Positions 1-54,123 of a DNA stretch of 54,123 nucleotides are shown one piece after another. Source of the DNA: Candidatus Gastranaerophilales bacterium (lineage in GTDB: Bacteria > Cyanobacteriota > Vampirovibrionia > Gastranaerophilales > Gastranaerophilaceae); assembly GCA_944323875.1 (NCBI GenBank), contig CALUUH010000011.1, forward strand, positions 1-54,123, given 5' to 3'. The position numbers and the translations under genes were made by a program. Below the pieces are notes generated by a model. It was not told the DNA's origin, ran no database searches, and saw nothing but the letters and a program-made list of their open reading frames with translations. Numbering within the stretch: position 1 is the first letter of the stretch; each line of letters begins with the position of its first letter.

Positions 1-2
1 GA

Positions 3-521
3 GTTACTTACGACTGGCTGACTATAACTCAGGAGCAAAGAGATGCTGCTGTTGAAAACTATAAAACTATTGTCTTTTCTGACTCTAAGACCGGTTATAA
101 GAAAAAAGATTTCAGAGATAAATACTCCGAACTTTTAAGAGATAAAGATTACAAAAGACATTATATGCTGGCTTCCGAAGGTTTTACAGAAACAGAAGAT
201 TATAATATTTGCGCATTCCATACCAGAGCCGGAATATTAATGATTTACGCAATACAATACAAAAACAATTTAAAAAACACATATTATTATGATGCACTGG
301 GACACCTCAGATATGTGGACGAAACCAGCGATAATTACCCGAATTTTCCATATTATACAAAACAATACCGTGCTAACGGCTCAATGGTGAGTGCGTATTA
401 TGCAGAATCCAAAGATGTTCAATATATCTATGAACCGGATGGGAAATTCAAAGGCATCTGGTACAAGGACAAAATGTTTAATCAGAAAGCCAAACAGATT
501 TTAACAAGAACAAATTGGTGA
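3..521 (+). CDS. C-terminal part of an unknown protein (5' end outside window)
   Basis: The reading frame is open from the left edge of the window to a TGA at 519-521, so only the last 172 residues are seen; the first internal ATG at 165 is not a convincing start because the frame is coding-like upstream of it. The fragment is rich in Tyr, Lys and Asp and has short aromatic, beta-rich stretches (for example YYYDALGHLRYVDE and YIYEPDGKFKGIWYKDK) that recall YD- or MORN-like repeats of surface proteins. I do not recognise a family. It is followed directly by an octamer repeat array and a palindromic repeat, so it is probably the last gene of its unit. Confidence 0.6.
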   Translation, partial: VTYDWLTITQEQRDAAVENYKTIVFSDSKTGYKKKDFRDKYSELLRDKDYKRHYMLASEGFTETEDYNICAFHTRAGILMIYAIQYKNNLKNTYYYDALGHLRYVDETSDNYPNFPYYTKQYRANGSMVSAYYAESKDVQYIYEPDGKFKGIWYKDKMFNQKAKQILTRTNW

Positions 522-563
522 ACAGTGAATGGTTGTTACCCAAAGGCACTAAGGAGTTAATAG

Positions 564-647
564 GTGACTAAGTGACTAAGTGACTAAGTGACTAAGTGAC
601 TAAGTGACTAAGTGATTAGGTGATTAAGTGATTAGGTGACTAAGTGG
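564..647. repeat. Tandem octamer array (GTGACTAA)n
   Basis: About ten slightly degenerate copies of the 8-bp unit GTGACTAA (variants GTGATTAG, GTGATTAA) follow one another. The unit or its complement returns near 11.70, 12.83, 13.00 and 53.89 kb, always close to a palindromic GGYAAYGYGAGAA element. There are no spacers, so this is not a CRISPR array. Confidence 0.9.
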
Positions 648-658
648 TTACAAAATAG

Positions 659-686
659 GGTAATGCGAGAATATTCTCACATTGCC
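659..686. repeat. Palindromic element, copy 1 of 6
   Basis: A 28-bp imperfect palindrome has arms GGTAATGCGAGAAT and ATTCTCACATTGCC. Five related copies lie at 2553, 2727, 10726, 12875 and 53932. It could fold as a terminator-like hairpin, but it also occurs detached from gene ends and in both orientations, which fits a dispersed repeat. Confidence 0.85.
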
Positions 687-851
687 TTATTCTTATTCCG
701 TCATCCTGAACTTGCGGATTGCGAGCTGAGGCAGTAGGAGCTTTCTTTGGAGCAAGCAAAGCTTGCGAAAAGAAAGTCCGGAATGCCGTTACACGCGAGC
801 AACCAAGCTGTTTCAGGATCTCAGCCAGAATACGCCTCGCTAACGCCGTTC

Positions 852-912
852 CGTCATCCCCGCAACGGTTTGAGTGCAGTATGCCAGAATTGTTACCTTG
901 CGGGATCTCAAA
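852..912. repeat. 61-bp dispersed repeat with CCCGCA/TGCGGG ends, copy 1
   Basis: The element begins CGTCATCCCCGCAACGG and ends CTTGCGGGATCTCAAAA. Close relatives lie at 1226-1286 and 2589-2648, and an inverted one at 3078-3123. The ends are inverted (ATCCCGCA and TGCGGGAT), so it is MITE-like or REP-like. The rest of the 522-1003 gap holds further GC-rich repeat debris and no credible gene. Confidence 0.75.
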
Positions 913-968
913 AAAGACTCTAAGGAATTACTAAAATAGTGGACTGTTGTTATATTTTTTAAAAGGAC

Positions 969-997
969 TTGAAATTTTATTGGAGATACTGTATAAT
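969..997 (+). promoter_or_regulatory. Sigma70-type promoter of the pilin-1 leader
   Basis: TTGAAA (969-974) is followed after exactly 17 bp by TATAAT (992-997). The same arrangement, TTGCAA-17-TATAAT, precedes the second pilin gene at 10869-10897, with conserved sequence around it. The pilin ATG is about 385 bp downstream, so the transcript has a long leader. Confidence 0.8.
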
Positions 998-1003
998 GTT
1001 TGT

Positions 1004-1171
1004 ATGAACTGTGAGCACAGAGGAATTTTAATGGCGGAAGCTGCTGAAAAGTTGAATATTACGGATTTAACCGTGTTTTTTGATGGGAGTTTTGCCATGG
1101 GACTTGACAAGGTGGTGAAACCTTATATAACAAGGCATTCAGACGTCGGGGGGGGGGCTCAAATCCACTAA
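1004..1171 (+). CDS. Small leader ORF upstream of pilin 1, contains G10 tract
   Basis: A 55-codon ORF starts 7 nt after the -10 box. It has no clear ribosome-binding site and would be nearly leaderless. Its second half resembles the ORF at 10904-11026: both read L-D-K, then T-x-R-x-S, then G-G-G-A across a run of ten G, in the same frame. The ORF stops 14 nt after the G tract. With nine or twelve G the reading would instead enter a frame open to 1385. No known family is recognised. It may be a regulatory leader peptide or only a conserved leader RNA. Confidence 0.4.
   Translation: MNCEHRGILMAEAAEKLNITDLTVFFDGSFAMGLDKVVKPYITRHSDVGGGAQIH
1148..1157. repeat. Homopolymer G10 tract
   Basis: Ten consecutive G lie inside the leader ORF, in an otherwise AT-rich genome. 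A G10 tract occupies the same place in the second pilin leader (11012-11021). Tracts of this length are typical slipped-strand mispairing sites. Confidence 0.9.
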
Positions 1172-1225
1172 TTGTAAACCTTTCGCAATATTCTTATTGT
1201 TACGCCGTGACGCAGTTTTTTCACG

Positions 1226-1286
1226 CGTCATCCCGCAGCGGTTTCGTGGCGTCTTGCCACAGTCGTTGCCTTGCGGGATCTCAAAA
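1226..1286. repeat. 61-bp dispersed repeat, copy 2
   Basis: It runs from CGTCATCCCGCAGCGG to CCTTGCGGGATCTCAAAA. It is inserted in the pilin-1 leader between the G tract and the pilin start and has no counterpart in the pilin-2 leader. The two leaders differ by 84 nt here, a multiple of three, so the alternative reading frame survives. Confidence 0.8.
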
Positions 1287-1381
1287 CACAAGTTGAATAC
1301 TTGTGACAAAACATATAAACCAAACAAAGGTGGTTTAATAAACAGAATTATTGTACAATATAAATCAATAAGGAGAATTGC

Positions 1382-2482
1382 ATGAAAAATAGTTTAATTA
1401 AAGTTACTACAAGTATGAAAGGAGATGAACTAATGACAACAAAAAACACTAAATCAGCATTCACTTTAGCAGAGGTATTAATCACCCTCGCAGTTATCGG
1501 CATCGTGGCAGCACTGACACTTCCTGGACTCATACAGAACCATAACGAGAAAGCATGGTCTACGGCTAAGGACCTCTGGGAAAAGAAACTTACTGAAACC
1601 GTTCGCCGCATGAACACTGACGGCGTCATGACAGGACACAATACGACTGAGGACTTTATGGATACTTTCAAACAGTACATGAAAGTTATTAAGACCTGTG
1701 ACAACACAGACATTAACAAATGCTATTCACCTAAAGTTGTTACTACAGGCAGCAACGAAGAACCTATGGAAGTCGAAACTGATTCTTTAACCTCTGCGTC
1801 CAGCATGGGACTAAGCGACTGGCAAACTAATACTAATACCATGAGTTTTGTAGTTGCGGACGGAACAACAGTTATTATGGCATACCAGAAAGAATGCCCT
1901 TATGCAGACCCGATAGAAGATACTGGATCTCAAGTAAGTTGCATGGGTTATATGGTAGATGTTAACGGGAAAAAAGGACCGAATAGAGTTGGTAAAGATA
2001 TTCAATTATCTTCCGGCGTAGCATTTTCAACTTGCGATAACCCAATAGGCGACATGTGCTGGAGTACAGACTTTGCTGCAAATACTCCATTGGATACAAC
2101 TCTTGAAGAAAACCAACAGTATGATCCAAACTATGCATTTGTCAGAAACTATTGGGCTGGCGCAAAGAAAGCATGCAAAGACAAAGGAATGAGCTTACCT
2201 AACAGAGCGCAACTTGCACAATTAGCAAGCAATTTATATGTGGATAGCGAAGGCAATGCAGTAACAATAGGTGCAACAGGAGGCAAATACAACCTAAAAC
2301 TAAAGGACGAATACAAAGATAATCCTCCTATCACTCTTGGCGACTACTGGTCCAGTGAGGATTACGGCGCTGTGGATAACACTAACACGTATCATTGGTA
2401 TTTCAGAACTACGAGCAGTAGCTGGAACAACGGCTACTACAAGTACTTCAGCGGCCCCCGCGCTATATGTGTTTCCAACTAA
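1382..2482 (+). CDS. Prepilin-like protein with C-terminal lectin-like (DUF1566-type) domain
   Basis: This is a type IV pilin/pseudopilin-like surface protein, 366 residues from the ATG at 1382. After a short basic leader comes the class III cleavage context S-A, then FTLAEVLITLAVIG, with Phe at +1 and Glu at +5, followed by the hydrophobic assembly helix. From about residue 253 the sequence YWAGAKKAC...MSLPNRAQLAQLA and later YWSSEDY resemble the C-type-lectin fold of DUF1566 proteins. Two starts are possible. ATG 1382 follows AAGGAG and overlaps the TGA of an upstream frame (ATGA). ATG 1433 follows AAAGGAG and gives the usual 9-residue leader. The prepilin peptidase is encoded at 3333-4367. 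The C-terminus may be a diversified region. Confidence 0.88.
   Translation: MKNSLIKVTTSMKGDELMTTKNTKSAFTLAEVLITLAVIGIVAALTLPGLIQNHNEKAWSTAKDLWEKKLTETVRRMNTDGVMTGHNTTEDFMDTFKQYMKVIKTCDNTDINKCYSPKVVTTGSNEEPMEVETDSLTSASSMGLSDWQTNTNTMSFVVADGTTVIMAYQKECPYADPIEDTGSQVSCMGYMVDVNGKKGPNRVGKDIQLSSGVAFSTCDNPIGDMCWSTDFAANTPLDTTLEENQQYDPNYAFVRNYWAGAKKACKDKGMSLPNRAQLAQLASNLYVDSEGNAVTIGATGGKYNLKLKDEYKDNPPITLGDYWSSEDYGAVDNTNTYHWYFRTTSSSWNNGYYKYFSGPRAICVSN
2341..2475 (+). other. Candidate variable region at the pilin-1 C-terminus
   Basis: The last 45 codons are rich in NNC codons (AGC, AAC, GGC, TAC, TTC, CCC, CGC) and in Asn, Tyr and Ser. They end in a GC-rich stretch, GCGGCCCCCGCGC, just before a strong palindrome at the stop codon. 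This order (lectin-like fold, adenine-derived codons, GC-rich end, hairpin) is that of diversity-generating retroelement targets. No reverse transcriptase or template repeat was found in the window, so this is a hypothesis. Confidence 0.35.
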
Positions 2483-2501
2483 GGGCATAGCCCTTAGTTG
2501 G
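2475..2501. repeat. Perfect 11-bp inverted repeat over the pilin-1 stop codon
   Basis: CCAACTAAGGG and CCCTTAGTTGG flank the 5-nt loop CATAG, and the stop codon lies inside the left arm. There is no T-tract, so it is not a standard terminator. A hairpin just 3' of the variable region is known to matter for target recognition in the phage BPP-1 retroelement. Confidence 0.8.
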
Positions 2502-2552
2502 TAGTCGTTAAGACGCTAGGACGTTAAGACGTTAAGTGCGTTACTAGAATAA

Positions 2553-2578
2553 GGCAATGTGAGAATTCTCACGTTGCC
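2553..2578. repeat. Palindromic element, copy 2 of 6
   Basis: The arms are GGCAATGTGAGAA and TTCTCACGTTGCC, with one G:T-type mismatch, followed by TTTTT. Here it could act as the terminator of pilin 1. Confidence 0.8.
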
Positions 2579-2726
2579 TTTTTGGTCCCGTCATCCCGCA
2601 GCGGTTTCACGGCGTCTTGCCATAGTTGTTGCCTTGCGGGATCTCAAATTTTCTGTTGGGCAAGAATGCTCCAACCTACATCTGTGACCTATGAACAGTA
2701 AACAGTGTACTGTTATTTCAAAATAG

Positions 2727-2754
2727 GGTAATACGAAAATATTCTCACATTGCC
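2727..2754. repeat. Palindromic element, copy 3 of 6
   Basis: The arms are GGTAATACGAAAAT and ATTCTCACATTGCC, followed by six T. It is preceded by the same CAAAATAG flank as copy 1. Confidence 0.8.
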
Positions 2755-3332
2755 TTTTTTAACCTCTCCAAGGGGGAGGTCGAAATTCCGTGAGCGCAGC
2801 GAAACAGGAATTTCGGGTGGGGGCAGACAAGTCTGCTCTTACACATCGTGAGACCGCTAAAGAAGCACGGTCAACGTCAAGCTGTTCCTTCGCCCCTTGG
2901 GGAGAAGGTGGCCGAAGGTCGGATGAGGGGTCTTACCAATGTAAAAGTGGACTTGTCCAACCCCCACCTAGAATTTGTAAGCTCATTACATTCGCCAACA
3001 AATTCTTGTCCTCCCCCTCGGAGAGGACAAGTGGTTCAACGGTTTCCAGAGTGTAAGAGCGGACTTGTCCGCCCAGCAAGGCAACAACTATGGCAGGACG
3101 CACTCAAACCATTGCGGGATGACTGAAAGAGTCAGTGCGTCTTTAACAGTTTTCTTTTGACCCCTCACCCTAACCCTCTCCCGCAAGGGGCGAGGGAACT
3201 CCATGACATATATCGTCACGAAGCCGCAGAGCCAGCCTCATGTAAATACTTAGTGCCTTAGCCCCATAGTGCCTTAGTGCCTTTTGATACAACCGTTCAC
3301 TGTTACTTTTTTAAACTTTTCAACCCCTGTAC

Positions 3333-4367
3333 TTACATAACAGTCATCAGCAATGCGGCGATAGCCATTGCAGGGCCGAACGGCAAATATATCATATTAT
3401 CCTGATTTCCTTCGCGCAAGCCTTTTATTATCCTTATACAAACGTACAATCCCAGACTGGCAAGCAGCAATGCTGACGCAATCTGCACGATTAGAATAGA
3501 AAAGATATTATGATTTTTCAGGATAAAATAAGCTGTTGCATAAGCAAAAAAGCCGATTAATGCACCAAATGTTTTATAATCTTTATTCTCAAACAATTTT
3601 TTCAACAAAACAGGTAAAGTTATAATCACCTGAATTACTATACTCAAAACAAGCGCCCAAAGCACCTTCTGCCAGCCAAACACAGCCCCCAAACCTGCCG
3701 CAATATACGTATCACCTTCACCAAAGGCTCTTGTTCCTGCAAACAGATATCCTGAGCGTGCCAGCAATTCCATAATTACAACGCCGGCCGCTATACCAAG
3801 AAGAGAATTTGTCAGCGGATTATTGAGCAAGAAAGCTGTACTCAGATGGAATGCTCCGGTTGAAGCAATAATATAATGTATTAAATAACCTGTTCCCAAA
3901 ATATGGAGCAGCAATCCCATACCGATTAAAGAATAAGTGTGTGCATCAAAAACAACTTTTTCTTTAATATCTGTAACCGCTATAACAATTAATAATGAAA
4001 CGATTATCCATGAATAAATAATTGCAAAATATGTTCCGATATTAAGTCCGGTTGTGGCAAGCGCAACAACAAAATATTTCAAAAATACCGCAGTAAACAA
4101 AATCCCTGTTATTAGTTCTATTATCGGGTATTGAATACTTATTTTACAGCCGCAAAATCCGCATTTTCCCTTTAACAATATATATGAGAGCACCGGAATA
4201 TTATGCCACCATTTTAGTCTGTTGCCGCAGGTCGGACATTTTGAAGGCGGAAATACAATGGATTCATTTGATAATGCCCGTAAAATTACGACATTCAAAA
4301 AACTACCGATACACAGCCCGATTATAAAAACAAAACCCGCTATGATTAAAATATCGTTAACACTCAT
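3333..4367 (-). CDS. pilD: Type IV prepilin peptidase (leader peptidase/N-methylase)
   Basis: This integral membrane aspartyl protease cleaves, and in many homologues N-methylates, type IV prepilins and pseudopilins. The 344-residue protein starts with a membrane segment leading into GSFLNVVILR, typical of the family. It then has the paired cysteines CPTCG and CGFCG of the cytoplasmic zinc-binding loop. The catalytic aspartates are expected in VTDIKEK and in FGEGDTYIAA. Several further hydrophobic helices follow. It is co-directional with the sigma factor gene ending 17 bp upstream, so the two probably form an operon. The two prepilin-like genes in this window are likely substrates. ATG 4367 lies just after GGGGAAATATAA. 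Confidence 0.95.
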   Translation of the reverse strand: MSVNDILIIAGFVFIIGLCIGSFLNVVILRALSNESIVFPPSKCPTCGNRLKWWHNIPVLSYILLKGKCGFCGCKISIQYPIIELITGILFTAVFLKYFVVALATTGLNIGTYFAIIYSWIIVSLLIVIAVTDIKEKVVFDAHTYSLIGMGLLLHILGTGYLIHYIIASTGAFHLSTAFLLNNPLTNSLLGIAAGVVIMELLARSGYLFAGTRAFGEGDTYIAAGLGAVFGWQKVLWALVLSIVIQVIITLPVLLKKLFENKDYKTFGALIGFFAYATAYFILKNHNIFSILIVQIASALLLASLGLYVCIRIIKGLREGNQDNMIYLPFGPAMAIAALLMTVM

Positions 4368-4384
4368 TTATATTTCCCCTTGAT

Positions 4385-5188
4385 TTAATTATATTTTACA
4401 ATTTCGTACATTTTACTTAAAGCTTTTTTTATTCTTCTGGAGACCTGCATTTGCGAAATACCTATTCGTTCAGCTATTTCGCGCTGGTTAAGATCCTCAT
4501 AATAACTCAGTTCAAGAATTTGTCTTAAATCCTCCGGCAATTTTTTTATTGCTGCGGCCAGCATTATTTTATTTTCGTTGGAATTCATCAACTCCTGATA
4601 ATCGCCGGACGGAATTTTGTCTATAAGAGATAAATCGTCATCCTCCTGTGAAAGATTTTGATCCAGAGAGAGGGTTGTTTTGCAGTATTCAATTTCCATG
4701 ACTTCCTGAATTTTCTTTTCCGGTAAGCCAAGTTCTTCGGCAATTTGTTTAGCGGTCGGGTCTGTATACCCCTTTTCACTCAAACTTTTTATCGTACTGC
4801 TGATTTTGAATACGAGTTCCTGCAATTCACGCGGCGCTTTAATTAAAGACGCTTTGTCCCTCAGATAATGCTTTATCTCTCCTTTAATAAAATAAGAGGC
4901 GTAAGTTTTGAACTTGGTGTTTTTTTCGGGATTGTAAAATTCGATTGCCTTAATCAATCCGATAGAGCCGACCTGAACCAAATCTTCATGGGAAATTCCG
5001 GATTGTGAAGATATACTGTTTGCAATTTTTTTAACAAAAGACATTGCCGCCTGCACTATACTGATGTGAAGCATTCGTTTTTTCTTCTTATCTGTACAGC
5101 TTTTATAAGCGGATAAAAGTTCATCAAGATTCGTCGATTTTGTTAAATCTTCTGCCAAATTCAAAATCTCCTCTTTGAATATATACAT
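4385..5188 (-). CDS. sigF: Alternative sigma-70 family factor, SigF/SigB-like
   Basis: This is a group 3 sigma factor of up to 267 residues. Region 2 includes GISHEDLVQVGSIGLIKAIE and the -10 recognition helix with FKTYASYFIKGEIKHYLRD. Region 3 is DPTAKQIAEELGLPEKKIQ. Region 4 ends in the helix-turn-helix LNQREIAERIGISQMQVSRR. In cyanobacteria SigF controls pilus genes, and here the gene sits directly upstream of the prepilin peptidase gene, so a role in pilus expression is plausible. The start is uncertain. ATG 5188 has no ribosome-binding site and lies inside a likely promoter (TTGACA 5204-5209, TATATA 5180-5185). A TTG at 5158 follows AGAGGAG by 8 nt and fits that promoter better. Confidence 0.9.
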   Translation of the reverse strand: MYIFKEEILNLAEDLTKSTNLDELLSAYKSCTDKKKKRMLHISIVQAAMSFVKKIANSISSQSGISHEDLVQVGSIGLIKAIEFYNPEKNTKFKTYASYFIKGEIKHYLRDKASLIKAPRELQELVFKISSTIKSLSEKGYTDPTAKQIAEELGLPEKKIQEVMEIEYCKTTLSLDQNLSQEDDDLSLIDKIPSGDYQELMNSNENKIMLAAAIKKLPEDLRQILELSYYEDLNQREIAERIGISQMQVSRRIKKALSKMYEIVKYN

Positions 5189-5266
5189 ATATTAACATAA
5201 TCTTGTCAAAAATAAAAGTTTTTTTAAAATTGTTTTGAAAATATCACATGATTTATTTGTTTATGC

Positions 5267-5272
5267 TACAAT
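5267..5272 (+). promoter_or_regulatory. Extended -10 promoter of the gatC unit
   Basis: TACAAT is preceded by TGC, an extended -10, about 30 bp before gatC. The -35 region is weak. It is the only good promoter signal in the divergent gap between the sigma factor gene and gatC. Confidence 0.5.
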
Positions 5273-5303
5273 TAGGTGTAAGAGATAGTGGAGTAATTTA
5301 ATT

Positions 5304-5585
5304 ATGATTACAATAAAAGACGTAGAACATGTCGCAAAACTTGCGAGATTAGAATTAACAGAAGAAGAAAAAGAACTTTATACAAAACAATTGGGTGACG
5401 TTTTAAAATACGTTGATCAGATGAATGAAGTTGATACTTCCAATGTAAAACCAATGACTCAGGTAATAGATTTTGTCAATGTTATGAGAGAGGACAAAGT
5501 TTACTATGAGCATACAAAAGAAGAATTAATGGCCAATGCGCCGGAAGAAGAAAACGGCTTCTTTAAAGTGCCGAAAATCAACTAA
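5304..5585 (+). CDS. gatC: Asp-tRNA(Asn)/Glu-tRNA(Gln) amidotransferase subunit C
   Basis: GatC is the small subunit of the GatCAB complex, which converts mischarged Glu-tRNA(Gln) and Asp-tRNA(Asn) to the correct amidated forms. The 93-residue length and the N-terminal DVEHVAKLARLELTEEE, followed by the DVLKYVDQMNEVDT helix and the ending NGFFKVPKI, are standard for the family. Usually gatA and gatB are near, but neither is in this window; the next gene is pyrG. The ATG at 5304 follows GTGGAG with 10-nt spacing. Confidence 0.95.
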   Translation: MITIKDVEHVAKLARLELTEEEKELYTKQLGDVLKYVDQMNEVDTSNVKPMTQVIDFVNVMREDKVYYEHTKEELMANAPEEENGFFKVPKIN

Positions 5586-5625
5586 TTAAAATCCGGACAT
5601 TTAAAATAACAATGTAAAAAACTGA

Positions 5626-7266
<1,641 letters not shown>

Positions 7267-7287
7267 TTTGTTATTAAGGGAGAAGAT

Positions 7288-8670
7288 ATGGAAAATAATC
7301 AACTTAAAAAATTTACTACCCCGATGTTTTTGAATTTTGCTTTAGGATTTTTCGGACTCCAATTTGCATGGCAGATGAGAATAATCCTTTCCGGCCCTGT
7401 GACCGAAAATCTGGGGGCATCCCCGTTTTTATACGGTTTAATCTGGCTTGCCGGCCCGTTTACGGGAATGGTTGTTCAGCCGCTCGTCGGTGCACTGTCT
7501 GATAAAACCGTTTCGCCATTCGGAAGAAGAAGGCCCTATCTGCTGGGCGGTGCTCTAATCGCCGCAATAGCGTTGTGGATTTTCCCGAATTCCGCAAATA
7601 TTGCAGACTGGATTCAGAACGTTACGGGCGCACATTTACCTGAATTAACCGCATTATTTATAGCGGCAATAATGATCTGGATTATTGATGCTTGTATTAA
7701 CATCGCACAAGGCCCTTACCGCGCTCTTGTTCCTGATGTTGTACCTGAAGAACAATATTCAATTGCTAACTCTTATATGAGTCTTTCTATTGGTTTAGGC
7801 TCTGTTGTTGCAGCCGCAACCGCTCCTTTTTTGAAATGGGCGTTTAATTATCAGATGTCCATAACAGCGCAATTCATCATGGCAGCTCTGGCTTTTGCGC
7901 TGGCTATGCTATGGACTTGTATCACAATAAAAGAACAACAGACAAAACGTGAAGAATTGAAAGATGTCGCAATTGCAGAAAAAGAAGAAACCTCTTTTAT
8001 AAAATCATTGAAAGATTTCTTCGCACTTTCTCCGGAAGTTTCAAAAATCTGCTTAATGCAGTTCTTTACCTGGATTGGTGTAATGTGTATGCTGATATTC
8101 TTTACCCAGTATTCCGTCCACACACTTTTTGAAGTTCCGGATTTGTCCACTGTTTCAGATGAAGCAAAAGCTCTGTATGAAAATGCGACATTGGTCGGTA
8201 CAAATTTTTCATCCATTTGCTTTGCGATATTTAACTTTATATGCTTTATCGTTGCAATTCCGATTGGGGTTTTGTCAGCGAAATATACTAACAAAAAAGT
8301 GCATCTGATATCTTTAATTACAATGATACTTGCATATTTGGGAATGGCATTCACAAAAGACATCCGAGCAGTTGCGGCATTAATGGGATTGGCTGGTATC
8401 GGCTGGGCAAGTATTTGCGCATTACCTTTTGCAATGCTTTCTCAGTATATAAAAAAAGGTACAGAAGGCTCTGTAATGGGACTTTTCAATATCTTTATTG
8501 CAGGCCCGCAGGTTTTTGTCTGCACTCTTGTCGCAGGGGTCATTTCTAAATGCTCATTTATTCAGGACACAGATGCAGTAAACTACCATTGGGAATACGC
8601 ATTCTTTATTGGAGCGATATGCCTTGCAATAGCAGCACTTGTAACTAATACTATAAAAGAAAAGGAATAA
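7288..8670 (+). CDS. MFS sugar transporter, SLC45/GPH-like
   Basis: This is a 460-residue membrane protein with about twelve hydrophobic segments. The loop motif GALSDKTVSPFGRRRPYLLGG after the second helix is diagnostic of the sucrose/maltose-type proton symporters (SLC45 or GPH group). The N-terminal part LGFFGLQFAWQMRIILSGP also fits. The second half repeats the fold, with a large soluble insert around residues 210-240. The substrate is not determinable from sequence; a disaccharide is likely. It starts 21 bp after pyrG behind GGGAG and is followed after 4 bp by the radical SAM gene, which argues for one operon. Confidence 0.88.
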   Translation: MENNQLKKFTTPMFLNFALGFFGLQFAWQMRIILSGPVTENLGASPFLYGLIWLAGPFTGMVVQPLVGALSDKTVSPFGRRRPYLLGGALIAAIALWIFPNSANIADWIQNVTGAHLPELTALFIAAIMIWIIDACINIAQGPYRALVPDVVPEEQYSIANSYMSLSIGLGSVVAAATAPFLKWAFNYQMSITAQFIMAALAFALAMLWTCITIKEQQTKREELKDVAIAEKEETSFIKSLKDFFALSPEVSKICLMQFFTWIGVMCMLIFFTQYSVHTLFEVPDLSTVSDEAKALYENATLVGTNFSSICFAIFNFICFIVAIPIGVLSAKYTNKKVHLISLITMILAYLGMAFTKDIRAVAALMGLAGIGWASICALPFAMLSQYIKKGTEGSVMGLFNIFIAGPQVFVCTLVAGVISKCSFIQDTDAVNYHWEYAFFIGAICLAIAALVTNTIKEKE

Positions 8671-8674
8671 TCCG

Positions 8675-10087
8675 GTGTCAGAAGAACAAGAAATTAAGAA
8701 AAAGATTTTATTGATATATCCGCCGTCCCCTGTACTAAACAGAGAGGACAGATGTCAGCAGCCTACAAAAGAACTGATAGTAATACCGCCGCTGCCGCCT
8801 ACAGATTTAATGTACATGGCCGCAGTAGCGGAAAAAGCAGGACTAGAGGCAAAAATAAGAGATTATTCTCAGGAAGGTTCTCTGGAAGATGACCTGAGAG
8901 ATTTCCAGCCTGATTACATTGTTGCAAATGTTGCAACCCCGACTCTTGAAAACGACTTATCCGTATTTGCAACAGCAAAACGCATTTGTCCGAATATTGT
9001 AACTATCGCCAAAGGCGCAGCTTTCTTAACTATTGCAAATGAAGTGCTTGCAGAACACAAAGACCTCGATATTATCATTATCGGCGAAGTCGAAGAAACA
9101 TTGAGAGAAATTGTTTCCGGCAAGTCAAAACGCTGGATTTCAGGAATATATTACCGCGAAGATTTACTGATAAAATTCACGGGCAAACGCAGATTTATAG
9201 AAAAACTGGACGATTTGCCTTTTCCTGCACGCCATTTAATTAACAATAAAAAATACAGACGTCCGGACAATAACGAAGTTCAAGCCGTAATCAAAGTTTC
9301 ACGCGGCTGTCCTTACCATTGCTTTTTCTGCCTTGCAACACCGGTTTCAGGGTCAAGAGTCAGAAAACGCAGCACTGATAATGTCATGGAAGAAATTAAA
9401 GAATGCGTTGAAAAATACAATATCCGTAACTTTATCTTCTGGTCTGATATCTTTAATATAGACAAAGAATGGGTTATGGATTTATGCAAGAAGATTATTG
9501 ACAGCGGCCTTGAGATTAAGTGGTCAGCAAACACCCGTGCAGACACCGCAGATCAGGAAATGGCAGATGCAATGTATGAAGCCGGCTGCAGCCTTGTAAG
9601 TATCGGTGTGGAAAGCGGATCGCAATATATCTTAGACAAAATAGGAAAAAAAATTACGCTCGATGATGTGAGAAATACCGTCAAAGTATTTAAACAGGCG
9701 CACATAAAAATTTATAATTACTTTGTCATTGGTTTGCCTTGGGATGACGAAGAAACCATTGAAGATACCATTGACTTTGCATGCGAGCTGGACAGCGATT
9801 TTGTAAGCTTTTATACGGCAACGCCGCTGCCGGGGACAAGATTTTACAATTATGCACGTGAAAACGGATTATTAGATAATGAAACATCATTTGAAAACGC
9901 ATACTACTATCCGGCGGTTGATACGCACTGCCTGACAAAAGAGAGAGTTTTTGAATTACATAAACTTGCGATAAGACGTTTCTATCTGAGACCGCGTTAC
10001 ATCTGGAGAATGCTGCTTGGAATACGTTCGTTCACAGAGTTCAGAAACTATTTCAAAGCAGGTATGAATGTTTTACTAAGAAAATAG
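8675..10087 (+). CDS. B12-binding domain radical SAM protein
   Basis: The 470-residue protein has an N-terminal cobalamin-binding Rossmann-like domain (residues 8 to about 150, from ILLIYPPSP to IIIIGEVEETL). A radical SAM domain follows with the iron-sulfur motif CPYHCFFC (C-x3-C-x2-C) at about residue 212. Family members perform methylation or ring-forming reactions on lipids, tetrapyrroles or natural products (for example BchE- or HpnJ-like enzymes). The substrate cannot be read from sequence. The start is GTG at 8675, 4 bp after the stop of the MFS gene; no stronger start is visible. A small membrane protein follows after 9 bp. Confidence 0.88.
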   Translation: MSEEQEIKKKILLIYPPSPVLNREDRCQQPTKELIVIPPLPPTDLMYMAAVAEKAGLEAKIRDYSQEGSLEDDLRDFQPDYIVANVATPTLENDLSVFATAKRICPNIVTIAKGAAFLTIANEVLAEHKDLDIIIIGEVEETLREIVSGKSKRWISGIYYREDLLIKFTGKRRFIEKLDDLPFPARHLINNKKYRRPDNNEVQAVIKVSRGCPYHCFFCLATPVSGSRVRKRSTDNVMEEIKECVEKYNIRNFIFWSDIFNIDKEWVMDLCKKIIDSGLEIKWSANTRADTADQEMADAMYEAGCSLVSIGVESGSQYILDKIGKKITLDDVRNTVKVFKQAHIKIYNYFVIGLPWDDEETIEDTIDFACELDSDFVSFYTATPLPGTRFYNYARENGLLDNETSFENAYYYPAVDTHCLTKERVFELHKLAIRRFYLRPRYIWRMLLGIRSFTEFRNYFKAGMNVLLRK

Positions 10088-10096
10088 GGGGTTGTT

Positions 10097-10282
10097 ATGA
10101 TAAGATTTTTATTACTGGTTATTATTGTTATTGCTGGATTTTGGGCATACAATAACGTTGATATGGCGCAATTCAAAAACAGCGCAATAAATATGTTTTC
10201 CAAAGAAAAGACCATTCAAAAATTCAATCAGGCGGATAAGATGAATAGAGATGCGGTGGAAGATTCACTGAACAGATTTTAA
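10097..10282 (+). CDS. Small single-pass membrane protein
   Basis: The 61-residue protein has one N-terminal membrane helix (residues 3-18, FLLLVIIVIAGFWAY) and a charged soluble tail rich in Lys, Asn and Asp. It has no recognised domain. The ATG follows AGGGGG by 6 nt and lies 9 bp after the radical SAM gene, so it is the last gene of that operon and may anchor or assist its neighbour. Confidence 0.75.
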   Translation: MIRFLLLVIIVIAGFWAYNNVDMAQFKNSAINMFSKEKTIQKFNQADKMNRDAVEDSLNRF

Positions 10283-10328
10283 AAAGTATGGTATAAATAG
10301 TGCAGTGAGCAGTTGGGCACTGTAATTG

Positions 10329-10690
10329 TGACTAAGTGATTAGCGGATTTGCGGACGGATGGCGCGAAGCGCGAGCCGGCAGAGGGCGAAACGGCGACGC
10401 GGAGGCGGCGGCGTTGCAGACCCGTTTAACGCCGGCGAGCAAGACAGCGAAGTGAGCAAATCCGGGTAGCGAGCAGATTGAGCAAGCCGAGCAGAGGCAC
10501 GAGAGTAACGAGAGACGAGCAACAATCAACGGAAACGTTGAGTTTTCGTTGTTGTTGCGAGCGGTGCCGTTTAATGCGAGGCGCAGTTGTGCGCTAGCAC
10601 TACAGGCGAAACTCTGCGAGCGTGAAGAGCGAGTGAGCGAAGAGTTAAAGCGGAAGCGTACTCGTTATTCGCGAACGATGCGACAGGCAA
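10329..10690. repeat. GC-rich anomalous block of degenerate repeats
   Basis: About 360 bp are far richer in G+C than the surroundings and made of recurrent short words such as GCGAG, GAGCGAG, GCGGCG and CGAAG. An inner hairpin TCAACG-gaaa-CGTTGA lies near 10528. Frames stay open by composition only; there is no ribosome-binding site or domain. It is either a foreign or decayed element or a structured repeat. The rest of the 10283-10868 gap holds octamers and a palindromic element. Confidence 0.6.
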
Positions 10691-10725
10691 ATCCAAGACA
10701 GGGCACTAAGTATTATCAAAAATCA

Positions 10726-10753
10726 GTCAATGTGAGAATATTCTCGCATTACC
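10726..10753. repeat. Palindromic element, copy 4 of 6 (inverted)
   Basis: The arms are GTCAATGTGAGAAT and ATTCTCGCATTACC, followed by CTATTTTG, which is the complement of the CAAAATAG flank of copies 1 and 3. This copy is therefore in the opposite orientation. (CCTTAGTG)n follows at 10812-10855. Confidence 0.8.
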
Positions 10754-10868
10754 CTATTTTGTAATAACAGTTCACTGTTTACTGTTCACAGGTCACTACT
10801 TCTGTATCTCCTTAGTGCCTTAGTGCCTTAGCCCCCTAGTGCCTTAGCGCCTTTTTTAAAAAGGAGGG

Positions 10869-10897
10869 TTGCAATTTTACGAGAGATACGGTATAAT
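10869..10897 (+). promoter_or_regulatory. Sigma70-type promoter of the pilin-2 leader
   Basis: TTGCAA (10869-10874), 17 bp, TATAAT (10892-10897). It matches the pilin-1 promoter in spacing and flanks (GAGATAC.GTATAAT...TTGTATGA). The pilin ATG lies about 265 bp downstream. Confidence 0.8.
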
Positions 10898-10903
10898 ACT
10901 TGT

Positions 10904-11026
10904 ATGAGCAATTATTTAGCAAGAATAGTTATGGATATTGAGGATTTAGCGGGGTCTAACCTAAAACTTGACAAGGCCGCAAACCGTTGTACTGCAAGGC
11001 TTTCAGGCAATGGGGGGGGGGCTTAA
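10904..11026 (+). CDS. Small leader ORF upstream of pilin 2, contains G10 tract
   Basis: A 40-codon ORF starts 7 nt after the -10 box, exactly as in the pilin-1 leader. It shares L-D-K, T-A-R-L-S and the terminal G-G-G-A with the ORF at 1004. It stops 3 nt after the G10 tract. The frame reached by nine or twelve G is open to a TGA at 11163-11165 that overlaps the pilin ATG. It may be a regulatory peptide; no family is recognised. Confidence 0.4.
   Translation: MSNYLARIVMDIEDLAGSNLKLDKAANRCTARLSGNGGGA
11012..11021. repeat. Homopolymer G10 tract
   Basis: Ten G sit at the same place in the leader as the tract at 1148-1157 and within the same codon phase of the small ORF. Confidence 0.9.
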
Positions 11027-11161
11027 CTCCGCGTTTTGTAAACTTTTCGCAATATTTTCATTCAACACAAGGAACGCTCCTTGTGCCAAAATGTATAAAT
11101 TCAACAAAGGAGGTCTATTAGATAGAAACATGTTAAAATATAGATTATTAAGGAGATTTTT

Positions 11162-12787
11162 ATGAAAAATAATTTTATTAAAGTTACTACAAAAATGAAA
11201 GGAGAACACAACATGAAAAAGCTCAATGTAAAAACTGTAGAAACAGCATGTCCTCCCCTTGAGACTCTGCCGAACAAAAACAATCCGGTGGATTGTTTTT
11301 GTGAGAGGAAACCGAAATCTTTGATTTCGAGGAGGGGTAGTGAGCGAAGCGAACTCTTGACCCCTCACCAAGGCAGGCCAGCCTGCACCACCACTCAGGA
11401 AACCGCTAAAGGTGGACAAGTCCACTCTTACACTTTGGAAACCGCTAAAGAAGTACAGTCAACGGTAAAAAATACCCTCGCCCCTTGCGGGAGAGGGCAG
11501 AATTTGTTAGCGAACGAATGTGAGCTTAGAAATTCGGGTGAGGGGTCATGCAAAAGCGATAAGACCGACATGACCCCTCACCAAGTTGGGACTAAACTCG
11601 CTAGACGCTCGTTAAGTCCAACTATCCTCTCCCCAAAGGGCGAGGAATTTCATGACAGGGCTCGTCACGAAGCCGCAGAGCCTAAAACCTGTAACCACTT
11701 AATCACACAATCACTTAGTCACTTAATCACTTCCCAGAAAGCCGCTTTTACCTTAGCAGAGGTCTTGATAACCCTCGCCGTTATCGGCGTGGTGGCCGTT
11801 CTGACAATCCCTAACCTAATGCAGAACAACAACCAGAAAGCATGGGATACTGCTGCTGATGTCTTTAACAAAAGATTAGAAGTTGCAGCTAGAGTTATGA
11901 ATACTCAGGAAACCTTAGCAGGTTACTCAAACACCAAAGACTTTGTTAACGAGTTGAAGAAACACATCAAAATAACTAGAATTTGCGATAATGATGAGTT
12001 AACTAAATGTTTCCCTGAAAAAGTATTCTGGGGCGCAGAGCAAGAAGAAATAGATGTAGAAAAGGATATAAAAAACGCTAAAAACATGGGACAGGATAAC
12101 TGGGGGACAGAAGTTATAGGTGCACAGTTTGCAAACGGCATTGACGCACTTATTGCTTATGACCCGAATTGCACCCAAGACCCATATAACAACCAGATTC
12201 AGGCATCTAATTGCATGGCAATACTTTATGATGTGAGCGCAAAAAAGAACCCGAACAGCTATGGCAAAGACTTAAGAGCTAACGGCAACGTTCTTTCTTT
12301 AGGTGGTATTGAATGTGCCTTTGAGGTAAATGGCACATGTTATACAAATCCTGCATTACCAACACCAATGACACTTGCAGAATGTGAACAGGCTGTACAA
12401 GAAGGTACTTTAGGAATAAAAGAATGCCATTATGACAACGATTACTGGGCAGGAGCAGTAAAACACTGCGGCGGAGTCCAGAACATGCCAACACCTGCAC
12501 AACTAGCAGAGATAGCAACTGATTTGTATGGTGATCATGGATTTAGTACAAGCGGCTACGAACACAAAGATGGCTTAACCATGGACAAGACCAAGTCCTA
12601 CGTATCAATTCTTGATGCAGTATACGGCGACTCAGTATCAGGCAGACCAAGCGGCGAATTCGCTATTTGGTCAGGGCAGGTGTCTGGCTTCCACGCATGT
12701 GTACGTGAATTCTACTCTGACGCCACGACCGCGCGCGACACCGACCGCGGCAATAACTACGCCCTGCCGGTTTGTCTTGGTGATTAG
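11162..12787 (+). CDS. Prepilin-like lectin-domain protein with in-frame repeat insertion
   Basis: The frame encodes 541 residues. It opens like pilin 1 (M-K-N-N-F-I-K-V-T-T), with a second ATG at 11213 behind AAAGGAG. The cleavage site A-A/FTLAEVLITLAVIG comes only at residue 195, whereas pilin 1 has it at about residue 29. The intervening residues of about 28-190 are translated intergenic repeat sequence. After the pilin helix, YWAGAVKHC...MPTPAQLAEIATDLYG matches the lectin-like part of pilin 1, and the C-terminus is rich in NNC codons. Either the protein is made with a giant leader, or translation starts inside the insert, or the gene is silent. The frame has no stops. It ends before a repeat cluster. 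Confidence 0.75.
   Translation: MKNNFIKVTTKMKGEHNMKKLNVKTVETACPPLETLPNKNNPVDCFCERKPKSLISRRGSERSELLTPHQGRPACTTTQETAKGGQVHSYTLETAKEVQSTVKNTLAPCGRGQNLLANECELRNSGEGSCKSDKTDMTPHQVGTKLARRSLSPTILSPKGEEFHDRARHEAAEPKTCNHLITQSLSHLITSQKAAFTLAEVLITLAVIGVVAVLTIPNLMQNNNQKAWDTAADVFNKRLEVAARVMNTQETLAGYSNTKDFVNELKKHIKITRICDNDELTKCFPEKVFWGAEQEEIDVEKDIKNAKNMGQDNWGTEVIGAQFANGIDALIAYDPNCTQDPYNNQIQASNCMAILYDVSAKKNPNSYGKDLRANGNVLSLGGIECAFEVNGTCYTNPALPTPMTLAECEQAVQEGTLGIKECHYDNDYWAGAVKHCGGVQNMPTPAQLAEIATDLYGDHGFSTSGYEHKDGLTMDKTKSYVSILDAVYGDSVSGRPSGEFAIWSGQVSGFHACVREFYSDATTARDTDRGNNYALPVCLGD
11250..11733. repeat. Mosaic of intergenic repeats inserted in frame in pilin 2
   Basis: The stretch contains ACCCCTCACC modules, CTCGCCCCTTGCGGGAGAGG, GACAAGTCCACTCTTACAC, two ACCGCTAAAG copies, CGTCACGAAGCCGCAGAGCC (as at about 3214) and the octamer series CACTTAATCAC/CACTTAGTCAC. 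All of these also occur in the intergenic clusters. About 480 bp lack any in-frame stop. In-frame palindromic insertions of this kind are known in Rickettsia (RPE). Confidence 0.75.
12640..12787 (+). other. Candidate variable region at the pilin-2 C-terminus
   Basis: The last 45 or so codons include the run GAC GCC ACG ACC GCG followed by CGC GAC ACC GAC CGC GGC, which is unusually GC-rich and NNC-biased compared with the rest of the gene. The final residues A-L-P-V-C parallel A-I-C-V in pilin 1. The pattern resembles adenine-mutagenised AAC codons of a retroelement target. Unlike pilin 1, no strong hairpin is seen at the stop codon. Confidence 0.3.
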
Positions 12788-13077
12788 CTCAACGGACATT
12801 TTGCACATCTAAAGGTGACCGCTTGGGTGACTAGGTGAGTAGGTGATTTAGTGACTAAGTGGTTACAAGAATAAGGCAACGTGAGAATTTTCTCGTTGCC
12901 TTATTTTGATAATCCTTAGTGCCCTAGTGCCTTAGCAACTTAGTGCCTTTTGATACAACCGTTCACTGTTTACTGTTCACAGTTCACTATCCATGTAACC
13001 CCTTAGTCACTCAATCACTTAGTCACCCAGTCACTCATTAACGAACTTAACGTCTTAGCGGATTTGCGCGCTAAAAC
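12788..13077. repeat. Repeat cluster between pilin 2 and radA
   Basis: No gene is seen. In order there are GTGACTAG-type octamers (12824-12862), a palindromic element (12875-12900), CCTTAGTG-type octamers (12912-12950), TTCACTGT/TTACTGTTCAC repeats (12961-12989) and CTTAGTCA-type octamers (13001-13037). The same order of elements is partly seen at 530-690 and 53.83-53.96 kb. Confidence 0.8.
12875..12900. repeat. Palindromic element, copy 5 of 6
   Basis: The arms are GGCAACGTGAGAA and TTTTCTCGTTGCC, followed by TTATTTT. It can fold as the terminator of pilin 2. Confidence 0.8.
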
Positions 13078-13107
13078 TTGACCGCGCTTATATACTTGTA
13101 CTATAAT
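13078..13107 (+). promoter_or_regulatory. radA promoter giving a leaderless mRNA
   Basis: TTGACC (13078-13083), 18 bp, TATAAT (13102-13107). The radA ATG begins 7 nt after the -10 box, so transcription would start at or next to the start codon. No ribosome-binding site is present. Confidence 0.7.
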
Positions 13108-13113
13108 CGGCTT

Positions 13114-14487
13114 ATGGCTAAAGTTAAATCAAAATGGATATGCACAGAATGCGGGTATGAATCTGCCGGATATCTCGGCAAATGTCCTGAATGCGGCTCC
13201 TGGGGAAGCTTTCAGGAAGAATTTCAGTACGCACAAAAACCAATAGTTAACAATTCGCCTGTTAATGAGTTTGTTAACACTGAAAAACCTGCTTTATTAA
13301 AAGATATTCATATCGGCGATGAAGTCCGCGTAAGCACTAACATCTCTGAATTTGACAGGATTTTGGGCGGCGGGCTCGTTCAGGGCTCTCTTGTGCTTAT
13401 TGCTGGTGATCCGGGGATTGGAAAATCTACCATACTTTTACAGACCAGCGGCGAACTTTGCAAAAGTAATAAAAAAGTGCTTTATGTCTCGGCCGAAGAA
13501 AGCGCAAGCCAGCTTAAATTACGCGCCCAAAGGCTTAAAATTGACTCAGATAATATGTTTGTTTACCCGCAGACAAGCATGGAAAATATTAAAACTGAAA
13601 TTGAAAATATTCTGCCTGATGTTGTGATTATAGACAGTATTCAGGCAATATACTCACAGGGCGTCGCAAGTTCTGCAGGAAGTGTTACACAAATTCGTGA
13701 GTGCTGTAATCTTTTGATGCATATTGCCAAAACAAAAAATATTACTGTCGTTGTAATCGGCCACGTCACAAAAGACGGAAATATCGCAGGCCCAAAAGTG
13801 TTAGAACACATGGTTGATACAGTGATTTATTTTGAAGGCGATAAATACAAGTCTTACAGAATGCTTAGAGCAATGAAAAACCGCTTTGGTAACACTTCTG
13901 AAGTCGGAATTTTTGAAATGCATTCTGATGGATTAAGAGAAGTTAAAAATCCGAACGAATTGTTTTTGAATGAACGCTCACAGGTTGCAGTACCCGGCAG
14001 CGCAATTATAGTCACGAATGAAGGTACGCGCCCGCTGCTTGTTGAAGTTCAGGCACTTGTCGGAACAACCCCGTATCCGACTCCGCGCCGTGTTACAAAC
14101 GGTGTTGATACAAGCCGTTTGCTCCAAATTCTTGCTGTTCTGGAAAAGCGTGTCGGGCTTAATCTATCTAAACAAGACGTATACGTCAATGTTATGGGCG
14201 GAATTGAAGTTGATGAGCCAAGTGCGGATTTAGGTATTGCGCTTGCAGTTGCCACATGTGCCAGAGATGTCGTGGTCGATAGCCAAACAGTTATTATTGG
14301 AGAAATAGGTTTGTCTGGCGAAATTCATCCGGTAAGCAATATAGAAAAACGATTGAATGAAGCGGCGGCATCAGGTTTTAAAAAAGCTATAATTCCGTAT
14401 GCAAACAATACCGACTTTAATAAAATTGAAATTGTCCGCGTAAAAAGGCTTATAGACGCGATTAGTGCATGTGTCGCTCCTGCTTAA
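13114..14487 (+). CDS. radA: DNA repair protein RadA
   Basis: RadA is a RecA-like ATPase that promotes branch migration during recombinational repair. The protein has 457 residues from the ATG at 13114. An N-terminal C4 zinc finger reads CTECGYESAGYLGKCPECG. The ATPase core has Walker A GDPGIGKST, and the RadA-specific motif KNRFG occurs in RAMKNRFGNTSEVGIFEM. A C-terminal Lon-protease-like domain contains MGGIEVDEPSADLGIALAVA. The frame is open further upstream, but that part overlaps the promoter. It is a single plus-strand gene convergent with ispD, 4 bp apart. Confidence 0.96.
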   Translation: MAKVKSKWICTECGYESAGYLGKCPECGSWGSFQEEFQYAQKPIVNNSPVNEFVNTEKPALLKDIHIGDEVRVSTNISEFDRILGGGLVQGSLVLIAGDPGIGKSTILLQTSGELCKSNKKVLYVSAEESASQLKLRAQRLKIDSDNMFVYPQTSMENIKTEIENILPDVVIIDSIQAIYSQGVASSAGSVTQIRECCNLLMHIAKTKNITVVVIGHVTKDGNIAGPKVLEHMVDTVIYFEGDKYKSYRMLRAMKNRFGNTSEVGIFEMHSDGLREVKNPNELFLNERSQVAVPGSAIIVTNEGTRPLLVEVQALVGTTPYPTPRRVTNGVDTSRLLQILAVLEKRVGLNLSKQDVYVNVMGGIEVDEPSADLGIALAVATCARDVVVDSQTVIIGEIGLSGEIHPVSNIEKRLNEAAASGFKKAIIPYANNTDFNKIEIVRVKRLIDAISACVAPA

Positions 14488-14491
14488 AAAA

Positions 14492-15139
14492 CTATTGTAA
14501 ATAAATTCGTGCTATTTCTATATCATTCTGAGTCGTAATCTTTATATTCTTATAGCTTCCGTCAAGAATATAGACTGTTTCTCCAAGCGCCTCCAACATA
14601 CCGGCATCGTCAGTGTAATCCTGTCCGATAAATTTCAAATGTGCATTCATAATCAATCCGTACTCAAACGCTTGAGGCGTCTGAGTATTGTATAACTTTG
14701 ATCTGTCTATTGTACGTATGATTTTTCCGTCCTGAACCTCTTTTATTGTATCAATAGTTTTTGTTGCAACCGTAAGGGCTTTTTTCTCCTGAACAAGTTC
14801 AATTGCACGGTTTACTAAATCAACTGATATCATTGGCCTTGCACCGTCATGAATTAAGACATAATCACATTCCCCTGCACGCAAACCATTAAATACAGAC
14901 TGTTGTCTGGTTTCGCCGCCTTGTATTATTTTCACCTTTTTGAAATCTTTGAAGATTTGTTTTAATTCCTCCATTATGGAGAGATTTGCACAAATTATTA
15001 TCTCGTCAACATTCGACTGTTCAAAAACTTCAACAGTGTATCTGATAACTTCCTTGCCGTTAATTTTTTCGATAAGTTTATTTTTTGTTCCAAATCTGGA
15101 TGAAGTTCCGCCGGCCGGTATTATTGCATTGATTTTCAT
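14492..15139 (-). CDS. ispD: 2-C-methyl-D-erythritol 4-phosphate cytidylyltransferase
   Basis: IspD transfers CMP from CTP to MEP in the non-mevalonate isoprenoid pathway. The 215-residue protein has the nucleotide-binding start IIPAGGTSSRFGTKNKL, the conserved VLIHDGARPMIS and the segment TPQAFEYGLI. Length is normal. Its ATG overlaps the stop of thiL (ATGA-type, 4 bp) and is preceded by AAGGAGG within thiL, so the two genes are translationally coupled. Confidence 0.95.
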   Translation of the reverse strand: MKINAIIPAGGTSSRFGTKNKLIEKINGKEVIRYTVEVFEQSNVDEIIICANLSIMEELKQIFKDFKKVKIIQGGETRQQSVFNGLRAGECDYVLIHDGARPMISVDLVNRAIELVQEKKALTVATKTIDTIKEVQDGKIIRTIDRSKLYNTQTPQAFEYGLIMNAHLKFIGQDYTDDAGMLEALGETVYILDGSYKNIKITTQNDIEIARIYLQ

Positions 15140-16044
15140 TTTTCCTCCTTAAAATGATTAAACAATTTTCTCTCAACATCCTCAGGCATATATAAAACCT
15201 TCTTGTCTTTATAACAAACCTCAACTCCTGCGCCTTGCTTTACTTCGCCGATAACAGTTCCCTGTGTATTTTCTTCCGGAACTGTCGCAACAAGTTGATA
15301 ATCTTCGCCGCCAAAAAATAACAAATCATGCCAGTCTGCAAATTTTTCTAAATCTTTGTCATGAGGTATTTTATCAAAATCCACTGATAAACATACCTTA
15401 CTTTCTTTTGCAATTGTAGAAAGTGCATCCATCAATCCGTCGGATGTATCCATCATTGCATAATTTTCCCGGATGTTTTCAGCAATCATGCGTGAAAAAT
15501 CTTTTTGCGCCTCCGGCATAAGATGCGCGGTTATGAATTTACCTTCTTTTTTACCGGACAAAAGTTCTTTTAATCCGGCTCCGCTTGAACCGTGCATACC
15601 TGACACAATGATTTTTTGCCCGATTTTTGCATTTGCGCGGGAAGAAATATTTCGTCCTTTAGTGCGGCCAACTGCTGTGACAGAAATATAAATTTTATCA
15701 GCACCTGTGATATCTCCGCCGACTATTTCAACTTCTTGCGCTGCTGTTTTTGCTCCTTTATAAAATTCATTGACAAATTCTCCCGTTATATTTTCCGGCA
15801 AAGAAAGCGAAATTGTTAAATATTCCGGTTTTGCTCCGCTTGCACAAACATCACTGATGTTGACCATTACAGATTTATAACCAAGTTGATACGGCGTGGC
15901 GAACTGTCTTGAAAAATGTATATCTTCAACCAGACTGTCCTGCGTAATCACAATTCCCAAATCTTTTAAAAACGCGCAGTCATCTCCTATATATTTTGAA
16001 TTCAATATATTTTTTATGTCTTGTATAAATTCTTTTTCTTTCAT
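15136..16044 (-). CDS. thiL: Thiamine-monophosphate kinase
   Basis: ThiL phosphorylates thiamine phosphate to the active cofactor thiamine diphosphate. The 302-residue protein has YIGDDCAFL near the N-terminus, VEDIHF, YKSVMVNISDVCASGAKPEYLTISLSLP and EIVGGDITGAD, all ligand and metal-binding signatures of the PurM-like fold. MMDTSDGLMDALS and FGGEDYQLVATV follow. It starts 4 bp after the upstream GGDEF gene without a clear ribosome-binding site, so it probably depends on translational coupling. ispD follows with a 4-bp overlap. Confidence 0.95.
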   Translation of the reverse strand: MKEKEFIQDIKNILNSKYIGDDCAFLKDLGIVITQDSLVEDIHFSRQFATPYQLGYKSVMVNISDVCASGAKPEYLTISLSLPENITGEFVNEFYKGAKTAAQEVEIVGGDITGADKIYISVTAVGRTKGRNISSRANAKIGQKIIVSGMHGSSGAGLKELLSGKKEGKFITAHLMPEAQKDFSRMIAENIRENYAMMDTSDGLMDALSTIAKESKVCLSVDFDKIPHDKDLEKFADWHDLLFFGGEDYQLVATVPEENTQGTVIGEVKQGAGVEVCYKDKKVLYMPEDVERKLFNHFKEEK

Positions 16045-16048
16045 GGTC

Positions 16049-17941
16049 TTAGTTCAAATCATGATCTATAAACGATACAAATTCTTCCACAAGAGCCTTG
16101 TTCCATTTTTTGCCGGCATCTTTTTTAATGATTTCCAGAGCTTCTTTAGGACTGAGTTTTGCTCTGTAAGGTCTTTGCTCGGTAAGTGCAAAATATGCGT
16201 CCACAATCAGGATAATTTGAGAAGTCATAGGAATTTCTTCTTTTGCGATTTTACCCGGATAACCTGTTCCATCCCAATTTTCGTGGTGATGCTCAATAAT
16301 TGGTATTACATCCTGAATGTAGGAAATAGGTTTCAGAATTTCGCGTGCCGCAATAAGCGGATGTTCCTGCATTTTTATATGTTCAATATCTGTCAACGGG
16401 CCGCGCTTCATAAGAATTGACTGCGGCAGCATAAGGTTTCCGATATCATAAAGCAGAGTTGCAATACGAAGGTTGTCTATTTCTTCTTTTGAAAGGTCAA
16501 AACGTTTTGCCAGACTTACGGCCAAAAGTACTTTTGACTTCATTATGCCTTCTGAGTGCAGAGGGTTATAAATACTGTTAATCATGTCTGCAACAGAATA
16601 TAAAACATCTTTTGTCTGATTTGCAGTTTTCAATTTTTCACAAATTTCATCCGATACAGACCTGTCAATCGGAACATTGTGTTTGGATAAAATATCAAGG
16701 AATGTATTAACTGCAATTTCCTGCCAGCTTGTTTCTGATATAGGTTTTGCCAGCGTAACCTGATTACGTCCGTTACGTTTTGAAAGATACATTGCCTGAT
16801 CTGTTAATTCCATAACTTCTTCAATATTATCAGAATGTTCCAGATAAGTTGCGACCCCGATACTTGCCGTGATATGTCCGATTGTTTCGATTTCTTCGGA
16901 TTCAATTGCTTTTCTGATACGTTCTGCGGCTATCATAGCACCTTTTGAATCAATCCCCGGAAGCAGCAGATTAAATTCTTCACCGCCCATACGCGCTGCA
17001 ATATCTATTGAACGTGCATTTTTCTTTAAGATATCGGCAATAGTTTTTATTGCAAGGTCTCCGTATGCATGCCCGTGAACATCATTGATTTTTTTCAAAA
17101 AGTCCAAATCCAGCCCTATGATACTGAACGGTTGATTTTGACGCTGGGCACGGGTAACTTCTCTTGCAAGACATTCTTCAAAATATCGTCTGTTATATAG
17201 GCCTGTTAAACTGTCGGTAACTGCTTGAGATTTTACAGTTTCAAATAAATCTGCAATTGTTATGGCAACTTCAATTTGCTGTGCGTAAGTATTAAGAAAA
17301 TCAGCCTCGGTTTCGGTCAAATCCTCGCGGGACGAAAATACGCAAAAAATTCCGAATGGCTTATTTCGTGTGTAGAGCGGGATTATGATTATTGATTTGC
17401 TTTGTTTTTCCCGTAAAGTTTCATTGACGGTTTCATCATCCAGTTCCGGTAAAATAGATTTCAGAGCTTTTTCAAAGTTTTTTGTCTGGACGATTTTCTT
17501 TTCGTACAGTGCTTCTGCATAAAAACTATCAGAGGAGAAGGCAAGCCTTCTTGTTTGCATCGGATCATGAATAATGCTGTTAACACGCTGGATAGCAAGG
17601 TCTTTAGACTGGGCAAGAACAGACATGTATTCGCCTTTTTCGTCAGATGCCACGCGAATAATATTACTGTGAAGATATCCAAGTTCGCCTTGCAGGCTGT
17701 TAACTATATTTTCAAGAACACTTTGCAACGGTTTTGCAGAATTCATCATATCTAATATATGCTGCAAAGTCAGTATTCTTTTGTTTGCCAGATTAAGTTC
17801 TTTTGTTCGTTGTTCTATTTCTTTTTCAAGCTGCAAATTCCGTTCATAAATTTCCAGATAGTCAGTTTTACCGCCGTAGATACTATTCTCCACCTCGGTT
17901 ACTTTAAGACTTAATTCTTTTAGTTTATCGAAAAAACCCAT
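16049..17941 (-). CDS. GAF-GGDEF-HD signalling protein (diguanylate cyclase with degenerate HD-GYP)
   Basis: This is a 630-residue cytoplasmic protein. An N-terminal coiled coil (residues about 25-60) precedes a GAF domain (about 70-235). The GGDEF domain has an intact active site, RMGGEEF, with an inhibitory-site motif RSID five residues before it, so it should make cyclic di-GMP. The C-terminal HD domain keeps HHENWDGTGYP, but the HD pair reads YD in LLYDIGN and the later DAL motif reads FAL, so phosphodiesterase activity is doubtful. Linked pilus genes in the window make a motility or adhesion role attractive, though this is inference. thiL follows after 4 bp. Confidence 0.9.
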   Translation of the reverse strand: MGFFDKLKELSLKVTEVENSIYGGKTDYLEIYERNLQLEKEIEQRTKELNLANKRILTLQHILDMMNSAKPLQSVLENIVNSLQGELGYLHSNIIRVASDEKGEYMSVLAQSKDLAIQRVNSIIHDPMQTRRLAFSSDSFYAEALYEKKIVQTKNFEKALKSILPELDDETVNETLREKQSKSIIIIPLYTRNKPFGIFCVFSSREDLTETEADFLNTYAQQIEVAITIADLFETVKSQAVTDSLTGLYNRRYFEECLAREVTRAQRQNQPFSIIGLDLDFLKKINDVHGHAYGDLAIKTIADILKKNARSIDIAARMGGEEFNLLLPGIDSKGAMIAAERIRKAIESEEIETIGHITASIGVATYLEHSDNIEEVMELTDQAMYLSKRNGRNQVTLAKPISETSWQEIAVNTFLDILSKHNVPIDRSVSDEICEKLKTANQTKDVLYSVADMINSIYNPLHSEGIMKSKVLLAVSLAKRFDLSKEEIDNLRIATLLYDIGNLMLPQSILMKRGPLTDIEHIKMQEHPLIAAREILKPISYIQDVIPIIEHHHENWDGTGYPGKIAKEEIPMTSQIILIVDAYFALTEQRPYRAKLSPKEALEIIKKDAGKKWNKALVEEFVSFIDHDLN

Positions 17942-17976
17942 TTGCCCCTGAAAAATTACAAACTGATCCTATTAAT

Positions 17977-18006
17977 ATTATACACCATGTTTGACAAATT
18001 TAACAA
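17977..18006 (-). promoter_or_regulatory. Promoter of the GGDEF-thiL-ispD unit
   Basis: On the minus strand TTGTTA (18001-18006) precedes TATAAT (17977-17982) by 18 bp, about 36 bp before the GGDEF gene start, which follows AGGGG. Confidence 0.6.
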
Positions 18007-18052
18007 ATCCGGCGTGTATTTTGTTAATTTTTTTAACCAAAAACAACTTGGA

Positions 18053-19009
18053 TCAACTTCTGTCCTCAAGAAATGCAGCTCCGATAACCCCTGAAAAATC
18101 ACCGAGTGCGGCTTTTTTGAATTCGATTTTTTCAGCAGGCACAGGCAGAGATTTTGCGCGTGCTTTTTTGATAGTTTTTTGATAAAAGAAATCAACAGCA
18201 TTAATGAGCCCGCCGCCGAGAACAATTAATTTAGGGTTGATAAAATTAATTATACTTGCAATACCGCCTGAAAGGTATTCAGCCGCTTCTGTGACACATT
18301 GGGTGACGAGTTCATCTTCGCGTTCAATTGATTTGTGTATCATACTTGAAGTTATTGCTTTTCCGGGTTCAAGATAGTCGAGAATACAGGATTTGCGGCC
18401 TTTTTTAAGTGCTCCTTCAATACGCTTTTCTATAGCAGAACGAGAAGCATAGGCTTCAAGACATCCGTGCGCTCCGCAGGCACATTGGCGGCCGTTAAGA
18501 TCAACGATTACATGGCCTATTTCTCCGGCTGTTCCGGTTGCGCCGGTTATAATTTTACCTTCTTTAACTATTGCTGAGCCGACACCTGTGCCGACAAAAA
18601 TGCAAACAAAATCGTCACATCCCTTGGCCGCTCCGAATTTCATCTCACCGATAGCCGCTATCTCTACATCATTACCCAAAAATACAGGAATATTAAAATG
18701 CGGACATAACTCTTTTTGAAAATTCAGGTTGTAACAATCGAGATTTGGAGCGGCAATAAGCGTGCAATTCTCTCTGTCTGTTTGTCCTGCTGCGCCTATT
18801 CCTATGGATGAGATATCTTCCTGCTTTAAGTTGCAGGTTACTAATAACTCATTAATACTTTCTATGATTTTGCGGATAATATTTTGTGCACCCTTTTCTT
18901 TTTTCGTCTTTTTTTTAACGTGCTCAATAACTTCTCCGGTTTGTCTGTCAACCAGCGCCGTGAGAATTTTTGTTCCGCCTAAATCAATTCCTATTGCATA
19001 CTTTTTCAT
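18053..19009 (-). CDS. glk: ROK-family sugar kinase, probable glucokinase
   Basis: This 318-residue ATP-dependent sugar kinase belongs to the ROK family. It has the phosphate-binding start IGIDLGGTKILTALVD, the sugar-contact region FLGNDVEIAAIGE, the nucleotide segment GTGVGSAIVKEGKI and the ROK zinc motif CACGAHGCLEAYAS, preceded by GEIGHVIVD. These favour a glucokinase, but N-acetylmannosamine or fructose cannot be excluded. There is no ribosome-binding site. A promoter (AGGCAA complement at 19041-19046, TATAAT at 19019-19024) lies so close to the ATG that the mRNA is nearly leaderless. Confidence 0.92.
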   Translation of the reverse strand: MKKYAIGIDLGGTKILTALVDRQTGEVIEHVKKKTKKEKGAQNIIRKIIESINELLVTCNLKQEDISSIGIGAAGQTDRENCTLIAAPNLDCYNLNFQKELCPHFNIPVFLGNDVEIAAIGEMKFGAAKGCDDFVCIFVGTGVGSAIVKEGKIITGATGTAGEIGHVIVDLNGRQCACGAHGCLEAYASRSAIEKRIEGALKKGRKSCILDYLEPGKAITSSMIHKSIEREDELVTQCVTEAAEYLSGGIASIINFINPKLIVLGGGLINAVDFFYQKTIKKARAKSLPVPAEKIEFKKAALGDFSGVIGAAFLEDRS

Positions 19010-19086
19010 ATACTACATATTATATATGGTAAATACCAAAAGGCAATTCTGATATCCTGCTTATTTTTAAGACTATATCAAACCTT

Positions 19087-20184
19087 TTAAACTGCAAATC
19101 TAAAGTGAACAATATCCCCGTCCTGCACCTCATAATCTTTACCTTCCAGACGGGTTACGCCTTTATCTTTGCAAGCTGTATAAGAACCGCATTCTACAAA
19201 ATCTTTATATGCTGTAACTTCTGCTCTGATAAATCCTTTTTCAAAATCTGTATGGATTACACCTGCAGCCTGCGGAGCTTTTGCTCCTGCCGGAATTGTC
19301 CACGCATGAACTTCTTTTTCGCCCGCGGTTATAAAGGTACGTAAATTCAAAAGGTGATAAACAGATTTTATCATTCTGTCGATACCGCTGTCCTCAATAC
19401 CTAACTCAGCTAAGTATTCTTTTGCCTCCTCAGCGCCCAATTCGGCCAGTTCTTCTTCAATTTTTGCTGATATCAGAACAACTTCCGCATTATGTTTTGC
19501 TGCATATTCCTTAACCTGTTTTGTATAATCGTTTCCGTCTTTTAAGTCGTATTCAGAAACATTTGCCGCATAAATAACCGGTTTTGTAGACATCAGGTTA
19601 AGTTGTTTTGCAACGGCAATTTCATCTTCATTAAAGTAATCTTTCAGATTAATAAATGTACCTTCTGACAAAAGCTCTGTCAATTTAGTAAGAACTTTAT
19701 CTTCCAATACAGCAGCTTTATCACCGCCTTTTGCCTGTTTTGAAATTCTTGCCTGTCTTTTTTCAACAGACGCAAGATCAGCAAGCGCAAGTTCGGTATT
19801 TATAACCTCAATATCGTCAAGCGGATTTACTTTGCCTGCAACGTGAATTGTATTAGGGTCGTCAAAACAGCGAACAACCTGAATTATGGCATCAACTTCG
19901 CGTATATTGTGCAGAAACTGGTTTCCTAATCCTTCTCCTTTGCTGGCACCTTTTACAAGCCCCGCAATATCTACAAATTCAATTGCCGTAGGTATTATAA
20001 CTTCTGTTTTGCAAAGCTTTGCCAGAATATCTAATCTCTCGTCCGGCACATTTACAACCCCGACATTAGGTTCTATTGTACAAAACGGATAATTTGCACT
20101 CTGTGCATTCTTTGCACTGGTAAGTGCATTAAAAAGTGTTGATTTCCCTACATTCGGCAAGCCGACTATACCTGTTCTCAGCAT
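19087..20184 (-). CDS. ychF: Ribosome-binding ATPase YchF
   Basis: YchF is a universally conserved Obg-like P-loop ATPase that binds ribosomes and takes part in stress responses. The 365-residue protein begins LRTGIVGLPNVGKSTLFNALT with the family switch sequence YPFCTIEPNVG. It has FVDIAGLVKGASKGEGLGNQFL and ends in the TGS domain with a typical C-terminal DGDIVHFRFAV. Length is normal. The ATG at 20184 follows AAGGAA. It is a single gene on the edge of the accessory island that follows. Confidence 0.96.
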   Translation of the reverse strand: MLRTGIVGLPNVGKSTLFNALTSAKNAQSANYPFCTIEPNVGVVNVPDERLDILAKLCKTEVIIPTAIEFVDIAGLVKGASKGEGLGNQFLHNIREVDAIIQVVRCFDDPNTIHVAGKVNPLDDIEVINTELALADLASVEKRQARISKQAKGGDKAAVLEDKVLTKLTELLSEGTFINLKDYFNEDEIAVAKQLNLMSTKPVIYAANVSEYDLKDGNDYTKQVKEYAAKHNAEVVLISAKIEEELAELGAEEAKEYLAELGIEDSGIDRMIKSVYHLLNLRTFITAGEKEVHAWTIPAGAKAPQAAGVIHTDFEKGFIRAEVTAYKDFVECGSYTACKDKGVTRLEGKDYEVQDGDIVHFRFAV

Positions 20185-20253
20185 TTATTCAATTCCTTAT
20201 TTATGTTATACGCTACAATGATTATAACACAAAATTATTATGGGGCCGTTTAA

Positions 20254-20885
20254 CTATTTATTGCTTGCTGTTTGGAATTTAATATTATGAGATTGCAAAA
20301 CTTTTTTGAATGGTGTTTGTTCTGTTTTGTTGTTTTCTATCAAAAAATAGGCTTTCTGCGAATATTTTTCCAATATATTAAAAGCTTGTTCTGTAGGAAT
20401 AAAATCTCCTCTTGTATGAATTTGTATCATGTGAACTTTTTCTTTTTGCGCTGCATATTCAAGAATTTCAACGAATTCAGGATTTTCTAACGGTTCGGCA
20501 AAGTTAATACAAGATGACGTATTGAGGACACTGAATTACAGATTTTGTCAAACTGTGTTTTAAATTGTTCTGCTGTAATTTGTATGCGATTTTGAGAAAA
20601 TGCTTGCAATGGAATTTCACAGCTTTTGCATTCAAAATTACATCCGGTTACAAGACTAAATTCTAAAAATGGGATATTTACCTCGCCTTTATTTATAAAT
20701 TTTGATATTTCTTCTTCCACAAAGCGGCGCAAATAATATTCTTTTTTCATCGGGTTAAGAAATCTGGCTTGCTTAAACCAGATGTATTTTTTTATTTCTA
20801 CACCAAATCTGCTAAATGCATTGCTTTTAAAATATGCTGTCAAATAATCTTTAGACGTAACGCAATTCTGTGCCAAATTTTCCAT
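20254..20885 (-). pseudogene. Radical SAM protein gene with a frameshift
   Basis: The intact part encodes 132 residues with the radical SAM motif CNFECKSC (C-x3-C-x2-C). The frame then runs into a premature TAG at 20487. In another frame the sequence continues plausibly for about 78 residues (N-F-A-E-P-L-E-N-P-E-F, then Q-I-H-T-R-G-D) to a TAG at 20254, so a single frameshift near 20500-20520 explains the break. Even joined, the protein (about 210 residues) is short for the family. It may be a real decayed gene or a sequencing error. Confidence 0.65.
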
Positions 20886-20936
20886 ACTTCATACCTGTTT
20901 TAGCCATTCAGACTATCGCCATGTATATCATTTAAA

Positions 20937-20962
20937 ACGATAAATGTCAAGATATTTATCGT
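20937..20962. promoter_or_regulatory. Inverted-repeat operator upstream of the first XRE gene
   Basis: ACGATAAAT and ATTTATCGT are perfect 9-bp arms separated by 8 bp, about 57 bp before the XRE start at 21019. This is a typical site for autoregulation. Confidence 0.55.
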
Positions 20963-21018
20963 TATTCGTGGATTACATTTCGTAATAATAGAATATAAAC
21001 TTTTAAATAGGAGCTATT

Positions 21019-21333
21019 ATGGACTTAAAACAGAAAATTGGTAAACGCATAAAAGAATTACGTAAAAGCAGAAAGCTATCACAGGAACGGTTATCCGAAC
21101 TTGCCGACATAGCACAAAATTCGCTCAGCAATATAGAAACAGGAGACAATTTTTTTACAGCAGAAACTCTGGAGAAGCTGGCAAAAGCACTGGAAATTGA
21201 GCCTCAAGAGTTGTTTAACTTCGGGCATTTAAAAAGTAATGAAAAAATGCTGGGAGAAATAAATACATTATTAAAAACGCATCCTGAAAAAATCCCGGAA
21301 GTTTACAGAATAGTTAAGGCTATTATTTTATAA
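21019..21333 (+). CDS. XRE-family helix-turn-helix regulator
   Basis: The 104-residue DNA-binding protein has its HTH at residues about 6-62 (IGKRIKELRKSRKLSQERLSELADIAQNSLSNIE). A short C-terminal extension may dimerise. The ATG follows TAGGAG. It is immediately followed, 26 bp after its stop, by the -10 box of the first toxin-like module, and an inverted repeat lies upstream of it, so control of itself and possibly of the module is plausible. Confidence 0.88.
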   Translation: MDLKQKIGKRIKELRKSRKLSQERLSELADIAQNSLSNIETGDNFFTAETLEKLAKALEIEPQELFNFGHLKSNEKMLGEINTLLKTHPEKIPEVYRIVKAIIL

Positions 21334-21359
21334 AAATATTTCCGTTATTTAAACGATTG

Positions 21360-21414
21360 TATTATGCTACCTCTCTGGTTTAATTAATATAAAAGGGCAG
21401 TGCTCCTTTCTATC
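21360..21414 (+). promoter_or_regulatory. Toxin module 1: sense -10 box and anti-Shine-Dalgarno segment
   Basis: A -10-like TATTAT (21360-21365) lies in a stretch identical in both modules. The 5' leader contains TCCTTTCTA (21404-21412), which is perfectly complementary to TAGAAAGGA (21457-21465) covering the ribosome-binding site of the peptide ORF. The stem would hide the start of translation. Confidence 0.6.
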
Positions 21415-21476
21415 TCTGCTTTCAGCGGCACAGACTTCAAATCTGAATTTCCCGCGTAGAAAGGAGGTGATAGATT

Positions 21477-21548
21477 GTGGATTTCAGTATTTCTGAAAAA
21501 GCGCTACTGCTTATCTTGCTGATAATAGTAGCGCTTAAAACCCAATAA
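21477..21548 (+). CDS. Small hydrophobic peptide 1, type I toxin-like
   Basis: The ORF has 23 codons from GTG, 9 nt after AAGGAGG, with an in-frame stop just upstream. Residues 9-20 (ALLLILLIIVAL) form one membrane helix between a charged N-terminus (D, E, K) and a K-T-Q tail. Module 2 encodes nearly the same peptide, with Ser/Thr and Gln/Asn exchanges. Size, hydrophobicity, hidden ribosome-binding site and overlapping antisense promoter match type I toxins (Fst, TxpA/BsrG, holin-like groups). The AAAGGAGGTGAT start context also recalls the holin-like toxins of Firmicutes. Toxicity is inferred, not shown. Confidence 0.7.
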   Translation: MDFSISEKALLLILLIIVALKTQ

Positions 21549-21590
21549 AGGGGCATCTATGTGCGGACTAGCAATCCGCACGCCCTTTCT
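21495..21590 (-). ncRNA. Predicted antisense RNA of toxin module 1
   Basis: A minus-strand promoter would start RNA at about 21590. It ends at an intrinsic terminator formed by AAGCGCTACT (21499-21508) and AGTAGCGCTT (21527-21536), followed on the minus strand by TTTTT. The RNA of about 95 nt overlaps the 3' half of the peptide ORF and the sense terminator, as in type I antitoxins. Confidence 0.6.
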
Positions 21591-21597
21591 TTTTATA
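21547..21597 (+). terminator. Terminator of toxin module 1 sense RNA
   Basis: AAAGGGGC pairs with GCCCTTT, and inside it GTGCGGA (21561-21567) pairs with TCCGCAC (21575-21581), followed by CTTTTTAT. The same hairpin would form the 5' end of the antisense RNA, a usual kissing site. Confidence 0.7.
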
Positions 21598-21625
21598 TTA
21601 TAACGTATTTTTACCATAATTTCAA
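21597..21625 (-). promoter_or_regulatory. Antisense promoter of module 1
   Basis: On the minus strand TTGAAA (21620-21625), exactly 17 bp, TATAAT (21597-21602): a consensus -10 with optimal spacing. Confidence 0.75.
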
Positions 21626-21689
21626 GTGCCCGACAATTTTTTGTTACAATTGACAATTAACAATAATATTTCCATTATTTAAACGATTG

Positions 21690-21743
21690 TATTATGCTAC
21701 CTCTCTGGTTTAATTAATATAAAAGGGCAATGCCCCTTCTATC
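21690..21743 (+). promoter_or_regulatory. Toxin module 2: sense -10 box and anti-Shine-Dalgarno segment
   Basis: TATTAT (21690-21695) lies in the same conserved flank as in module 1. The anti-Shine-Dalgarno segment reads CCTTCTATC here, one T shorter than in module 1, so the sequestering stem has a bulge and may be weaker. Confidence 0.55.
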
Positions 21744-21805
21744 TCTGCTTTCAGCGGCACAGACTTCAAATCTGAATTTCCCGTGTAGAAAGGAGGTGAT
21801 AGATT

Positions 21806-21877
21806 GTGGATTTCAGTATAACTGAAAAAGCGCTACTGCTTATCTTGCTGATAATAGTAGCGCTCAAAACAAATTAA
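21806..21877 (+). CDS. Small hydrophobic peptide 2, type I toxin-like
   Basis: The 23-codon ORF starts with GTG behind AAAGGAGG. It differs from peptide 1 at residue 6 (Thr for Ser) and at the last residue (Asn for Gln); the membrane helix ALLLILLIIVAL is identical. The module lies 329 bp downstream of the first as a tandem duplicate. Conservation of the peptide and of all RNA signals in both copies argues that both are functional. Confidence 0.7.
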   Translation: MDFSITEKALLLILLIIVALKTN

Positions 21878-21916
21878 AAGGGGCATCTATGTGCGGTTCT
21901 CAAGCCGCACGCCCTT
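21824..21916 (-). ncRNA. Predicted antisense RNA of toxin module 2
   Basis: Same layout as module 1: start near 21916 from a minus-strand promoter, end at the GCGCTACT/AGTAGCGC hairpin within the peptide codons (21830-21864), followed by TTTTT on the minus strand. Confidence 0.6.
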
Positions 21917-21924
21917 TCTTTTAT
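21876..21924 (+). terminator. Terminator of toxin module 2 sense RNA
   Basis: AAAGGGGC pairs with GCCCTTT and encloses the hairpin GTGCGG-ttctcaag-CCGCAC; CTTTTATT follows. Confidence 0.65.
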
Positions 21925-21951
21925 TATAAATCATGTTTTAACAATTTTCAA
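21923..21951 (-). promoter_or_regulatory. Antisense promoter of module 2
   Basis: On the minus strand TTGAAA (21946-21951), exactly 17 bp, TATAAT (21923-21928). The spacer sequence has diverged from module 1 but both hexamers and their distance are kept. Confidence 0.75.
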
Positions 21952-22032
21952 GTGGCCAAATAAAATTCTTTACAATCACTGTTATTCAAAGTCTCTATAA
22001 TTGCCAAAATATTTTCTATAGATGTTTGATGA

Positions 22033-22206
22033 CAGATATTAGGATTTAAATATAAAGACTTATTTACGTTTGATACTCCTGTAGAAAAAGATGCACTTAA
22101 AGCTTTTTTTTTAAAACTTAGCGAATTAAATCAAACGGATGCAAAATATTTTTTAACCTGTATTAATGCTTATTTGGCTGCCAAGAATGAAAATAGTGGA
22201 AAATAA
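22033..22206 (+). pseudogene. 5'-truncated regulator fragment
   Basis: An open frame of 57 codons begins right after a TGA and has no start codon or ribosome-binding site. It encodes YKDLFTFDTPVEKDALKAFF and ends NAYLAAKNENSGK, which looks like the C-terminal, post-HTH part of an XRE-type regulator (compare QELFNFG in the gene at 21019). The HTH half is missing. Confidence 0.5.
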
Positions 22207-22217
22207 ATTATTAGTTA

Positions 22218-22541
22218 TCAGTGTTTAGTTTCAGTAATAAACAAAAGGATTTTTAACAGTAAATTCTTTTGTTCAAAATTTAATTTACTCATACACTGTT
22301 CCACAATTGAGGAGACTTCTTTATTGCCCGCATACTCATCTTCACCAAAATTAAATAAATACATCAATGGCGTTTCTAATGCATTTGAGATATTGAACAA
22401 TACCTTAGAGGACGGGAAGCTATAACCTGTTTCTGTACCTGAAATTGTTTGTTTTGAACAATCGCATTTTTCAGCCAACTGTTCTTGCGTAAGCCCTGCA
22501 CGCTTACGATAGAGCTTTACGTTTTCTCCAAACTTTTTCAT
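22218..22541 (-). CDS. XRE-family helix-turn-helix regulator
   Basis: The 107-residue protein has an HTH (FGENVKLYRKRAGLTQEQLAEKC) and a short C-terminal tail. I prefer the ATG at 22541, which begins right at the domain; the frame is open to an ATG at 22604. A perfect palindrome lies just upstream in the longer frame, another reason to favour the inner start. It is convergent with the toxin modules and lies between them and secA. Confidence 0.85.
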   Translation of the reverse strand: MKKFGENVKLYRKRAGLTQEQLAEKCDCSKQTISGTETGYSFPSSKVLFNISNALETPLMYLFNFGEDEYAGNKEVSSIVEQCMSKLNFEQKNLLLKILLFITETKH

Positions 22542-22577
22542 TATTTCTTCATTTGTATACAGCATAACAAGAGCATA

Positions 22578-22592
22578 TACGATTAAATCGTA
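22578..22592. promoter_or_regulatory. Palindromic operator candidate
   Basis: TACGATTAAATCGTA is a perfect 15-bp palindrome 37 bp before the XRE start at 22541. Its half-site ACGAT also appears in the operator at 20937. Confidence 0.5.
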
Positions 22593-22638
22593 CTTCTCAA
22601 GCAAACATTATCGAACTTGTACGGATATATTGTACTTA

Positions 22639-25266
22639 TTATGCCACATCCGGCCCGATTACCTGAACGCCAAATTTAGCACGGAAGAGGTGTTTCACCG
22701 TATCGCCCTGTATTTCATACATCATCTTATTGAACAGGTCATAAGCTTCACGTTTGTATTCAATAAGCGGATCTTTTTGTCCGTAAGCTCTAAGTCCGAT
22801 ACCTTCTCGCAGCATATCTATGTTATGCAAATGGTCTATCCATTTATTATCGACAACTCGCAGCAAAATGTCTTTTTCAAGGTTTCTTATAACATTGTTC
22901 GGCGTGAACGGCTGCTGCAATTCAGGATTTTCATGATATTTTGTAAGTATTTCATTATAGAAATTGATAACTTCTTCTTCATGGTCACGATATGCTTTTA
23001 TTGCAAAATCTTTCAATTTTTCATATATGGCTTCATATCGCAAATTCTGTATATCTGTTACCTTTATTGCTGATAATTGCGGAACAACAGAATGAAGTTC
23101 TTTTATCATTGTTACCAGATCTTCATAAATGTATTCATCCGGATTTTGTCCCGGCGCAATGTAACTTTTTATAATTCTGTCAATTTCGCGTTCAATCATA
23201 TAATAGATATCTTGACTCAGGTCGTCTCCGCGCAAAACTCTACGGCGCTGAGCATAGAATTTTTCACGTTGTATGTTCATAACATCGTCATATTCAAGTA
23301 CACTTTTTCTTATGTCAAAGTGGTAAGTTTCAACTTTCTTTTGTGCTGATTGAATTTGACGGGTAATAAGCGGAGATTCAATCGCCATATTTTCATCAAC
23401 ATTTAATGCGTTCATTAAGGTTGTGATTTTGTCGCCGCCGAAAATCCTCATAAGATTGTCTTCAAGCGACAGGAAAAATCTTGTAGAGCCAGGATCGCCC
23501 TGACGTGCTGCACGACCTCTTAACTGGTTATCAATACGGCGCGATTCATGGCGCTCTGTACCGATAACGTGAAGTCCGCCGGCTTCAACTACCTGTTTGT
23601 GCTCTTTTTCCGTTAATGCACGGGCTCTGGCAAGAAGTTCATTTTTCTTCGCTTCATATTCAGGTGAATTTTCATCTAAATGTAATGCATCAAGTTCTTC
23701 TTTAGCAAGATATTCAGCATTACCGCCAAGCAGAATATCTGTACCTCGGCCGGCCATATTGGTCGCTATGGTGACTGCGCCGACACGTCCTGCCTGTGCA
23801 ATGATATAAGCTTCTTTCATGTGGTGTTTTGCATTCAAGACATTATGCTTAATACCAAGTTTTTTCAACAGTGATGAAACATATTCGGATTTTTCAATAC
23901 TGATTGTACCGACAAGCACCGGACGGCCTTTCTTGTGCTGTTCTATAATGTCCTGAACAACTGCGTTGAATTTTGCGCGTTCATTTTTGTAAATTACATC
24001 AGGATAGTTAATTCTTATATCCGGCTTATTGGTCGGAATGGAGGTAACTTCAAGGTTATAGATTTTTCCGAATTCAGCTTCTTCGGTCATTGCAGTACCT
24101 GTCATACCTGACAATTTCGGGTACAGACGGAAAAGGTTCTGGAAAGTAATACTTGCGAGTGTTTGAGTTTCATCCTGAATTTTAACCCCTTCTTTTGCTT
24201 CAATAGCTTGATGCAATCCGTCAGACCAGCGTCGGCCTTCCATAAGACGGCCGGTAAATTCATCAACAATCATTACTTCATTGTTTTTGATAACATAATC
24301 AGTATCTCTCACAAATAACTCTTTTGCTTTTAATGCCTGCAGCAAGTGGTGCGCGTATTGGGTTGAGATATCAAACAAATCTTTTACGCCTAAAAGTTCC
24401 TGCGCTCTGTCAATACCCTCTTCTGTCAGAATTATATTTTTATTTTTTTCATCTACTTCATAATCTCTGACTTTTTCTAATTGCGGTGCAATTTTTGCCA
24501 TTAATTGATAAGTTTCGGCAGATTTTTCAACACGTCCGCTTATGATCAAAGGTGTTCTGGCTTCGTCAATCAGGATACTGTCAACTTCGTCTATAATTGC
24601 GTAGTTGTAAGGTCTTTGTACAAGCATATCCATACTGCCGGCCATATTGTCACGCAAATAGTCAAAACCGAATTCATTGTTTGTACCGTAAGTAATATCA
24701 CAGTCATAAGCAGCCTTTTTAGCGGCAAAATCTTCTGCACTACGACCGCCGGAAAGGATTACTCCGACACTAAGACCTAAGAATTTGTAGATTTTTCCCA
24801 TCCACTCACTGTCACGTTTAGCAAGATAATCGTTAACCGTGATGACGTGTACGCCCTTTCCTGTAAGAGCATTCAGATATGCAGGTAAAGTTGCCACAAG
24901 CGTTTTACCTTCACCGGTTCTCATTTCAGCTATATGACCGTTATGCAAAAAGTAGCCGCCAATAAGCTGTACATCAAAGTGACGCATCTGCAAGACCCTT
25001 TTGCCGGCTTCTCTGACGGTTGCAAAGGCTTCCGGCAGAATTTTATCAAGAGCTTCTTTTTCCAATTTTCTGTCTGTTTTAAAATCCGAAGATGTAGGGC
25101 GTTTAGCCAGAATTTCTTTAAATTCGTCGGTTTTTGCGCGAAGTTCAGCGTCCGTCATCGCTGCAAATTGCGGCTCCAGAGCATTAATATGGTCTATGAT
25201 GCCCATTATATGTTTTACTTTACGTTCGTTCGGGTCACCTAACAATTTTAATAATAAGCTTATCAT
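22639..25266 (-). CDS. secA: Preprotein translocase ATPase SecA
   Basis: SecA drives Sec-dependent protein export by ATP hydrolysis at the SecYEG channel. The 875-residue protein has the N-terminal [11 protein letters not shown], Walker [21 protein letters not shown], the DEAD-type box [21 protein letters not shown] and motif [14 protein letters not shown]. The C-terminus ends without the usual cysteine-rich zinc tail that binds SecB and phospholipid, as in several lineages. The ATG at 25266 follows GGAGAGGAA. Confidence 0.97.
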
Positions 25267-25356
25267 TAATTTTCCTCTCCAATAGTATCTGTAGTTTTAT
25301 GGTAACACAGATATATGGAAATATAAACTTATTAAGGAAAAATTTATTATTCACAC

Positions 25357-25389
25357 AAAAAATCCTGATTAAAATAATCAGGATTTTTA
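25357..25389 (-). terminator. Intrinsic terminator of the phage-island unit
   Basis: AATCCTGATT (25361-25370) and AATCAGGATT (25376-25385) form a perfect 10-bp stem with a 5-nt loop. On the minus strand it is followed by TTTTTTG. It overlaps the stop codon of the 541-residue protein. Confidence 0.85.
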
Positions 25390-27012
25390 AGAATTAAACA
25401 TTGTGAATACTTTTTCTACGTTTTTGCTTATCATACTCTTGACTGTATCATATTCAGTTGTTAGTGCTGAAATTTCCAGATCCAGATTTTTCATTTCAAT
25501 ATCAAGAGTTTCTTCTTTATAATTTAATTTATTTTTTTGAATAGTGTATTCGGATTCGGCCAGAGTGATAGCTTCATCATTTGTAACTTCACCGACACAG
25601 CCGTTAGCAGTATAGTGGTCTTGATAGTAGTACATATCTGTATTTAATGATGAAATAAAGTATTGTCCGTTCTTTAATGCATTTTGTAAGTAGTCATTAT
25701 CGGTTACATCCCCTGAAGAACGTGTCCAGCCGTGGTTACAAATGTTGTTATACAATACGTTGATGAAGTCAGCAATCATCATTTCTTTTTCTTCATAAAC
25801 AGATTCAGGTTGATTCATAACATACATATAATTGTAGTCATTTGTAACGAAGTTAGATTCTGATGCCTTTATGGAGTTATAGTATCCTGATTCGTAACCG
25901 CCAAGTGCAATAGCATAGTTCGTCAAGAACATTTCAACCATATTGGAAAGACTTATAAACATACCTTTACGATTGTTGTGTATTCCGCCATTCTGGTTAT
26001 TTGCCTCGGTTAAAATCTCATCGGTTGGAGTATTTAGAGGTGAACCGTAACTGTCAGTATTATCAGCTATTTGTTGTATAGTTTCATTCAGGGCAAATTC
26101 AAAAGCTTGAGTTTCTTCAGTTTGTGCATCAACCGGCAAGACGGCTCTAAATAAATTAGAGATATCGGCCAAAGCAGACATAGCAGCATTGCTTCCGTCA
26201 ATAGCGCCTTCTGTCGCACTTCTGTCTTTTACAAGATCCTTAAGTGCTTTAACAAAGTCTGTTTCATTCATATTAAAGTTGATAGTAACATTACTTGTCA
26301 ACAAATCAACAATTGTAAAATCTTCAGTGTATTTTGAACCGTTTTTATATACAGTTCCGTAAGTACCGTCATTTGTAAATGTTAATTTTGTTGCTAAATC
26401 ATTATATTTTGTATATTGCTCTGAGTTAGGATCAAATTGTTCTCTGAAAGCAGGATCTAAGACATTTTCAAAGTAATTGACCATTGTAGGAAGTGTCATA
26501 GCCTGAGCGACACTCTTATCAAGCATCTGTCCGCCAAAACCTGCTTTATCACTCCATTCAATAGTACCTTCACCTGTTGCACCGGTGATAACATCAGCAA
26601 CCGTACCGGATATATACCCAACACTTGCTAATGCTTCAACAAACCTGTTACGTCCATCAAGACTTCCTGTTCCTGAAACAGGATCTAAACCCGCAGCTTC
26701 ACAGGCTTTTGCTAATTGTTCACTTAATACAATCTGACCTGTTTTATTGGTCACAAGGAAAGGACTATAACCGTTTAATTCTGATGGTGACATCATTATG
26801 TCATAACTTAAATCATAAATAATGCCGTCCTCTGTTTCTCCATCCCAAACAAGTTTTGTTGCATCTAATGCTTTTTGATATTCTTCTGTAACTTTAGAAA
26901 GTTCACGGGTAATAGAAAGCTTTTCCTGAGCTATCGCCATAGAACGATATTCACAGTCAGCTTTTCTGGCAGTTATGGCTAAAAATCTTGCTTGTGAAGC
27001 CGCCAATCCCAT
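25387..27012 (-). CDS. Conserved-type protein of unknown function, coiled-coil C-terminus
   Basis: The protein has 541 residues. The N-terminus MGLAASQARFLAITARKADC with the following helical segment (residues about 20-50) looks like a lineage-specific module, somewhat like the helical ends of flagellar or secreted structural proteins. The middle (about 60-480) is acidic and Thr/Asn/Gly-rich, like an extracellular or structural domain. Residues about 485-535 form a coiled coil (LNYKEETLDIEMKNLDLEI). There is no signal peptide. It lies on the same strand about 125 bp after the terminase gene, so it may be the last gene of the phage-derived unit or an unrelated neighbour. The ATG follows AAAGGAA. 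Confidence 0.75.
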   Translation of the reverse strand: MGLAASQARFLAITARKADCEYRSMAIAQEKLSITRELSKVTEEYQKALDATKLVWDGETEDGIIYDLSYDIMMSPSELNGYSPFLVTNKTGQIVLSEQLAKACEAAGLDPVSGTGSLDGRNRFVEALASVGYISGTVADVITGATGEGTIEWSDKAGFGGQMLDKSVAQAMTLPTMVNYFENVLDPAFREQFDPNSEQYTKYNDLATKLTFTNDGTYGTVYKNGSKYTEDFTIVDLLTSNVTINFNMNETDFVKALKDLVKDRSATEGAIDGSNAAMSALADISNLFRAVLPVDAQTEETQAFEFALNETIQQIADNTDSYGSPLNTPTDEILTEANNQNGGIHNNRKGMFISLSNMVEMFLTNYAIALGGYESGYYNSIKASESNFVTNDYNYMYVMNQPESVYEEKEMMIADFINVLYNNICNHGWTRSSGDVTDNDYLQNALKNGQYFISSLNTDMYYYQDHYTANGCVGEVTNDEAITLAESEYTIQKNKLNYKEETLDIEMKNLDLEISALTTEYDTVKSMISKNVEKVFTMFNS

Positions 27013-27135
27013 TTTTTACTCGTTCCTTTCTGTTTTACTTAGTAACACATTATGGTCCTATTACTCATGGTTACGGATATTTGGAGTCTAAACTTTAAGG
27101 CATGGCACTGTTATGTAACAAATATTTACATTTAT

Positions 27136-28425
27136 TTAAAGAGTAATCGGCCAGTAAAAATCTACAAGATATGACGCGGCATCAAAAGGATGCGATAAGA
27201 ATTTTAACTGCTTGGATTGTTTGATTTGCTGGTAAGATGGTATATCAATTTGTGAAGTTCCTTCTTTATACCTCAAATTGTAAATATTGTACAGAAGTTT
27301 TTCACATTTTTTATCCACATAAAGGCATATTTCTCCGTCCGCTGAGCGTACTTTTGCATTGAATGCCATAATTCTGTTTTTGATTGGAGGATTATATGGT
27401 TTTATTTTAATCTCAACATCGTAACCGTATTTAAGCAGTGTTTTTTTGATGATTACATAATTGGTATATTCACTTGTACAGCTGCGATTGTCACCTGAGG
27501 CATCGCCATTTATAATGATTTTACCTTTATGGTTTGGGTAGCGCCTGCAAAACTCCTCACACGCCTTTGCAGTGGTTGTATTTTCCAGAACTATTTCATC
27601 AAAATAAAAAACCTTATCTTCTGTTTTGTGTGCAAGAACCCAGGCCATAGGATCTACGTTAAAGTCACAGCTTATATGCAGATCAAATTCCGGCTGGTAA
27701 TTTATTTCTTTAACATTTTCATCAGTAAAATCCTTTATGACAAGTCCGTTATTATATTCGGCATTTTGCGCAAGTACAAAGATTTTATAATACTGTTCAT
27801 CATATAATTTTTTTAATTCTTCACAATACCCTTGAGGAAGATAGATATTTTCTGTTGTAGGCGCAGTAATAAGCCTGTAATTAGGAGGCGGTTTTACCAC
27901 AAATGTTTTGTAAATCCAGCCGCGACACATCTCAGGATTTGTGTGACCGAAAATTCTGTATTTGAAATTTACCCAATTTTTCTTCACTTTTTGGCGCATA
28001 CGACTCAAAAGCATTAAAAAGGTATCATAAGGAATATCCGACATTTCTTCTATTTCGACGAATCCTAAATTTAATGATTTTAATTTGTTGGGCTCATCAA
28101 AATGTCTGAAAAGAATTTCTGACCCGTTTTTGAATGTCAATTTTTGCAGTGAAGCTGACCACACATAATCATGCCCGTCATAAAATCCCATATTATCAAG
28201 ATGTTCAAAATAGGTCTGTAAAGTCGTATCTCTAACCAGAGTGTAGGTTTGAGCGCCTACAAGCCCTCTTATACCCGGAAATTTATGACATAAAAGTATT
28301 CCGAGAAGCGAGCCGGAAAAAGTTTTGCCTGAACCGTAACCGCCTTGATATACTGCAACATCCAGCTTGTAATTATGAGGTATTTCCAAAAATTCGCGCT
28401 GTGCTTTCAACAACTTGTATTCCAT
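27136..28425 (-). CDS. terL: Phage terminase large subunit
   Basis: This DNA-packaging motor and nuclease has 429 residues. The ATPase domain has Walker A GGYGSGKTFSG (about residues 28-38) and Walker B LGFVEIEEMSD. The C-terminal nuclease domain shows acidic motifs in SCDFNVDPMAWVLAH and INGDASGDNRS. It fits the PBSX/Terminase_6 group. All key residues are intact. The start follows GAGGAAAC. The portal gene lies upstream, separated by a strong terminator, and the small subunit gene is two genes further up, so the order differs from the usual small subunit, large subunit, portal. Confidence 0.9.
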   Translation of the reverse strand: MEYKLLKAQREFLEIPHNYKLDVAVYQGGYGSGKTFSGSLLGILLCHKFPGIRGLVGAQTYTLVRDTTLQTYFEHLDNMGFYDGHDYVWSASLQKLTFKNGSEILFRHFDEPNKLKSLNLGFVEIEEMSDIPYDTFLMLLSRMRQKVKKNWVNFKYRIFGHTNPEMCRGWIYKTFVVKPPPNYRLITAPTTENIYLPQGYCEELKKLYDEQYYKIFVLAQNAEYNNGLVIKDFTDENVKEINYQPEFDLHISCDFNVDPMAWVLAHKTEDKVFYFDEIVLENTTTAKACEEFCRRYPNHKGKIIINGDASGDNRSCTSEYTNYVIIKKTLLKYGYDVEIKIKPYNPPIKNRIMAFNAKVRSADGEICLYVDKKCEKLLYNIYNLRYKEGTSQIDIPSYQQIKQSKQLKFLSHPFDAASYLVDFYWPITL

Positions 28426-28491
28426 AATTTTTTAAGTTTCCTCTTAATAAAATTTCTCCTTATTATTTGATATAGTATGTTATTTAGCGAA

Positions 28492-28540
28492 TAAAAAAAG
28501 TGCCGCCTGTAATTCCCGACGAAAAAGTATAAGACGGCAC
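28492..28540 (-). terminator. Terminator between portal and terL
   Basis: On the minus strand GTGCCGTCT pairs with AGGCGGCAC (one G:U) around a loop of about 31 nt, followed by seven T. It would reduce terminase expression relative to the portal protein. Confidence 0.65.
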
Positions 28541-28559
28541 AAAGAAGGCCTATACGCGA

Positions 28560-30254
28560 TTATTCAAGAGATTTATCCGCCAATTCCTGTTTATCATTTT
28601 CTGTTGATTTTTTATCAGCAAGAAAATTATTTGCATTCTCTATACCATACTGTTCCAATGCAAATTTAAAACATTCCAGCCAATTAACACTTTCTTTAAC
28701 ATCCGGTAATTCAGATAGTGTTTTAAGAACTTCAAACAATTCTTTAATACGGCTTTTACGTGCAAAAGCTGCTTTGCGATCTCCGTAACGATAAATGTAG
28801 TTTGAATTTCTTATATTATCGTCAATTTCCAGAAATTTGGTATTCCCTTTATCATTGACTGCAATGAGTTCTTTTCCGAGCTTGAAATTCGCGATAATTT
28901 CTGCTGTTTTTTCAACCATCGGAATAATAATTTTGCGGTTTATGGCATCCAGCATCATATTCAACCTTGCTTCCTGTCCGTTAGCCGAATAATTAAGTTC
29001 GGTTGCAGTTCTGTTAACAGGCTGAATATTGCCGGCCATGTTTTTGAATATTCCGGTTGCACTTTCTATAGTGCTTTTGAAATAATTCAGAAAATCCCAG
29101 CCGACCATTGCTTTGTCAAATTCAAGCGGAGTCGGCGGCTGCGGCATCAAAGCTGCGTCATATTCAATAATTTTGCCGGGATGTACATCCTGTTGGCCCT
29201 TAAAACAACCTTTTGGTGCCAGATACGGAGGATTCATCATCAGTGCAAGTGCATCCAATTGCTTGTTTAAAATAGTTGAAGAGATGCTATTCAAAACAAG
29301 TGCAACTCTGAGCGGCGAAATTCCGCGTCCGGTCCTCGGATCTTCTATTATATTTGCATAAATAAAAGGATTTATAACAAACGGATTGGCCTCAAACCTT
29401 ATAATTTCACGGCGTCCGGCCACAACAACTATTCTGTTTTTCAAAACCTCTCCGCTTGAAAGTTCTATATCACCCCAGTATTCCAATATTTCAAGTTTAT
29501 TGTCATCTACTGACCTGTCATTTTCTGTTCTTCGTTTTTTCGCCACCACTCCTCTCAATATTTCTATTTTCATATCGTTAAGCAAATTGTTTGATTTGTC
29601 AGAAATAATTTCCTCCATACTGCTGTATGTCCTGTAAATTTTGGCACAGGAATCCCAGTTATCTGCATTAAATTTGTCAAAAACAAAATCCTCAGGTTTG
29701 ATATGCTTAATTTTTGCATTGTCATAAATCAATTTATCTTCAATAACAAAACCTGAGTCGTTGTTTCCTGCAAGCTGTTCTTCAAGAGTCAATGCACGTC
29801 TTACTTGTTTAACTTTTGTTTCCCAGCCGACAAATAATGTACTTTCACCGGTTTCTACAATACTGTCTATAATTTTGTCTAACACATTTTCAAAATTCAT
29901 TTGTTCAAAAGTGTTGACAAGCATAGCTTTTTGCCGATTTGCATACATTTGTGTCTGCGGGGTTGTCCCTGATACATCAAACATTGCATCAGCATGCGAA
30001 TATAAATTCTGACTTAAATGTGATTTTAATGTCTGAGCCAATTCATAAATATCCGGCAAAGACATTTTTGTATCCCACGCGTTTATGCGCGGGTAATCAA
30101 CGTCATAAATGGCATTCCGCACCATTTTTATATCACTCAGTTGAGAACTGCGTCTGTTTTCAAAGTCATCATATCTTTTGCATATTGTATTAACAAGATT
30201 AACTTCTTCTCCAAGGCTCAATTCTCTGGTTAAATCGTCTGTTTGAATTTCCAT
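28560..30254 (-). CDS. Phage portal protein
   Basis: This is the portal (head-tail connector) ring subunit, about 564 residues from the ATG at 30254 (the frame is open to 30272). Its length and the central DPRTGRGISPLRVALVLNSI, followed by helices and the C-terminal SATGIFKNMAGNIQPVNRTA, match podovirus-type portals. It is N-terminally rich in helices and acidic at the end. There is no frameshift or internal stop. It is preceded by a small unknown gene and the small terminase gene. Confidence 0.85.
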   Translation of the reverse strand: MEIQTDDLTRELSLGEEVNLVNTICKRYDDFENRRSSQLSDIKMVRNAIYDVDYPRINAWDTKMSLPDIYELAQTLKSHLSQNLYSHADAMFDVSGTTPQTQMYANRQKAMLVNTFEQMNFENVLDKIIDSIVETGESTLFVGWETKVKQVRRALTLEEQLAGNNDSGFVIEDKLIYDNAKIKHIKPEDFVFDKFNADNWDSCAKIYRTYSSMEEIISDKSNNLLNDMKIEILRGVVAKKRRTENDRSVDDNKLEILEYWGDIELSSGEVLKNRIVVVAGRREIIRFEANPFVINPFIYANIIEDPRTGRGISPLRVALVLNSISSTILNKQLDALALMMNPPYLAPKGCFKGQQDVHPGKIIEYDAALMPQPPTPLEFDKAMVGWDFLNYFKSTIESATGIFKNMAGNIQPVNRTATELNYSANGQEARLNMMLDAINRKIIIPMVEKTAEIIANFKLGKELIAVNDKGNTKFLEIDDNIRNSNYIYRYGDRKAAFARKSRIKELFEVLKTLSELPDVKESVNWLECFKFALEQYGIENANNFLADKKSTENDKQELADKSLE

Positions 30255-30292
30255 AATTGTTAATTTCCTCATATTATAATTCTGTAAAAAAG

Positions 30293-30655
30293 TTATTTAC
30301 AAAATTCTGCATACTCAAATTTGACAAACACATCTCCTGCCGCAAATGAAGATATTTCTCCTTTTGCCATTTTGTCTCTTATATTGTTCTGAACACCTAT
30401 AAGAGCTTCAGCCTGAATACCGTTTATACAGGTTTCTGTTTTAGATTTTTTGTTATATATACGGAATACTGATTTGGCAGAAAATATCAAATTCGCCGGT
30501 ACTTTGGAAATATCAGTTTCATGTGTTATTTTTTTTACTTCTTTTGCTTTTTCAATTTCCGCAATATACTCATTTTCTATTTTCTTTCTAATCAAATCAT
30601 CAAGAGATGCGTTTGATAAAAGGATTTGTTCTGCATTGTTATCCTGATTTTTCAT
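30293..30655 (-). CDS. Small phage-island protein of unknown function
   Basis: The 120-residue protein is basic and helical in its N-terminal half (LDDLIRKKIENEYIAEIEKAKE), with a short beta-rich C-terminus (NLIFSAKSVFRIYNKKSKTE). No family is recognised. The ATG follows AGGAG. It sits between the small terminase and portal genes, close to both, so it is probably part of the packaging module. Confidence 0.7.
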   Translation of the reverse strand: MKNQDNNAEQILLSNASLDDLIRKKIENEYIAEIEKAKEVKKITHETDISKVPANLIFSAKSVFRIYNKKSKTETCINGIQAEALIGVQNNIRDKMAKGEISSFAAGDVFVKFEYAEFCK

Positions 30656-30679
30656 TTTTTAGTCTCCTATTGTTAAGTA

Positions 30680-31111
30680 TTAAATTTTTTCATCATCCAG
30701 ATTGGAAATTGTAATAATTTTGGCCGGCTTGTAATCTTCGGCCTCAGCCTCATTAAAGCCCAGATATTTACAAAGGTTTTCCAGCGCTTTCAGGCCTGCC
30801 GAAGTATCACGGAGTTTTCTTTTTCCGGTTGCACAGCCTTCCTTATCAAGAATATCTTCTTCAGTTAATGAAAATTCTGCTATCTGTAATAATTTTTGTA
30901 TTACATAGCCCTTGTGTACGCATAGTGAAGATATTTGATTTTTTATTTGAAGTTTTATTTCATTTATTACAAATTTGTCAGAAAGTAATCTTTCAGCGAC
31001 CTCTTTCAAATCTTTTGATTTATATCCGGCCCGCTTGGCCGAAAGCTCGCCATCTAAAGATTTTATGTACTCTGACACAAATTTTTTTTGTTGATTTGTT
31101 AATTTTCTCAT
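30680..31111 (-). CDS. terS: Phage terminase small subunit
   Basis: This 143-residue protein recognises DNA for packaging. The N-terminal helix-turn-helix begins LTNQQKKFVSEYIKSLDGEL followed by SAKRAGYKSKDLKEVAERLL, typical of the Terminase_2 (XtmA-like) family. A central helical region then leads to the conserved GLKALENLCKYLGF. There is no strong ribosome-binding site before the ATG at 31111. Confidence 0.88.
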   Translation of the reverse strand: MRKLTNQQKKFVSEYIKSLDGELSAKRAGYKSKDLKEVAERLLSDKFVINEIKLQIKNQISSLCVHKGYVIQKLLQIAEFSLTEEDILDKEGCATGKRKLRDTSAGLKALENLCKYLGFNEAEAEDYKPAKIITISNLDDEKI

Positions 31112-31263
31112 CGTTAAAAGTTTACATTTCTCAATATAATTTGTGTTTTTATGAAAAAAATTGTATAATAACCATGCTATTTATATTTCGGCTAGTGTAA
31201 ATCTTAACAGGGGGCAATGAATTTTACTTCCTGTTTTTTTTGCCTTTTTTTAAATAGCGGCGG

Positions 31264-31902
31264 CTATCTTCTGAAAAGCCTTACAAAAGGCGTATAATCA
31301 GCATCTATGGCAATCTTTGAACGCATATTTGCCAGCGCTGAATTATACATATCCTGCCAGTAACTGAATTTTACATGCTCCGGCTCACCTTTAAGACGCA
31401 GGCATGTTCCGTATACCAGAATTTGTTCAACAAACGGTTCCGGAATTAAAGGTTTGTCATCAGCATTTTCAAGATACCTTTTTTCAAGATTATCAGAAGA
31501 TATAGCCAGATTACGGGTATAGTAAATGATATTTATAAGTTTATCTTCCTCAAATTCAGGGAATAAAAGCTTGTCGTTAAATACACTAAAAATTCTTGCT
31601 TTATCGCGGCATGTTAAAAATAGTTGAAAATTTTCACAAAAGTTGTATTTTATGCCATCAATATATACCGCAAGTATTCTCCCGTATATTGTATTTTTTA
31701 ATTGTCTTGTGCCGGCCGGCAGATTAAATTCTTCCTGACGGAGCAAAAAATTCCAGTTCATAGAATTGCAAACATCCTGTGCAACAAGGTTTATATAGTT
31801 CTTGATACGTTGATGTTCCGGTCTTGTCAACTCCGAAAAATCATCGGTCTGACGGAAATTTAATTCTGACAGGCATTTGTTTATTATCTCTAAATAGTTC
31901 AT
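31264..31902 (-). CDS. Probable phage head-tail adaptor protein
   Basis: The 212-residue protein begins MNYLEIINKCLSELNFRQTD and has the pattern of SU10/P22-type adaptors: an N-terminal helix, the AQDVCNSMNWNFLLRQEEFNL segment, a beta region with GRILAVYIDGIKYNF, and a C-terminal helix pair. It would form the ring below the portal. The ATG follows AAGGAG. Assignment is from fold-level resemblance and position, so moderately sure. Confidence 0.6.
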   Translation of the reverse strand: MNYLEIINKCLSELNFRQTDDFSELTRPEHQRIKNYINLVAQDVCNSMNWNFLLRQEEFNLPAGTRQLKNTIYGRILAVYIDGIKYNFCENFQLFLTCRDKARIFSVFNDKLLFPEFEEDKLINIIYYTRNLAISSDNLEKRYLENADDKPLIPEPFVEQILVYGTCLRLKGEPEHVKFSYWQDMYNSALANMRSKIAIDADYTPFVRLFRR

Positions 31903-31920
31903 ATTTAATCTCCTTTAAAT

Positions 31921-31940
31921 AGCGGGGCTGAAGCCCCGCT
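31921..31940. terminator. Hairpin between scaffold and adaptor genes
   Basis: AGCGGGGCT and AGCCCCGCT are perfect 9-bp arms with a GA loop. A weak TATTT tail lies on the minus strand, so it may be an attenuator or an mRNA-stabilising hairpin. Confidence 0.55.
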
Positions 31941-31945
31941 GTTTG

Positions 31946-32545
31946 TTATTGAATATTACCTTTTCTAAGCTGGTCAAAAATTGCAGCTTCATTTTTAAGA
32001 AATTCTTTTGTAGACATTTTTCCTATTTCTGCACGGGTAAATGTACGATTTTTGTTGCCGTCATATCCATAACCTTGAGCATTGGAGGTCATCCGGCGTT
32101 TGTCCGAATCATTTTGATTTTTCAGATTTTTTTCGTAATTAGCCTGCTTGTTGTATTTTTCAACGGCTTTATTTTCAATATTGCCGAGCATGCCGGAAAG
32201 TGCCTGATAATTCTCATTACTCAAAGACGGGACTAATTTCTTCAAATAGTCAAAAATTTCACTGTAATTACCGGAAGCACTATAATCACCATTTTGTTCT
32301 GCAACAGGTTCTTTTGCCTGTTCTTGTGCAGGCGGTTCATCAGTTTTTGCCGGAGTTCCAGCACTTTGAGGTTCAGAAAAACCTGAAAACTGTTTTATCC
32401 ACGCCATACCCTGTTCCCGCGGAATAGCACCTGATTTAACCAGTGATATAATTTTTTCCATATCTTCCATAACATCCGGTGTTACGGCCGGTTTATCATT
32501 AGATGCCGGTGTTTGATTTTTATTTTGTTCATTTGTATCTGCCAT
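31946..32545 (-). CDS. Probable phage scaffolding protein
   Basis: The protein has 199 residues from the ATG at 32545, which follows AAGGAG; the frame extends to 32614 without support. It is hydrophilic and low in complexity, with Gln, Asn, Pro and Ala (AQEQAKEPVAEQNGD), plus helical segments typical of scaffolds and a basic region KNRTFTRAEIGKMSTKEFLK near the C-terminus. It lies directly after the capsid gene, separated by a terminator. No sequence family is certain; the call rests on composition and position. Confidence 0.6.
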   Translation of the reverse strand: MADTNEQNKNQTPASNDKPAVTPDVMEDMEKIISLVKSGAIPREQGMAWIKQFSGFSEPQSAGTPAKTDEPPAQEQAKEPVAEQNGDYSASGNYSEIFDYLKKLVPSLSNENYQALSGMLGNIENKAVEKYNKQANYEKNLKNQNDSDKRRMTSNAQGYGYDGNKNRTFTRAEIGKMSTKEFLKNEAAIFDQLRKGNIQ

Positions 32546-32583
32546 AATTTCTCCTTTTTTAATTTTTCTATTTGTCGATTTAA

Positions 32584-32612
32584 GAAAAGCGGGTGTAAAA
32601 ACATACACCCGC
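32584..32612 (-). terminator. Terminator downstream of the capsid gene
   Basis: GCGGGTGTA and TACACCCGC form a perfect 9-bp stem, followed by TTTTC on the minus strand. It would make the capsid message the most abundant of the unit. Confidence 0.75.
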
Positions 32613-32628
32613 ACAAAATCACTGGGGG

Positions 32629-33522
32629 TTATGCTGCGCTAAAGATAACTTTAGCCAAAGCTTTTGGTTGTACGGTTTTTGCACCGTATAAGTACAAGCC
32701 TCTGACAAGGTCAGAGAAGCTGTCTTTATCTCTAAGTGTTTCAATTCTTGCAAGTTGGGAAGCGAATGTTATAGCTTCATTTGTACCGGCCATAACATAA
32801 TATTTGCTGTCCACAGCAGTAAGATTTGTTGAAACTAAAACATCCATACCGGCAATTCTTCCGATAGCACCTTCTCTCAATGTTGTATCAGCAACATTAT
32901 GTGCGCTGATAAATTCAGTACTCTGAAGCAGGTATGATTCAATAGTCGGGTTAATAACTACCCAAGGGCGAACACCTGTGTGTACAGCATCTGAATTTTT
33001 CAAGCATAATGCAAGTTTTACAAATTGTTCATAGATTGTTGTTTTGCTTAATGCAATTGGTGCTTCATCAGTCCCGACAGTGTTTGACTGTTCTACATTA
33101 CTGTGCATTGAAAGTAAGTATGTGTCTTGAACTTCTTCAATAGCTTTTTTAGCGTTCGCAAGATGTGCCAGCATAATATCAGTATTTGCCTGAACATGCG
33201 CAACATCATTAATTTTGAACGCAAAGAATTTTTTCTGATCAATAACCAGATCTTGAGATTCCGGTTCTAATTCACTGTATGTAATGTTTGAAGAGCTGAG
33301 TGTTGAAACAGTTACTTTTGCAGGAGTGATAATTTTTACGGTATCACCCTGATTAGCTATTTCACCTTCATAATTTCTGTTAACGCATTGTAGCATTACA
33401 CATTCTTTTTCCAGTAATGCGTTGAGTTTTTGGCTCCATATTTCCGGGACAAAAACTCCATAGCCTTTTTGAGGTGTTGATGAAGTTGATTGTGATGATT
33501 CACCATTTGATAATTCTGCCAT
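32629..33522 (-). CDS. Phage major capsid protein
   Basis: The 297-residue protein starts at the ATG at 33522 behind GAAAGGA; the frame reaches 33567. It begins with a short Ser/Thr-rich arm and then VFVPEIWSQKLNALLEKECV, the usual entry to an HK97/P22-type coat fold. The mid part (QKKFFAFKINDVAHVQANTD) and C-terminal GRIAGMDVLVSTNL with LRDKDSFSDLVRGLYLYGAK are typical. It is intact. It is separated from the scaffold gene by a terminator, consistent with high expression of coat protein. Confidence 0.85.
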   Translation of the reverse strand: MAELSNGESSQSTSSTPQKGYGVFVPEIWSQKLNALLEKECVMLQCVNRNYEGEIANQGDTVKIITPAKVTVSTLSSSNITYSELEPESQDLVIDQKKFFAFKINDVAHVQANTDIMLAHLANAKKAIEEVQDTYLLSMHSNVEQSNTVGTDEAPIALSKTTIYEQFVKLALCLKNSDAVHTGVRPWVVINPTIESYLLQSTEFISAHNVADTTLREGAIGRIAGMDVLVSTNLTAVDSKYYVMAGTNEAITFASQLARIETLRDKDSFSDLVRGLYLYGAKTVQPKALAKVIFSAA

Positions 33523-33612
33523 TTTGATTTTCCTTTCATTTTTTAAAGTAGTACACCACGACGGCACAAAGAAAAAACAATGTGCATCGTATTTAAGATA
33601 GTTAATATAAGC

Positions 33613-34101
33613 CTATCCCTGAAGCATATACCATTTTACTTTTGAGCGTATAAATGCTCCCGCATCATTCTGAGCGACCCAGGGATAAGGAGGAATATAT
33701 ATGATGTCAATTTTACCGGCACTGCTGGTATTTGGATTTTTCAAACCAAATTCATAATGGGTCATCAGTGTATTCGGAGAAATATTAATCTTATATTTTT
33801 TTGCCAAATCAGCACATAATTTCATAGCGGCTTCAAATTGCTTAGCCGTAATCGGATAACTTCCGCATTCGTTTCTGCTTTTGAAACCGGCCATTGCACA
33901 AAGCGCAATACCGATAGAACCTGTGTTTCCGCCGCCTGTATGTGCTGCATATTGACCCGGTTTACATATCTCGTTATTCTCCGGTTTAAATTTCCCGTTA
34001 TGAATATTTCCATCCTTGTCTACAAGATAGTGATAACACTCTAATTCATGTGTATTTGGATGGTATACACCGGCAGTCCAATGTAATATAATTCGTTTCA
34101 T
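33613..34101 (-). CDS. N-acetylmuramoyl-L-alanine amidase (endolysin-type)
   Basis: This 162-residue Amidase_2/PGRP-like enzyme cuts the amide bond between muramic acid and the stem peptide. It has the zinc-site motif LHWTAG at residues 6-11, then YHYLVDKDGNIHNGKF and AAHTGGGNTGSIGIALC. There is no signal peptide or wall-binding repeat. Placed in a phage island, it is probably the lysis enzyme. No holin gene is obvious. The start follows AAGGAAAC, 8 bp after the LuxR-type gene. Confidence 0.88.
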   Translation of the reverse strand: MKRIILHWTAGVYHPNTHELECYHYLVDKDGNIHNGKFKPENNEICKPGQYAAHTGGGNTGSIGIALCAMAGFKSRNECGSYPITAKQFEAAMKLCADLAKKYKINISPNTLMTHYEFGLKNPNTSSAGKIDIIYIPPYPWVAQNDAGAFIRSKVKWYMLQG

Positions 34102-34109
34102 AAGTTTCC

Positions 34110-34340
34110 TTAAATATATTTTTTGTATTTTTTATTGAAGTTAGTTACCCATTTGGGATCTTTCAGGATATAGGCTATTACAGCGTGGCCCCTGTTTTTT
34201 GCGTGTAATTTCAGTACAAGTCTGTCTACATGGGTTCTTACTGTCCCGTATTTAATTTTTAATTTATTTCCTATTTCCTTGTCAGAATACCCTAAGGCAA
34301 CCAAAGCTAACACTTCTTGCTCCTTTGGTGACAGTTCCAT
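34110..34340 (-). CDS. Small LuxR/GerE-type DNA-binding regulator
   Basis: At 76 residues the protein is little more than a LuxR-type helix-turn-helix (LSPKEQEVLALVALGYSDKE, then IKYGTVRTHVDRLVLKLHAK). There is no receiver or sensor domain. The ATG follows AAGGAA. It leads the amidase and capsid genes and is separated from the gene upstream by a terminator, so it may control the late genes of the island. Confidence 0.85.
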   Translation of the reverse strand: MELSPKEQEVLALVALGYSDKEIGNKLKIKYGTVRTHVDRLVLKLHAKNRGHAVIAYILKDPKWVTNFNKKYKKYI

Positions 34341-34427
34341 CTTAATTCCTTCGTAGTTATAGAGTATCGCTTTATTATTAGCTTACATAAAAAAATGTAT
34401 GTTTTGCTTAAAAATAATTCCTATCTA

Positions 34428-34453
34428 AGAAAAAGGGAGGAGCAATTCCTCCC
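34428..34453 (-). terminator. Terminator after the zinc-ribbon gene
   Basis: GGGAGGA and TCCTCCC, with a 5-nt loop, are followed by TTTTTC on the minus strand. It insulates the LuxR-type gene from the promoter region at 35 kb. Confidence 0.75.
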
Positions 34454-34497
34454 GCTAAGAGTAAGATAATTTAAAAGGATCTTATATATTTTGGATT

Positions 34498-34890
34498 TCA
34501 TGGATTTAATTTCAGTACACCTAAGGATTTTTTATCAATATTTTCATCACGTCCGAGCCTCATATTGCTTAGATTTGAATAACATCTTTTTATCACGCCG
34601 TATTCGTTGTAATTCAGATAAAAAGTACCGTAATTGGTATAATTAATATGCCTGATTTCATAAAGAATGTTTTTCCTGATTCTGTTAAAGAAATTCTCGG
34701 CTTTTTTATTCTTTTTCCGAACAGTAACCACATCGCCCTCCGAGGTAATCCTTGTCAGTTGAACGACCTTATGACCGCAGGTTGGACATTTGGTCAAGAG
34801 ATCAACTTCGCAGATTAAATAACCTTGTTGCGGCACGAGTCTAAACGTCCTTGTCTTATGCAAGGCGCCACAGCAATGAATATATCCCAT
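34498..34890 (-). CDS. Small zinc-ribbon protein of unknown function
   Basis: The 130-residue protein starts at the ATG at 34890 behind AGGAG; the frame reaches 34938. It contains two cysteine pairs (HCCG near the N-terminus and KCPTCGHKV at about residue 36), a short zinc ribbon, followed by a basic region (VRKKNKKAENFFNRIRKN). It could be a nucleic-acid-binding regulator of the phage-derived island; no known family is recognised. Confidence 0.7.
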   Translation of the reverse strand: MGYIHCCGALHKTRTFRLVPQQGYLICEVDLLTKCPTCGHKVVQLTRITSEGDVVTVRKKNKKAENFFNRIRKNILYEIRHINYTNYGTFYLNYNEYGVIKRCYSNLSNMRLGRDENIDKKSLGVLKLNP

Positions 34891-35016
34891 TGAGATCTCC
34901 TCATGCACAGATATAAAAAATCTGCACAGTAACTCCACGAGCAGTAAGCAAACAACTTTACCATCTACTAAGGCGGGTTTTTGTTCCCGCGGGCTTGAGC
35001 CTTAACTTACATATTC

Positions 35017-35087
35017 AGTATAACGTATATTTTTAAAAATAAAAGTCCACGAAAACATGTACATGAAAACATGTAGGTGTTTTCATG
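35017..35087 (-). promoter_or_regulatory. Putative activator-controlled promoter of the phage island
   Basis: On the minus strand a -10 TATACT (35017-35022) has a poor -35. Three copies of TGTTTTCRTG lie just upstream: at 35048-35057 and 35062-35071 in direct repeat, 14 bp apart, and at 35078-35087 inverted. The inverted pair forms 10-bp arms. Sites at about -38 to -77 are the usual place for an activator. A GC-rich hairpin lies downstream near 34980-35000. Confidence 0.5.
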
Positions 35088-35179
35088 GATAGCCAACTGG
35101 CCCTTTCGTTGCGGCACAAGGGTTTCAGCCACTTCAATTTTTGCTGATTTTTGACGATTTTTTGCTATTTTTTTGAAAA

Positions 35180-36250
35180 TTATTTTACGGATAATTCGCA
35201 GCACATCTGGCATGCCCCAAAAACTTTTGCAGCCTTCAAATTTTTCCGGAAACACCTGTAATGAGGGAGATTGAAGGCATCCTTCAGGGGCATCCCTTTT
35301 ACATTGCCTATTTTTTGTGAAAGACAAGGGTAAATATCTCCGCAAGGATTTATCATCATGTTTGAGTAAGGATACATACAAGGTTTATATATTTCATTTA
35401 CCGGCTTATCAGCAGGATAGTTAAAAAATTCTTCTATTTTGGCAAGCGGGTCTTTAGCATATTCAAACTTCGGCGAATAGCGGATTTGCACCTTTGAATG
35501 TTTTTTTAATGCCTCGAGTTCTCTATAAACCTCTTTAAAATGTTCTATATCAAAATATTTTTGTATAGGATAATTTTCGTTAAACTCCGGCACAAAACTG
35601 TCAAATAACACTGAATTTTGCTTCAAATTATTATTGCGTAAAAACGAAATGGAAAGGAAATTAAATTTCATCTCATCGCACATCTTGTAAAGTTTTACCA
35701 GATCATCGAGATTATTTTCCAGAACAATTGTTTTAATATCAATCATCGGGCGTTTTTTGCGAGCGTTCATTTTTTCAAAATTAGACATTATTTTGTCAAA
35801 AATTCCGGCTTTAGCCCTGTTTTTGTCATGATTTTCTCCGTAACCGTCTAAAGATACAGACAAAAGCATCATTTTAGATTTGATGAAAGCGTCTATAATT
35901 TCATCGTTTATCAAAATACCGTTTGAAACAACATTCAATTTGCCAAAAGTTTTTTTTGCGGTTCGCATCAGAATATCTATGAAATCTTTGCGTATTAAAG
36001 GTTCTCCGCCCACAAGCGTAACAAAAGAATACCAAGGAATCTGGTCAATAATTTTAAACCATTCTTCTGTTGTCAATTCGTCTTTATCTCTTGAATTACC
36101 GACATAACAGTACGGGCACTGCAAATTACAGCGGTATGTCAGTTCAAAAAAATACCTTAAAGGCATTAAGGCTTTGCCGGAATTTGACATATAAGAAGGC
36201 ATTGCATATAAATTTCGTCCTATATCAAACAGATTTGACAAATTTTTCAT
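35180..36250 (-). CDS. Radical SAM protein with SPASM-like C-terminus
   Basis: The 356-residue protein has the iron-sulfur motif CNLQCPYC (C-x3-C-x2-C) at about residue 41. GGEPLIRKDF, typical of the SAM-binding strand, follows, and then a cysteine-rich C-terminus (CMYPYSNMMINPCGDIYPC, later CQMCCEL) of SPASM or Twitch type that may hold extra clusters. Such proteins modify peptides or act in cofactor and lipid biosynthesis. Its start overlaps the 3' end of the TrpD-like gene by 26 bp, so the two are translationally coupled. The substrate is unknown. Confidence 0.88.
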   Translation of the reverse strand: MKNLSNLFDIGRNLYAMPSYMSNSGKALMPLRYFFELTYRCNLQCPYCYVGNSRDKDELTTEEWFKIIDQIPWYSFVTLVGGEPLIRKDFIDILMRTAKKTFGKLNVVSNGILINDEIIDAFIKSKMMLLSVSLDGYGENHDKNRAKAGIFDKIMSNFEKMNARKKRPMIDIKTIVLENNLDDLVKLYKMCDEMKFNFLSISFLRNNNLKQNSVLFDSFVPEFNENYPIQKYFDIEHFKEVYRELEALKKHSKVQIRYSPKFEYAKDPLAKIEEFFNYPADKPVNEIYKPCMYPYSNMMINPCGDIYPCLSQKIGNVKGMPLKDAFNLPHYRCFRKNLKAAKVFGACQMCCELSVK

Positions 36251-37244
36251 TTTTTAAACCTTTCAATACCTCAAGTGCCTTACCGTTTTCAATATTAAAT
36301 TGAGCCTGTTTAATACCTTCCTGAATAGTTTTTGCACGGCCTGACAGATAAATCATTGCACCTGCATTCAACAATATAACATCAAGCATTGCGCCCTTAC
36401 GTTTATTTTCAAAAATTTCAGTTATAAGTTTTGCGTTTTCCGGTCCGTTTCCGCCTTGAATTTCTGAAAGTACCGCGCATTTAAAGCCAAAATCTTCAGG
36501 CTTAATCATATATTCTTCAATCTCGCCGTTTTTGAGTTCTAAAACTCTTGTCGGCGAACAAATACTTATTTCGTCAATATTAGGCTCAAGTCCGTTTACG
36601 ACAAGTGCTCTGTCTGTTCCGAGTTTTTTAAGCGCATAGACAATTTTGTCACACATCTGATTTGAAGATACGCCGAGTAATTGTGCATCCGGAAATGCAG
36701 GATTAATAAGCGGGCCTAAAAAATTGAATATTGTTTTTATACCGATTTGCTGCCTTATAGGATTGTTTACCGACGCAAAATCATTGAAATAAGGTGAATG
36801 TACAAAAGTTATGCCGTGCCTGTTAAAAAAGTCAACTGCTTGCTCCGGCGTTCTTGTTATATTGATACCGAGAGCGCTCAAAAAATCAGTACTTCCGCTT
36901 GCGCTTGTAATTGAGGAATTGGTCTGTTTTACAACGTTTACCCCTGACGCTCTTGCCACAATTGAAGCAGAGGTTGAAATATTAATTGTTTTTGACATAT
37001 CAGCCCCTGTTCCGCAGCTATCAACAATATATTTGTCAGTGATAACACGTCTTGCATAATTACGCATATTAGCGGCAAATGCATAAAATTCCTCCGCGCT
37101 GACGCCTTTTGCGCTTACTGCTGTTAAAAATGCGGCAATTTGTGCATCTGATACTTCTTTGTGTGCAATACTATCAACTGCAAACTTTATTTCATCAAAG
37201 GACAAATCTTCCTTTGCCATTAATTTTTTTAATAAACTTTTCAT
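36225..37244 (-). CDS. TrpD-like phosphoribosyltransferase (divergent)
   Basis: The 339-residue protein has the fold and motifs of anthranilate phosphoribosyltransferase: VDSCGTGADMSKTINISTSA, ASGSTDFLSALGIN, FNFLGPLINP and PNIDEIS. The PRPP loop motif GTGGD reads GTGAD, and the highly conserved KHGNR reads KQTNS, which is unusual for a true TrpD. No other trp gene is near, and the next gene is a coupled radical SAM protein. It may be TrpD, but a different phosphoribosyl acceptor in a joint pathway is a real option. Confidence 0.78.
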   Translation of the reverse strand: MKSLLKKLMAKEDLSFDEIKFAVDSIAHKEVSDAQIAAFLTAVSAKGVSAEEFYAFAANMRNYARRVITDKYIVDSCGTGADMSKTINISTSASIVARASGVNVVKQTNSSITSASGSTDFLSALGINITRTPEQAVDFFNRHGITFVHSPYFNDFASVNNPIRQQIGIKTIFNFLGPLINPAFPDAQLLGVSSNQMCDKIVYALKKLGTDRALVVNGLEPNIDEISICSPTRVLELKNGEIEEYMIKPEDFGFKCAVLSEIQGGNGPENAKLITEIFENKRKGAMLDVILLNAGAMIYLSGRAKTIQEGIKQAQFNIENGKALEVLKGLKNEKFVKSV

Positions 37245-37252
37245 AATTTATA

Positions 37253-38050
37253 TTATCCAATTAAAATTAAACTTACCCATATAAAGAGCATACCGGTGAA
37301 AATTCCCACCATTGAAAGGTGCCAGTTTCCGTATTCACGTGCCAGCGGCAGTAAGGTATCAAAAGACAGGTAAATCATAATACCTGCAACCGCGGCAAGA
37401 AGCATCCCCACCATAACTTGCGGCAAGAACAAGCCGAACAGCAGCATACCTATAAGTGCGCCGATAGGTTCCGTAATACCTGATAATGCCGCGTACAGCA
37501 TTGCATATCTTTTTTTCCCTGTTACATGATAAATCGGCAATGCGACAGCAATACCCTCCGGAATATTGTGAATAGCGATAGCTATGGCAACAGACAACCC
37601 GAGAGTTAAATTTTGTGTGGTTGTAAGAAAGGTTGCCATACCTTCCGGAAAGTTATGAACACATATTGCGATTGCTGTAAATAATCCTGCACGTTTAATT
37701 TTATGATTATGCAGACAAGGTTCATTTGGGTGAAGCAGTTCATCTGGATCAATGTGATCAGGCAAAAAATAATCTATAAGCATTGCGATAAGTACACCCA
37801 GAATAAACCCTAACAAAACAAGCCATTCATGTATATTTGGGAAATTAACTGAAAGCATCTCTCCGGCCTCAGGAATAATATCAGTAAAAGATAGAAATAT
37901 CATTACACCGGCCGAAAAACCGAGCCCCACCGATAAAGCTTTTAAATTATCTTTCTTAACAACAAATGCAATTCCTGCCCCTATAGCAGTAGTTAATCCG
38001 GCTAAAAGGGTCATTGTCATTGCAATTCCAAAATTTTGCGGTAATTCCAT
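37253..38050 (-). CDS. ZIP-family zinc/metal transporter (ZupT-like)
   Basis: The 265-residue membrane protein has eight predicted helices. The metal-path motifs are CVHNFPEGMATFLT and AIHNIPEGIAVALP, with a histidine- and acid-rich loop (HIDPDELLHPNE) between helices 3 and 4. These are diagnostic of the GufA/ZupT branch, which imports zinc and other divalent metals. I chose the ATG at 38050, 6 nt after GGAGG; the frame reaches 38077. It lies 8 bp upstream of the TrpD-like gene. Confidence 0.93.
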   Translation of the reverse strand: MELPQNFGIAMTMTLLAGLTTAIGAGIAFVVKKDNLKALSVGLGFSAGVMIFLSFTDIIPEAGEMLSVNFPNIHEWLVLLGFILGVLIAMLIDYFLPDHIDPDELLHPNEPCLHNHKIKRAGLFTAIAICVHNFPEGMATFLTTTQNLTLGLSVAIAIAIHNIPEGIAVALPIYHVTGKKRYAMLYAALSGITEPIGALIGMLLFGLFLPQVMVGMLLAAVAGIMIYLSFDTLLPLAREYGNWHLSMVGIFTGMLFIWVSLILIG

Positions 38051-38160
38051 CATATACCTCCGCAAATATATTATCACAAAAATATATTCATAATGCGTAG
38101 TTTGAATAATAAAGACATACCTTTTACAGCAATTATGTGAAAAATATTTATCCGCGAATA

Positions 38161-38199
38161 TAAAAAGTCGTCAAGAAGCTTGACTCCTTAACGACTTTG
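38161..38199 (-). terminator. Intrinsic terminator of ahcY
   Basis: AAAGTCGT (38164-38171) and ACGACTTT (38191-38198) pair across a loop of 19 nt, followed by TTTTTA on the minus strand. Confidence 0.75.
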
Positions 38200-38216
38200 T
38201 TACACTGTGAATTAAA

Positions 38217-39515
<1,299 letters not shown>

Positions 39516-39585
39516 TTATCAATTATATTCACTGAAATTTCCAAAGCATTATATGTAAAAATTTCTTAATAAATGTATATAACAT

Positions 39586-39620
39586 GGCAAAAAATAATCT
39601 TTAGTTGGGTTATAACTAAA
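39586..39620 (+). promoter_or_regulatory. Shared upstream element (GCAAAAAATAATCTTT)
   Basis: GGCAAAAAATAATCTTT followed by GGGTTATAA lies about 50 bp before the GH13-like gene. Related sequences precede the genes at 44940, 50415 and 53382. The block may include the -10 (TTATAA) region of a common promoter. Confidence 0.45.
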
Positions 39621-39638
39621 GTAATAAGGAGCTCTATC

Positions 39639-42600
39639 GTGAAGGTTAATTTAAATCAACAATTTGGGACAAAAAACGTAAATTTTGAAGGGATAAAACC
39701 TGTTAAATCTGATACGGGTTTTAAGGAATATGAATTTTCTTTTCCGTTTGATGATAAGAATTTTGACTGTTATTTGGAAATTTATCCGGTATCAGTTGAT
39801 GAACATAAGAATTTTATTGTTGATGAAGATCCGTATACCAATTTAAAAACAGGTAACAAATATTACCGGTTAACTTCCGGCTCAAATAAAATTAATCTGG
39901 CAAAAAGCTACCAAATTTCAAATAACGAAGATTTTGCTTACCACTATAAACTCCTGCCTAAGGGGACAGATCCGGAGAATTATCAATTAGCGGATTATCA
40001 AATTGAAGCAGGTACTGTTGTATATCAAGGAAAAGCAGGACATCAGCGATTCAATATTTATACCCCATCCTCAAACAACTCTCACGGCGGAGCGATGAAA
40101 CTTATTGTTCCTGATACATATAATGCAGGATTTGTATATGATGATGACGGCACAATAATCCCGCGCCGCAATATGGATAAATTATTTAAATCAACCAGAA
40201 GTTTTGCCAACAAAATAGGCGGCAGTCTGGCCGGTGTAGAAAAAGACGTTAAAGAAGGTAAATTTAAAGAATATTCAAGAATAATTTCAACACCGATTTT
40301 TACAGATGACAGTCTGTCAGGTCATGCTTACTGGAATAAAAACTGTATGCAGATGGCGCAATCACTCGGAAACATTGACAACTATCGTTCTTTGCAAAAA
40401 GCTATGTTTGCAAAAGGATTGAACTTTGTTTCTGACGGTGCGTTTGTTAACGAAGGTCTTGAAGGTGTTCACTTTAAACACGTATTAAGATGGGGTGACA
40501 AATCTCCATACTTCAACTGGTTCAGAATTTCCGGACTCAAAGACAGCCCGCTGACCTTAGGTGTTTTTGCTAAAAATAAATACTTTATCGGTCACAGAGT
40601 TGTGAACCCTAAATATGAATATACTCAAAATCCGGATGGCTCTGTAAAACGTTCAAGAGTACTTTCAACTTATGAGTCTAACAAACCGACTTACATTCAG
40701 GTCTATGACACACGTCTTGTTGATCCTGAGAAATTAGACAGTCAGAAATTAATCAAATCTTACGACAAAATAAGCACTAACAACCCGTTAGAAATAAGCA
40801 CTCATAATGATACTGTCGTGCCATACAGTTTTGAAATTAACCCTGATACTTATGATAACAGTATCAAAGAACTTAATCAATTTAACGCGCATGCGCCGCT
40901 GGAAAAACGTATATATATCAATACTCCTCAGGGCGCAAGATTTTTAACCAAGTTTGAAAACTTTGAACTTGAGGACAAATTTGAATGCGGTTTTGAAACC
41001 TGGGATGCTAACGCTGATATTGCAAAACTCAATTATGTGTTCTCTAATACCGACACAAAAGAGTTAGGCAATCTGCCATACGAAAAATTACCGGCCTTCA
41101 TAAATAATATGAAGCATAAAAACTATGAAGTTCAAGATTATGCGATAAAATCAGGCGAATACTGGACAAAGAAAACAAGTCAGATTTTAAATTTGCATGT
41201 AGCACAAAACCTTAAGAATATTGAAGCTGACAATCCGCAAAAAGTATACAATACAATTATTTCAAAAATCAACGATGGCGTATTCCCGGAAAAACTAAAA
41301 AACAATATCTCCAAAGATGTTGTTACAAATATATTAAACCGCAATTACAAACTCAAAAATAATGTTTACAATGATAAATTTGATAACATAGTACTTGCAA
41401 CACTTATGGATGTTCCGCTTGATTCCTTTGAACTTGGCGATAGTATAACTGCTGTTTTTGCATCGCCTTATATGTCAAAATATGCGACATCAGATGATTT
41501 TTTAGGCAAAACAAGATATGAATTATATAAACGCAACAACCCGCAGGTTCAGCCTGAATATCTTGAGTTATACCAAAAGACAAATTCTTTATACGAAAAA
41601 GAAATGTCCAATTTCACTAAAAATATTCTTGTTCAATTAGACAAAGAACAAAAAGATAACCAGAAAATTATTTCTTACCCTAATGCAACAGAATACGGTA
41701 AATTTGTATTACCGACACTAATATCAGAAATTGCTAAATATGCGGTAATCAAAGGCCTATTCCCTGATGCACAGGTCAAGGTTAATGATAACGGCGAAAT
41801 TTCTTACGATTATGAAAAACTGAAATCAACTTCATTAACAGAACTCGGTATAATCGCAAGCAGTCCTAAAGATGAAGCAAAGTGCGTAATCAATAAATTA
41901 AAAAGCGGTATTAATCACTTAAATAAAAACAAAAAAGCAAAAGAAGAACTGGTTGAAGCTCTCAAAAAATCTTTGAAAGGCACTGACCGCAACAGTTTTG
42001 CACTTGCAGAGGCTATTGTAGACAGAACGCAATCCGGTTTGGATTGGCGTATTGACGCGACAAAGGATATCGGTGATGTTGAAGCTATACGTAAGGGCAA
42101 CACAGATTTTGAATACACCTGGGATCAGGTAATTAACTTCTGGAAACACTTCACCAAAGGTGTTCTAAAAGGTAATGAAAATGCTTATATGGCGGCAGAA
42201 ATTACTGACGAAGGAGATTTGTATTCATCCGGCGAAGGTGAATTTTCTCAAAGATTTAATCATATTGATGACGAGCATCAAAACAATTCTGATCTGGTTG
42301 CTAAGTTCCTGAGAGAAACCAGAATGACAGCAATGGCAAACTACAGATATTTTTTCAGTCCGTTACCGGAAATGTTTGCTCAAGACTTTGAAACAGGCAA
42401 AACATCTGACAACAATGGAAACCGATTGGACAAACTTCTGTTTACGAAATTGGTTGGGACAGATAACTTCCTGCAGTCTGCACCGTTACAGTCATTAATT
42501 TATTCATATACGTTTATCGGTAACCACGATAAGCCTCGTGCGCTTCATTGTATGGCGCTTGATATGGGTATGTTCTTTAGCCTGAAAGGTCACGAACAAG

Positions 42601-43850
42601 AAGCATATAGAATGATAAGAAACAATTTCTTTGAAGATATTAATCAAGAAGATTTTGAGAAATTCAAAAAATACGAAATTACAACCGTAAGCTCAAAAAA
42701 TATTGCGATGGCTTACGCTGTTCGTGACGGTTTTATCAAGGTATTGGATACAATGCTGAAAGATAAACAGATTAATCAGGAGAATTATGAAAAAACATTC
42801 AAAGCCGTAAATGATGCTATTTCCGATCTTGCCAACGGTAAATTTGAAGGTGATAACTTTGAAGCAGATGCATTCGGATTTAAACCTTTTGATGTGACAA
42901 TAGATGTAGTCCTCCGACAAGCTGAGGAGCACGGCTTAAAACTTAATGATAAAGACAAGAAAACACTTTCTGATAGAGTATTCAGACAAATACTGGAACC
43001 AGCAAATAAAAAACTTCTTGCAATGTTAAAAATGCTCGTAGCTTTACCTGGTAACCCGACACTTTATGCAGGGGATGATTTGCAGTCAACAGGATTTGAA
43101 TTTAAGTCTAAAAATATCACTCTGGACAACCGTTCGTATTTACATCACGAATGGACAGATCCTGACCACAAATCATATCAAAAATTCGTTGCCGAATACG
43201 AAAAAGAGTATGCTAAAGTTATGGGAACACGTGCAAGAAAAGAATTACGTGCATTGAACGACGGTACTCCATTCACTCTTGATCTCCAGAAAGGATATTA
43301 TGAAAATGGCAACACGCACCCTGTAACAGCAGTTTTACATCACAACACTGACGGCGCCATGGTATTGTCTTTATTTAATACGGCCGGTATCGAACGCAAC
43401 CACAAAGCTGATTATAATCCGCAAACCTTATACTTGAACTCAATTGATCTGTATCAGGTTGAAAACTCCGAAAAAATCGGCCTGCCAAAAGGTTTACAAG
43501 CAGCTGAACAAGGCGATGACGGTAAATTTTACGGCAATGGAATAATACTCAAAAACGCAGACGAAAATGATAAAAGTATTTACAAAGTTTGCCGTTCAAA
43601 AGAAGGTCTGTATTTTGTAAAACGTTATGTAAAAGAAGACAACGGTAACGTGCATGAAGCAAGTATTGAACTCAACGATACGACAATGAACCTGTATTAT
43701 GATCCGAAAAATCCTAATCCTTCATTTACAGGACATGCAATGCCAAAACGCAGAGTAATGTACAACCCGCAATATCACTTTGGCAATCCTTATGCTAATC
43801 TTTCAAAACAATATAAATTAGGCGAAAATCTTGCACTAATTTCTAAATAA
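39639..43850 (+). CDS. Giant GH13-like alpha-amylase family protein
   Basis: The protein has 1403 residues from a GTG at 39639, which follows AAGGAG; the frame extends to 39573 without support. GH13-like motifs appear in order: FVSDGAFVNEG (region I), LDWRIDATKD (region II, candidate nucleophile Asp), AAEITDEGDLY (candidate acid), GNHDKPR (region IV) and NPTLYAGDDLQSTGFEFKSK. It is about twice the size of usual amylases, with N- and C-terminal extensions. There is no signal peptide. It starts MKVNLNQQFGTKNVNFEGIK and carries the F-x-G tag also seen in other proteins here. Substrate probably glycogen or another alpha-glucan. Confidence 0.8.
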   Translation: MKVNLNQQFGTKNVNFEGIKPVKSDTGFKEYEFSFPFDDKNFDCYLEIYPVSVDEHKNFIVDEDPYTNLKTGNKYYRLTSGSNKINLAKSYQISNNEDFAYHYKLLPKGTDPENYQLADYQIEAGTVVYQGKAGHQRFNIYTPSSNNSHGGAMKLIVPDTYNAGFVYDDDGTIIPRRNMDKLFKSTRSFANKIGGSLAGVEKDVKEGKFKEYSRIISTPIFTDDSLSGHAYWNKNCMQMAQSLGNIDNYRSLQKAMFAKGLNFVSDGAFVNEGLEGVHFKHVLRWGDKSPYFNWFRISGLKDSPLTLGVFAKNKYFIGHRVVNPKYEYTQNPDGSVKRSRVLSTYESNKPTYIQVYDTRLVDPEKLDSQKLIKSYDKISTNNPLEISTHNDTVVPYSFEINPDTYDNSIKELNQFNAHAPLEKRIYINTPQGARFLTKFENFELEDKFECGFETWDANADIAKLNYVFSNTDTKELGNLPYEKLPAFINNMKHKNYEVQDYAIKSGEYWTKKTSQILNLHVAQNLKNIEADNPQKVYNTIISKINDGVFPEKLKNNISKDVVTNILNRNYKLKNNVYNDKFDNIVLATLMDVPLDSFELGDSITAVFASPYMSKYATSDDFLGKTRYELYKRNNPQVQPEYLELYQKTNSLYEKEMSNFTKNILVQLDKEQKDNQKIISYPNATEYGKFVLPTLISEIAKYAVIKGLFPDAQVKVNDNGEISYDYEKLKSTSLTELGIIASSPKDEAKCVINKLKSGINHLNKNKKAKEELVEALKKSLKGTDRNSFALAEAIVDRTQSGLDWRIDATKDIGDVEAIRKGNTDFEYTWDQVINFWKHFTKGVLKGNENAYMAAEITDEGDLYSSGEGEFSQRFNHIDDEHQNNSDLVAKFLRETRMTAMANYRYFFSPLPEMFAQDFETGKTSDNNGNRLDKLLFTKLVGTDNFLQSAPLQSLIYSYTFIGNHDKPRALHCMALDMGMFFSLKGHEQEAYRMIRNNFFEDINQEDFEKFKKYEITTVSSKNIAMAYAVRDGFIKVLDTMLKDKQINQENYEKTFKAVNDAISDLANGKFEGDNFEADAFGFKPFDVTIDVVLRQAEEHGLKLNDKDKKTLSDRVFRQILEPANKKLLAMLKMLVALPGNPTLYAGDDLQSTGFEFKSKNITLDNRSYLHHEWTDPDHKSYQKFVAEYEKEYAKVMGTRARKELRALNDGTPFTLDLQKGYYENGNTHPVTAVLHHNTDGAMVLSLFNTAGIERNHKADYNPQTLYLNSIDLYQVENSEKIGLPKGLQAAEQGDDGKFYGNGIILKNADENDKSIYKVCRSKEGLYFVKRYVKEDNGNVHEASIELNDTTMNLYYDPKNPNPSFTGHAMPKRRVMYNPQYHFGNPYANLSKQYKLGENLALISK

Positions 43851-43891
43851 AATAAAAAATCATTTATTAATCTTTTATTTTTACACAGTTA

Positions 43892-44737
43892 TTATCTATG
43901 CGTTCCGACTTCAACACCCGGAACGCATAAGAATGCCGGAATTGTACGGGAAATTACGCTGGATATGGCAGATTTGTCGGCCATTAAAGATATTGCCATA
44001 CTCAAATCATCTACGTGGGGAGCAAAATCCGAACCGTGAATTTTACGTTCAACTTTTTTATGGAAAACTTTTTCATTTATAAAATTAGAAACTCTGTTTC
44101 CTGACAAAATGCCGGCCCCGAGAGCAACGGCAGTAATACCGGACGGCGGAATTACTTTTATGAATTTATTTGTATATTTTGCCGCTGTTTGCATGAATGA
44201 ATTGACCCCTGAGTATTTAATCTGCGGAACTACAGAAAGAATTTTAGTCTTGTATTTGTCATAAATTCTTGATGCGCCGCCGACAAAAGCCACAGGAATA
44301 ATTACGTTGCCGAGCATTTGGTTAACGGCTTCTCTGGCTTTTGATTTAAAATGTTTTTTATCATCAAATAAGGCACCGCCTAAAAGTCCGCCTGCTACAG
44401 ATCCGCCGGCCATAGTTAAAATTTCCGGTTCTTCAAATTCTAAAACTTTTGCTTCAGGGTGCTTTTTATTATAAATTTTAAAAAGTGCCCAATCTTTTAT
44501 TTTTGAATTAATTATATTTTTAGGATTAAGCGAAAAGCCTTGTTTTTTTGCAATAAATGCCAGTGCAGTTCCGACTCCGAGTATTGTTGTTAAATATACA
44601 CCGGCCGTTGAACACTTTCGCTCCGGTTTAGTTTCATTTGTTGAGTGTTTAAATGTCGTAATGGGTTGAGACGTAGTTTTGAACTCTGCAAATTTTCTTG
44701 TTAAATTATGGTTAACATTTATAGCATGTACTGACAT
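43892..44737 (-). CDS. Membrane protein of unknown function (281 aa)
   Basis: Hydrophobic segments lie near residues 45-65 (GVYLTTILGVGTALAFIA), 108-125 (GGSVAGGLLGG) and 195-215 (ITAVALGAGILSG). The N-terminus MSVHAINVNHNLTRKF is reminiscent of, but not identical to, the F-x-G-tagged starts. It resembles part of the protein encoded at 44940 (G-x-L-x-G, then a helix F-I-N-E-K-V, then a C-terminal G-V-E-V-G-T-H-R). It is divergent from that gene across a shared promoter region. Confidence 0.7.
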   Translation of the reverse strand: MSVHAINVNHNLTRKFAEFKTTSQPITTFKHSTNETKPERKCSTAGVYLTTILGVGTALAFIAKKQGFSLNPKNIINSKIKDWALFKIYNKKHPEAKVLEFEEPEILTMAGGSVAGGLLGGALFDDKKHFKSKAREAVNQMLGNVIIPVAFVGGASRIYDKYKTKILSVVPQIKYSGVNSFMQTAAKYTNKFIKVIPPSGITAVALGAGILSGNRVSNFINEKVFHKKVERKIHGSDFAPHVDDLSMAISLMADKSAISSVISRTIPAFLCVPGVEVGTHR

Positions 44738-44939
44738 TTTTGTAACCTTTCACACGTATTATAGCAAAAACAAAAAATAAAGATTTTTGACCCGATAATG
44801 TAATAATTTTACATTTCTTAATTGGTGTTTGTATTACACTATAGTTGTAACGAATTTTTAATATAATTAGTTCATCAGGCAAAAAAAATAATTTACGGTT
44901 ATTAAATACCATTGTTCACATGTGTAAAAGATTAGGTAT

Positions 44940-46622
44940 ATGGAAATAAAACCCCGGACAATTTCTAATTTTAGTTATCCACAGCGATTTGTACGCGGCT
45001 TACAAATCGGCGGTACAGCCCCGCTTGTGCTATTAGAATGCTTTGTAACGGGCGGCCGCACACTTCAGGCGGCAAAACGCGGCGGATTTGATGAAGCCAG
45101 AGAAAGATTTACAGAAGAAAGTATCGGCGCATTTTTCTGGTTTTGTGGCGTAAAAGGTTTCAATAAAATGAACGACTACATCGGCAAATGGCTTTTGAAA
45201 CTTTTGACACCGAATTTTGACGGAAAAGAAGACGATATAAGAAAACCTGTTACAAACTATCTGCATGATGAAAAACTGATAAAAGCAGCGGCCAGAGGCG
45301 AATTATCAGAGGAAGAAATTGCTTCAACATTTGATGATGCGATGCTCAAACGTCTGAACAAATTGAAAAAACGTATCGGCAAAATTGATGACCCTAATAA
45401 CGCTGCTGAAATTATTCAAAAACGCGCAAGTAAATTCTTACGTGAATTAACACCTAAACAGACCGCTGTATTTAAGTCATTAAAAATCGGTTCAAGTATT
45501 CTGCTTGCCAATGGGCTTGTCGGTTTTGTTGTTCCGCATATAAACCAAAAAATAACAAGAATACTGCATGAAAAACGACAGGAAAAACATTTTGAAAAAG
45601 AACTGCAATACTTTAAACCGGTAAATATGGATAGTTTCGTAAACGAAGAAAAAGCTAAATCTAAAGATAATGTTGCATTTACAGGTATTGCACCTGCAAC
45701 ACTTTTGAGTATCGCAAACCACTTTGAAAACGATACGGTATATCAGCTTTTATCAACAGATGTCGGTATTGCAGGGGGGCGTGCAGTGAGTGCAAGAAAT
45801 AATCATGAACGTACGGAAGTATTGTTCAGGGATTTATCTTCTATATATTTCTATATGTTTAACATGCTGAATATAAACAAATGGATGAACATGTTGGAAG
45901 ATGGCCGTAAAACTCGTTTGGACCCTGTCGGTGCGCAGGAAGTTACTGATTTGATGAAAGATGTATTAAAAGAAAACGGCAACAAAATGTCTGTTGATGA
46001 CTTTAGTATGAAAATTCTTGGTAATAACAATAATGTTTATAAAATTACTCCTGAATTAAATGCTAAATTTAAAAACGGTGTTATAAATCTTGATACATTC
46101 CTTGAACATATAAGTAAAGAGCCAACGCTTTCGGCAGAAGAAATAGAAACATATTCTGATCTTGCTAAGCGCATGTCCAAACTACAGCCTGCAATTGAGC
46201 GCAAAACACGTATTTTAACCAAAACACAGGTAAAAGATGTGTTCAGAGAAGGATATTTGAACATGCCAGAATTCCTTGACAGCATATACGGTGTTGCAAC
46301 AGCAGGAAAGCATAAAAATCCTTATAAATATGTGGCTCAATCTGATCTCGACGGTCTGAAAGATGATATGTATCATTATGTGAACGATATTATCCAAAAA
46401 GCAAGAAAAGCCGGTAAAGATATAACACCGGAATTATTAGAAAAAGCAAGACGTGTAAACTTCGCTAAAAATGCGCTTAACTGGGGCGTTGGTTTTGCAA
46501 TATCCGCAACCTTCCTATCAACATTAATCCCGAAAATTCAATACTGGATTACAAAGGTTACAACCGGACAAAACGCATTCCCCGGAACTACTGATTATTC
46601 AGGCGAGAAAAAATCAAAATAA
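44940..46622 (+). CDS. Large membrane-associated protein of unknown function (560 aa)
   Basis: The protein starts MEIKPRTISNFSYPQRFVRG. It has hydrophobic segments near residues 25-40, 58-70, 185-200 and 515-535 (GVGFAISATFLSTLIPKIQYW). The rest is helical and charged. It contains an internal F-T-G motif (DNVAFTGIAP) like the N-terminal tags, and a region (HINQKITRILHEK, then GIAGGRAVSARN) that parallels the 281-residue protein encoded divergently. It looks specific to this lineage. The ATG follows TTAGG, and a conserved TTTACGGTTATTA element lies upstream, as before the gene at 50415. Confidence 0.72.
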   Translation: MEIKPRTISNFSYPQRFVRGLQIGGTAPLVLLECFVTGGRTLQAAKRGGFDEARERFTEESIGAFFWFCGVKGFNKMNDYIGKWLLKLLTPNFDGKEDDIRKPVTNYLHDEKLIKAAARGELSEEEIASTFDDAMLKRLNKLKKRIGKIDDPNNAAEIIQKRASKFLRELTPKQTAVFKSLKIGSSILLANGLVGFVVPHINQKITRILHEKRQEKHFEKELQYFKPVNMDSFVNEEKAKSKDNVAFTGIAPATLLSIANHFENDTVYQLLSTDVGIAGGRAVSARNNHERTEVLFRDLSSIYFYMFNMLNINKWMNMLEDGRKTRLDPVGAQEVTDLMKDVLKENGNKMSVDDFSMKILGNNNNVYKITPELNAKFKNGVINLDTFLEHISKEPTLSAEEIETYSDLAKRMSKLQPAIERKTRILTKTQVKDVFREGYLNMPEFLDSIYGVATAGKHKNPYKYVAQSDLDGLKDDMYHYVNDIIQKARKAGKDITPELLEKARRVNFAKNALNWGVGFAISATFLSTLIPKIQYWITKVTTGQNAFPGTTDYSGEKKSK

Positions 46623-46668
46623 CTATTGATTATATATTTCCTTGTGAGATAATATAGATGAGGTAGCC

Positions 46669-47292
46669 GTGTCAAATATCTTAGTTTATACATTAGAAAA
46701 TAAAATATATATTAACCTTACGAATAGATGTACAAACAATTGTATTTTTTGTTTGAGAAATGACAAAAATGATGTCTGCGGGCAGGAATTATGGCTGGAT
46801 AATGAAAATTACGCTGCTCAGGATGTAATTGATCAGTTCGAAAAAATTTATTCGCAAACATCGTCAAAAGAAGTGATCTTTTGCGGCTATGGCGAGCCGA
46901 TGCTGAAACTGGACATTCTTAAAAACACAGCGGAATATATTAAATCAAAATATCCTGACACAAAAATCAGAGTTAATACAAACGGACATGCCAATTTCGT
47001 ATATAAAAGAAATGTCATTCCTGAATTAAAAGGTCTGGTTGATGAATTTTCCGTAAGTCTTAACGGCGCAACTTCAGAAGAATACAATGAATATTCGCAA
47101 CCAAAAATTGAAAATGCTTATGACGAAGTAAAGAAATTCATAAAATGCTGTGCAGAGTCAGGCATTGCTGTCGTCGCAAGTGTTGTAGAAGGCTACAAAG
47201 GCCGGCATCTGGATTTAGAGACTTGTGAAAAGATCGCAGGCGATCTCGGTGCAAAATTCCGTGTGAGAGAGTGGATTGTAAATGGTTATTAA
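46669..47292 (+). CDS. TatD-associated-type radical SAM protein
   Basis: The 207-residue small radical SAM protein begins LENKIYINLTNRCTNNCIFC with the C-x3-C-x2-C motif at about residue 22. FCGYGEPMLKLDILKNTAEY, RVNTNGHANF and FSVSLNGATSEEY follow, as in the TatD-linked radical SAM family. The start is GTG at 46669 behind GAGGTAG. Its role is unknown, and no tatD gene is in the window. A tagged small protein begins 17 bp after its stop. Confidence 0.85.
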   Translation: MSNILVYTLENKIYINLTNRCTNNCIFCLRNDKNDVCGQELWLDNENYAAQDVIDQFEKIYSQTSSKEVIFCGYGEPMLKLDILKNTAEYIKSKYPDTKIRVNTNGHANFVYKRNVIPELKGLVDEFSVSLNGATSEEYNEYSQPKIENAYDEVKKFIKCCAESGIAVVASVVEGYKGRHLDLETCEKIAGDLGAKFRVREWIVNGY

Positions 47293-47309
47293 TTTTGAAA
47301 GGAAAAATT

Positions 47310-47714
47310 ATGCAAGTACAAAACATCTCTAATCAACCAAATTTTAAAGGCAACATAATTCTCGTTGGAGAATTTAGTGCAGTACCGACTAAATTAATCA
47401 GAAATGCAGTCCCGAAATTAAAAGAATTGATGGAGAAAAAGCCGTATGACCTGTTTATTGAACAGCACAGAAGTAAAGGCGTAGTTTCAGTTTATGCGCA
47501 AAAAGAAAAAGATTTCATGAAAAACAAAGGATTAAAATCTCTTGTTATGATGAAAGACAGTGAAGATTTTTACGAAAAATGTGCTGAATATGTTATAAAA
47601 GAACAGGATAAAAAAATCTTGGCAAATCCTACAACCGGACAGAAAATCAAAAATTTTTTCGACAAAATAAGCACAAAATTTGTTAGTGTAATGCAGGACA
47701 AAGATGAGGTGTAA
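47310..47714 (+). CDS. F-x-G-tagged small protein, paralogue A
   Basis: The 134-residue protein starts at the ATG at 47310 behind AAAGGA; the frame reaches 47271 inside the preceding gene. It begins MQVQNISNQPNFKG, the recurring tag. KKPYDLFIEQHRSKG follows, shared with the next gene (KKPYDLFISKSKDK). The C-terminal half is helical and basic (TGQKIKNFFDKISTKF). No family is recognised. It forms a tandem pair with the next gene. Confidence 0.75.
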   Translation: MQVQNISNQPNFKGNIILVGEFSAVPTKLIRNAVPKLKELMEKKPYDLFIEQHRSKGVVSVYAQKEKDFMKNKGLKSLVMMKDSEDFYEKCAEYVIKEQDKKILANPTTGQKIKNFFDKISTKFVSVMQDKDEV

Positions 47715-47731
47715 TTTAGGAGTATAAAAAA

Positions 47732-48043
47732 ATGAAAATACAAAATATCAGCAGCAGTAATAGTTTTAAAGGTATGGTATCAATAGCGGAAGATTTAACA
47801 CCAAATTTGCAAAAAAATATTTCAAAAGCTTTGTTTGATGTAAAATTAGAGAAAAAGCCTTATGATTTATTTATTTCTAAATCAAAAGACAAAGACTTTT
47901 TGGCAATACAGGCCTGTGATACGGCCGCAAAACAAAATTCATACACGGTTAAGGTGCACAGATTATCTCAAAAAACAGAAATTCTGAAAGACGCCCTGCA
48001 AACCGCAATGAATACTTATGAAGCCCGCTTTATGCAGCAATAA
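47732..48043 (+). CDS. F-x-G-tagged small protein, paralogue B
   Basis: The 103-residue protein begins MKIQNISSSNSFKG and carries the KKPYDLFI motif of the preceding gene, 17 bp upstream, so the two arose by duplication. The ATG follows TAGGAG. It lacks the C-terminal basic tail of paralogue A. No known domain is recognised. Confidence 0.75.
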   Translation: MKIQNISSSNSFKGMVSIAEDLTPNLQKNISKALFDVKLEKKPYDLFISKSKDKDFLAIQACDTAAKQNSYTVKVHRLSQKTEILKDALQTAMNTYEARFMQQ

Positions 48044-48113
48044 TAGAAAATATAAACAAATGCATTTTATGCACAAATACATAATAAATAAGAAGAAATG
48101 AAAGGACACATTT

Positions 48114-50270
48114 ATGATGAATGTTTTAGACAAAATCATGAAACCGAAATCAATAGCGGTTATCGGTGCATCAACAAAAGAACACACAATTGGTTCTGAT
48201 ATTATGAAAAGATTACAGGAATACAAATTTAACGGAAAAATTTATCCTGTAAACCCTAAAGGCGGCATTATTGAAGGACTGCAAGCTTATACAACAGTGA
48301 ATGAAATTCCCGGGGATGTTGATCTTGCAATTATTGTTGTAAATTCAAAATTTGTACTTTCAACAATCGACCAATGCCACGAAAAAGGTATTAAAGGTTT
48401 ATGTATCATCACTGCCGGATTTAAAGAAACCGGTAAAGAAGGTGCAGAACTCGAAAAACAACTTGTTGAAAAAATTAAAGAATACGGCATGAGATGTGTA
48501 GGTCCTAACTGTTTAGGTGTTGTAAACACTCACCCTGACATCAGAATGGACGGATGTTTCGCAGAAAGTTTACCTGAACGCGGCAACATCGGTTTTGTTT
48601 CTCAATCCGGTGCTCTTGGCGGCGGTATCTTAAATATTTTAAAAGATTTGAATTTAGGTTTTGCACAATTCATTTCAATCGGCAACCAGGCTGATGTAAA
48701 TGCTGAAACAGCTCTTGAATACTGGGAAAATGACGATGACGTAGAACAAATTCTTTTGTATATGGAATCTATTCAAAATCCGTCAAACTTCAGAAAATTA
48801 GCATCAAGAATTTCTAAGAAAAAACCTATTTTAGCATTAAAAGCAGGCCGTTCAGCAGCAGGTGCTTCTGCTGCATCATCTCACACCGGTTCACTTGCCG
48901 GAGCCGACAAAGCTGCTGCAGCTTTATTACACCAATCAGGTGTTATCAGAGAATTCTCTCTGCAAAACCTGTTTGAAACAGCAAAAGTATTTGCTAACTG
49001 CCCTATCCCGAAAGGTGACAGAGTAGCTATTATCACAAACTCAGGCGGCCCTGGTATTATGGCAACAGATGCTGTTTGTGAATACGGTATGCAAATGGCT
49101 AAAATTTCTGAAGAAACAAAAGAAAAATTGAGAAGCTTCCTGCCGGCTGCAGCATCAGTTAAAAACCCTATCGATATGATCGCATCAGCACCTATTGAAC
49201 ACTACAAACAAACTCTTGAAACAGTTATTGCTGATGAAAACGTTGATATGATTATTACAATCTATCTTCCGTTCTTAGGCTTAAAAGATATTGATGTTGC
49301 TCAGGCATTAATGGAAATCAAGGCTAAAAATCCGCAGAAACCGGTTATCGGCGTATTTATGACAAAAAATGAATTCTTCTCAAAATTGTCAGACATGAAT
49401 GTTAATATGCCATTCTTTATGTATGCTGAACAGGCTGCAGACGGCTTGAACAGATTAAATCAACAAAGATTGTGGATGGAAAGACCGGAAGGCAAAATCC
49501 CTTGCTATGATGTTGACAGAGCAAAAGTTGAACAGATTATCAAAAATTCTATAAAAGAAGGCCGTGCTCAACTTACAACTCTTGAATCAATTGATGTATT
49601 ACAGGCTTACGGTATCAGAGCTTGCAAATACGGTCTTGCAACAAACGAAGATGAAGTTGTTGAACTCGGAAATTCAATCGGCTATCCGGTTGTTATGAAA
49701 ATGACTTCAAAAACAACTTCTCACAAAACCGATGTAGGCGGTGTTGTTGTTAACATCAAATCAGAAGAACAATTGAGAAAAGAATACAAAGGCTTACTTG
49801 AAAGACTTGAAGCAAAAGGCTTGCTTGACGGTCTTGAAGGCGTAATTATTCAGGAAATGGTTAAAGGTAACCGCGAAATGGTTTGCGGTATTGCAACCGA
49901 TCCTCAATACGGCCCTATGATGATGTTCGGTTTAGGCGGTGTATTCGTTGAAGTTATGAAAGACGTAACATTCAGAATTGCGCCTTTAACAGATGTTGAT
50001 GCAATGGATATGATTAAATCCGTTAAAGCTTATAAACTTCTGGAAGGTGCAAGAGGTACAAAACCTGCTCAAATCGACCAAATTCAAGAAACACTTTTAA
50101 GATTGTCTCAACTGGTTAATGATTTCAAATTCATTGACGAATTGGATATCAACCCGCTGTTAATCTCTGAAACTACCGGCGAAGGCATTGCCGTTGACGG
50201 TCGTATCAAAGTAAGACTTGAAGAAGCAAAAGAAGCTTTAGGCTGCACCTGCGCAAGCTGCTCTTGCTAA
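48114..50270 (+). CDS. ADP-forming acetate/acyl-CoA synthetase, fused alpha-beta
   Basis: This 718-residue enzyme interconverts acyl-CoA, ADP and phosphate with the free acid, CoA and ATP. The N-terminal CoA-binding part begins SIAVIGASTKEHTIGSDIM. The succinyl-CoA-synthetase-like part includes FVSQSGALGGGIL and the active-site histidine in ASSHTGSLAGADKAA. The C-terminal ATP-grasp domain holds YPVVMKMTSKTTSHKTDVGG. It suggests fermentative acetate formation with substrate-level ATP gain. The last residues, CTCASCSC, are an unusual cysteine-rich tail. A perfect terminator follows. Confidence 0.93.
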   Translation: MMNVLDKIMKPKSIAVIGASTKEHTIGSDIMKRLQEYKFNGKIYPVNPKGGIIEGLQAYTTVNEIPGDVDLAIIVVNSKFVLSTIDQCHEKGIKGLCIITAGFKETGKEGAELEKQLVEKIKEYGMRCVGPNCLGVVNTHPDIRMDGCFAESLPERGNIGFVSQSGALGGGILNILKDLNLGFAQFISIGNQADVNAETALEYWENDDDVEQILLYMESIQNPSNFRKLASRISKKKPILALKAGRSAAGASAASSHTGSLAGADKAAAALLHQSGVIREFSLQNLFETAKVFANCPIPKGDRVAIITNSGGPGIMATDAVCEYGMQMAKISEETKEKLRSFLPAAASVKNPIDMIASAPIEHYKQTLETVIADENVDMIITIYLPFLGLKDIDVAQALMEIKAKNPQKPVIGVFMTKNEFFSKLSDMNVNMPFFMYAEQAADGLNRLNQQRLWMERPEGKIPCYDVDRAKVEQIIKNSIKEGRAQLTTLESIDVLQAYGIRACKYGLATNEDEVVELGNSIGYPVVMKMTSKTTSHKTDVGGVVVNIKSEEQLRKEYKGLLERLEAKGLLDGLEGVIIQEMVKGNREMVCGIATDPQYGPMMMFGLGGVFVEVMKDVTFRIAPLTDVDAMDMIKSVKAYKLLEGARGTKPAQIDQIQETLLRLSQLVNDFKFIDELDINPLLISETTGEGIAVDGRIKVRLEEAKEALGCTCASCSC

Positions 50271-50290
50271 TATCGGTTAATAATTTAGTA

Positions 50291-50322
50291 AAAGGCCGCC
50301 GGTTCTCACCGGCGGCCTTTTA
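50291..50322 (+). terminator. Intrinsic terminator of the acyl-CoA synthetase gene
   Basis: AAAGGCCGCCGG and CCGGCGGCCTTTT form a perfect GC-rich stem with a TTCTCA loop. Confidence 0.92.
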
Positions 50323-50354
50323 AGTGACATTTTTCGTAACGTTTTTTTACAAAC

Positions 50355-50384
50355 CTGACAAAAAATTTTTTTTACGGTTATTAT
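50355..50384 (+). promoter_or_regulatory. Promoter of the His-rich protein gene
   Basis: CTGACA (50355-50360), 18 bp including an A/T tract, TATTAT (50379-50384). The stretch TTTACGGTTATTA is shared with 44890-44903, and the following TGTAAAA.ATTAGG leader is also shared. Confidence 0.55.
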
Positions 50385-50414
50385 GGTTATATGTAAAAAA
50401 TTAGGGGTATGTAT

Positions 50415-51047
50415 ATGAAAATTTCTGCAATCAATTCAACACCACGTACAAATTTTACAGGTGAAAATTCTAAAAAAGCTAATGGTATAAAAACTGCGGC
50501 CGGTGCAGCAATGATAGCACTTGCAACCGCCGTTCCGACAGAAGAAGCAAAAGCGCAATATTATGTGCCTTATTACCCGCCTGTTCAGTATTATGTTCCG
50601 GCTCCGGTTATGAATATTCCAAACTGCTTTGTGTACGGCGATGTAACTAATGAAGATTACGAAAAAACAATGCCGGATGTGTTTAATGAAATTGATAGAG
50701 AAATAAATCAGAACGGACAAATTTCAGTTAATGAAGTTGTCAGTCTTGAAGAATACAACTGGAATTCCACTCATACATACCCTATGACACGCGCACAAAA
50801 GGTTAACACTGCAAATCTGGTTAAAAACCTATCAAAACAGTATAATCAACGCGGATCAAATGCAAATACAATAAATTACAATGAATACAAAAATATAATG
50901 AATGATTATATGCAGTCAAAAAACATTGCAAACTTTATGAACCTGCTGCAGATTTTTGCGGCTCCGTATTATCATTATCCGTATCATCCGCCAATCCATC
51001 ACCATAGACCATTACCGCCGCCGCACCATCATCACCATCACAGATAA
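50415..51047 (+). CDS. F-x-G-tagged protein with EF-hand-like loop and His-rich tail
   Basis: The protein has 210 residues from the ATG at 50415 behind AGGGG. It begins MKISAINSTPRTNFTG. Residues about 25-45 (AAGAAMIALATAVPTEEAKA) look like a membrane or export segment with an A-x-A site. A YYVPYYPP region and an EF-hand-like loop E-I-N-Q-N-G-Q-I-S-V-N-E follow. The C-terminus is rich in Pro and His (eleven His in the last 16 residues), a natural metal-binding tail. Function unknown; perhaps a metal-binding cell-envelope protein. Confidence 0.75.
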   Translation: MKISAINSTPRTNFTGENSKKANGIKTAAGAAMIALATAVPTEEAKAQYYVPYYPPVQYYVPAPVMNIPNCFVYGDVTNEDYEKTMPDVFNEIDREINQNGQISVNEVVSLEEYNWNSTHTYPMTRAQKVNTANLVKNLSKQYNQRGSNANTINYNEYKNIMNDYMQSKNIANFMNLLQIFAAPYYHYPYHPPIHHHRPLPPPHHHHHHR

Positions 51048-52088
51048 TTATATTCTCATGCCGGTTACGGTATCAAATAAATAGATATCAGAAGGATTTA
51101 TGCTGAGTTCTATAGTTTTTCCGATGCTGTTTTCGGAAGAAAGTTTTGCGGAACATTTTTGACCGTTTACTCCAAAATATACTATTTTTTCAGAGCCTAA
51201 AAGTTCAACCATTTCAACCTCAGCCGTAAACTTTACTTCGCCGTTGCAAATCATTTTTTCAGGTCGGATACCGAGGGTAACTTCATTGCGCCCCCCCATA
51301 TCTTTTGCCGCCCTAAATGAACAACCGGCAAATCCAATATTGCTATCACTAACAGACGCATTGATAAAATTCATCTGTGGAGACCCGATAAATCCTGCTA
51401 CAAAAGTGTTTGCAGGATTGTCATAAATTTCTTCAGGTTTGTCTACCTGTTGAATAACACCTTTATCAAGCACAACAATTCTATCCCCCATAGTAAGCGC
51501 TTCTGTTTGATCATGGGTAACATAGATAAATGTTGTTTGAAGTTTTTCGTGTAATTTTTTTATTTCAGAGCGCATTTGTACACGTAATTTTGCATCAAGA
51601 TTGGATAAAGGTTCATCCATCAAAAACACTTTCGGGTTACGAACAATAGCCCGTCCGAGCGCTACACGCTGCCGCTGTCCGCCTGACAACTGTTTTGGCT
51701 TGCGGTCTAAATATTCGGTTAAATCAAGAATTTCAGCGGCTTCCTGCACTTTTTTTTCAATTGTGTCTTTGTCCACTTTTCTCATCTTTAACCCGAATGC
51801 AATATTATCTCTTACTGTCATGTGCGGGTAGAGCGCATAACTCTGGAATACAAAAGCAATATCGCGATCTTTCGGCTGAATATCATTGACTTTTTTGTCG
51901 CCGATGTATATGTCACCGCCTGTAATTTCTTCAAGTCCGGCTATCATACGTAATATTGTTGATTTGCCGCATCCTGAGGCTCCGACAAGCACTACAAACT
52001 CTTTATCTTCAATTGTTAAATCAACATTATCAATAACTTTTTTCTTGTCATAGATTTTTGTGACATTTTTTAAAACAACTTTACTCAT
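51048..52088 (-). CDS. Sugar ABC transporter ATPase (MalK/UgpC/MsmK type)
   Basis: The 346-residue ATPase energises CUT1-type sugar importers. It has Walker A GASGCGKST, the signature LSGGQRQRVALGRA, Walker B VFLMDEPLSNLDAKL and the switch histidine in VTHDQTEA, followed by a regulatory TOBE domain with LGIRPEKMICNGEV. No permease or binding-protein gene is in the window, so the ATPase is likely shared by several systems. It overlaps the end of the degenerate histidine-kinase gene by 8 bp. Confidence 0.95.
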   Translation of the reverse strand: MSKVVLKNVTKIYDKKKVIDNVDLTIEDKEFVVLVGASGCGKSTILRMIAGLEEITGGDIYIGDKKVNDIQPKDRDIAFVFQSYALYPHMTVRDNIAFGLKMRKVDKDTIEKKVQEAAEILDLTEYLDRKPKQLSGGQRQRVALGRAIVRNPKVFLMDEPLSNLDAKLRVQMRSEIKKLHEKLQTTFIYVTHDQTEALTMGDRIVVLDKGVIQQVDKPEEIYDNPANTFVAGFIGSPQMNFINASVSDSNIGFAGCSFRAAKDMGGRNEVTLGIRPEKMICNGEVKFTAEVEMVELLGSEKIVYFGVNGQKCSAKLSSENSIGKTIELSINPSDIYLFDTVTGMRI

Positions 52089-53196
52089 CTTCTTCCTTAT
52101 CTATAGGCAAAATAACATTATATGTTGAGCCTTTCATAACCTCGGATTTTACGGTGATTGTTCCGTTTAGTTTTTCCGCAAGATTTAGAGCAGTACCGAG
52201 ACTGAATGCTCTAACAATATTCTTTTTATTGACTTTATCGAGATGTTGATACGGATTGAACAAATCTTCTTTTTCGGTTTCTGTCAATCCGATACCCGTG
52301 TCTGATATTGTAATCTGCATATATTTTTTGTCATGTTTGGTATCAAGATCAAGAGAATTAACCGTATCTTGTTCTGCAACAGCTATTTTTATGGAAACAG
52401 ACCCTATTTCGGTTAATTTGATAGCTGCTTCCATAATGTTTTGTAAAATAGTTTTCAAAAAGTTTTCATCAGAATAGATTGTCTTTCTGTCAAAATCTTC
52501 ACTATAAAAATTAAACGCCAAATTTTTTAGAGAAAGCGCAACTTCATTGGCTCTGATAACACTCTGGATGGCGTTAAGAACATCAAACGTTTGATATTCC
52601 GGCCGGAAGTAATTAGCTTCGGACTGAGAAAAATCCAGCAGTTTATCCATAAAAAACAGCATATCATTCGCGTTTTTATTGATAATTTTAATATATTTTT
52701 CCTGTTTTTCGGTAATATCCCCGCCAAGACCGTCCAGCAATGCCTGAGAAAAGCCTAACATAGATTGCAGGGGTGATTTTAAATCAGTGGATAATTTTTC
52801 CAGCATAAGATTTTTATCTTTAGTCAGCCGGTTGGTTTCTTCCGCATTATCAAAAACAGCTGTCATTGCTGTAACATCACGTAATGTAACATAATATTGA
52901 TCGTCATAAAATCTTGCGCTTAATTCGACAAAAAATTCTTTAGCACAGGCGCTTACTGCCGCAGTAATAACAGAAGTCCTTTTGTTTGCCGATTTAGCAA
53001 TAACTTTCATCCCTTCTGTAACCAGATCATCTACATTACAATTTTCTAAAATTGAAGTTTCAACTTCAAACAAAGTTGCAGATTTTTTATTAGCCCAACA
53101 AATTTTTCCGTCAAGTTCTACGACCAAAACAGCGTCAGGAAGGTTAGTTAAGACTTCTTTATGGCTTATTGCATTCAATAATTTGGTTAAGTTCAT
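52081..53196 (-). CDS. PAS-domain histidine-kinase-like protein, probably a pseudokinase
   Basis: The 371-residue protein has an N-terminal PAS domain (residues about 12-110, LPDAVLVVELDGKICWANKK). A HisKA-like helix pair and a GHKL ATPase domain follow. In the H-box the expected S-H-E-L reads S-T-D-L (KLSTDLKSPLQSML), so the phosphoacceptor His is missing. The N-box reads EAAIKLT where N-A-x-K-F-T is usual, and the second glycine box is weak, while ISDTGIGL (G1) is kept. It has no membrane segment. It is translationally coupled to the sugar ABC ATPase gene. Autophosphorylation is unlikely; a ligand-sensing or scaffold role is possible. Confidence 0.85.
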   Translation of the reverse strand: MNLTKLLNAISHKEVLTNLPDAVLVVELDGKICWANKKSATLFEVETSILENCNVDDLVTEGMKVIAKSANKRTSVITAAVSACAKEFFVELSARFYDDQYYVTLRDVTAMTAVFDNAEETNRLTKDKNLMLEKLSTDLKSPLQSMLGFSQALLDGLGGDITEKQEKYIKIINKNANDMLFFMDKLLDFSQSEANYFRPEYQTFDVLNAIQSVIRANEVALSLKNLAFNFYSEDFDRKTIYSDENFLKTILQNIMEAAIKLTEIGSVSIKIAVAEQDTVNSLDLDTKHDKKYMQITISDTGIGLTETEKEDLFNPYQHLDKVNKKNIVRAFSLGTALNLAEKLNGTITVKSEVMKGSTYNVILPIDKEEDE

Positions 53197-53227
53197 AGTT
53201 GCATTACTTTCATAATTAGTATATACT

Positions 53228-53329
53228 AAATAATAACATAAAATTTGTCAGCGAAATTTTATTATTAATTTTTGTAATTTTTTACTGACAAACTAGCAAA
53301 AAAAATAATCTTTGGGTTTTAAAGCAAAA
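53228..53329 (+). promoter_or_regulatory. Intergenic control region with inverted repeat
   Basis: TTTGTCAG (53246-53253) and CTGACAAA (53285-53292) are inverted 8-bp arms. They are followed by GCAAAAAAAATAATCTTTGGGTTTTAA (from 53296), a member of the shared upstream element. The region lies between divergent genes. Confidence 0.4.
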
Positions 53330-53381
53330 AACACGAACAATGAAACTTCTGTAATAGAGATAAAAAAGTGAGGATAAGGCT

Positions 53382-53738
53382 ATGACAGAAATCAACACAA
53401 ACGCAGGGTTGCCAATCCAACCGAACGTAACCCCGAAAGAACCAAAACCGGCAGAAGCAGCGAAACCGGCACCTGTGGCAGAACCAGCAAAGGAAATGAC
53501 ACAGAAGGATTTGGGAAATGATCCGGCAGCAGCTATCGGCCAATCACAAATTCAGGTAAAGGCAGTGGACTCATTGGAAAATGACTTAAAAACACTGTTA
53601 GACAACCCTGAATTAGTCAAAAAATCTTTAGCTATAGGAGAAAAAGCTGAAGAAATTTACAAGGCAGAAGGCGTGGAAGATCCGCACCTAAAAGCTTTGA
53701 ATGTTGCAAAAGCCTTCGCAGATGAATTTGCGAAATAA
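53382..53738 (+). CDS. Small Pro/Ala-rich protein of unknown function
   Basis: The 118-residue protein has a Pro/Lys/Ala-rich N-terminal half (PKEPKPAEAAKPAPVAEPAK), probably disordered, and a helical C-terminal half (VDSLENDLKTLLDNPELVKK, then AIGEKAEEIYKAEG). There is no signal peptide. The ATG follows GAGGATAAGG. It resembles small linker or stress-type proteins but no family is recognised. Confidence 0.75.
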   Translation: MTEINTNAGLPIQPNVTPKEPKPAEAAKPAPVAEPAKEMTQKDLGNDPAAAIGQSQIQVKAVDSLENDLKTLLDNPELVKKSLAIGEKAEEIYKAEGVEDPHLKALNVAKAFADEFAK

Positions 53739-54123
53739 GAGAGAGAACGAAACAGCCTGACCCATTGCGGGTCAAGGCTATGGGGCAGGGAGAAAACAGA
53801 GAGTTTCAGAAAGCAGTGAACTGTTTGTTACAAAAGGCACTAAGGAGTTAATAAAGACGTTAGGACGCTAAGTTAGTTAATGAGTGACTAGGTGATTAAG
53901 TGATTGAGTGACTAAGTGGTTACAGGAATAAGTCAACGTGAAAAAAATTTCACATTGCCAATAAAATTTCCCTCGCCCCTTGCGAGAGTGTATAGTTAAA
54001 AATAGGTTGGGCTTCAGCCCAACAAAAATTAAAGTACGGCAGCTTTACTAAGCTGACAATTAAAGTGGCGGGCATGCCCGCTCGTTTAATAATAAAAAAG
54101 TGGTGCGCCAAAGGCGCACCGCA
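53739..54123. repeat. Repeat cluster at the right end of the window
   Basis: No gene is seen. It contains CACTAAGGAGTTAATA (as near 548), GACGTTAG/GACGCTAA units, octamers GTGACTAG/GTGATTAA (53883-53925), a palindromic element (53932-53959), a CCTCGCCCCTTGCGAGAG module, and then four hairpins: GTTGGGCT-tc-AGCCCAAC, CAGCTT-tact-AAGCTG, GCGGGCATGCCCGC and GGTGCGCC-aaa-GGCGCACC. Confidence 0.75.
53932..53959. repeat. Palindromic element, copy 6 of 6
   Basis: The arms are GTCAACGTGAAAAA and AATTTCACATTGCC. It is more diverged than the others but has the same flanks (GTGGTTACARRAATA before it). Confidence 0.75.

Follow-up and report, generated by a model that had tools for sequence, protein, structure and literature searches.

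A TrpD-like protein (TrpDL) encoded in a Candidatus Gastranaerophilales genome, from a cyanobacterial relative living in the gut, is, on the evidence of sequence comparisons, probably an active phosphoribosyltransferase that works outside tryptophan synthesis, descends from the TrpDs of its own order, and is probably coupled in translation to the adjacent radical SAM/SPASM gene; we put the probability of this reading at roughly 0.6. TrpDL is a member of the TrpD family, stands alone in genomes in which TrpC was not found, forms a single clade, evolves under selection, and recurrently overlaps the radical SAM gene. The locus was identified in a 54,123-nucleotide stretch of DNA (contig CALUUH010000011.1, positions 1 to 54,123), referred to here as the window, and its features are listed in Table 1.

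Table 1. Features of the TrpDL locus, in coordinates of the window.
Feature	Coordinates	Strand	Length	Details
Radical SAM/SPASM gene	35180..36250	-	356 aa	CxxxCxxC C41, C45, C48; C-terminal C291, C309, C333, C347, C350, C351
Overlap (radical SAM start inside TrpDL 3' end)	36225..36250	-	26 bp	
TrpD-like (TrpDL) gene	36225..37244	-	339 aa	GTGAD residues 78-82, KQTNS 106-110, Arg164, DE 224-225
ZupT-type zinc transporter gene	37253..38077	-		Directly upstream, 8 bp from TrpDL

The two open reading frames, the extent of their overlap, and the motifs GTGAD and KQTNS in TrpDL had been described in a sequence-only reading of the window, and all were confirmed. TrpDL scored 356.3 bits against the TrpD profile TIGR01245 (cut-off, 199.05), matched the two TrpD-fold domains (PF00591, 260.2 bits; PF02885, 72.3 bits), and had a TrpD, 9ucw, as its top solved-structure chain (E = 2.1e-74), while its score against the YbiB profile PRK08136 was 25.6 bits, under the cut-off of 185. 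GTGGD, KHGN, and a DE pair are named as TrpD motifs in an extract of PMC5537072. We compared 27 TrpDL rows with 42 TrpDs, of which 19 were the others of the order and 23 came from other genomes of the phylum, with trp pathways unchecked in these 23; the alignment columns leave out one TrpDL cut by a contig end (L135) and one TrpD that exceeded the cut-off with no locus given (G004). Gly78, Asn109, Arg164, Asp224, and Glu225 are invariant in the 27 TrpDL rows, and their equivalents in Mycobacterium tuberculosis are PRPP, metal, and anthranilate contacts according to the accessible part of PMC9835598. The metal-binding DE pair (D224 and E225) and the acceptor arginine (R164) are likewise present in 42/42 comparison TrpDs.

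Only two letters, Ala81 and Gln107, were exclusive to TrpDL in this comparison. GTGAD was found in 27/27 TrpDL rows, whereas position 81 is glycine in 41 comparison TrpDs and serine in one; since the final D is moreover missing from two of the 42, the GTGGD signature is not strict. Position 107 carries Gln in TrpDL versus His in 42/42 comparison TrpDs. The letter counts from the 27 rows are biased, as the loci were found with peptide patterns of which one contains KQTNS; a bias-free count at position 107 gave Q in 11/11 TrpDLs versus H in 19/19 other TrpDs of the order. Asn154, which replaces a histidine in the 27 TrpDL rows, is also seen in two comparison TrpDs, and KHGNR is not diagnostic at its G or its R either: of the 42 comparison sequences, 13 lack G at the third place and 14 lack R at the fifth. 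The sequence-only reading had taken the motif changes as a sign of a new phosphoribosyl acceptor, and this argument was not supported. According to the available text of PMC10520873, exchanging His107 or His154 of Sulfolobus TrpD for alanine changes the enzyme little, and Arabidopsis PAT1 has a Gln where the Sulfolobus enzyme has His107. Given these reports and the variation within the comparison set, the motif changes do not show an altered acceptor, and we rejected them as proof of one. A structural comparison of the TrpDL pocket was also dropped because the predicted model (mean pLDDT, 72.0) was poor around the active site, with values below 50 over residues 78-86, 107-116, and 128-182.

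It is the orphan status of TrpDL, not its motifs, that carries the argument. The observation that no trp genes lie near the gene could be widened to the whole host genome, a 1.94-Mb assembly that is 97.11% complete. TrpDL was the sole PF00591 match, leaving no second, canonical trpD, and across the 49 contigs we found no TrpC (PF00218), TrpF (PF00697), chorismate-binding enzyme (PF00425), or kynureninase. The TrpB profile (TIGR00263) gave two matches, neither over its cut-off (best E, 2.3e-7), of which the one shown scored 30.3 bits and spanned positions 314-383 of 385 only. The trp search set consisted of TrpD, TrpC, TrpF, TrpB, and chorismate-binding enzymes. Across the order, TrpD exceeded the cut-off in 31/146 genomes. 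In 20 of them it was not of the TrpDL type or, for G004, was not seen, and TrpC was present in 19 of these 20, the exception being G017, which is 82% complete. TrpDL was found in the other 11, i.e., the host, five others sampled of its genus, one g4 genome, and four g6 genomes. All 11 TrpDLs read KQTN and GTGAD, and the 19 other alignable TrpDs read KH. Two conserved peptides were then used to scan genome_contigs, which is described as covering 84,980 species; 27 TrpDL loci were returned, 10 of them from order genomes already counted and 17 new.

TrpC was detected in none of the 11 order genomes with TrpDL and in none of the 17 newly found genomes (completeness not given), which makes a tally of 0/28 genomes carrying TrpDL and supports a role outside tryptophan synthesis. 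These genomes are MAGs, in which single absences may be assembly gaps. TrpF and chorismate-binding enzymes were each absent from 11/11 order genomes with TrpDL. Kynureninase exceeded its cut-off in 0/16 genomes searched, in a search whose control exceeded it in 2/14 only; the L127 genome gave one weak match (18.1 bits). As neither chorismate-binding enzymes nor kynureninase were found, TrpDL has no known internal source of anthranilate, and, with no TrpC or TrpF found and no TrpB over cut-off, phosphoribosyl-anthranilate has no known use in the host. The sequence-only reading would have been refuted had TrpDL been the only trpD of a genome with complete tryptophan biosynthesis and an unconserved neighbour. 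This is not the case: although TrpDL is the only trpD found, the genome lacks tryptophan biosynthesis and there is partial conservation of the neighbour. As a separate observation, TrpB exceeded its cut-off in 44/146 genomes of the order versus 20 for TrpC, so many genomes may use imported indole or employ TrpB otherwise.

To place TrpDL among its relatives, a maximum-likelihood tree of 69 rows was used, rooted for drawing only and leaving out the truncated L135 copy and a degenerate TrpD-like group of genus g17. All 27 full-length TrpDLs fall into a single clade (support, 99/96), whose nearest relative is the TrpD of G017 (100/98, on a long branch). A further 12 order TrpDs group with these at 100/100, so that 13 of the 19 other order TrpDs sit with TrpDL; the remaining six, including five from the family to which TrpDL belongs, cluster with the sequences from elsewhere in the phylum. 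From its position among these sequences, we infer that TrpDL arose from the TrpDs of the order, either by vertical inheritance or by transfer within the order. Its descent within the family need not have been plainly vertical, since the family's own trp-bearing genomes (G115, G123, G124, G126, and G141) have TrpDs that are not the nearest to TrpDL.

The degenerate family left out of the tree occurs in eight g17 genomes without TrpC (L080:8899-9912 and L081-L087), and no TrpF was found in the seven of these genomes searched. Its members have lost GTGGD, KHGN, and most catalytic letters and share a new conserved stretch around EAWKNKIF.Y. Their neighbours are largely fixed and include, in L080, S16, an aminotransferase, and an unknown 248-aa protein, and the G089 copy is short (183 aa). 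Judged by its sequences, this family looks like a TrpD pseudoenzyme.

The radical SAM gene directly follows TrpDL in 13/27 full-TrpDL loci, the window included, and the TrpDL stop overlaps the radical SAM start in 12 of them. By longest-ORF starts, the overlap is 26 bp at five loci, 29 bp at one, 23 bp at two, and a 1-bp stop/start at four, and the 13th locus has a 6-bp gap. The start lying within TrpDL is credible because the conserved N terminus of the radical SAM protein begins with the same residues in genomes without TrpDL. ZupT is found upstream of TrpDL in 20/27 loci. The pair is not merely a by-product of the ZupT region, since it also occurs in other surroundings without ZupT at five loci (L127 and L129-L132). 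Ten neighbours of various TrpDL copies were scanned, among them PGK, GT9, UDP-sugar dehydrogenase, BioY, GNAT, SecA, a type III secretion system-type ATPase, and a VKOR/DsbA protein, with no common theme beyond ZupT and the radical SAM gene.

Each gene of the pair also occurs alone. With an orthologue of the radical SAM protein defined as a match above 250 bits (the best match of the next genome falls to 107.6 bits), 74 of the 146 order genomes carry the orthologue, 11 carry TrpDL, and 7 carry both. The seven co-occurrences compare with 5.6 expected (P = 0.28) and are no better than chance, but the two genes lie side by side in all seven. Of the 74 genomes with the orthologue, 67 are without TrpDL, and ZupT is kept together with the radical SAM gene in TrpDL-less genomes of g2, g4, g8, and g10. 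Conversely, the four g6 genomes keep ZupT-TrpDL without the radical SAM orthologue. In TrpDL-less genomes, the gap between ZupT and the radical SAM gene was searched for traces of TrpDL, with no convincing match in any of the 10 loci, out of 20, that span both genes; the best match (E = 0.011) was in L094, where another gene fills the gap. This gene (L094:4000-4728) encodes 242 residues, is methyltransferase-like by eye, and occupies the place that TrpDL holds elsewhere.

TrpDL is under purifying selection and evolves faster than its neighbours. Its dN/dS was 0.049-0.175 in 10 of 11 pairs, the 11th being saturated, while the radical SAM gene gave 0.019-0.065 (6 pairs) and ZupT 0.020-0.058 (8 pairs), ratios that are rough where dS exceeds 1, as several values do. 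In all six pairs with both genes, dN and dN/dS were lower for the radical SAM gene than for TrpDL.

These data bear on the proposal of a joint pathway, already made in the sequence-only reading, in which TrpDL and the radical SAM/SPASM enzyme would catalyze successive new steps, first phosphoribosylation of an acceptor and then a radical reaction on the product. Conservation of the pair was borne out insofar as adjacency and overlap recur in more than one setting, behind ZupT and elsewhere, and the genes are neighbours wherever the 146-genome sample holds both. The chance-level co-occurrence, the many orthologue genomes without TrpDL, the g6 genomes without the orthologue, and the unequal evolutionary rates count against it, and we consider a joint pathway possible but rather unlikely. 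A fuller version, an undescribed Gastranaerophilales pathway in which TrpDL would phosphoribosylate some acceptor that is not anthranilate and the radical SAM/SPASM enzyme coupled to it would then use radical chemistry to remodel this acceptor, seems to us less probable again.

The radical SAM protein itself matched PF04055 (84 bits) and PF13186 (35.3 bits), each over cut-off, and its CxxxCxxC and C-terminal cysteines are invariant in 18 aligned rows. No NCBIfam cut-off was reached among the 25 families listed of 72 matched, and the score against StsB, a RiPP maturase family, was 92.3 bits, for a cut-off of 625. In a fold search with the predicted structure (mean pLDDT, 82.8), the model most resembled SkfB (Z, 22.4; rmsd, 3.5 over 274), followed by DesII (21.1), PqqE (20.7), SuiB (20.5), and BlsE (19.8). 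The scores of these top enzymes are close together, so no function follows from the search, and families absent from the list are not thereby excluded. The five enzymes have CxxxCxxC and SPASM-type cysteines in common with the radical SAM protein, as do, by profile, AhbD and NirJ.

Next to the radical SAM gene, the window holds a phage-type block of about 8 kb (27136-34938, minus strand) with head, packaging, tail, and endolysin genes, including terminases, a portal-type adaptor, a major head protein, and an amidase; none of the nine proteins of the block that were scanned matched an integrase. Genomes from five genera carry the block next to the radical SAM gene, or next to TrpDL in the case of L126, whereas it is absent from this place in G079, G117, and G060. 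Relatives were found in L070, L072, L074, L075, L089, L091-L094, L096-L098, L108, L126, and L166-L177. In 12/12 far-side flanks, a relative of the fast-evolving gene of about 540 aa in the window (25387-27012) comes after the terminase, and SecA comes next in five of these flanks, as far as the retrieved stretches reach. Across 14 genomes, pairwise identities of the block genes correlate with those of two host genes (r, 0.44-0.82) no less well than the two host genes do with one another (r = 0.34). The block looks like one vertically inherited, domesticated prophage and is perhaps a gene-transfer-agent-like element.

As to mechanism, TrpDL would be a catalytically intact phosphoribosyltransferase with the anthranilate phosphoribosyltransferase (AnPRT) fold, standing alone in genomes whose other trp genes were lost or never reacquired. 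Because the PRPP and metal residues and the carboxylate-holding arginine are kept, it most likely moves phosphoribosyl from PRPP to a small carboxylate-bearing amine, which would be imported or made by another route. Where the radical SAM gene is kept, translational coupling probably links the synthesis of the two proteins, and the TrpDL product may be a substrate of the radical SAM enzyme.

The acceptor may still be anthranilate, scavenged from other gut bacteria and phosphoribosylated for storage, for detoxification, or toward an unknown product. The anthranilate-contacting residues Arg164 and Asn109 are kept in 27/27 TrpDLs, and the Gln reported for PAT1 belongs to an enzyme that uses anthranilate (PMC10520873, in the text available). 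The product, however, would have no known use, as discussed above, and we consider this reading rather unlikely. Alternatively, TrpDL might combine PRPP with an enamine and so provide phosphoribosylamine for thiamine or purines; an extract of PMC5348995 reports that the TrpDs of Escherichia coli and Salmonella form phosphoribosylamine with PRPP and 2-aminocrotonate, and such a reaction needs no anthranilate, in keeping with the missing chorismate enzymes. This explanation appears improbable, however, as 135/146 order genomes are without TrpDL. That TrpDL is a decaying remnant of the trp pathway, kept by chance beside its neighbours, would suit the absence of the rest of the pathway and of TrpDL from several related g4 and g6 genomes, but is very improbable given dN/dS values of 0.05-0.18, invariant active-site letters, and a reading frame that is open in all 27 full-length copies (the 28th, L135, being the one cut by a contig end). 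A role in filling a gap in NAD synthesis was rejected, since quinolinate phosphoribosyltransferase (PF01729) was present in 24/24 genomes and NAD synthesis therefore does not need TrpDL; nicotinate phosphoribosyltransferase (PF04095) was found in 0/24 genomes, with and without TrpDL.

Compared with known systems, TrpDL shares with TrpD (TIGR01245; a type III phosphoribosyltransferase in the accessible part of PMC9835598) its length, both Pfam domains, the DE pair, and the acceptor arginine. The PRPP loop is nearly complete, with GTGAD for GTGGD, and TrpDL also differs at 107 and 154, where His is replaced by Gln and Asn, respectively. Unlike the AnPRT of the trp pathway, TrpDL occurs in a genome with no other tryptophan gene over cut-off among those searched. 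The TrpD2/YbiB DNA-binding proteins likewise use a TrpD fold outside tryptophan synthesis, but TrpD2 is said in the same source to have lost the PRPP motif, whereas TrpDL keeps it save for one Gly-to-Ala change and retains DE. The PAT1 of Arabidopsis thaliana, in turn, shares the Gln but serves tryptophan synthesis (PMC10520873, text as available).

AnPRT is called the only member of its phosphoribosyltransferase type in the portion of PMC9835598 available, which lists few AnPRT homologues with a different function, one being TrpD2. No paper on Gastranaerophilales and TrpD came up in literature searches. Those for anthranilate phosphoribosyltransferase with radical SAM showed nothing on TrpDL in titles and abstract openings, and one of the papers matched uses the two terms in sections that have nothing to do with each other, in the part accessible. 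Searches for orphan or neofunctionalized TrpD, Melainabacteria tryptophan, and Gastranaerophilales auxotrophy gave nothing on TrpDL in the titles and abstract openings of the matches listed. In the TrpDL clade, nature offers an enzyme that has departed from its pathway with its catalytic residues kept, and it provides a ready set of enzymes for asking how AnPRT acceptor choice evolves. A lone trpD in MAGs also calls for caution against inferring tryptophan synthesis. If TrpDL and the radical SAM enzyme do act in a joint pathway, a tryptophan enzyme would have been recruited for making a new metabolite or cofactor.
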